The position numbers and the translations under genes were made by a program. Under the pieces are notes generated by a model that was not told the origin of the DNA, ran no database searches, and saw only the letters and a list, made by a program, of their open reading frames with translations. This document shows positions 1-32,458 of a stretch of 32,458 bases of DNA, piece by piece. This stretch comes from Chloroflexota bacterium (GTDB lineage Bacteria; Chloroflexota; UBA6077; SHYK01): assembly GCA_035652535.1 (NCBI GenBank), contig DASRDP010000155.1, positions 1 through 32,458 of the forward strand. The letters are read 5' to 3'. Position 1 is the first letter of the stretch; every line of letters starts with the position of its first letter.

Positions 1-1
1 T

Positions 2-463
2 GCTCCGGGTCCGCAGCTCATGGATGGCGCGACGGCCCTCAAATACGCGCGGACTCGGCACGCCGACAGCGACTTCGGCCGCATGGGGCGCCAGCAGCAG
101 GTCCTGCTCGCCATGCGCGACCGCGTGCTGCGCCAGAACCTGCTCACACGGCTTCCGGCGCTGGTGGATCAGGGTCTCCGCGCTGTGCAGACGGACATCT
201 CGCCGGCCGAGCTGCTGAGCCTGGGGAAACTCGCCAGCCAGATGGACACCAGCGCGCTGACGTCACTCGAGATCCAGTACCCGCTGGTCCGCGACTTTCG
301 CGGCTACGACGGCGCAGCACTCCTGCTCCCGGACAAGGACGCGATCCGCGCGACCATCGCGCGGACGCTGGAGCAAGCGTCGGCGACGCCTACGCCGGCC
401 ACTGCGCCAGCCATCCTGTCGCAATCCAGCGAGAGCGCGGAAGCGCCTCCGGCGAGTCCCTAG
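2..463 (+). CDS. LytR-CpsA-Psr (LCP) family protein, C-terminal part
   Basis: LCP proteins are membrane-anchored phosphotransferases that attach polyprenyl-linked glycopolymers to the cell wall. Only the last 153 or so residues lie here; the frame is open to the left edge, so the start is outside the window. The visible PQLMDGATALKYARTRH followed by DSDFGRMGRQQQVL is the conserved C-terminal half of the catalytic domain, including the arginines of the R-x-R-H and F-x-R-x-x-R-Q-Q segment that bind the lipid pyrophosphate. The tail is a low-complexity Ala/Pro/Ser/Thr stretch. The internal ATG at 20 lies inside the conserved domain and is not the real start. Its TAG stop overlaps the stop of the convergent VIT1 gene. 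Confidence 0.85.
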   Translation, partial: APGPQLMDGATALKYARTRHADSDFGRMGRQQQVLLAMRDRVLRQNLLTRLPALVDQGLRAVQTDISPAELLSLGKLASQMDTSALTSLEIQYPLVRDFRGYDGAALLLPDKDAIRATIARTLEQASATPTPATAPAILSQSSESAEAPPASP

Positions 464-1431
464 ACCGAAACGCCCCAGACGATCTTCATGAGAAGGCCGA
501 TACTGTACGTGATCGCCACGCTTGCCCCGGTGAGTAAGAGGTTGGTCGCGGTGCGTCGTTTGAGCGCCATCCCCGCAACAAATGACAGCAAGCCCGAAAC
601 CAGCACGACCGCGATCGCGGCTGCGACGACCGACGCCCAGATCGAGTTTGCGCCGAACACAACGGGCAGGATGGGCACGAGCGCCCCGGCGACATACCCG
701 AGACCAACCAGCCTGGCAGCGCTGACCGGTCGTTCAGGAGTCGCGGCTCTTCCTTCAACGTTGCCCAGGAAGTGCTGTTTGCGGAGCTCGGTGCCACCAA
801 CTTCGGCCTCAGAACTGGCAGCAGAATAGGCACCAGCCGCCATCGAGAAACCCCCGGCCACCGCGACGCTTGCCGCTGCGGGCAGCACTAGAGCCGTGCT
901 CCCGAAGGCGGCGAAGAATCCGCTCATCGCGCCGACCATCTCCACCAACCCGTCGTTGAACCCCAGCAGCACGTTGCCCACCCGCTCCGGCCTGACCCGA
1001 TTCCCTGAGGTTTCCGAGACAATCGCGTCTTCGTGCTGGAACTCATCCTGGAGCACGGAGCGGATCGGTCCTTCGAGCGCCGTTTCCCGATAGCGCTCCC
1101 ACAGGCTCAGATATTTCGCGATTCCACGGACCTCAATGGCTTCCAGAACGAGGTACACGGCAGCGTCACCGAACAGGCGGCAGGTCACCAACAGAACCCA
1201 CAGCTTGACCTTCCGCGTCCAGTCCAGGCGCTCGATGCGAACGCCGAACAGCTCTTGCCACACATCTCGGTGCTTCGTTTCGGTCTGCATCAGTGCTGCG
1301 AGCGTCTGCGCTAGGGCGCCGGTCGTCTGGGGCCTGAGCGACGTGTAGAGCGACAGATCGAACAGCTCGTCGAGTATGAGCCGCCTGGCTGTGTGCGGAT
1401 CGATTGGGACCGGCGTCCCCATGGCGCTCAC
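460..1431 (-). CDS. MbfA-like protein: ferritin-like domain fused to VIT1/CCC1 transporter
   Basis: The 323-residue protein has two parts. Residues 15-145 form a ferritin/rubrerythrin-like helical domain with candidate metal ligands in DELFDLSLY, E51-x-x-H54 (ETKHRDVW) and DEFQHED. Residues 150-323 form a VIT1/CCC1 membrane domain with the NVLLGFNDGLVEMVGAMSG signature and several hydrophobic segments. The same architecture occurs in MbfA, an inner-membrane iron exporter of alphaproteobacteria, and VIT1/CCC1 proteins move Fe2+ or Mn2+. Iron or manganese export or detoxification is therefore the likely role, by family inference. The GTG start at 1431 is chosen because GAGG lies 6 nt upstream; an ATG at 1422 is the alternative. 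It converges on the LCP gene. Confidence 0.85.
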   Translation of the reverse strand: MSAMGTPVPIDPHTARRLILDELFDLSLYTSLRPQTTGALAQTLAALMQTETKHRDVWQELFGVRIERLDWTRKVKLWVLLVTCRLFGDAAVYLVLEAIEVRGIAKYLSLWERYRETALEGPIRSVLQDEFQHEDAIVSETSGNRVRPERVGNVLLGFNDGLVEMVGAMSGFFAAFGSTALVLPAAASVAVAGGFSMAAGAYSAASSEAEVGGTELRKQHFLGNVEGRAATPERPVSAARLVGLGYVAGALVPILPVVFGANSIWASVVAAAIAVVLVSGLLSFVAGMALKRRTATNLLLTGASVAITYSIGLLMKIVWGVSV

Positions 1432-1794
1432 GTCCGGCCTCGGTGCGTCAACGCGCCTGGAGAGCTATGCGCGACTCTGAGGAACCTCATACGCTCGTCA
1501 ATGGGCACGGATGCGCTCCTTCCGTCGATCGGCGGCCGGCGAGTTAAGGCTGTCCTGACGGAGAGAAACTGGCGATCCGATCGGGAGCCGTACTGTGTGC
1601 TGCGCCTGAGACCAGCATGGAGTCAGTGGGAGAAGCCCGACCACACCCAGATGGGTGGCGCGTCACGGGCTTTCGGGTAGTTCCGCCGACGCGCGGAACC
1701 GCCTGATTCGGATCCTTTGGCCACGGTATTATTCAGCCCGAGCCCTGACTGGCTTGTCACCTCGCGTGACTGCTCACACGTGCGGAGGTGGAGG
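1432..1794. other. Divergent intergenic region between VIT1 and molybdopterin-subunit genes
   Basis: This 363-bp gap separates two divergent genes. I see no convincing gene in it. It holds a perfect 7-bp inverted repeat (GTTCCGC/GCGGAAC, 6-nt loop) at 1680-1699. A TATTAT hexamer at about 1728 could be a -10 element for the gene starting at 1795, but no good -35 is visible. Short open frames here lack family signatures and ribosome binding sites. Confidence 0.4.
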
Positions 1795-4080
1795 ATGGCC
1801 GCGGCTGTGCCCTTTACCGTCGTTGGGAAGGCGATCCCTCGCGTCGAGGGACCGGACAAAGTGGTCGGCCGGGCGACCTACTCCGCCGATGTGACGCCGC
1901 GGGACGTCCTGTGGGCGCGGAACGTTCGCAGCCCATATCCCCACGCTCGGATCGTCGCAATCAAGAAAGACCGCGCGCTCGCGGTACCCGGCGTCCGCGC
2001 CGTCCTGACTGCGGCGGACTTCCCCAACCGACTCATCGGGCGCCGCCTCAAGGACAACCCCGTCCTATGCGGAGACCGCGTCCGATTCGTGGGAGACAAG
2101 GTCGCCGTGGTGGTGGCCGACGCGCCGGATGCGGCGGAGGAGGGCGCGCTTCGCGTCGATGTGGAGTATCAGGAGCTGCCGGCCGTATTCGATCCCGTGG
2201 CCGCCATGGAGCCGGGCGCGCCCCTCGTGCATCCAGACGTCCGATCGTACGTCGGGTTCGACGCGGAGATTCCGGCGGGGATACCGAACGTGTGCGCCTA
2301 CCAGGTGTGGGGCCGAGGCGATCCCGCCGATGGATTCCGGGAGGCGGACGTCGTGGTCGAGAACACCTTTCGTACGCACCTCTCCCACCAGGGCTACCTC
2401 GAGCCCTCATCCTTTGTGGTCGCGATCACCAATCGTGCCGACGGGCGCGGCGATCGAGTTGAAGTCTGGGCCACGAACAAGGTGCCCTTCAATCTGAGGA
2501 GCGAGCTGGCGACCATCATCGACCGGCCGGAGGACGACATTCTGATCCATCCGGTCACCGTTGGAGCCGACTTCGGCTCCAAAGGGGCTCCGGGAGACAT
2601 TGCGACCGCGTACTATCTGGCGCGGCAGCTCGGCCGTCCGGTCAAGTTCGTCAACTCAGCCAACGAGGATCTGACTGCGACGTCGCCTCGACATCCATCG
2701 GTCGTCACCCTTCGGTCCGGCGCGCGACGCGACGGGACGATCGTCGCCTGGGACGCGAGAGTCATCTTCAACAGTGGAGCGTATGGCGCCTTCAAGCCAT
2801 CGGCAAACGGCATGCTGGGCGGGGCGGCGCGAGCCGCGGGCGTCTATCAGATCCCGAATTTCCGCATCGAGGCGTACTGCATCTACACGAATCAGGTTCC
2901 CTGTGGATACATGCGCGCACCGGGTTCGCCGCAGGTCCTCTACGCCGTTGAGGCGCAGATCGACTTGCTCGCGCGCGAGCTGGGCATGGACCCGGTGGAG
3001 CTGCGCGAGCGGAACCTCCCCCGGCGGACGCACGATGGGCGTGAAGACGTCTCGCGTCAGGTCCTCCGGGAGGCGGCGCTCGCCATCGACTGGGATCGTC
3101 GGACATCGTCACGGCGGAGCGCCGATGGAACACGCTTGGTTGGACGCGGGGTCAGCATCGTCATGCGGCAGACTGGCGTGGGGGAAGGCTCGTCCGATGT
3201 AACGGTGAATCCCGACGGCACGATCACGGCGGTGACGGCGATGCCCGACAACGGGACCGGCGGCCTGACGGTAGTGGCGCAGGTCGTCGCGGAGAGCTTC
3301 GGCGTCCCGATGAGCCGGGTGCGGCTAGTTCGAGGCAGCACCGACGCCCTCCCCGTCGACGTGGGCGCGGGCGCGAGCCGGATGACGAACGTAGCCGGCC
3401 ACGCCGCCATCGACGCGTGCGAGCAGGTGAAGGCGCAGCTTACGCCGCTGGCAGCGCAGGCGCTCGGAGCGGCGGAGGCCGACTGGGTACGCGCCGGCGC
3501 CAGCGGCACGGGACAGGGTGGATGGCGAGCCCCGAACGGGCGCTTCCTGTCGCTCGAAGACCTGGCGACCGAGATGGTCCGGCCGGGCGATCCCGCCGCG
3601 CACGCCCAGGTAACCATTACGACCCCCCGCAGCCCCGACGTCGGCTACTGCACCCAGGCGGCGGAAGTGGAGGTCGACCCAGAAACCGGCGAGGTTCGCG
3701 TCTGTAAGATGGCGAGCGTGCAGGACGTGGGAACGATTATCAACGCTATCGGCCATCAGGGGCAGATCGAAGGCGCCATTGTCCAGGGCATGGGCTACGC
3801 CATGATGGAGGAGCTGGCAACGGACCAGGGGCGCATCACGACGGGCAACTTCGGGGACTACAAGGTTCCAACGATGCGCGACCTGCCAGAGCTCACGACC
3901 GTCAACATTCGGACGACGGGGCCCGGGCCCTTCGAATCCAAAGCGATCGGCGAGATCCCGATCATGCCGACCGCGGGCGCCCTGGCCAACGCGGTCGCCG
4001 ACGCCATCGGCGCCCCGATCACCGAGCTGCCCATCACCCCCGAACGCGTCCTCAATGCGCTGGAGCGGGTGAACGCCTAG
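1795..4080 (+). CDS. Xanthine dehydrogenase family molybdopterin-binding (large) subunit
   Basis: The 761-residue protein is a full-length Mo-pterin subunit of the xanthine dehydrogenase/CO dehydrogenase/aldehyde oxidase family, which hydroxylates aldehydes or N-heterocycles with water as oxygen donor. It opens with VGKAIPRVEGPDKVVGRATY, typical of the family. GADFGSKG near residue 257 corresponds to the GGGFGGK cofactor loop. RAPGSPQ at 374-380 and DVGTIINAIGHQGQIEGAI are further cofactor-domain blocks. KAIGE near the C-terminus places the catalytic base at Glu720. The ATG at 1795 follows GGAGGTGGAGG; an upstream ATG at 1717 adds 26 residues that do not resemble the family. No FAD or 2Fe-2S subunit gene is adjacent, so its partners must be encoded elsewhere. 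The substrate cannot be read. Confidence 0.9.
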   Translation: MAAAVPFTVVGKAIPRVEGPDKVVGRATYSADVTPRDVLWARNVRSPYPHARIVAIKKDRALAVPGVRAVLTAADFPNRLIGRRLKDNPVLCGDRVRFVGDKVAVVVADAPDAAEEGALRVDVEYQELPAVFDPVAAMEPGAPLVHPDVRSYVGFDAEIPAGIPNVCAYQVWGRGDPADGFREADVVVENTFRTHLSHQGYLEPSSFVVAITNRADGRGDRVEVWATNKVPFNLRSELATIIDRPEDDILIHPVTVGADFGSKGAPGDIATAYYLARQLGRPVKFVNSANEDLTATSPRHPSVVTLRSGARRDGTIVAWDARVIFNSGAYGAFKPSANGMLGGAARAAGVYQIPNFRIEAYCIYTNQVPCGYMRAPGSPQVLYAVEAQIDLLARELGMDPVELRERNLPRRTHDGREDVSRQVLREAALAIDWDRRTSSRRSADGTRLVGRGVSIVMRQTGVGEGSSDVTVNPDGTITAVTAMPDNGTGGLTVVAQVVAESFGVPMSRVRLVRGSTDALPVDVGAGASRMTNVAGHAAIDACEQVKAQLTPLAAQALGAAEADWVRAGASGTGQGGWRAPNGRFLSLEDLATEMVRPGDPAAHAQVTITTPRSPDVGYCTQAAEVEVDPETGEVRVCKMASVQDVGTIINAIGHQGQIEGAIVQGMGYAMMEELATDQGRITTGNFGDYKVPTMRDLPELTTVNIRTTGPGPFESKAIGEIPIMPTAGALANAVADAIGAPITELPITPERVLNALERVNA

Positions 4081-4154
4081 CGCTGGGATCCGGCGCGCAC
4101 GGAGTCGCAGACAACACGAATCCGCCCGGTCGGTTTGAGCGTTCCTTGAGCACA

Positions 4155-5444
4155 ATGCCACGATCGAGACTCGTGCCCCTCATCCGCCGCGTGGTCCTCG
4201 TGCTCGTCCTGTCCGCCAACGTCGCGATTCTCTACCTCGCGCGGACTGGCGGGCTGGGCCCGGTCGTCCACGGGGACCGGGCTTTTGCGCTGCCTGCCGT
4301 GTCGCGGCTGCGGGTGGCGGGGATGGAACCGGAGGCGACAGCCCTTCTTGTGGACGATGCGGCGACGGCCAATCCGGATCTGGCGCCCGTGGCCGTCCAC
4401 ACGCCGCCCGGTCTCTTGCCAGTCGATCACGAGGTCGAGCTTCCCGCTGGCTTCTCGATCTCGCTCGTGGCGACCGGCATCGCGCAGCCGCGATTCATGA
4501 CGTTCGACGCGGCGGGAAATCTTTTGGTGGCGTCATTTGCGGGCTCCGTATACCGGCTCCCCATTGGCGTTGACGGCGGGATCGCGCCGGTCGCGGGGCC
4601 GCTGGCTCCGCTCATCTCCAGTCTCGACGGGCCGTCCAGCCTCGCGATCCACGCCGGCTTCCTGTACGTGGGCGAAACCCACCAGATCAGCCGGTACCCG
4701 TACGATCCGTCCGGGCCCGTAGGTCAGGCCGAGGTCGCCGTGCCAGACCTCCCCGTTGGGGGCCATGCCACCCGCACGGTCGTGTTTGGTCCCGACTCCA
4801 GCATGTACGTCTCAGTCGGCTCGTCGTGCAACATCTGCCAGGAGCGAGACCAGCGACGCGCCGCCATCGCTCGCTACAGGTCAGACGGCACCGACGGGGA
4901 GCGATTCGCCTGGGGGCTCCGAAACGCGGTCGGGCTCGCGATCCAGCCCTCGACCGGCCTCCTGTGGGCGACCGTGAACGAGCGGGACAACCAGGGCAAC
5001 GAGGTCCCGCCGGATCTCGTTACCATCGTCCGACCGGGCGACGACTTCGGCTGGCCCGACTGTCAGCCCCCTCGAGCGAGGCCGCAGACGCCTGACGCGT
5101 CCTGCTCCGACATCACGCCGCCCACCGTTGGCATCCAGGCGCACTCAGCGCCCCTTGGACTCGCCTTTTATTCAGGCGTTGGCTTCCCCAGCGAATATCG
5201 GGGTGACCTCTTCGTTGCGCAACACGGCTCGTGGAACCGGCAGCCACCAGCCGAGCCCAAGATCCTTCGCATCCACTTCGAGGACGGCCGGCCGGCGAGC
5301 GCACGGGACTTCGCGACCGGGTGGCAACGACCAGACGGTTCGCGCTGGGGCCGACCCGCGGGTGTCATTGAGGCCCCGGATGGAAGCCTGATCGTCTCGG
5401 ACGACGCCGGCGGCGTGCTCTACCGGATCAGCTACTCGGATTGA
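4155..5444 (+). CDS. Membrane-anchored sorbosone dehydrogenase-type (PQQ-GDH-like) beta-propeller protein
   Basis: The 429-residue protein has an N-terminal hydrophobic anchor (about residues 8-28, after basic RSRLVPLIRR), so it is probably exported and tethered outside the membrane. From about residue 95 it matches the soluble PQQ-glucose/sorbosone dehydrogenase propeller: LPAGFSISLVATGIAQPR, HATRTVVFGPDSSMYVSVG, FAWGLRNAVGLA, GDDFGWPDC, GDLFVAQHGSWNR and a closing APDGSLIVSDDAGGVLYRI. These enzymes oxidise sugars or aldose derivatives with PQQ. Two Cys-rich spots (CNICQERD and C-x-12-C) could form disulfides. Start choice is weak: the ATG at 4155 is preferred over a TTG at 4146, and neither has a clear ribosome binding site. 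It may be cotranscribed with the Mo-subunit gene 74 nt upstream. Substrate unknown. Confidence 0.82.
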   Translation: MPRSRLVPLIRRVVLVLVLSANVAILYLARTGGLGPVVHGDRAFALPAVSRLRVAGMEPEATALLVDDAATANPDLAPVAVHTPPGLLPVDHEVELPAGFSISLVATGIAQPRFMTFDAAGNLLVASFAGSVYRLPIGVDGGIAPVAGPLAPLISSLDGPSSLAIHAGFLYVGETHQISRYPYDPSGPVGQAEVAVPDLPVGGHATRTVVFGPDSSMYVSVGSSCNICQERDQRRAAIARYRSDGTDGERFAWGLRNAVGLAIQPSTGLLWATVNERDNQGNEVPPDLVTIVRPGDDFGWPDCQPPRARPQTPDASCSDITPPTVGIQAHSAPLGLAFYSGVGFPSEYRGDLFVAQHGSWNRQPPAEPKILRIHFEDGRPASARDFATGWQRPDGSRWGRPAGVIEAPDGSLIVSDDAGGVLYRISYSD

Positions 5445-5462
5445 CGACTTCCCTCCGGCCGT

Positions 5463-5900
5463 TTAGCGGCCCCGGCGCATTCGAATGAGGACCGGTAGCA
5501 TCGCGCCCCACGCGGTCAGCGCGGCCAGCGCGATTTTCGTCACGTCGACAATCGGCCGAACCCGCACCCCATGCGCGTCGACGAGGACCACGGCCACCGG
5601 GCGCGCGCTGGCGCCGCCGCCACCGCCGACCCCGCCGCCAGCGGACTCCGTCTCTGGATGCGTCTCTCCGACGGGCTCGCCGCTGCGATTCGACGGCGCA
5701 GGCCCGCGGCCGCCGCCGAAGCCAAAACCCGCGCCGGCCATGACCTCGGATGCGGTGATCACCATCGTCCCGTCCTTTTCCACCGGCACGCTCCACACGG
5801 CGGTCGTCTGCGCGACCGAGACGATCCGATCCAGGATCTCTCGCGCCCGATCGAGACCCATCGGCGCCGGCATCGTATCCAAAACGGTTCGTTCCGTCAT
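5463..5900 (-). CDS. GerW/YtfJ family (sporulation-protein-like) protein
   Basis: The 145-residue protein shows the GerW (YtfJ) layout. An N-terminal helix (GLDRAREILDRIVSVAQ) leads to EKDGTMVITASEVMAGAGFGFGGG, then a Gly/Ser-rich linker. ARPVAVVLVDAHGVRVRPIVDV follows, with a hydrophobic C-terminal segment ending in basic residues. In Bacillus the family is needed for a germination receptor-related function, but members occur in many non-sporulating Chloroflexota and Actinomycetota, where the role is unknown. The ATG at 5900 follows GGAGG, 7 nt upstream; the frame continues upstream without start support. It lies 19 nt downstream of a small membrane-protein gene on the same strand, so the two are probably an operon. 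The C-terminal anchor resembles that of this neighbour. Confidence 0.8.
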   Translation of the reverse strand: MTERTVLDTMPAPMGLDRAREILDRIVSVAQTTAVWSVPVEKDGTMVITASEVMAGAGFGFGGGRGPAPSNRSGEPVGETHPETESAGGGVGGGGGASARPVAVVLVDAHGVRVRPIVDVTKIALAALTAWGAMLPVLIRMRRGR

Positions 5901-5919
5901 CGTCGTCCTCCAACCTGGT

Positions 5920-6210
5920 TCAGCGCCTGAGCCAGCGCGCGGCGCCGAGCGCGGCCAGGCCTGAGACGATGACGCCGACCTGAGCGAGGCGCGTGACGTC
6001 GACGAGCAGCCGCCGCAGGACGCGCCCATCGGCCGTGACGGTCACCGCCGTCGGGCGGCACCAGACAACGCGTGCGAACGGCAACGAAATCACCAGCGAC
6101 TCGCTCTCGAGCCCGATCCGGCGCGCCCCACCAATCGTCGTATCCCCACACGTCCGCTCGATCTTCAGCAGCCTCTCCACCCTGGCGCCCTCCCGCGCGG
6201 TCCTCGACAC
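5920..6210 (-). CDS. Small membrane-anchored protein paired with GerW-like gene (unknown function)
   Basis: I do not recognise a named family. The product is 96 residues from the GTG at 6210, or 86 from the GTG at 6180; both have GGGAG-type ribosome binding sites upstream (about 4 and 8 nt), so the start is undecided. The body is beta-rich (RIGLESESLVISLPFARVVW). The C-terminus reads LLVDVTRLAQVGVIVSGLAALGAARWLRR in overlapping pieces: a single hydrophobic segment with a basic end. This parallels the IVDVTKIALAALTAWGAML anchor of the adjacent GerW-like protein. Short spacing and the shared anchor type suggest the two act together at the membrane. Confidence 0.6.
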   Translation of the reverse strand: MSRTAREGARVERLLKIERTCGDTTIGGARRIGLESESLVISLPFARVVWCRPTAVTVTADGRVLRRLLVDVTRLAQVGVIVSGLAALGAARWLRR

Positions 6211-6299
6211 ATTACTCCCATCTTAGGCTCATTAGCTGGAATCAGGAAGCCCGTTGGCGTTTCGTACAATCCCTGTCGATCTTCTCCCTGAGGAGACCG

Positions 6300-7232
6300 A
6301 TGGATAGGATACGCCTCGCCTATCGCGACACCGACCGCACGCCGGTCATCTACTGCATCAAGGAGATGGCCGCCCGCCACTATGACCTCGACGTCGACGT
6401 GGTACGCATCCGTGACAACGACGCGTACGAAGCGGCGATCTTCGACGGCTCGGCCGAGATGATTTGCGAGCACCTGGAATATCTGTACGAAGAGGCCGCC
6501 CTGGGACGGCGCAAGGCGACCATGTTCCTCGCGCCAGTTCGATCGTCAGACACGCAGATGGTGGTCGGGCCAGACGTGCACAGCTTGGAGGACCTCCGCG
6601 GCAAGCGCATCGCCATTCGCGCCCAAGGTCGCCCGCACGCCATCATCATGCGCATCCGTGCCATGGGACTCGAGGGGAGCGTGGAGACGGTCACCGTGTC
6701 GGACAGCGACGTGGGGCGGTGGGGGTTGTGGAAAACCGTGGCGAGCGGCGAATGCGCAGCCACGTTCATGAGCAACCTGCACATGCCGGCCGCGCTGGCG
6801 GCCGGACTACGCATCTTCCCTGCGCCGGAGTTCGACGTCGTCGGCCACTTTTCCCACGCGTGCTCCGCGGAGTTCGCCCGCACCCACGATTCCATCATGC
6901 AGCGGTACGTCCAGGCCGCGGTGCACGCGCTGTGCCTCATGCGCCTTCGACGGGACGACGCTCTCGGCATCGTCGCCCGCGATTGCGCCGCGCTGATGGG
7001 GCTCGATCAGGACCGTGCCGAGCTGGAGCGCTGGTACGACTGCATCGCGGGAGATCTTGAGATGAAGCCGTACCCCACGCCGATGGGGATCGCCAACACG
7101 TACGAGATCGCGTGCGCTGAGTGGCCAGGGGGCAAGGGCATAAATCCCCTCACCCTCTGGGACATCCATTGGCTCAAGCAGATCGACGACGAGGGGTTTA
7201 TCGATAGACTGATCGCTTCGCTCGGCGGGTGA
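6300..7232 (+). CDS. NMT1/SsuA-like substrate-binding fold protein without signal peptide
   Basis: The 310-residue protein has the periplasmic-binding-protein type II fold of the NMT1/SsuA/TauA group. Visible blocks are an N-terminal strand RIRLAYRDTDRTPVIYC, a central LEDLRGKRIAIRAQGRPHAI (the usual DLRGKRIGV phosphate/anion-loop region) and a domain-2 segment with SGECAATFMSNLHMPAAL. There is no signal peptide or lipobox, and no permease or ATPase gene nearby, so transport is doubtful. Cytoplasmic relatives include enzymes and sensors. The ATG at 6300 is preceded by GAGGAG at good spacing; the frame upstream overlaps the divergent gene and is not used. Substrate unknown. Confidence 0.75.
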   Translation: MDRIRLAYRDTDRTPVIYCIKEMAARHYDLDVDVVRIRDNDAYEAAIFDGSAEMICEHLEYLYEEAALGRRKATMFLAPVRSSDTQMVVGPDVHSLEDLRGKRIAIRAQGRPHAIIMRIRAMGLEGSVETVTVSDSDVGRWGLWKTVASGECAATFMSNLHMPAALAAGLRIFPAPEFDVVGHFSHACSAEFARTHDSIMQRYVQAAVHALCLMRLRRDDALGIVARDCAALMGLDQDRAELERWYDCIAGDLEMKPYPTPMGIANTYEIACAEWPGGKGINPLTLWDIHWLKQIDDEGFIDRLIASLGG

Positions 7233-7266
7233 AACGCACCGCTATCTGCAATAACTGGACCCGAGC

Positions 7267-8421
7267 TCACCCCTCGCAGACGATCCACTCGCGCGGGATG
7301 GCGTTGAGGGGCTCGCATCCCGCGCGACGCACCACGACGGTCTCGCCGAACTGCAGCCCCATGCGCTCGTCTCGCGTGATCACGTTCGGCTGAATGGTGA
7401 TCACCATGTTCTCGCGAAACGTCATGTCGCCGCCCTCGCGACGACTGGTCGAACGAGTCTGGATGATGGGAGGGTACTGGCTGGCGCCGTGGAGCAGGTC
7501 ATCGTAGATGCTGTAGCCGCGCCGGTGGATGACCTCCGATGCTTCCTCCACCTCGCGCGTCGAGGTTCCATCCTTGATCAGGCCAACAATAACCTCGAAC
7601 GCTTCCACCGCCGCGTCGTGCAGAGCGCGCCACTCCGGTGTTGGTCCCTCGCCCAGCGAGAAGGTCCGATGGATCTGGCCTGAGTAGCCCCAGTATGCGC
7701 CGCTGATCTCCGTGATGACGCAATCGCCGACGGCAAGGGTGCGATTGGATTGAAATTGCGAGGGCACGGGAAAGTTCGGCGCACGCATCGGCATGCTGGT
7801 CATGAAATGGATGCCGGCGTATCCGCCAGCCTTGAGATACACGGGCTCGAGCACGGCCGGCAGCTCGTATTCGCGTAGCCCAGGCTTGAGGGCGTCGGCC
7901 AGGGCGCGGATCGAGTCATCGGTGAGCTTGGAGGCCATTTTGAGCCGCTCGATCTCCTCGTCGCTGCGAATGGCGCGCGCGCTGCGCAGGCGGCCTCCCA
8001 GATCGATCAACTCTGCTGCAGGGCATGCCTCTCGGATGCGCTGGAAGTGCTGGAACGGAATGGCGCCAACCAGTCCGACGCGCTTGCCGTCCAGCCGCCG
8101 CTCGCGCAGCAGCTCGACTACGGTTGCAGCAGTGCTAGGGCCCGCCCATCGGACATCCTTCACCCAGGAGAGCACGCGTGCCATGGGTACGTGGTTGTAG
8201 AGCTGCGCCAGCACGACAGGATCGGCCGCGGGTTGGCAGAGGACGTAGGCCTCGCGACCGCCCGGCCAGTCCGTGAGCCAGTAGACGTCAGACGCGAATC
8301 GCCCGGCGCCGAAAATCAGGGCCGCATCGACCTTCGCGTCCTCCATGATCTGCCGCATGACGCGATGGCGGTTGATCATCTCGCTCTCGGAGAACTGGGG
8401 GAACTGGTTTGCGTCAGGCAT
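7267..8421 (-). CDS. M24 (creatinase/Xaa-Pro peptidase fold) protein with degenerate metal site
   Basis: The 384-residue protein has the two-domain creatinase/prolidase architecture: an N-terminal domain (RHRVMRQIMEDAKVDAALIFG...YWLTDWPGGREAYV) and a pita-bread domain from about residue 160 (ARAIRSDEEIERLKMASKL). The canonical metal ligands look lost: the D-x-G...D segment reads TEISGAYWGYSGQIHRT, the usual IEPG reads IQPN, and the final R-x-E-D reads QFGETVVV. Metal-free members of the fold include creatinase and the ectoine hydrolase DoeA, which cleave C-N bonds in small molecules. A small-molecule amidinohydrolase-type role is therefore likelier than peptidase; this is inference. The ATG at 8421 has GGAGGG 7 nt upstream. 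It diverges from the dehydrogenase gene at 8547. Confidence 0.82.
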   Translation of the reverse strand: MPDANQFPQFSESEMINRHRVMRQIMEDAKVDAALIFGAGRFASDVYWLTDWPGGREAYVLCQPAADPVVLAQLYNHVPMARVLSWVKDVRWAGPSTAATVVELLRERRLDGKRVGLVGAIPFQHFQRIREACPAAELIDLGGRLRSARAIRSDEEIERLKMASKLTDDSIRALADALKPGLREYELPAVLEPVYLKAGGYAGIHFMTSMPMRAPNFPVPSQFQSNRTLAVGDCVITEISGAYWGYSGQIHRTFSLGEGPTPEWRALHDAAVEAFEVIVGLIKDGTSTREVEEASEVIHRRGYSIYDDLLHGASQYPPIIQTRSTSRREGGDMTFRENMVITIQPNVITRDERMGLQFGETVVVRRAGCEPLNAIPREWIVCEG

Positions 8422-8546
8422 GGGGGCCCTCCACGCGGTTCCAGCGCCGCGCAATCGAATTCGCCACGGCCGACGGGACAGCAGATGCTATGCTCTGGCT
8501 CAAGCGCGCGGCGCCGAACGGACGGCGCCCGCACGGGAGTTGATCC

Positions 8547-9530
8547 GTGGCGATTGTAGCCATTCTCGAGGACATCCACGGGGCCTTTCTCGAGGTGCCG
8601 GCCATCCAAAAGCTGCGAGACCGCGCGGAAGTCCGGGCGTTCGATCACCGCCTCGATCCGCCCGAGCGCGCGGAGGCCCTCCGTGACGTCGACATCGTCA
8701 TCGGGCTGCGCGAGCGGACGCGATTCGACACGGACTTTCTCCGCGATGCGCCCAGCCTCCGCCTCATCGTGCAGACCGGGCGCATCGGCCCCAATGTCGA
8801 CGTGGACGCGGTGAATCGCGCGGGAGTCCTCATCGCAACGGCTGGCGGAGGCTCGTCGAGCACGACGGTGGAGCTCACCATTGGACTCATGATCGCCATC
8901 ATGCGCCGCATTCCGCAGAGCGATCGCGCAATTCGCGACGGACGGTGGGACGTGCCATACGGGCGCGGCCTGCGCGACAAGACGCTGGGAATCGTGGGCA
9001 TGGGGCGCATCGGCACCCAGGTCGGCGAGATCTGCGCACGCGGATTCGGCATGCGCCTCCTTGCCTGGAGCCCCACTATGACTCAGGAGCGGGCAGCGAA
9101 GGCGGGCGGGAGCGCCGCGTCGCTGGAAGAGCTGCTGCGCGCGTCGGACGTCGTGTCGGTGCACCTCGCGCTGAACGAGGGCACTCGCGGGCTCCTATCG
9201 GCGGACAAGCTCGCCCTCATGCGGCCGAACGGCTACCTCGTCAACACGTCCAGAGGCCGCGTCTTGGACGAGCCCTACCTGGCCTCCATGCTGCGAGACG
9301 GACGGCTCGCCGGGGCCGCCCTCGACGTCTACTGGGAGGAGCCGTTGCCCAGGGACCATCCCTTTGTTGGCCTGGACAACGTGGTCTTGACGCCGCATGT
9401 CGGGTGGCCCGCGGACAACAGTTACCGCGCTTTCGCCGAGTCCGCCGCAGCGGACATCGAAGCCTTCCTCGACGGCAGCCCGATCAACATCGCGAATCCG
9501 GAGGTCGCCGCGTCGCGATCGAGAGGCTGA
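8547..9530 (+). CDS. D-2-hydroxyacid dehydrogenase, NAD-binding
   Basis: The 327-residue protein belongs to the D-isomer-specific 2-hydroxyacid dehydrogenase family (phosphoglycerate, glyoxylate and lactate dehydrogenase types), which interconverts 2-oxoacids and D-2-hydroxyacids with NAD(P)H. The Rossmann loop GMGRIG is at 151-156. The catalytic triad is visible: Arg236 in NTSRGRV, Glu265 in DVYWEEP and His284 in LTPHVGW. Substrate cannot be set from sequence. The GTG start at 8547 has GGGAG upstream and gives the normal family length. The stop is followed at once by the best-looking promoter of the window, so the next gene is probably transcribed independently. Confidence 0.92.
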   Translation: MAIVAILEDIHGAFLEVPAIQKLRDRAEVRAFDHRLDPPERAEALRDVDIVIGLRERTRFDTDFLRDAPSLRLIVQTGRIGPNVDVDAVNRAGVLIATAGGGSSSTTVELTIGLMIAIMRRIPQSDRAIRDGRWDVPYGRGLRDKTLGIVGMGRIGTQVGEICARGFGMRLLAWSPTMTQERAAKAGGSAASLEELLRASDVVSVHLALNEGTRGLLSADKLALMRPNGYLVNTSRGRVLDEPYLASMLRDGRLAGAALDVYWEEPLPRDHPFVGLDNVVLTPHVGWPADNSYRAFAESAAADIEAFLDGSPINIANPEVAASRSRG

Positions 9531-9538
9531 CGGAGCCG

Positions 9539-9567
9539 TTGACGCGACGGAATGCCCTGACTACGAT
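9539..9567 (+). promoter_or_regulatory. Candidate sigma-70-type promoter for the LVIVD gene
   Basis: TTGACG (9539-9544), a 17-nt spacer and TACGAT (9562-9567) match the housekeeping consensus at 5/6 and 4/6 positions. The site lies in the short gap after the dehydrogenase stop and 36 nt before the start at 9604. This is pattern matching only. Confidence 0.5.
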
Positions 9568-9603
9568 GCTGGAAAGGACAAATGGGGCGAAAGGAGCCGA
9601 CCG

Positions 9604-10833
9604 ATGGCCCAGACCGCGACCCGCCTGCGTGACCTCGCAAATCGGTGCGAGGCGGAGAACTTCCGCCCAGTAGCCCACCACGACCTGAACGGCGTCGGCG
9701 ACGCCATGCAGATCGTGAAGAAGGGCGACTTCGTCTACGTCGCCCACGTCGGCTACAACGATCTGGCCCTATCGATTCTAGATGTTTCCGATGTCGAGAA
9801 CCCCAAGATGGTGCGGCAAATCCCGAAGTCGAAGAATGCCCACAGCCACAAGGTCCAGATCGTCGGCAACATCATGATCCAAAACAGCGAGTCGCTCCCC
9901 TACGTGAAGAAGGCCGACGACGACCCACCCGTGTGCGGGGTCATCGTCTACAGCCTCGATGACCCCACCGACCCCCAGCAGATCGGCTTCTACCACGTGC
10001 AAGGGCGGCGCGGCGTGCACCGGATGTGGTTCCGCGATATGCCATACGCGCACATCTCGTCGCAGGTCCGCGGCGCCAAGAACCAGGGCTACCACATCGT
10101 CGACCTCTCCGACCCGCGAAATCCAACGATGGCCGGATGCTGGTGGGTGCCGGGCACATTCCCCGAGGACCCGAATCCGTGGGTCGCGCTCGATCCCGAA
10201 CAGCACGAGCTATCCGTCCACGGCGTCATCCCCCTCGGCGACCGTGGCTACTGCTCCTGCACAGACGCGGGGCTGGTGATCCTCGACATCAGCGACATGG
10301 GAAACATCCGCGTGGTGAGCCGGGTGAATTGGTGTCCACCCTACGCGGGCTTCGCGCACACATCAATGCCGCTGCCCGGCCGTGGACTCCTGGTCGAGGT
10401 GTGTGAGGCGCACATGTCTCCGCACGAGCGGGATCGCGACCGGCGCATTTGGATGATCGACATTCGCGATGAGCGCCAGCCGGTCATGATCAGCAGCTTC
10501 CCGCGCCCCAAGCCCCTCAAGAGCACAGGCGTCGAGAGCTTCTACGATCTCGGCGACCGGTTTGGCCCCCATAATATCCACGAAAACTATGCCGGCAGCT
10601 TCGTGAGCGAGCAGTTCATCTTCTCGACGTGGTTCAACGCGGGGGTGCGCGTCCACGACATCTCGGACGCGGACCGGCCCCAGGAGATCGGCTTCTTCCG
10701 CCCGCCACCGCCGGAGGGCCAGCGGAACATCCAGCTCAACGACCTCTACGTCGACGCGGACGGCATGTGCTACGCCGGCGATCGCATCAACGGCGGCCTC
10801 TACATCGCGCAGTACACCGGGCCGGTGAAGTAG
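9604..10833 (+). CDS. LVIVD-repeat beta-propeller protein
   Basis: The 409-residue protein consists of repeated LVIVD-type propeller blades: LALSILDVSDVENPKMVRQI, CGVIVYSLDDPTDPQQIGFY, YHIVDLSDPRNPTMAGCWWV, GLVILDISDMGNIRVVSRV, IWMIDIRDERQPVMISSF and GVRVHDISDADRPQEIGFF. The repeated unit is a strand, then D(I/V)SD, then a short turn with P. Such proteins are poorly characterised; the fold usually serves binding, sometimes hydrolysis. No signal peptide is seen, so it is probably cytoplasmic, although many relatives are exported. The ATG at 9604 has AAGGAG at about 10 nt. The stop lies 16 nt before the next start, so it may be cotranscribed with the VIT1 gene. Function unknown. Confidence 0.85.
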   Translation: MAQTATRLRDLANRCEAENFRPVAHHDLNGVGDAMQIVKKGDFVYVAHVGYNDLALSILDVSDVENPKMVRQIPKSKNAHSHKVQIVGNIMIQNSESLPYVKKADDDPPVCGVIVYSLDDPTDPQQIGFYHVQGRRGVHRMWFRDMPYAHISSQVRGAKNQGYHIVDLSDPRNPTMAGCWWVPGTFPEDPNPWVALDPEQHELSVHGVIPLGDRGYCSCTDAGLVILDISDMGNIRVVSRVNWCPPYAGFAHTSMPLPGRGLLVEVCEAHMSPHERDRDRRIWMIDIRDERQPVMISSFPRPKPLKSTGVESFYDLGDRFGPHNIHENYAGSFVSEQFIFSTWFNAGVRVHDISDADRPQEIGFFRPPPPEGQRNIQLNDLYVDADGMCYAGDRINGGLYIAQYTGPVK

Positions 10834-10849
10834 CGGGCGAGGCAGCTCT

Positions 10850-11551
10850 GTGCCGCAGACGCCCCACCACGAGCGCCACTTCACCGCGAGCGAGGCTGTT
10901 CGCGACATCGTCATCGGCATGTCCGACGGCCTCACCGTGCCGTTCGCGCTGGCCGCCGGCCTCTCCGGCGCAGTCGATTCGGCGCGAATCGTGGTGATGG
11001 CGGGCCTCGCCGAGGTGGCCGCGGGGTCTATCGCCATGGGGCTCGGGGGATATCTGGCGGCCCGCAGCGACGCCGAGCACTACGCGAGCGAGCGTTTGCG
11101 GGAGGAGCGCGAAGTCGGGTCGATGCCTCAGGAGGAGGCGGCCGAGACGGCGGCCATCTTTCGGGACTACGGGCTGACCGACACCCAGATCGCGCCCATC
11201 GTCCACTCGCTTCGGAGCCGACCACGGAGCTGGGTCGACTTCATGATGCGCTTCGAGCTGGGGATCGAGCGACCGGACCCGATGCGCGCCGTCAGCTCCG
11301 CCGCGACGATCGCGGGGGCCTACATCGCGGGGGGACTCATCCCGCTCGCTCCGTATTTCGTGATGCCCGATACCCGGTCGGCGCTTCCGGCCTCGGTAAT
11401 CGTCACCCTCGTCGCGCTCCTGGCATTCGGCGGCGTCAAGGGCCGATTCACGGGCACTCGGCCCCTGCGAAGCGCGCTCCAAACCGTTCTCGTCGGTGGC
11501 CTCGCGGCAGGGGCCGCCTTCTTCATCGCTCGACTTCTCGGACAGCAATGA
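10850..11551 (+). CDS. VIT1/CCC1 family transporter
   Basis: The 233-residue protein is a compact VIT1/CCC1 member. It has the DIVIGMSDGLTVPFALAAGL signature in the first membrane helix, SIAMGLGGYLAARSDAEHY at the end of helix 2, and a charged cytoplasmic helical segment (residues about 80-140) in which the family binds metal through Glu residues. Three hydrophobic segments follow at the C-terminus. Family members move Fe2+ or Mn2+ across membranes, probably by proton exchange. Unlike the gene at 460-1431 it has no ferritin-like domain. The start is GTG at 10850 with only a weak GCGAGG upstream. Its TGA is immediately followed by the stop of the convergent hydrolase gene, with no base between them. 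Confidence 0.88.
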   Translation: MPQTPHHERHFTASEAVRDIVIGMSDGLTVPFALAAGLSGAVDSARIVVMAGLAEVAAGSIAMGLGGYLAARSDAEHYASERLREEREVGSMPQEEAAETAAIFRDYGLTDTQIAPIVHSLRSRPRSWVDFMMRFELGIERPDPMRAVSSAATIAGAYIAGGLIPLAPYFVMPDTRSALPASVIVTLVALLAFGGVKGRFTGTRPLRSALQTVLVGGLAAGAAFFIARLLGQQ

Positions 11552-12289
11552 TCAGCCGAGGTGCTTCCCAAAGAAGCGCATGACGCGCCGCCAGGCGTCC
11601 GTCGCAGCCAGCTCCCGGTAGCTATCACGCTGGTCGTTCATGAAGGCATGGCCAGCGCCTGCGTAGACGTGGATCTCGTGCGCCCGACCGGCCTTTTGGA
11701 ATGCGGCTTCGAGCTGGCGGACGCCCTCGATCGGAATCGCCTGGTCCGCGTCACCATAGGCACCGAAGACGGGGCACGCCATGTCAGGAACGAGATCGAT
11801 CGGCGAGACTGGCTGCCGATCGGTGATGGCGCGGTTGACAGGGCGACCGTAGAAGGACGCGGCAGCCCGTACGTTCGGGCACCGTGCGGCGAGGAACAGC
11901 GCGTACCTCCCTCCACCGCACCAACCGATGACGCCGATTGCGTCGCCCTTCACGAACGGCTGATCTGCGAGCCAGCGGACGGCGGCGCAGAGGTCCGTCT
12001 GCGCCGCCTCATCAGACGGGCCCCCAACGACGGCGCCGTTCTCGAGACGTGGGGATTCGCCACGGGCCGCGTAAACGTCGGGAATGAGTGCCACGTACCC
12101 GGCCGCGGCAAACCGCGCCGCCACGTCGCGCATGTGAGGACCGCCCTCCGGCGTATCCGCCATCCCCCACAGCTCGTAACACATCACCACCGCGGAGTGC
12201 GGCCCAGCCCCCTCCGGCCGCGCCAGGTGAGCCGGGACGTCCAGACCGTCTGGCGACCGAAAGGACACCGACTGCGTCGTAATCGTCAT
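11552..12289 (-). CDS. Dienelactone hydrolase family protein
   Basis: The 245-residue alpha/beta hydrolase carries the dienelactone hydrolase signature. The nucleophile is Cys124 in GWCGGGRY, the acid lies in YGDADQ and the histidine in GAGHAFMN. The Glu in CYELWG is the residue that controls the Cys thiolate in the family. Dienelactone hydrolases open the lactone made in chlorocatechol or protoanemonin-type aromatic breakdown, but many homologues act on other esters. The ATG at 12289 is chosen because it fits family length and starts just after the stop of the upstream IorB-like gene (13-nt gap), suggesting one transcript. The ribosome binding site is weak. A diverged paralogue lies at 22863-23657. 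Confidence 0.87.
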   Translation of the reverse strand: MTITTQSVSFRSPDGLDVPAHLARPEGAGPHSAVVMCYELWGMADTPEGGPHMRDVAARFAAAGYVALIPDVYAARGESPRLENGAVVGGPSDEAAQTDLCAAVRWLADQPFVKGDAIGVIGWCGGGRYALFLAARCPNVRAAASFYGRPVNRAITDRQPVSPIDLVPDMACPVFGAYGDADQAIPIEGVRQLEAAFQKAGRAHEIHVYAGAGHAFMNDQRDSYRELAATDAWRRVMRFFGKHLG

Positions 12290-12302
12290 CTCGGCGCCCG
12301 CA

Positions 12303-14570
12303 TCAGCCGCGGGCAGCGTCGAGCGCGGCCTGGACCCGCGCGGGTGTGAAGGGCACCTGGCGAACTCGGACGCCGACGGCGTCGAAGATGGCATTGGCAA
12401 TCGCCGCGGTGACCGGGCACGATGCCGGCTCGCCCACGCCGCTGGGCGGCAGCTCGGGGTGATCGATCAACACAATGTCCACGTCCGGGACTTCGCTGAA
12501 GGTCAAGATCGGATACGAGACCCAGTCCACGCTCGTGACGTTCGCCTGGTCGAAGTGCAGCTCCTCTTTCAGCGCCCGGCTCGTGGTCTGAATCACGTTC
12601 CCCTCGATCTGGTTTCGCACGCCGTCAGGATTGATGATCTGTCCGCAATCGTGGGCGACGGTGGCGCGCTCCACCCGCACCGCGCCGCTGGACCGGTCCA
12701 CGCGAACGTCCGCGATCATGGCAACGTAGGTGCGCCCACGCAGCGCCAACGCCACGCCGCGACCGCGGGCGGTTCCGTCAACGTTGGCCTGGGGAACCGA
12801 GCGCGGCTCCCATCGCGCGCGCTCGGCGGCGGCCTTCAGGACCGCAATGGCGCGGGCATCGGTCAGGTGCGCGAGTCGGAACGCGATAGGATCGGCCTTG
12901 GCGGCAGTGGCCAGCTCATCCATGAAGGACTCGATGGCAAACGTCGTCGCGACCTGCCCCGGCGCGCGCAGTGGATGGGAGCGCAAGACGGCGGACTGGA
13001 GCTGGCGCACCACCTCCCGAACCGCCCCGCCAAAGGCGTATCCGACGTGTGGCTCGCCGCCCCACGGCGTCGAGCGAGCAGGTGGCCCATCTGGCGCGGC
13101 CAGCTCCTGATTGAGGAGGCGCTCGGTCAGGATGTCGTTGTAGAAGTGGCTGGGGGTAAGGGCTTGGTAGTCCCAGGCGGTCACGCGGCCCGCGGAATCG
13201 AGCCCGCCCTGGAGGTCCATGATCATGGCAGGACCGGCGTTCGCCCATCGGTGCTCGTCCTGGCGCATCCACTGGAGCCGAACCGGGCGACCGACCTCCT
13301 GCGAGAGGATGGCCGCGTCCATCGTCGCATCGTCCGCGCCGTTGCTCCCGTAACAGCCCGCGCCGGGCGTCCACACGACACGGACGCTCTCGACCGGGAG
13401 CCCGAGCAAGCGCGCTGCCGTCTGGCGGGCGCGATGAGGTCCCTGGGTGGGCGACCAGATCGTGGCGCCATCCTCGCGCACGTCCGCCACCGCGCACGAC
13501 GGGCCGATGGACCCATGCGTCTGATACGGGTAGAGGTACGTCGCTTTGACCACCCGCGACGATGTGGCCAGCGCCTGCTCCATGCCACCGCTGTCCGAGA
13601 CGACGTTCTCCTCACTGGGAACGGCGCGCATAAGGCTATAGAGATCGGCCTCTTTCGGAAGGCCTGCCCAATCCGACCAGGTGACGTTCAAGCGCTCGGC
13701 GGCGTCGATCGCCTGCTCCTCGCGTTCCGCCACCACACCGACGAAGTTGCCGCGCACGATGACGCGGACGATGCCCGGCAGGCCGGTGATAGCGCCGTCG
13801 TCGACGTGCAGGAGATTCGACCCGATGGCGGGTGGCTTGATGACACGCGCATGGAGCATCCCAGGCAGGCGGACGTCCTGGACGTAGGCCGGAGCACCGG
13901 TGAGCTTGGCCGGTAAGTCCATCCGAGAAACCGGCTGGCCGACGATCGTGTACTCGCTCGCGCTCTTCGGCTCCGCCTCGCCCGTCACTTCCCGCTCGAA
14001 TCGCCGTCCATCCAGCAGCTCGCCGTACGTCACCTGTCGCAACGGTTCGCCGACGACACTCACGAGCCCATCCTCGACCGTGAGCGCGTCCGCTGGAGCG
14101 CCGAGCCTCTCCGATGCGAGCTGGAGGAGGACATTGCGCGCCTCGGCAGCCGCCTGGCGCACCTGAACGCCACCCGAGGAGATCGAGCGGCTCCCATCGG
14201 TCGCTCCCTGATCTACGGTGAGCGCCGTATCGCCCATCACGACGTTCATCCGGTCGAGGGCGACGCCCAGCTCTTCCGCCGCGATCTGCGCCATGGCGGT
14301 TTGCACCCCGGTTCCCAGCTCCACCTTGCCTGTAAAGAGCGTGACGCTGTTATCAGGGGCGATCGAGAGCCAAGAGTCCAGAAGGTCCGCGGGCACGGGC
14401 CTCCCGCCCTGGGCCAGCGCCGTGGTGGCGCGTGGGGTCGCCGCCCCCAGGAAGCTGAACCCAATGACAAGCGCGCCGCTAGCTTTCAGCAGGTCTCGAC
14501 GGGTGATCTCCTGGTAACCGAGCGTCTCGATGGCGGTCCGGGCTTCTAAAAGGCGACGGTCGCCCCTCAT
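12303..14570 (-). CDS. iorB: Isoquinoline 1-oxidoreductase-type molybdopterin subunit (IorB-like), Tat-exported
   Basis: The 755-residue protein is the large Mo-pterin subunit of the two-subunit IorAB class. A Tat signal is present: TRRDLLKASGALVIGFSF with the twin arginines at 24-25, followed by a cleavable-looking ALAQGG. The family opening DSWLSIAPDNSVTLFTGKVE and ELGTGVQTAMAQIAAEELG follow. RAPGQVATTFAIESFMDELA, HDCGQIINPDGVRNQIEG and GVGEPASCPVTAAIANAI complete the cofactor domain, with catalytic Glu714. It probably hydroxylates an aldehyde or N-heterocycle in the periplasm and passes electrons through the 2Fe-2S partner. The ATG at 14570 overlaps the partner's TGA (ATGA), with AGGAGGTG upstream, so translation is coupled. 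The substrate name rests on family resemblance only. Confidence 0.9.
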   Translation of the reverse strand: MRGDRRLLEARTAIETLGYQEITRRDLLKASGALVIGFSFLGAATPRATTALAQGGRPVPADLLDSWLSIAPDNSVTLFTGKVELGTGVQTAMAQIAAEELGVALDRMNVVMGDTALTVDQGATDGSRSISSGGVQVRQAAAEARNVLLQLASERLGAPADALTVEDGLVSVVGEPLRQVTYGELLDGRRFEREVTGEAEPKSASEYTIVGQPVSRMDLPAKLTGAPAYVQDVRLPGMLHARVIKPPAIGSNLLHVDDGAITGLPGIVRVIVRGNFVGVVAEREEQAIDAAERLNVTWSDWAGLPKEADLYSLMRAVPSEENVVSDSGGMEQALATSSRVVKATYLYPYQTHGSIGPSCAVADVREDGATIWSPTQGPHRARQTAARLLGLPVESVRVVWTPGAGCYGSNGADDATMDAAILSQEVGRPVRLQWMRQDEHRWANAGPAMIMDLQGGLDSAGRVTAWDYQALTPSHFYNDILTERLLNQELAAPDGPPARSTPWGGEPHVGYAFGGAVREVVRQLQSAVLRSHPLRAPGQVATTFAIESFMDELATAAKADPIAFRLAHLTDARAIAVLKAAAERARWEPRSVPQANVDGTARGRGVALALRGRTYVAMIADVRVDRSSGAVRVERATVAHDCGQIINPDGVRNQIEGNVIQTTSRALKEELHFDQANVTSVDWVSYPILTFSEVPDVDIVLIDHPELPPSGVGEPASCPVTAAIANAIFDAVGVRVRQVPFTPARVQAALDAARG

Positions 14571-15034
14571 GACCGCACCTCCTGGGCGTAGCGGGCCACG
14601 GCCCGGAGAATGCGCAGGTGGGTCCCGCACCGACACAGGTTTCCGTCGAGGGCATGCCGGATTTCGTCGTCATCCGCGTTTGGGTTGCGGTCGACGTACG
14701 CCTTCGCGGTCATGATCATGCCGTTGATGCAATACCCGCATTGGGCGGCCTGTTCGTCGATGAACGCCTGCTGAATCGGATGGGGGTCGTCCTCGGTCCC
14801 AAGCCCCTCGAGCGTCGTGATCTCAAAGCGCGCCGCGCGGCTCACCAATTCCTGACACGACCGAGCCGCCTGGCTTCCGATAATGACCGTGCAGGCCCCA
14901 CATTGCCCGAGGCCGCAGCCGAACTTTGGGCCGCTGAGGCCCAGGTCGTTACGCAGCACGTAGAGCAGCGGTGTGCTCGGATCCACGTCAACCGTGTACG
15001 AGCCTCCATTTACCCGAAGCTCGATCTCGCTCAT
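14567..15034 (-). CDS. iorA: (2Fe-2S)-binding subunit of IorAB-type molybdenum hydroxylase (IorA-like)
   Basis: The 155-residue protein is the small iron-sulfur subunit. The plant-type ferredoxin domain carries Cys40, Cys45, Cys48 and Cys60 (FGCGLGQCGACTVII...SC). The helical second domain carries Cys99, Cys102, Cys134 and Cys136 (QCGYCINGM and NLCRCG). All eight ligands for two 2Fe-2S clusters are therefore present. It relays electrons from the Mo centre of the IorB-like partner to an external acceptor; no FAD subunit gene follows, as usual for this class. It has no signal peptide and would be co-exported with the Tat-signal partner. The ATG at 15034 has AGGAGGAGC upstream. It is the first gene of the three-gene operon and diverges from ubiD. 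Confidence 0.93.
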   Translation of the reverse strand: MSEIELRVNGGSYTVDVDPSTPLLYVLRNDLGLSGPKFGCGLGQCGACTVIIGSQAARSCQELVSRAARFEITTLEGLGTEDDPHPIQQAFIDEQAAQCGYCINGMIMTAKAYVDRNPNADDDEIRHALDGNLCRCGTHLRILRAVARYAQEVRS

Positions 15035-15249
15035 GCGCTCCTCCTGGCTTCGCGAGTGCTCCTCCCTCGTCTGTCCATCATATCTCACCGCAAGGCCGCG
15101 TATCCGAGCAAATTCGTGGGCCCTGAGCGGCGCCCGAGACGTGCCGCATGCTCCGGCAAAACGCGGCCTACGGGCCAAATGGCGAACGGCGCAGTACTAT
15201 TCCGTTGAGGCGAACATTCGATGTTTGGAAATTCCCGGAGGAGGCCAGG

Positions 15250-16689
15250 ATGGCTGCGACAGAGCCCGCGAAGACCCAGACCGGCGGCTACAAGGACATG
15301 CGCTCGTACATGGCTGCGCTGGAGGAAGCGGGGCTGCTGCGGCACGTGACGGCGGAGGTCGATCTCAAACACGAGATCGGCGCCATCGCCGCGCGCTCCC
15401 TCGAGCAAGGGGGGCCAGCGCTCCTCTTCGAGAACGTCAAGGGGTACCCGGGGATGCCACTCGTCGTCAATCTGGTTTCGAACAACCGGCAGCTCGGCCT
15501 CGCATTCGGCACCGAGCCCGACGAGGCGCAAATCTACCAGAAGCTCGTGTTCGGCATGAGGAACCGGATTCCATCGCGCATCGTCCCCACGGGCCCGGTA
15601 AAGGAAGTCGTCGTCAAAGGTGACGACGTGGACCTCTTCAAGTTCCCCACCCCGACGTGGCACGAGTACGACGGTGGGCAGTACATCGCCACGACCGCCG
15701 GCCTCATCACGCGCGATCCGGTCAACGGGCACCTGAACATGGGATCGTATCGGGCGATGATCAAGGACAAGAACACGGTCTCCTGGTCCGGTGGTACGCG
15801 AAGCCGTTCCAACCCGTCGGGCGGCGACCACATCCTGATGAACGAGGAGCAGGACAAGCCGACCCCCGTGGCCATCGTGCTGGGCATGGACCCATATCTC
15901 AGCCTCGCGACCGGCTCACCGGTGCCGGCCGACGAGGAGGGACAAACCGAATACGAGGCGGCCGGTGCATGGCGAGGCGAGCCTACCGAGCTGGTCAAGT
16001 GCGAGACGAACGACCTGCTGGTGCCGGCCAACGCCGAGATCGTGCTTGAGGGGGAGGCGCTCCCGCACGCCCGGACCGAAGAGGGCCCTCACGGCGAGTC
16101 GACCGGGTTCTACGGCGAGAACAAGAACGCCTTCGTCATCAAGATCAACTGCATCACGCACCGCCGAAATCCGATCAGCTACGGCCTCATCTGCCAGCTC
16201 ATCGAGGACTACCCGCGCCAGCTCTTCCGGAGCGGGTCGTTCCTCACTCGACTCCAGAAGGAGGCGGGCATGCCCAACATCCGCGAGGCGTACTTCCCCG
16301 AGGTCGGGCGCATGGGCATGATGATTGTTTCCGCCGAGATCCGCGACAAGGACGACCCGAAGCGCATCATGGATGCCGTCTGGGCGCTGGACAAGTGGCG
16401 TTGGGTCATCGTCGTGGACGACGATTGCGACGTGCGCAACTGGAACGACGTGATGTGGCGGGTCGTCTCGGCCGCGGACCCTGATAAGGGCCAGGTCATA
16501 TTTGGGAAGCAGCACGAGCCGCGCGAATCCGCCCGCACCGACGAGCAGGACTACGATCCGCCCCGCCGAGGCATGGGGATCGACGCCACGATGCGCCTCA
16601 AAGACACGTACTTCCCGCGCGTCAACCGGGTGAGCCGCGAGCTAACCAACCGCGTCGCAGCGCGATGGCGAGAGCTGGGCCTCGCGTAA
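15250..16689 (+). CDS. UbiD family (prenylated-FMN) decarboxylase
   Basis: The 479-residue protein is a full-length UbiD-family enzyme, which reversibly decarboxylates aromatic or alpha,beta-unsaturated acids with prenylated FMN. Visible features are PALLFENVKGYPGMPLVVNL, the N-x-G-x-YR block with Arg168, and EGPHGESTGFYG with Glu278 and Glu283. These are the counterparts of the catalytic Arg and two Glu residues known from Fdc1. The C-terminal ATMRLKDTYFPRVNRVS fits the family end. A UbiX flavin prenyltransferase is not encoded in this window. The ATG at 15250 has GGAGG upstream; longer versions start inside the divergent promoter region. Adjacent hydroxylase and hydrolase genes suggest a role in aromatic acid breakdown; substrate unknown. 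Confidence 0.92.
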   Translation: MAATEPAKTQTGGYKDMRSYMAALEEAGLLRHVTAEVDLKHEIGAIAARSLEQGGPALLFENVKGYPGMPLVVNLVSNNRQLGLAFGTEPDEAQIYQKLVFGMRNRIPSRIVPTGPVKEVVVKGDDVDLFKFPTPTWHEYDGGQYIATTAGLITRDPVNGHLNMGSYRAMIKDKNTVSWSGGTRSRSNPSGGDHILMNEEQDKPTPVAIVLGMDPYLSLATGSPVPADEEGQTEYEAAGAWRGEPTELVKCETNDLLVPANAEIVLEGEALPHARTEEGPHGESTGFYGENKNAFVIKINCITHRRNPISYGLICQLIEDYPRQLFRSGSFLTRLQKEAGMPNIREAYFPEVGRMGMMIVSAEIRDKDDPKRIMDAVWALDKWRWVIVVDDDCDVRNWNDVMWRVVSAADPDKGQVIFGKQHEPRESARTDEQDYDPPRRGMGIDATMRLKDTYFPRVNRVSRELTNRVAARWRELGLA

Positions 16690-16703
16690 CGGGTCGCCCC
16701 CAG

Positions 16704-16829
16704 CCCTCCCTTCCGCCGCGGCGGGGGAGGGGTGATTGGACCCTCCAGCGCTCGACCGCTGCCTCGGGGAAGGGGGGCCTCGTCGCATCGCCCACCACGG
16801 TGGGAGAGGTCGGCCGCGTGGCGCGGCCG
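16704..16829. repeat. Cluster of three intergenic palindromes (REP-like)
   Basis: The gap between convergent ubiD and the binding-protein gene holds three inverted repeats. First, CCCTCCC (16704-16710) pairs with GGGAGGG (16725-16731) around the perfect palindrome CCGCCGCGGCGG. Second, CCCACC/GGTGGG lies at 16791-16804. Third, CGGCCGCG-TGG-CGCGGCCG spans 16811-16829 and is flanked by GGGAGAGGT and GGTGAGGG. The last arrangement resembles dispersed extragenic palindromes seen in many GC-rich genomes. There is no T-tract, so a simple intrinsic terminator is not shown, but the position between two gene ends suits transcript-end processing. Confidence 0.5.
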
Positions 16830-16878
16830 GGTGAGGGTCGCCCCCGCTGCCCCGTGGGCGAGGGCGCTTGGCGGTTCG

Positions 16879-18630
16879 CTACTGCAGGTCCCAGAGGTAG
16901 GCGTTGCGCGTGTACGTGCCGTAGGGCATCGCCGGGTCGGCGCCGCCGTCGACATCGTCGAGGGCATGAACGCCTTTGCGCACTGCCAGGTGGCTCGCGC
17001 CGAAGTAGATCGGCAGGATCGGCAGCTCGGCCGCCACAAACTCCGAGAGCGCATGCATGGCCTCGAGCTGGTCCCGCGGGGAGATGCTCGTGTTGTACCG
17101 CGCGACCAGCTCCTCGGCGCGCGCGTCCTCATATCCTCCGCGATTCCCGGTCCAGCGGTTCTCGGGCGAGCCCGCCGGGCCCTCCAGCCTCCCCAGGACC
17201 TGATCGCCCGAACCCGCTGAGCTTGCCTCCCAGCTCGGGTAATGGGCGCGATATTCCAGGTTTCGGACCTGCGCACCGGGGATCTTGAACTCCTCCACCT
17301 CGAGACCGATCCGACGCCAGTAGTCGGCGTAGATCGCCATCTCCCAGTCGCGGGCGCCAACCGTCGTCCAAATGGCGTTGTGATAGACGCGACCATCGGC
17401 GACGTTATGGAGCACTCCGTCATTTCCCGTGATCCAGCCAAGGTCACGAAGGATCGCTTTCGCGCGATCGGGATCGTAGGGGTACCTCCGGAATCCGTCG
17501 CGCGTCGCCTCATAGAGGTGGTCGCTCGGCGGCAGAAGGGACCAGGCCGGCCCTTCCCGTTCGGACACCGAGTCCCGATCGATGGCCTGGTATAGCGCCC
17601 CGCGCACCCGGGGGTCGAGATTGGCCGGCTCCGTTTGCACCGAGGGCCGGAATTGCGGCACGAGGAATCGCGTACCGGTCAGGACGGTGTACACGGTGCC
17701 CTCGCCCGAGCTATCCCACCGGTCCTTTAACTGGAACCCGAGCTGCGTGCTGATCGCCTGACTCACCATGATGTCCACGCTGCCCGCCAGGAGGTTCGTG
17801 AACAGGGCGTTCTCGTCGGCGAAGAAACGAACGTGGATCACGTCCAGCTTCGGGCGACCCAGGAAGTACCCATCATACGCCTCGAAGTCGAGCTGTTGGC
17901 CCGCCTCGTACGACGTGAGGCGGAAGGGCCCAAGGTGCACGTACGCGGTCGTCCAGTAGGGAAGCTCCGAGAACTCGTCCGCGTCCTGCGTCTGGAGATA
18001 GCGCTGATACGCGTCACCCAGAAGGTGCTCCGGCTGCGGCCAAAATTGCGTGAATCCGAGCGCCGCCCCGTTGATGTACGGCCGCTTGAACGTGAGGTTG
18101 AAGGTCAGATCGTCGGGAGCATCGAACGCGTCGATGAGCTTGGCCGCGTACGCGTAGTTGTTCGGAAGCCCGCGGTCGGTGAGGACCTTCCCCGAAAAAA
18201 CGAGGTCGCCGGCCGTGAAAGGAGCCCCGTCCTGCCAGGTGATTCCGGGTCGAAGGTGGTACGTCACCCGCATACGGCCATCATTGAGGAGCTGGATGCT
18301 TCCATCATCGATGGAGGGGACCGACGCGGCAAGTTGGCCGGCTGGCTCGTGGGCGTGCGCGTCGGACGTGATCAGCCCGTTGGTGTTGATCTCGATAATC
18401 GATGCCCACCCCCCTGCGCCGGTCGACGAGCCCATAATGCCCATGCCCTTCACGCTTGCCGTCGCGGCAATGGTGATCGCCTTGCGCGTTCCGGTCGGCG
18501 CCGCCGGACCAGGCCCACTGGAACTTGGGACGCTGGACGGAGGGGTGCCGCATGCGGACATCGAGATGGCCCATGCAGCGAGCAGGCAGGCGGCACGCGT
18601 ACGCGCGCCGCGGGAAGTGATGGACGTCAC
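16879..18630 (-). CDS. ABC transporter substrate-binding lipoprotein, family 5 (peptide/nickel type)
   Basis: The 583-residue protein is an extracellular solute-binding protein of family 5 (DppA/OppA/NikA type). It starts with a lipoprotein signal: a basic N-end, a hydrophobic stretch, then SMSAC with Cys27 as the lipidation site, followed by a Pro/Ser/Gly linker. The core shows LRPGITWQDGAPFTAGDLVF, the family hallmark near the ligand-binding opening, and a later YDPDRAKAILRDLGW block. It would bind peptides, opines or metal chelates outside the membrane. No permease or ATPase gene is nearby, so it is orphaned. The GTG at 18630 has GGAG 7 nt upstream. It diverges from the cupin gene. Confidence 0.88.
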   Translation of the reverse strand: MTSITSRGARTRAACLLAAWAISMSACGTPPSSVPSSSGPGPAAPTGTRKAITIAATASVKGMGIMGSSTGAGGWASIIEINTNGLITSDAHAHEPAGQLAASVPSIDDGSIQLLNDGRMRVTYHLRPGITWQDGAPFTAGDLVFSGKVLTDRGLPNNYAYAAKLIDAFDAPDDLTFNLTFKRPYINGAALGFTQFWPQPEHLLGDAYQRYLQTQDADEFSELPYWTTAYVHLGPFRLTSYEAGQQLDFEAYDGYFLGRPKLDVIHVRFFADENALFTNLLAGSVDIMVSQAISTQLGFQLKDRWDSSGEGTVYTVLTGTRFLVPQFRPSVQTEPANLDPRVRGALYQAIDRDSVSEREGPAWSLLPPSDHLYEATRDGFRRYPYDPDRAKAILRDLGWITGNDGVLHNVADGRVYHNAIWTTVGARDWEMAIYADYWRRIGLEVEEFKIPGAQVRNLEYRAHYPSWEASSAGSGDQVLGRLEGPAGSPENRWTGNRGGYEDARAEELVARYNTSISPRDQLEAMHALSEFVAAELPILPIYFGASHLAVRKGVHALDDVDGGADPAMPYGTYTRNAYLWDLQ

Positions 18631-18804
18631 AAATAATCTCCACTTTCGAGAGGTTGATCTCGCCGAGCCAGAATACCGGAACGCATTTCACCGGGACCAG
18701 CCGATCGGCTCGTCAGTTGGCAAGGAGTTGGCCAGCGGCTGTGGTCGATCGAGATCGCCGCTATACTTGTCGCCAGCATGAGTTCGAATCGCGAGGTGAG
18801 CGCC

Positions 18805-19350
18805 GTGGCAATTGACGCAAAGGTCCAGGCTCGGCTCCGAGGGCACACCGACGACAACGTGGGCGAGGGCGGCCCGCGGGAGAATGTGGTCGATCGCCAA
18901 ATGCTGACGACACCGAGCTGGCAGGTCGCGAGCATTCCCGCCAATGCCGTCGTGAAGCAGCGCGGGTCGCGCATCGGACTGACGGAGAACCGCTACGCCC
19001 AGGTGGCCATCAATGTGTACCCACCCCACCGGCGCGACGAGATGCACTGCCATCCCGGCTCCGAGCACATCTTCACGTGTTGGCAAGGGCGCCTGACCAT
19101 TCGTGGCATCAATCCCGGTGAAGAGGTAACGCTGAGCCCCGGCGAGTTGGTCCACATCAAGGCCGGCCACTATTACCAGCTCTGCAACGACACGGACGAG
19201 ACGGCGGTTCTGCTCCAGGTCGCGACGATCCCGCCGAAGAAGCCGCCCACGAATCGCCGATCCTTCCGCCGCGCAGGCGACGTCGAGGCGGAGGCGATCA
19301 ACATGCGCGGGCTCACACCGGAAATGGCCGCTATAACCGTCTGGAACTAA
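18805..19350 (+). CDS. Small single-domain cupin protein
   Basis: The 181-residue product has one cupin barrel at about residues 50-140. Motif 1 is HCHPGSEHIFTCWQG, giving His81, His83 and Glu87; motif 2 is PGELVHIKAGHYYQLCN, giving His122. All four typical metal ligands are therefore present. It could be a dioxygenase, isomerase or ligand sensor; the reaction cannot be read. The start is taken as the GTG at 18805 because GAGGTGA sits about 6 nt upstream. The ATG at 18778 has no ribosome binding site and lies only 10 nt after a TATACT hexamer (18762-18767) that could be the -10 element. The double-cupin gene follows after 92 nt on the same strand. Confidence 0.75.
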   Translation: MAIDAKVQARLRGHTDDNVGEGGPRENVVDRQMLTTPSWQVASIPANAVVKQRGSRIGLTENRYAQVAINVYPPHRRDEMHCHPGSEHIFTCWQGRLTIRGINPGEEVTLSPGELVHIKAGHYYQLCNDTDETAVLLQVATIPPKKPPTNRRSFRRAGDVEAEAINMRGLTPEMAAITVWN

Positions 19351-19442
19351 GTAGGCGCCGAAGTGCGCGCGTCTGGATAGCTCCCGATGCGCGCAACCCG
19401 CCCGTTCATGGCTGCACAGATCATCACTGTTTGGAGTTATGC

Positions 19443-20564
19443 ATGCAGGATCCGGACCGCTGGTGGCACCGACTCTACTATGACGATTGGGTCGCGCGGG
19501 AAGGGCTCGAGCTGATCCGCGGCCACCGCGTCGAAGACGTCTTCACGCAGCCGCTCCGGTACTGGCCGCGCACCGACGGTTACGCCGTACACATCGCCCT
19601 GGATGGCGCCGCCGAGCAGGCCGCCGCGTATGTGCAGGAGATCCCGCCCACGCGGAAGCTCAATCCCCAGCGGCACATGTTCGAGGAGCTGGTCTATATC
19701 CTCAAGGGCCGGGGCAGTACCAGCGTCTGGTACGACGAACAGAACAAGCGCAGCTTCGAATGGGGACCAGGAAGCCTATTCGCCATTCCCCTCAACGCCT
19801 GGTTCCAGCACTACAACCTGTCGGGCACCGAGCCCGCCCGCTACATCGCCACGACCACCGCGCCCACGATGATGAACTTCATCCGCAACGACGACTTCAT
19901 CTTCAACAACGACTTCCGCTTCACCGACCGCTTCGCCGAGGAGGAAGACTACTTCAATCCCGAGGTGAAGACCCGCGTGTTCGAAGGGTGGGGCGAGCCG
20001 ACCGACGTGTGCTTCAGCAACCTCTGGCCCGATATCAGCCGGATCGAGCTATACAAGCCGCGCGAGAACTCAGAGATCTCGCGGGGGATTCGCACCCGCG
20101 GCTACAGCTTCGAGCTGGCCAACGGCGTGATGGGCTCCCACATCCTCGAAGCCCCCGGCGGCACCTTCACCAAGCTCCACCGCCATGGGCCCGCGGCCCA
20201 TGTGCTCTGGATCCGCGGCGAAGGCTATTCGGTCCTGTGGCCGGACGGCGGCGAAGACAACAAGATCAAAGAGGACTGGAAGGTGGGCACGCTTATCGTG
20301 CCGCCGACGTGGTGGTGGCACCAGCACTGCATCACCAGCCGCGAGCCGGGGCGTCACCTCGCCCTCAAGCTGAGCAGCCGGAAGAACATGGTCAGCCGCT
20401 TCCACGAGCGCACGATGGTCAGCACCAAGAAGGGCGGCCAACAGATGGACTATGACGACATCCCCCCGGAGACCATGGCCGAGTTGAAACGGATTTTCCT
20501 CGAGGAGTGCGCAAAAAAGGGCACGCCCGTGGATCCGGATATGGGCCCGATTATCGGGGGATAG
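19443..20564 (+). CDS. Double-cupin domain protein (first of two paralogues)
   Basis: The 373-residue bicupin has an N-terminal barrel (PQRHMFEELVYILKGRGST, then AIPLNAWFQHYNLS) and a C-terminal barrel (KLHRHGPAAHVLWIRGEGYS, then VPPTWWWHQHCITS). The C-terminal barrel keeps His246, His248 and His293/His295 and probably binds the metal; the N-terminal barrel has only part of the ligand set. The layout recalls gentisate or hydroxynaphthoate dioxygenases, but the identity is too unclear to name a substrate. The ATG at 19443 follows GGAG at 6 nt and is preferred over an in-frame TTG at 19431. A related protein lies at 25426-26550. The stop is 2 nt from that of the convergent small gene. Confidence 0.8.
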   Translation: MQDPDRWWHRLYYDDWVAREGLELIRGHRVEDVFTQPLRYWPRTDGYAVHIALDGAAEQAAAYVQEIPPTRKLNPQRHMFEELVYILKGRGSTSVWYDEQNKRSFEWGPGSLFAIPLNAWFQHYNLSGTEPARYIATTTAPTMMNFIRNDDFIFNNDFRFTDRFAEEEDYFNPEVKTRVFEGWGEPTDVCFSNLWPDISRIELYKPRENSEISRGIRTRGYSFELANGVMGSHILEAPGGTFTKLHRHGPAAHVLWIRGEGYSVLWPDGGEDNKIKEDWKVGTLIVPPTWWWHQHCITSREPGRHLALKLSSRKNMVSRFHERTMVSTKKGGQQMDYDDIPPETMAELKRIFLEECAKKGTPVDPDMGPIIGG

Positions 20565-20566
20565 GC

Positions 20567-20878
20567 TCAGCCGTACTTCTTGACGATTCCCTCGACAGTT
20601 CCGAGGCCCTTCTGAAGATCTTCGGCGCTCATGACCGGGGTCATCTCGATTTCGGCGTCGAGTCCAAAAAAGAAGCGCTCGGCCACTTCTGCCACCTGGG
20701 ACGACTCGGTCATGTTGATCACGAAGAAGCCGGCCCGGTCGCCCAGCTCGGGATAGAAGTACGCCGCCTCGGGCTTCAGGTCCTCCTGCAGCATCTGCAT
20801 GACCTTCGCGACCCGACCGCTTCGCAGCGCGTCGTTGCCAACGTCGGTCGGGAATCGGAACTTCACCATCATGCGCAT
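20567..20878 (-). CDS. DUF3303 / muconolactone-isomerase-like small dimeric alpha-beta barrel protein
   Basis: The 103-residue protein begins MRMMVKFRFPTDVGNDALRSG and alternates strand-helix-strand (YFYPELGDRAGFFVINMTES, then SSQVAEVAERFF, then AEIEMTPVMSAEDLQKGL). This is the ferredoxin-like pattern of small dimeric alpha-beta barrel proteins such as DUF3303 and muconolactone delta-isomerase relatives. No catalytic residue set can be assigned, so the function is unknown; isomerisation of a ring-cleavage product would fit the neighbourhood but is inference. The ATG at 20878 has GAGGAG about 7 nt upstream. It diverges from msrA across 76 bp. Confidence 0.7.
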   Translation of the reverse strand: MRMMVKFRFPTDVGNDALRSGRVAKVMQMLQEDLKPEAAYFYPELGDRAGFFVINMTESSQVAEVAERFFFGLDAEIEMTPVMSAEDLQKGLGTVEGIVKKYG

Positions 20879-20954
20879 CGCACTCTCCTCACGTGGTGTA
20901 GGATGGGGACGTTCGCGGGTCAGATCGAGAACCTCTTATCGGGGACAAGGGATT

Positions 20955-21506
20955 ATGCAGGAATCGGACGAGCAGCGTGAGATCGCGACCTTTGGCGGCG
21001 GCTGCTTCTGGTGCCTGGAGGCCGTGTTTCTCCAGCTCCGCGGCGTTGAGCGCGTCGTGTCCGGCTACGCCGGCGGTCATGTCGCGAATCCATCCTACGA
21101 GCAGGTATGTACCGGCGCCACCGGTCACGCGGAGGTCACGCAGGTCACCTTCGACCCCACGGTGACTTCCTATCGCGATCTCCTGGACGTCTTCTTCACC
21201 ATCCACGATCCGACGACACTCAATCGCCAGGGACACGACGTCGGCACGCAGTACCGGTCCATCATCCTCTATCACACCGCCGAGCAGCACGCGGCCGCCC
21301 AGCAGACGATCGCCGCCCTAACCGAGCGGGGCCTGTTCGATGCGCCCATTGTGACCGCCGTCGAGCCGCTGACTGCCTTTTACCCGGCCGAGGAATATCA
21401 CCAGAACTATTTCGCGCGCAACCCATTCCAGCCCTACTGCCAGGTCGTCGTCGCGCCGAAAGTCGCGAAAGCCCGGAAGGACTTCATCGAGAAGCTGAAG
21501 CGCTGA
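20955..21506 (+). CDS. msrA: Peptide methionine-(S)-S-oxide reductase MsrA
   Basis: The 183-residue protein has the complete MsrA signature. GCFWC contains the sulfenic-acid-forming Cys17; GYAGGHVANPSYEQVCTGATGHAE is the substrate-binding loop region, here named in parts. DPTTLNRQGHDVGTQYRS and AEEYHQNYF complete the family, and Cys162 in PYCQVVVAP is a candidate resolving cysteine. It reduces methionine-S-sulfoxide in proteins and free form with thioredoxin. The ATG at 20955 gives standard length; the ribosome binding site (AAGGG) is modest. Together with the peroxiredoxin-like gene 3 kb away it adds thiol-based oxidant defence to the window. It converges on the MFS gene with an 8-nt gap. 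Confidence 0.96.
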   Translation: MQESDEQREIATFGGGCFWCLEAVFLQLRGVERVVSGYAGGHVANPSYEQVCTGATGHAEVTQVTFDPTVTSYRDLLDVFFTIHDPTTLNRQGHDVGTQYRSIILYHTAEQHAAAQQTIAALTERGLFDAPIVTAVEPLTAFYPAEEYHQNYFARNPFQPYCQVVVAPKVAKARKDFIEKLKR

Positions 21507-21514
21507 GCTGCCCG

Positions 21515-22852
21515 CTACTGGCGAATTCCCCGGACGCTCGGCATGCCGACACCGACCACGGCCACGCCCGCGAGGCACGCCAATCCCATCAGGGCGATCG
21601 TGTGCGGTGAACCGATGGCGGCGGCCAGGGCACCCGCGAGGATGCCGCCAAGGGTGAGGGCCACCTGGCTCTGCTGGTACATGCTCATCACGCGTCCCCG
21701 GATCTCGGGCTCGGCATGGCGCTGAAGAACGGTGTTGATGAGCACCGTGCACGTGACACTGCACGCGCCAATCACGACCATGAGGACCATGGACAGGCCA
21801 AAGTCGGCCGACAGGCCAAACGCCGTTTCGGCCACGGCCAGGAGAGCCCCGCCGATCAGCATCACCGGACCTTTGGGGAATCGATCGCCCTGGCCAGCTA
21901 CGACGAACGCGCTCGCCAGCGCTCCGAGGCCCAAGGCAGTGGCGAGAAGACCCTGACCCGATGCGCCCACGCGCAGCTCATCACGCGCGACCGCGGGAAG
22001 CAGCGTCGCGAACGAGAGGCCGAACAGCGCGACCAGCATCACCATCGTCATTCCACCGCGGATCACCGGGTGGCGCGCGATGTACCGCCATCCGTCGATC
22101 ATGCCGGCAAGGATTGAACCGGTCGGCGATCGGGCCCCTTCCACCCGGGCGCCCACGCGGAGCTGGATCGTCCACACGGTCGAGAAGGCATAGATCACGC
22201 CCTGCACGACGTAGGACCATCCCGGCCCCACGGTCGCGATGAGGGCCCCGGCAGCCGCCGGGCCGAGACTCATGCTCACGTTCCATGCGACCGAGTTGAG
22301 CCCAATGGCGTTCGTGAGCCGTGCGCGATCCACGGTTTCCGCGATCATCGATTGTCGCGCTGGGATCTCGAAGACCTGGACGATCGCGACGGCGAGCCCC
22401 GTGACGTACACGTGCCAGGTCGCGACGCGGTGGTCGAGGATCAGCGCCGCGAGTACGAAGTTCAGGATGGCGTTGAGAACCTGCGCGACGATGAGCTGCA
22501 CCTTTCGATTGCTTCGGTCCGCCATCACCCCGGCGATCGGACTCAGCAGCAATCCGGGGAGCATGCGCACCCCGGCGACCAGGCCCAACTCCACCGTGGA
22601 GCCGGTGAGGTCGTACATGAGCCAACCGCGGGCCACCTGATCCATGGCGATGCCCATGGAGTTGCCGAACTGCGCACCCCAGACCAACCGGTACTCGCGG
22701 AAGCCCAGGGCCGCGAACATCGGCAGGCCCACCAACGGACGCAGCGCCAGCGGAGCGCGCGTGGGCCAGGGCTCACCGTGGACGCGGCCGTTCTGCGATC
22801 GCTCGGGCGCGGCAGCGGGCGCCACCTCCTGCCCGGGGCTCGGGAGCGTCAT
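21515..22852 (-). CDS. MFS transporter, EntS/MFS_3-type exporter
   Basis: The 445-residue protein has an Ala/Pro-rich 40-residue leader and then about 12 hydrophobic segments. It opens with FREYRLVWGAQFGNSMGIAM, GWLMYDLTGS and the loop 2-3 motif GVMADRSNRK, and has EIPARQSMIAETVDRARLTN after helix 5. This combination marks the EntS/transmembrane-secretion-effector branch of the major facilitator superfamily, whose members export siderophores or drugs by proton antiport. Substrate unknown. The ATG at 22852 lies 10 nt after the stop of the upstream hydrolase gene, so the two are likely cotranscribed. Confidence 0.88.
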   Translation of the reverse strand: MTLPSPGQEVAPAAAPERSQNGRVHGEPWPTRAPLALRPLVGLPMFAALGFREYRLVWGAQFGNSMGIAMDQVARGWLMYDLTGSTVELGLVAGVRMLPGLLLSPIAGVMADRSNRKVQLIVAQVLNAILNFVLAALILDHRVATWHVYVTGLAVAIVQVFEIPARQSMIAETVDRARLTNAIGLNSVAWNVSMSLGPAAAGALIATVGPGWSYVVQGVIYAFSTVWTIQLRVGARVEGARSPTGSILAGMIDGWRYIARHPVIRGGMTMVMLVALFGLSFATLLPAVARDELRVGASGQGLLATALGLGALASAFVVAGQGDRFPKGPVMLIGGALLAVAETAFGLSADFGLSMVLMVVIGACSVTCTVLINTVLQRHAEPEIRGRVMSMYQQSQVALTLGGILAGALAAAIGSPHTIALMGLACLAGVAVVGVGMPSVRGIRQ

Positions 22853-22862
22853 GCGACGCCGT

Positions 22863-23657
22863 TCACTCGAGTCGCACGTTCTTGGTGTAGTCGTAGTCTG
22901 GCGCGGTGTCGGCCTCGAAGCGCCACCGAACGCGATCGGGCGGGAAGGCGCCGCGCTCCACACGATCGAGGAAGTCCAGCGCGTGGGCCCAGGCGGCCTC
23001 TGACTCCGGCTGCCGATAGCGCCCCGGCATCGTGTCGTTCAGCCAGCCGTGCGGCGCGTCGGGATAGACCTTGAATTCGTAGCTCTTTCGCAATCGCTCG
23101 AGGGTTCCCCGGAATTGGTTGACCTGATCCAGCGAGATGACGTGATCGCGCTCGCCCCAGATGCCCAGAATCGGGGCGGTGCAGCGGTCCAAGACGGATT
23201 CCGCCGTCTGGTTGCCACCATAGAAGACCAGATTGGCCGAAACCTCGTGCCGAACGCTATTCAGCAGCAGCGGATAACTGCCGCTCTGGCACACTCCCAT
23301 CGCGGCGATTCGGCGATTATCGACCTCCGGCATTTCCAGCAGGTAATCGAGACTCAGCGCGTAGTAGTCAGTGATCTCCTTGTCCGAAAGATCGAGACGC
23401 GCGTCACCCCGGTTAAGCGCCTCCTTGTCACCATCCCAGTGCGACGCCATGTCGGGGGCGATGCACACCCTGCCGTACGATGCGAACTTCGCGGCGAGGT
23501 CGAGGGTATGCTGAACGAGCCCGTAGCGTTCGTGGCCGAGGATCACGGCGCCGAACGGACCCGCGCCCCGCTTCGGGACCGTCACGAACGCTCGCGTCTT
23601 GTTTCCCGCGTCCACCCAGCGGGTCTCCGAGCCGAAGTAGTTGTGCTCCGCCACCAC
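22863..23657 (-). CDS. Dienelactone hydrolase-like alpha/beta hydrolase
   Basis: The 264-residue hydrolase has a dienelactone-hydrolase-type site: the nucleophile is Cys123 in GVCQSGSY, the Glu lies in GHERYGL, and the acid and histidine lie in WGERDHV and APHGWLND. Starting at the GTG at 23657 places the nucleophile at 123, its usual place in the family. A longer TTG-initiated frame to 23762 adds a basic stretch with no family resemblance. A GGGGGTGG run sits upstream of the GTG. The likely reaction is ester or lactone hydrolysis; substrate unknown. It appears to share a transcript with the MFS exporter downstream. It is a distant paralogue of the protein at 11552-12289. Confidence 0.83.
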   Translation of the reverse strand: MVAEHNYFGSETRWVDAGNKTRAFVTVPKRGAGPFGAVILGHERYGLVQHTLDLAAKFASYGRVCIAPDMASHWDGDKEALNRGDARLDLSDKEITDYYALSLDYLLEMPEVDNRRIAAMGVCQSGSYPLLLNSVRHEVSANLVFYGGNQTAESVLDRCTAPILGIWGERDHVISLDQVNQFRGTLERLRKSYEFKVYPDAPHGWLNDTMPGRYRQPESEAAWAHALDFLDRVERGAFPPDRVRWRFEADTAPDYDYTKNVRLE

Positions 23658-23769
23658 GATGCCACCCCCATCCTTTCGCCCGATGTCGCGCCACGGACCT
23701 ACGGGGCCTGCCGCTGACCGGCGCAGGGCGCGTCCCAGGATGGCGCCATTCTCCCACAGCAACGAGCGC

Positions 23770-23798
23770 TAGCCAAGTCCGACGATTTCGTCCATACT
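23770..23798 (+). promoter_or_regulatory. Weak candidate promoter for the class II aldolase gene
   Basis: TAGCCA (23770-23775), a 17-nt spacer and CATACT (23793-23798) lie 34 nt before the aldolase start at 23833. Each hexamer matches the housekeeping consensus at four positions. The divergent layout means some promoter must lie in this gap. Confidence 0.3.
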
Positions 23799-23832
23799 GG
23801 CGCCAGAACCAGCCGATTTGGGGAGGACTACG

Positions 23833-24624
23833 ATGGCCACGACGCTGCCCTTGACACAGCTCGAGCGGGAGCTTCGGCAAAAGGTCGCCACCTCGTGCCG
23901 GATCATCGGAAACCGCAACGTCACACGTGGCGCCCTGGGGCACGTGAGCGCGCGCGTTCCCGGCACCGACCGCATTTTGATCAAGGCGAAGGGCCCGGAT
24001 GAGGAGGCACTCGAGTTCGCCGTCGAGCGCGACGTGATCGTCATCAGCATCAACGGTGAGGTGCTCGAAGCGCCGGATGGGCTGACGGCTCCCAACGAGA
24101 CGGCCATGCACCTCGCGGTATTTCGGCGGCGCCCAGAGGTCATGAGCGTCATCCATAGCCATCCGGACTGGGTGGTGGTGCTCACCGGAACGAGTCGGCC
24201 GCTGGTGCCGATGGTCGGCGCATACGATGGCGGCGCCTCGCTCCGACTCATCACCGAGGGCGTTCCGGTCTACCCGCGAAGCCTCACCATCATCAACGAC
24301 GAGCTGGGCGAAGACTTCATGAACACGATGGGGGACCATCGCGCTTGCCTGCTCGCCGGCCACGGGATGACGGTGGCGGGAGCGAGCGTGGAGGAGGCGA
24401 CCCAGACGAGCCTCACCGTCTACGAGCTGGCCCGCCTCAACTACCTCGCCTATGCCATTGGCCAACCGCAGGCAGTCTCCGAGCAGGACCGTACGGAGTA
24501 TCTGGCTCGCCGCGCCTCAGGCCCGTATACACCCGATCGTCGACGGGCGGGAAGCAGCGGCGAGCCCGCCTTCTGGCGCTATGAGAAGAAGCGTCTCCCC
24601 GACCTGCCGAAGAACGGCCGCTGA
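23833..24624 (+). CDS. Class II aldolase/adducin family protein
   Basis: The 263-residue protein has the zinc site of L-fuculose/L-ribulose phosphate aldolases and epimerases: His108 and His110 in IHSHPDW, His177 in AGHGMTV, and Glu89 in PNETAMH. The N-terminal RNVTRGALGHVSARVPG corresponds to the substrate phosphate/anion loop usually read as GN-x-S-R. Members cleave or epimerise sugar phosphates, or decarboxylate hydroxyacids of aromatic pathways such as 3,4-dihydroxyphthalate. The ATG at 23833 follows GGGGAGG; an in-frame TTG at 23818 is less likely. A strong hairpin terminator follows the stop. Confidence 0.9.
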   Translation: MATTLPLTQLERELRQKVATSCRIIGNRNVTRGALGHVSARVPGTDRILIKAKGPDEEALEFAVERDVIVISINGEVLEAPDGLTAPNETAMHLAVFRRRPEVMSVIHSHPDWVVVLTGTSRPLVPMVGAYDGGASLRLITEGVPVYPRSLTIINDELGEDFMNTMGDHRACLLAGHGMTVAGASVEEATQTSLTVYELARLNYLAYAIGQPQAVSEQDRTEYLARRASGPYTPDRRRAGSSGEPAFWRYEKKRLPDLPKNGR

Positions 24625-24641
24625 CCGCAGACGGTTTGCAT

Positions 24642-24668
24642 GGGGCTGACGGCTTGGCCGTCAGCCCC
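24642..24668 (+). terminator. Rho-independent terminator after the aldolase gene
   Basis: A perfect 11-bp stem, GGGGCTGACGG (24642-24652) with CCGTCAGCCCC (24658-24668), closes a 5-nt CTTGG loop and is followed by TTTCC. It sits 17 nt after the aldolase stop and just beyond the end of the convergent peroxiredoxin-like gene, so it may end both transcripts, although only the plus side has a T-run. Confidence 0.8.
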
Positions 24669-24682
24669 TTTCCGTGGCCAGA

Positions 24683-25261
24683 TCAGGACGAATGATGGTG
24701 CGCGCCATCTCCGGCTGCCCGAGCCCGCGCGCGCTCCAGCACGTCCTCCGGTAGGTTGAAGGGGTCCCAGTCTCGACGGATCTCGCTGCTGATCTGGCGA
24801 AAGTCGCGGCGAAGGTCGTCCAGGGAGGCGCGGCCCCAGTAGTAGTAGCCGTTGTAGATCTTATAGATCCGAAGGTCCGGATACAGGACGAAGTCAAACG
24901 GCAGATACGGCTTGTGACGAAGATCGGTCGGCTCCAAGAGGCCCAGCTCCTGCTGAACCACGCGCTCCGCGTCCGATAGGATCGGGAATTTGGCTCCCAG
25001 GCCGGCGCGAAACGCGGCGTTCACCTCAACCGGGTCGACGCTCACCGCGACGATCTTCGCATAGGCCACGGCAAGCTCGGGCTCGAATTCCGTCAGCAGG
25101 CGCAACTGCACCTGACATTTTCCTCACCACCATCCCCGATAGAAGACGACGGCGAGCGGGTCCGCGCCGCGCGTGATCTCTGAGAGACGAACCACGGTTC
25201 CGGTGTGGTCGGGCAGTGCAATGTCGGGGAACTTCCCTCCGACGGCCAGGTCTGAGCGCAT
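24683..25261 (-). CDS. Peroxiredoxin-like (AhpC/TSA) selenoprotein with in-frame TGA (Sec46)
   Basis: Read from the ATG at 25261 the frame encodes 192 residues if the TGA at 25124-25126 (codon 46) is read through. The start has a strong GGAGGT 5 nt upstream. The N-terminal part (VGGKFPDIALPDHTGTVVRL) and the part after the TGA (QLRLLTEFEP, VAVSVDPVEVNAAF, FPILSDAERVVQQELGL) are adjoining stretches of one thioredoxin-fold peroxiredoxin-like domain in one frame. The TGA falls in FYRGWW-U-GKCQVQL, aligned with the peroxidatic Cys of RG-x-WCP-x-C relatives; Cys49 would be the resolving partner in a U-x-x-C site. A bacterial SECIS-like hairpin follows. The likely role is reduction of peroxides or disulfides in the cytoplasm. 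A nonsense mutation or sequencing error is the alternative. Sec machinery is not in this window. Confidence 0.78.
25097..25114 (-). promoter_or_regulatory. Candidate bacterial SECIS hairpin
   Basis: In the mRNA, a stem CAGGUGC/GCGCCUG (7 bp, one U-G pair) closes an AGUU apical loop with G in the second position. The loop starts 16 nt after the UGA. Known bacterial SECIS elements have the apical loop about 16-37 nt after the UGA and a conserved G in its first two bases; the E. coli fdhF element also shows GCAGGU at its tip. The outer pairing (G with C across a bulged U) could extend the stem. Confidence 0.6.
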
Positions 25262-25262
25262 C

Positions 25263-25319
25263 TCAACCTCCACGGATCTCTTCCGTGGCAACGATCATAT
25301 CCTCGATCTTGCCTACGCG
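25263..25319 (-). CDS. Possible 18-19-codon upstream ORF before the selenoprotein gene
   Basis: ATG at 25319 opens a short frame, MRVGKIEDMIVATEEIRGG, whose TGA ends one base before the ATG of the selenoprotein gene. Its last codons contain that gene's GGAGGT ribosome binding site. A GGGGCGTGAG stretch precedes the ATG. It could be a translated leader or chance; no family is recognised. Confidence 0.25.
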   Translation of the reverse strand, partial: RVGKIEDMIVATEEIRGG

Positions 25320-25425
25320 CATCTCACGCCCCGAGGCGGGGGCGGCACGGTATGATGATCCTGGCTTGCACGTCGGCCGAGAAAGCCGACCAGCGGCCCC
25401 ATGATGGACACAGGCGGAGGATGCG

Positions 25426-26550
25426 ATGGCAGTCGAGACCGCGGGCACGACGCAGCCGGAGACGCAAGAGGCGACTGGCTCACCGTACGAGCGATGGGTT
25501 GCATCGACGGGGGTACCCGTCTACCGCGGATACTACGTGGAGGACGTTCGGACCCTCGAGCTGGGAGAATGGCCCGAGCGGCAATGCCGCGCACGGTTCC
25601 TCATGCTGGCCGGCCAGGAGGGGATCTCCGAGGCTCGCGTCACGGAGATTGCGCCAGGCCATACGCTCCCGCCCGTTCGGATGGCTCTCGACGAAATCGT
25701 GTACGTGGTCCAGGGCCGCGGGCTGACCACCCTGTGGGGTCGGCAGGACGACCAACGCATCACCTTCGAGTGGCAGGATCACAGCGTCTTTGTGATTCCG
25801 CGCACCTATGCATGCCAGCTTTCCAGCACTCAGGGCACGACCCCTGCGCGCCTGCTGCACTACAACTACCTGCCGGTCGCGATGTCCGTCATGCCGTCCG
25901 CGGACTTCTTCTTTGACAACGGGTACGTCGACGCGGCGGTTGTGGGCGGGGATGGAGCAAGCCTCTTCTCCGAAGCTCGCGTCGCGACGGGGCCCGACGC
26001 GAATGGCCATCCCTTCTGGTCGGGGAACTTCTTCCCGGATATGCGAGCGTGGGATCGGCTCGTGCCGTACCGCGCGCGCGGCGCAGGAGGCCACGCCGTC
26101 TTCATCGAATTCCCGCGGGCGCCCATCACCGCACACATGTCCGTGTTTCCTGCGCGCTCGTACAAGAAGGCCCATCGCCACGGTCCTGGCGTGGTGATCA
26201 TCATTCCCGCGGGCGAGGGCTATTCCATCATGTGGGAAGAGGGGAAAGAGAAAATCGTGATTCCGTGGCACGAGGGGAGCGTCTTCGTGCCGCCGAACCG
26301 GTGGTTTCACCAGCACTTCAACGTCGGCGGCGATGCGGCGCGGTACTTTGCGTTTCACTCGCCGAGCGGGCTCTTCCCGTATAGCGAGAAGGTCGAGGAC
26401 CTGGCACGCGACCAGATCGAGTACTGCGATGAAGACCCGTCGATTCGCCAGCGATTCGAGATCGAGCTGGGGAAGCGCGGCCTCAAATCCATCATGCCGG
26501 ATGGCGCCTACAGGCAGCGTGACTACCAGTGGGAGTACCAGGAGGGGTGA
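25426..26550 (+). CDS. Double-cupin domain protein (second paralogue)
   Basis: The 374-residue bicupin is the paralogue of the protein at 19443-20564. Both share the opening Y-x-x-WVA plus a GYYVEDV/GHRVEDV-type segment, a first barrel (ALDEIVYVVQGRGLTTLW) and a second barrel. The second barrel here has His250 and His252 (KKAHRHGPGVVIIIPAGEGYS) and His295/His297 (NRWFHQHFNVG). Only the second barrel keeps a full set of metal-ligand histidines. The first barrel's motif has no histidine here (PPVRMALDE), where the other paralogue has PQRHMFEE. The substrate is unknown. The ATG at 25426 has GGAGG 5 nt upstream; a TATGAT hexamer at 25351-25356 may be the -10 element. It diverges from the selenoprotein gene and ends 10 nt from the convergent PRC-barrel gene. 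Confidence 0.8.
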   Translation: MAVETAGTTQPETQEATGSPYERWVASTGVPVYRGYYVEDVRTLELGEWPERQCRARFLMLAGQEGISEARVTEIAPGHTLPPVRMALDEIVYVVQGRGLTTLWGRQDDQRITFEWQDHSVFVIPRTYACQLSSTQGTTPARLLHYNYLPVAMSVMPSADFFFDNGYVDAAVVGGDGASLFSEARVATGPDANGHPFWSGNFFPDMRAWDRLVPYRARGAGGHAVFIEFPRAPITAHMSVFPARSYKKAHRHGPGVVIIIPAGEGYSIMWEEGKEKIVIPWHEGSVFVPPNRWFHQHFNVGGDAARYFAFHSPSGLFPYSEKVEDLARDQIEYCDEDPSIRQRFEIELGKRGLKSIMPDGAYRQRDYQWEYQEG

Positions 26551-26560
26551 AATGGCAGGG

Positions 26561-27220
26561 CTACGCCGCCGGGTCCTGATGGGAGGCCCAGCCGTCGCGA
26601 CCTTCAGCCGGCGTCGCGTGGGCTTGTGTCTCCGCCTCGGCGCGACTCGACGCGGCTGATCGTCGAACCGCCTCGTAGCCGGCATCCATCGACGGCACGA
26701 TCATGAGGTCCCGGCTACAGATCGACACCTGTTCTGGCGCGATGATTCGTCGGCCAGTGAGGAGCCGCCGCCAGAGCGGGACAGCGAGCGCGTAGCCTTC
26801 GACGCCGAGGGTGTCCGCGTCGATGTACACCTCCGAAACGAACCCCACGCGGTCGCCGCTATCGGCCATCACCTCGAGTCCCACGAGCGTGTAGCCTTCG
26901 ATTCCGGAGTCTTCCTCTTCGCGAGCGCCATCGTTCGTCGCGTCCGCTCCGGCGAGCACAACCGCTTGCTGGCCAATCCTGCGGATTCGCCCGCTTGGGA
27001 TGTATCGCTCGGGGAACTCACCAGACGGGCCGACGCGCATTCCGGTCACCCGGGCAACATTTGGATCGACCAAAACGTCGGCCACATACCCCATTCGGCG
27101 CGCGTTCGAAAGATCGATGACCGGCATACCCCGAAGCCGCGTGAGCCTGCGCTTCTTCTGGCGATAGGCGACACCATCGTGCCGCCCGTCAGTTCCGTCG
27201 GTCACCCGCACCATGGACAT
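26561..27220 (-). CDS. Protein with two PRC-barrel domains
   Basis: The 219-residue protein contains two PRC-barrel-like beta units. The first spans about residues 28-90 (RLRGMPVIDLSNARRMGYVA, DVLVDPNVARVTGMRVG, RYIPSGRIRRIG); the second spans about residues 110-175 (LVGLEVMADSGDRVGFVSEV, YIDADTLGVEGYALAV, RRIIAPEQV). Such domains occur in the photosynthetic reaction-centre H subunit, RimM and many small stand-alone bacterial proteins, where they mediate binding. The charged Ala-rich tail has no recognisable domain. The ATG at 27220 has AGGAGC about 7 nt upstream. Function unknown. It diverges from the dehydrogenase gene at 27375. Confidence 0.78.
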   Translation of the reverse strand: MSMVRVTDGTDGRHDGVAYRQKKRRLTRLRGMPVIDLSNARRMGYVADVLVDPNVARVTGMRVGPSGEFPERYIPSGRIRRIGQQAVVLAGADATNDGAREEEDSGIEGYTLVGLEVMADSGDRVGFVSEVYIDADTLGVEGYALAVPLWRRLLTGRRIIAPEQVSICSRDLMIVPSMDAGYEAVRRSAASSRAEAETQAHATPAEGRDGWASHQDPAA

Positions 27221-27322
27221 CGGTTGCTCCTGTATCTCGCGGTCCCGCCGCCCCTTGCGATGCAGGACTCCTCGAGGTCTTCCCTTTGTATCCTAAGCAA
27301 TGGCGGCCCTTAATGGAATCCA

Positions 27323-27350
27323 TTGGATCCGACCCGAGATTCCGTATAAC
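27323..27350 (+). promoter_or_regulatory. Candidate sigma-70-type promoter for the Ldh2-family gene
   Basis: TTGGAT (27323-27328), a 16-nt spacer and TATAAC (27345-27350) match the consensus at 4/6 and 5/6 positions and lie 24 nt before the start at 27375. An open frame beginning at 27300 would run through this site, which supports the shorter coding start. Confidence 0.5.
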
Positions 27351-27374
27351 TGCGCAGAACCCCCGGGAGCGCCC

Positions 27375-28418
27375 ATGACGACCTTCCCCGCCAAGCGTCT
27401 CGTCGCGTTCACCGAACGCGTCCTCATCGCGCTCGGGGTGGCCGAAGCCGACGCGGCGTTGACCGCGGAGCTCCTCGTCCGCGCCGACCTTCGCGGCTAC
27501 TCGACCCACGGCATCGGAATCCTTCCCGAGTACGTCCAGCGCTCCCGAGCGGGAACGATTCGCCTGAACGGGAAGCCCGCGGTCGTGCACGACTCGAAAG
27601 CCGCCGCGCAAATCGACGGCGATCTCTACCTCGGACAGGTGGTCGGGACTCGGGCCATGACCCTCGCCGTGGAGAAGGCCCATGCCCATGGCGTTGGCAT
27701 GGTCGGGGTCCGCAACTGCGCCCACCTCGGACGTATCGCAGATTACGTCGAGCTCGCGGCCGACGCGGGGATGATCGGGATGGCGTTCGTGTCCGTCGGC
27801 GGTGCAAGCCTCGCGACCTTTGGGTCCGCCGAGCCGACCGGGAACTCCGATCCCATCGCTTTCGGAATCCCCGGTCCAAACGGGCAGCACCTCATCTTCG
27901 ACTTCACGACCGCGGCGATGAGCATGCGGGAGCTGGCGCGCCGCGGCGCGCAAGGCGAGCCGATTCCGGCCGGCATCATGCTGGACCACGCCGGAAACCC
28001 GACCACAGACTACGCGCAATTCGCCGGACCTCCGCGAGGGGTCGCCCTGCCGTTCGGCGGCCATAAAGGATCAGGCCTGCATCTCGTCGCGGAAGTGCTG
28101 GCGGGAATTCTCACCGGCCACGGCACCGGGCTCAGCTGGGCTGCACGAGGCGGACCGGCGATCAACGGTGCGCTGTTTTTCGCCGTCGACGTCGCAGACA
28201 TGATGCCCCTGGACGAGTTCCTGGAGGAGGTGAACGCGCTTGCAGCGTTCCTGCGGTCTTGCCGACCCATGGCCGGGGTGACGGCCATCCGCCTCCCCGG
28301 CGATGGCGCGCGGGTTCGCGCGTCAGAACGCAGGGATCGCGGCATTCCCCTCGACGATGCCCTCGTATCGAGCCTCAACGCCACGGCGGAGAGCCTCGGC
28401 GTCCCGACTTTAGCGTGA
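27375..28418 (+). CDS. Ldh2-family (malate/L-lactate/ureidoglycolate-type) NAD(P) oxidoreductase
   Basis: The 347-residue protein belongs to the Ldh_2 family (malate/L-lactate dehydrogenase, AllD, L-sulfolactate dehydrogenase), which has its own NAD-binding fold rather than a Rossmann fold. Hallmarks are RADLRGYSTHGIGILPEYV with the catalytic His, VGMVGVRNCAHLGRIADYVE (named in parts), NSDPIAFGIPGP in the cofactor region, and PFGGHKGSGLHLVAEVLAGI. It reduces a 2-oxoacid or oxidises a 2-hydroxyacid; the substrate is not predictable. The ATG at 27375 has GGGAG upstream and lies just after a promoter-like site. The stop TGA overlaps a possible GTG start of the M16 gene (GTGA). Confidence 0.9.
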   Translation: MTTFPAKRLVAFTERVLIALGVAEADAALTAELLVRADLRGYSTHGIGILPEYVQRSRAGTIRLNGKPAVVHDSKAAAQIDGDLYLGQVVGTRAMTLAVEKAHAHGVGMVGVRNCAHLGRIADYVELAADAGMIGMAFVSVGGASLATFGSAEPTGNSDPIAFGIPGPNGQHLIFDFTTAAMSMRELARRGAQGEPIPAGIMLDHAGNPTTDYAQFAGPPRGVALPFGGHKGSGLHLVAEVLAGILTGHGTGLSWAARGGPAINGALFFAVDVADMMPLDEFLEEVNALAAFLRSCRPMAGVTAIRLPGDGARVRASERRDRGIPLDDALVSSLNATAESLGVPTLA

Positions 28419-28441
28419 CAACTTCAAGCGAAGGGCGTGCG

Positions 28442-31108
28442 GTGCCGATCCAAATCGCGTTCGAGAAGTTTCGTCTGGGCAATGGACTGGACGTCATCCT
28501 GCACGAAGATCACGCCATCCCAGTGGTGGCGGTGAACGTCTGGTACCACGTGGGATCGCAGAATGAGGATCCCGACCGAACTGGCTTCGCCCATCTCTTC
28601 GAACACATCATGTTCAAGGGATCCAAGCACCACAAGCGCGAATACTTTCTCCCGCTCCAGGAAGTCGGCGCGAACGTCAACGGCTCGACGACGACAGACC
28701 GGACGAACTACTACGAGAACGTCCCCGCCGAATACCTCGAGCTGGCGCTCTGGCTCGAATCCGACCGCATGGGGTACCTGCTCGAAGCGCTCGACGAAGA
28801 GGGTTTCGCGACCGAGCGCGAAGTTGTGAAGAACGAGCGTCGCCAGAGCTACGAAAACCGGCCCTATGGCCTGGCTGGAATCGAGATCCGCAAGGCGCTC
28901 TTCCCGCCGAGCCACCCCTATCACTGGCAGACCATCGGCTCGCAAGAACACCTCGACGCCGCCTCCATCGAGGACGTCAAGGCCTTCTTTCGGCGCTTCT
29001 ATGCGCCGAACAACGCGAGCCTCGCGATCGCGGGCGACATCGACGTCGCCGAGACGAGGCGGCTCGTGGAGAGATACTTCGCGGACCTACCGCCTGCCGC
29101 CCCTGCCCCCCGCATCCAGCGCTGGACGCCGGGGCTGGACGGCGAAGTCCGGATCAGCTTCGAGGATCGTGTACAGCTTCACCGCCTCTGGCTCGCATGG
29201 GTCGCGCCGCCTCGCTTCGATCCCGACGAGGCGCCCCTGGACGTCCTGGTATCAGTCCTCAGCGAGGGCCGCAGCGCCAGGCTCTATCGGTCCCTCGTTC
29301 ACGACCAGCAGGTCGCGCGCGAGGCGAGCGCGCGCTTCTCGGCGATGGAGATGGCTGGCGAGCTGCGGTTCGACGTCACGGTGGCCCCAACGGCGACCGT
29401 CGAAGCCGCGGAGCGCGCCCTGTTAGCCGAGCTCGACCGCGTCCGGACCTTGGCCCCGACTGCCGAGGAGGTCCAGCGCGCCGTCAATCGCATCGAGGCG
29501 CGCCACGTTCGCCAGCTAGAAAGCGTGGGCGGCTTTGGAGGCCGTGCCAACCTGCTCAACTACTACAACGTGTTTGCCGGCGATCCCGGGCGCGTCAATA
29601 CCGACCTGGATCGCTATTTCGCCGTCACGCCCGATGATGTGCAGCGGGTGGCGAAGGCGTATCTCGGGCCGGGCCGCGTTCGGCTCCTCGTTACGCCGAA
29701 AGCAGACGTTTCCCCTGCGCCGGCTCAGATCGATCGATCGCAACAGCCAGGACCCGGCCGCCCGCGCGACTTTGCGCCGCCGGTCGCCCAGCGCGTCCGC
29801 CTCACCAATGGCACGGACCTCCTGGTCGTCAGCCGCCATAGCGTCCCCACGATTGTGACGGCAATTTACTATCCCGCCGGCGCCGTCGATGACCCGCGCG
29901 ATGCCCCGGGCATCTCATCGCTCGCCGCGCGCCTCCTGATCGAAGGCACCGCGAGCCGAACGAGCGCCCAGATCGCAGAGGAGAGCGACTTCATCGCCGC
30001 GCGCCTCAACCTCACCGTTCACCGCGAGAACTTCGTCGCATCGACTGAGACTCTCACCCGCCACTGGTCGCGCGCGGTCGACCTGATCGGCGACGTGCTC
30101 GTGAACGCGGCCTTTCCGATCGACGAAGTGGAGCGCATCAAACGCGAGCGCTTGACCGACCTGCGGCGCCTGCGCGACGATCCGGCCGCTATCGCCGATC
30201 GGGCGTTCCTCGCCGTGCTTTACGGGCCGGACTCCCCCTATGGCCACCCCGACGTCGGGCGCGAGCGATCCATTGCCGGCCTGACGCGGGACGATATCGC
30301 CGAGCACTACCGGCGGGCAGTTCGGAGTCAACGGCCAACGGTGATCGTCGTGGGCGACGTGGAAGCGGACCTCGCCGCCGCCGAGATCGAGCGTCGACTG
30401 CCGCTGGCCCCAGCGGGCGACCTGGGGATCGAGCGCGCGCCGGATCGGCCGCCTGAGGCGTTTCCCCTGAACGAGCAGACGATCTTCTTGATCGACAAGC
30501 CCGGCGCGGCGCAGTCGGTCATCTGGGCGGGGCACCTGAGCATCCCCCGGCTTGACCGCAGCTATCTGCCGCTGGTCGTGATGAACATGGCCTTCGGCGG
30601 GCAGTTCACGGCGCGGCTGAACATGAACCTCCGGGAGGCGAAAGGGTACACCTATGGCTATCGGTCGCGGTTTGACTGGCGCCGAGAGCGATCAGCCTTC
30701 CGCGCCGGGGGCGCCGTGCACACCGCGGTCACGTGCCAGGCTGTCGAAGAGACCCTCAGGGAGTTCCGCGACCTCGTGTCCGGACGCCCCATCAGCGAAG
30801 CCGAGTTCGAGTCGGCGCGCCTCGGGTTGATTCGTGGGTTCCCGCCCACCTTCGAGACGCCCGGGCAGATTCTCGGTCGCTTACTGGACCTCGAGCACTT
30901 CGGCCTGCCGGGCGACTACTACAGCGGATTCATCGACGATCTCCGCGCCGTCACCCTCGCCGATGTCCGGCGCGCGACGGAGGAGCACGTCGACCTCGAC
31001 CACCTGGCGATCGTCGTCGTCGGCGACCGCGCGGCGATCGAGGGTGAGCTTCAGCGGATCGGACTCCCGATCGTACATCTCGACTATGAAGGCTATCCGC
31101 TGGCGTAG
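28442..31108 (+). CDS. M16 family zinc metalloprotease (pitrilysin/insulinase type), two-domain
   Basis: The 888-residue protein has an active N-terminal M16 half with the inverted zinc motif HLFEH at 51-55 and the third ligand Glu132 in KNERRQ; the spacing equals the HxxEH-x76-E pattern of pitrilysin. A second M16 half starts near residue 450 (RVRLTNGTDLLVVSRH). It lacks the zinc motif but carries the Arg...Tyr substrate-contact segment in NLREAKGYTYGYRSRF. It probably degrades short peptides; no signal peptide is seen, so it is likely cytoplasmic. The GTG at 28442 has AAGGG upstream. A GTG at 28415 overlapping the dehydrogenase stop would add nine residues and is a real alternative. It is cotranscribed with that gene. 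Confidence 0.9.
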   Translation: MPIQIAFEKFRLGNGLDVILHEDHAIPVVAVNVWYHVGSQNEDPDRTGFAHLFEHIMFKGSKHHKREYFLPLQEVGANVNGSTTTDRTNYYENVPAEYLELALWLESDRMGYLLEALDEEGFATEREVVKNERRQSYENRPYGLAGIEIRKALFPPSHPYHWQTIGSQEHLDAASIEDVKAFFRRFYAPNNASLAIAGDIDVAETRRLVERYFADLPPAAPAPRIQRWTPGLDGEVRISFEDRVQLHRLWLAWVAPPRFDPDEAPLDVLVSVLSEGRSARLYRSLVHDQQVAREASARFSAMEMAGELRFDVTVAPTATVEAAERALLAELDRVRTLAPTAEEVQRAVNRIEARHVRQLESVGGFGGRANLLNYYNVFAGDPGRVNTDLDRYFAVTPDDVQRVAKAYLGPGRVRLLVTPKADVSPAPAQIDRSQQPGPGRPRDFAPPVAQRVRLTNGTDLLVVSRHSVPTIVTAIYYPAGAVDDPRDAPGISSLAARLLIEGTASRTSAQIAEESDFIAARLNLTVHRENFVASTETLTRHWSRAVDLIGDVLVNAAFPIDEVERIKRERLTDLRRLRDDPAAIADRAFLAVLYGPDSPYGHPDVGRERSIAGLTRDDIAEHYRRAVRSQRPTVIVVGDVEADLAAAEIERRLPLAPAGDLGIERAPDRPPEAFPLNEQTIFLIDKPGAAQSVIWAGHLSIPRLDRSYLPLVVMNMAFGGQFTARLNMNLREAKGYTYGYRSRFDWRRERSAFRAGGAVHTAVTCQAVEETLREFRDLVSGRPISEAEFESARLGLIRGFPPTFETPGQILGRLLDLEHFGLPGDYYSGFIDDLRAVTLADVRRATEEHVDLDHLAIVVVGDRAAIEGELQRIGLPIVHLDYEGYPLA

Positions 31109-31122
31109 CGCAGCATCCCGGA

Positions 31123-31139
31123 CGACGCCGCGAGCGTCG
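31123..31139. terminator. Small hairpin between convergent gene ends
   Basis: CGACGC (31123-31128), loop CGCGA and GCGTCG (31134-31139) form a 6-bp GC stem in the 32-nt gap between the M16 stop and the stop of the minus-strand gene. No T-run follows on either strand, so terminator function is only possible. Confidence 0.3.
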
Positions 31140-31140
31140 G

Positions 31141-32118
31141 TCAGGTCGATCGGAGCGACTCGCACCACAGGCTGTCGATGGCGACCGGATTGTGGATCAA
31201 GCCTTCCTGCTGGGACTGCCGCATTCCACGCTCGAGCATCGCGCGATTGGCCTTGAGCCCGGACGGATACGGGTCCGCCCCGAAGATGGACGCCTGCGCC
31301 TCGTGGTCATCACCCTTGAAGAGCATCCCCGTCGCCGGATCCCGGCGGTATGCCTCCTTCTTGGACCGCTCGAACGCGTCGAACAACGCCTCCGGGACCC
31401 ACGGGTTCTGCGCCACGACGCGCCGTTGCACGAGCAGCGTGTGGTTGACGGGCGTGAACCCGTTCTTCCGGACAAAGTCCGCCACGAAGGCCCTGCCGCC
31501 ATCCGTAAAGAGCGGTCGCGCCTTCGACGATTGGGTCACCTCCGCCGCCTCGGTCGCGAACGTGGCGTCGATCTCCCCGTCGATGAGCATCTGCGCCAGC
31601 TTGCCCGGGACACCGACCCAGGTGATGGGGACGTCTTTCGGAGGGTCCTGATCGATTCCGAGCGCGAGACCGTGGCTCTGGCCCGCCCCGCGCCCGACGT
31701 ACCACGACACATCCTGCGGTCGCACGTCGTACAGGTCCTGCACCATGGCGCGCATCCAGAGCGCAGCCGTCATGTTGAAGTCCGGCACGCCGAATCGCTT
31801 GCCCTTGAGATCCGCGAAGCTGCGCATCCCCGAATTGACGTTGACGTACGTCGTCAGGGCGAGGAACGCCCGACTCAAAAAGATCGGGACCCCCATCCAG
31901 TCCCACCTCGACTGTCCGTTCGGACGGTCCTTCGTGATCATGTAGGACGAGATTGAGAACTCGAATACGTCGAAATCGTTTTCTGTGAGCTGATGGTGAA
32001 AGAGCTGCTGAGGTGGAATGATCTGCCAGTCGAACTCGATCCCTGTTGCGGTCACCGAACCGTCGAGCAGCGGCTGCAGACGCGGATTGTTGGAGTGCGC
32101 GGCGCGTAGTCGGACCAT
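31141..32118 (-). CDS. 4,5-dihydroxyphthalate decarboxylase-like / binding-protein-fold protein
   Basis: The 325-residue protein resembles 4,5-dihydroxyphthalate decarboxylase of phthalate degraders, itself built on the periplasmic-binding-protein fold. Signs are RLQPLLDGSVTATGIEFDW, then NDFDVFEFSISSYMITKD (the family's fDv-E-S-SsY block), SFADLKGKRFGVPDFNMTAA, and a C-terminal PSGLKANRAMLERGM with WCESL. It has no signal peptide or lipobox and no ABC transporter genes nearby, which favours an intracellular enzyme over a transport protein. Whether it decarboxylates an aromatic acid is not settled by sequence. The ATG at 32118 follows AGGAGGAACG; the upstream GTG-type extension is unneeded. 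It diverges from the partial gene at the right edge. Confidence 0.8.
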   Translation of the reverse strand: MVRLRAAHSNNPRLQPLLDGSVTATGIEFDWQIIPPQQLFHHQLTENDFDVFEFSISSYMITKDRPNGQSRWDWMGVPIFLSRAFLALTTYVNVNSGMRSFADLKGKRFGVPDFNMTAALWMRAMVQDLYDVRPQDVSWYVGRGAGQSHGLALGIDQDPPKDVPITWVGVPGKLAQMLIDGEIDATFATEAAEVTQSSKARPLFTDGGRAFVADFVRKNGFTPVNHTLLVQRRVVAQNPWVPEALFDAFERSKKEAYRRDPATGMLFKGDDHEAQASIFGADPYPSGLKANRAMLERGMRQSQQEGLIHNPVAIDSLWCESLRST

Positions 32119-32292
32119 CGTTCCTCCTCTCGACACATTGAATCCGTTCGAACGACAGACATCAACCCAGGGTCGCGCAGGGAGGTATCTCTGTGCAATC
32201 GGGTCTGTCGCTCACGTCCTCTATGATGAAAGCAGGAGCGGATCCGCCATCGCGCTGGCGAATCCGAATTCGAAGCGCAGTGGAGCCGAGGA
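32119..32292. other. Divergent intergenic region at right end
   Basis: This 174-bp gap separates the decarboxylase-like gene from the small partial ORF. Only a TATGAT hexamer at 32222-32227 stands out as a possible plus-strand -10 element. No RNA gene or strong hairpin is visible. Confidence 0.3.
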
Positions 32293-32458
32293 ATGCAGCT
32301 CGACATTCATGATCTCGAGCGCGCTGTGCTCAGCGGCTTGGTCGAGCAGGCTTATCGCGAGCTGAAGGCAGAAATCTATCGAACGGAGACCGATGCGTAC
32401 AAGGGGGCGTTAAAAGAGCGGGAATCTGTGCTCGTGCAGCTTCTGCACAAGCTGGGCA
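32293..32458 (+). CDS. Small helical protein, partial (unknown function)
   Basis: The frame opens at the ATG at 32293 (preceded by CCGAGGA) and runs off the window after 55 codons. The visible product, beginning MQLDIHDLERAVLSGLVEQA and continuing YRELKAEIYRTETDAYKGAL, is rich in Glu, Lys, Leu and Arg with heptad-like spacing, so it is probably a short alpha-helical or coiled-coil protein. I recognise no family. A TATGAT hexamer about 65 nt upstream may serve as its promoter. Confidence 0.6.
   Translation, partial: MQLDIHDLERAVLSGLVEQAYRELKAEIYRTETDAYKGALKERESVLVQLLHKLG

Follow-up and report, generated by a model that had tools for sequence, protein, structure and literature searches.

A probable selenoprotein with an AhpC/TSA fold and selenocysteine at codon 46 in a Chloroflexota genome

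The gene described here lies in a 32,458-nucleotide stretch of Chloroflexota DNA (the window) and very probably encodes a selenoprotein with selenocysteine (Sec) at codon 46, a thioredoxin-fold oxidoreductase of the AhpC/TSA superfamily. The window belongs to a draft genome of 168 contigs that is 98.3% complete. Insertion of Sec at codon 46 is what we infer from computed features, namely an alignment column occupied by TGA or Cys, a SECIS hairpin, the Sec machinery of the host, the fold, and the register of the active site. The features of the gene are listed in Table 1.

Table 1. Positions in the window of the predicted selenoprotein gene and associated features.
Feature	Position	Strand	Details and basis
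AhpC/TSA-fold (Prx-like) gene, predicted to contain Sec	24683-25261	minus	192 codons plus final TGA; translation, PF00578, AF2 model
In-frame TGA, codon 46, predicted to be read as Sec	25124-25126	minus	All homologues read have Cys or TGA here
Cys49 codon (U46-G-K-C49), putative Sec partner	25115-25117	minus	Peroxidatic position of true peroxiredoxins in alignments
Predicted bacterial SECIS stem-loop	25091-25117	minus	Core 25099-25112, GGTGC-AGTT-GCGCC; loop AGTT 25104-25107
GGAGGT, Shine-Dalgarno-like, 4 nt before ATG	25266-25271	minus	Sequence
Spurious 142-aa ORF with GTG start, lacking the active site	24683-25111	minus	Mechanical ORF calling

Reading frame and homologues

Translation of 24683-25261 (minus strand) yields M...FYRGWW-*-GKCQVQL...HHHSS* with exactly one internal stop, in agreement with an initial annotation that had proposed a single frame running through one TGA at codon 46 from an ATG preceded by GGAGGT. 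With codon 46 read as Cys, the frame constitutes one AhpC-TSA domain (PF00578, residues 7-129, E=3e-19; 69.6 bits against a gathering threshold of 26), and the part beyond the TGA is indeed the remainder of that same domain. Ordinary ORF rules return only the 142-amino-acid piece from GTG 25111, as had also been foreseen, and gene finders would misannotate the protein as this shortened fragment.

Homologues were searched in 29 genomes of the class, 400 genomes of the phylum, and 110 genomes of another class. A paralogue on a second contig of the same genome (L002 on C154; 62% identical) has TGA at the codon-46 column, in the context FFRGWY-U-PKC, and the same column holds TGA in G026 (UGKC), G027 (UPKC), G014 (UPKE), G313 (UPKD), G061 (UPKE), and G447 (UPKE), which together with the window gene amounts to eight genes in seven genomes and four family codes. 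The remaining homologues that were read (about 35) have Cys at this column, always as C-P-K-[DE]. The in-frame TGA thus stands where homologues have Cys, the pattern of a bacterial selenoprotein, and since seven more genes also have a TGA there, its presence at 25124-25126 is not a matter of chance. Most family members have a single conserved active-site Cys. Of 36 proteins, 32 have Asp or Glu at position 49 and the four close Sec genes alone have Cys there; U-x-K-C is confined to the window's own lineage. In these four genes 82 residues are invariant while their codons mostly differ synonymously, before the TGA as well as after it, a sign that the sequence downstream of the TGA is still under purifying selection.

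A maximum-likelihood tree of 41 proteins, which predates the discovery of G447, requires four changes of the Sec label, and well-supported branches force at least three of these. Sec and Cys have therefore been exchanged repeatedly, at least three to four times, and each exchange could have gone in either direction. The second Sec paralogue of the genome (L002) is nearer in the tree to the single copy of G026 (L032) than to the window gene, which suggests that the two Sec copies of the genome diverged before these genera split. The selA gene is present in every TGA genome checked (a check that did not extend to G447) and in 38 of the 43 genomes checked, most Cys genomes included, so that co-occurrence alone is not discriminating. 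An Aquificaceae match (L008) was rejected as a homologue, being a short pattern match with a broken frame, and TGA marks in G278, G363, G284, and G342 were rejected as Sec since they lie off the active site, where the codon is TGC.

SECIS hairpin, Sec machinery, and alternative decodings

A bacterial-type SECIS element is predicted to follow the UGA; synonymous sites within it are conserved, and its conservation is in part due to compensatory changes. In the window gene, as in the three Sec genes closest to it, 16 nt separate the UGA from the AGTT loop (GGTGC-AGTT-GCGCC), and codons +5 to +8 (GTG CAG TTG CGC) are identical in these four genes, which overall share one codon at only 15 of their 82 invariant columns and at no other invariant Leu column. 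In a distant Sec gene (L062) the AGTT loop is kept on a CCAGC/GCTGG stem, with pairs changed on both sides. Across seven Sec genes, 88.6% of the cells of the helix are paired (70% in shuffles), three pairs show a change on both sides, and the covariation score was reached by 1 of 500 shuffles. A complete 5-bp stem with an AG[GT]T loop at a spacing of 16 is found in five of the seven Sec genes and in none of 34 Cys genes; within the window, such a stem and loop match one of 64,790 positions, and as the window gene itself has the hairpin, this single match is the gene's own site. Moreover, relative to synonymous shuffles the region is more stable in Sec genes (mean z -1.57) than in Cys genes (+0.23; Mann-Whitney p=2.5e-4, for genes that are related to one another).

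The published bSECIS rule specifies a loop of 3-9 nt with G in its first two positions, a stem of at least 4 bp, a spacing of 16-37 nt, and an MFE of -7.5 or lower (PMC13188914). The window gene has the AGTT loop, a spacing of 16, and -13.0 kcal/mol, which answers the suggestion of the initial annotation that a bacterial SECIS be sought downstream of the UGA. All seven Sec genes pass the rule, but so do 9 of 34 Cys genes and 62 of 144 random codon positions. Because of this laxity the rule was replaced by codon conservation, controls with Cys homologues, and the hairpin in its exact form, and it is this specific conserved hairpin that carries the case. One Sec gene (L064) passes by means of another hairpin, located further downstream; L076 folds similarly and apparently also uses a different downstream hairpin. 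Rfam models at gathering thresholds gave no match in the whole window.

The host genome encodes tRNA-Sec with anticodon UCA (69.5 bits; cut-off 47), SelB (366 bits, summed), SelA (558 bits), and SelD (380 bits), and hence the full set of selA, selB, selC, and selD that a bacterial selenoprotein calls for and that the initial annotation had proposed to look for. SelD is a selenoprotein by its own in-frame TGA, in the motif HCSG-U-ASK (L026/L074, G000:C130:8956-9882).

These data bear on three other readings of the TGA at codon 46. In a draft assembly, and at a position where one base separates TGA from the Cys codons, one might think of a pseudogene with a true stop, or of a sequencing or assembly error for TGC or TGT, but this is very improbable given that eight genes from seven genomes and four family codes carry TGA at this column and that invariant residues continue beyond it under purifying selection. 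Similarly, translation from GTG 25111 could give a real 142-residue protein lacking the active site, as the frame is open and the GTG is kept in the four closest Sec genes; this is the least credible reading, since the 45 upstream codons encode conserved protein sequence preceded by a Shine-Dalgarno motif and ATG, the fragment would start too late to include the catalytic loop or the first strands of the fold, and the hairpin explains why the GTG is conserved.

Near-cognate readthrough of UGA occurs in bacteria, and either unspecific readthrough or a reassigned code that puts Trp or Cys at the TGA would be in keeping with a residue at a Cys column. Such decoding is nevertheless highly unlikely in view of the complete Sec machinery, the specific conserved SECIS, and the use of TGA as the terminal stop of both the window gene (24683-24685) and the neighbouring aldolase gene (24622-24624). 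The latter observation supports the earlier view that recoding is local, with the final TGA still terminating. Taken from comparative sequence evidence, codon 46 of the window gene is almost certainly decoded as Sec.

Fold, active-site register, and proposed reaction

With codon 46 read as Cys, the full-length AlphaFold (AF2) model of the protein is a confident one, with a pLDDT of 89.2 and a pTM of 0.83. The best solved folds in Foldseek are the peroxiredoxins BcpB, Bcp4, and AhpE (8.8e-12 to a peroxiredoxin), with ResA close behind, and both fold and Pfam score place the protein in the AhpC/TSA superfamily. The product is probably a single-domain, cytosolic protein.

The initial annotation had assigned Sec to the peroxidatic Cys. 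The catalytic column of an AhpC/TSA-like protein was correctly recognised, but profile alignments with PrxQ-type proteins and with the PrxQ and the TxxU-type peroxiredoxin of the genome itself match position 46 to the Thr or Ser of TxxC and the peroxidatic Cys (Cp) to position 49, by which the placement of Sec relative to the peroxidatic Cys is corrected. In alignment with ResA, positions 46 and 49 are the first and second Cys of CxxC, and the invariant Pro121 falls on the Pro of LPTT; the genome's TxxU-type peroxiredoxin has Arg at the Pro121 position. This register and the Pro121 match to ResA argue for a thioredoxin/ResA-like site within an AhpC/TSA frame.

A selenoprotein acting as a peroxiredoxin-type peroxidase, with Sec as the peroxidatic residue in canonical geometry, would suit the peroxiredoxins among the best fold matches as well as the single conserved Cys of most members, which resembles that of 1-Cys enzymes. 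This reading is rather unlikely, as U46 aligns with Thr/Ser and not with Cp. The TxxCp motif of canonical peroxiredoxins is not found in the family, which has Sec or Cys at the Thr position and mostly Asp or Glu at that of Cp.

In the proposed decoding, SelB would bind the AGUU hairpin immediately downstream of the UGA and bring Sec-tRNA(Sec), so that codon 46 is translated as Sec, and the final TGA would terminate translation. The first long helix begins with Sec46, which occupies the site of the nucleophilic Cys of thioredoxin and ResA, and Cys49 follows one turn on. Most likely the selenolate of Sec46 would attack a peroxide or an oxidised thiol and Cys49 would resolve the product to a U46-C49 selenenylsulfide, which a thioredoxin-type reductant could recycle. 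Since most members have one active-site Cys, resolution by Cys49 cannot be a family-wide mechanism. In our estimate the chances that the reaction is peroxide reduction are about even, and thiol-disulfide exchange is a tentative, somewhat less probable candidate.

Relation to known selenoproteins and genomic context

Prx-like selenoproteins with a UxxC motif have been known since at least 2005 (PMC1088965, PMC2398784, PMC13188914), and a 2026 review includes Prx-like PF00578 proteins with UxxC/UxxU in addition to a UxxC redoxin family (PMC13188914). The suggestion that the U-G-K-C version may be undescribed therefore does not hold for the UxxC type as such, but the RGxx-U-x-K-[CDE] group is outside the models of NCBIfam release 20, none of which claims it (best 29.9 bits against 140). 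A UxxD/UxxE motif is absent from the main text of the review (PMC13188914). Like the Prx-like thiol:disulfide oxidoreductase selenoproteins (PF00578, UxxC/UxxU), the window protein combines an AhpC-TSA domain with a thioredoxin-like UxxC that replaces TxxU (PMC1088965, PMC13188914). As far as published descriptions go, it differs from this type, whose reference protein is WP_010940744, in the context RGxx-U-[PG]-K-C, and in that its nearest Cys homologues have C-P-K-[DE] without a second Cys.

With ResA/TlpA thiol-disulfide oxidoreductases the protein shares the CxxC position and the Pro before a later strand; unlike these, it has no signal or anchor evident in its sequence, it carries a C-terminal extension that contains a YNGYY..GR motif, and most of its homologues lack a second Cys. 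SelL itself is a UxxU protein. All five A1 members give low-scoring matches to the NCBIfam subfamily of SelL-related redox proteins (NF040769; best 2.7e-8), and the window protein stays below the cut-off of that model (29.3 bits against 120).

Sec peroxiredoxins (PF00578, TxxU) share the superfamily and the bacterial SECIS logic with the window protein, but their Sec occupies the true peroxidatic position, three residues beyond that of Sec46. The genome has one of these (L004; G000:C25:23208-23531, minus strand), a Prx-like gene with an in-frame TGA in AFSGG-U-TEEL, an apparently lipoprotein-type N-terminus, and a hairpin with a CGTGA loop after the UGA.

Whether the RGxx-[U/C]-[PG]-K-[C/D/E] proteins form a selenoprotein family not yet catalogued is evenly balanced in our judgement. 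Such a family would include several Sec/Cys exchanges, two or more separate lineages with an AGU(U)-loop SECIS at identical spacing, and one lineage in which a Cys at +3 turned a one-thiol site into a Sec-Cys pair. The group adds missed and misannotated members to selenium proteins of a general kind already known. Moreover, CPKD, CPKE, UPKD, UPKE, and UxKC form a natural series in one fold and in related bacteria that bears on why Sec replaces Cys, and that could allow the value of Sec and that of a resolving Cys to be measured separately.

Among the window, C154, G026, G027, and G014 no clearly conserved neighbours were found, and gene context consequently gives no help on mechanism. Similar double-cupin proteins are encoded near both Sec paralogues, at 25426-26550 (plus strand) in the window, where the gene is adjacent and divergent, and at 590-2074 (minus strand; L072) about 6 kb off on C154; the neighbours scanned in G026 and G027 include no such protein. 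The window also encodes a redox-repair enzyme, a peptide methionine sulfoxide reductase (20799-21506, plus strand; PF01625) in the Cys form GCFWC. Finally, ORF translations alone point to large molybdenum hydroxylase (CO/xanthine dehydrogenase-like) subunits and a 2Fe-2S subunit at 1717-4080, 12303-14636, and 14567-15178.
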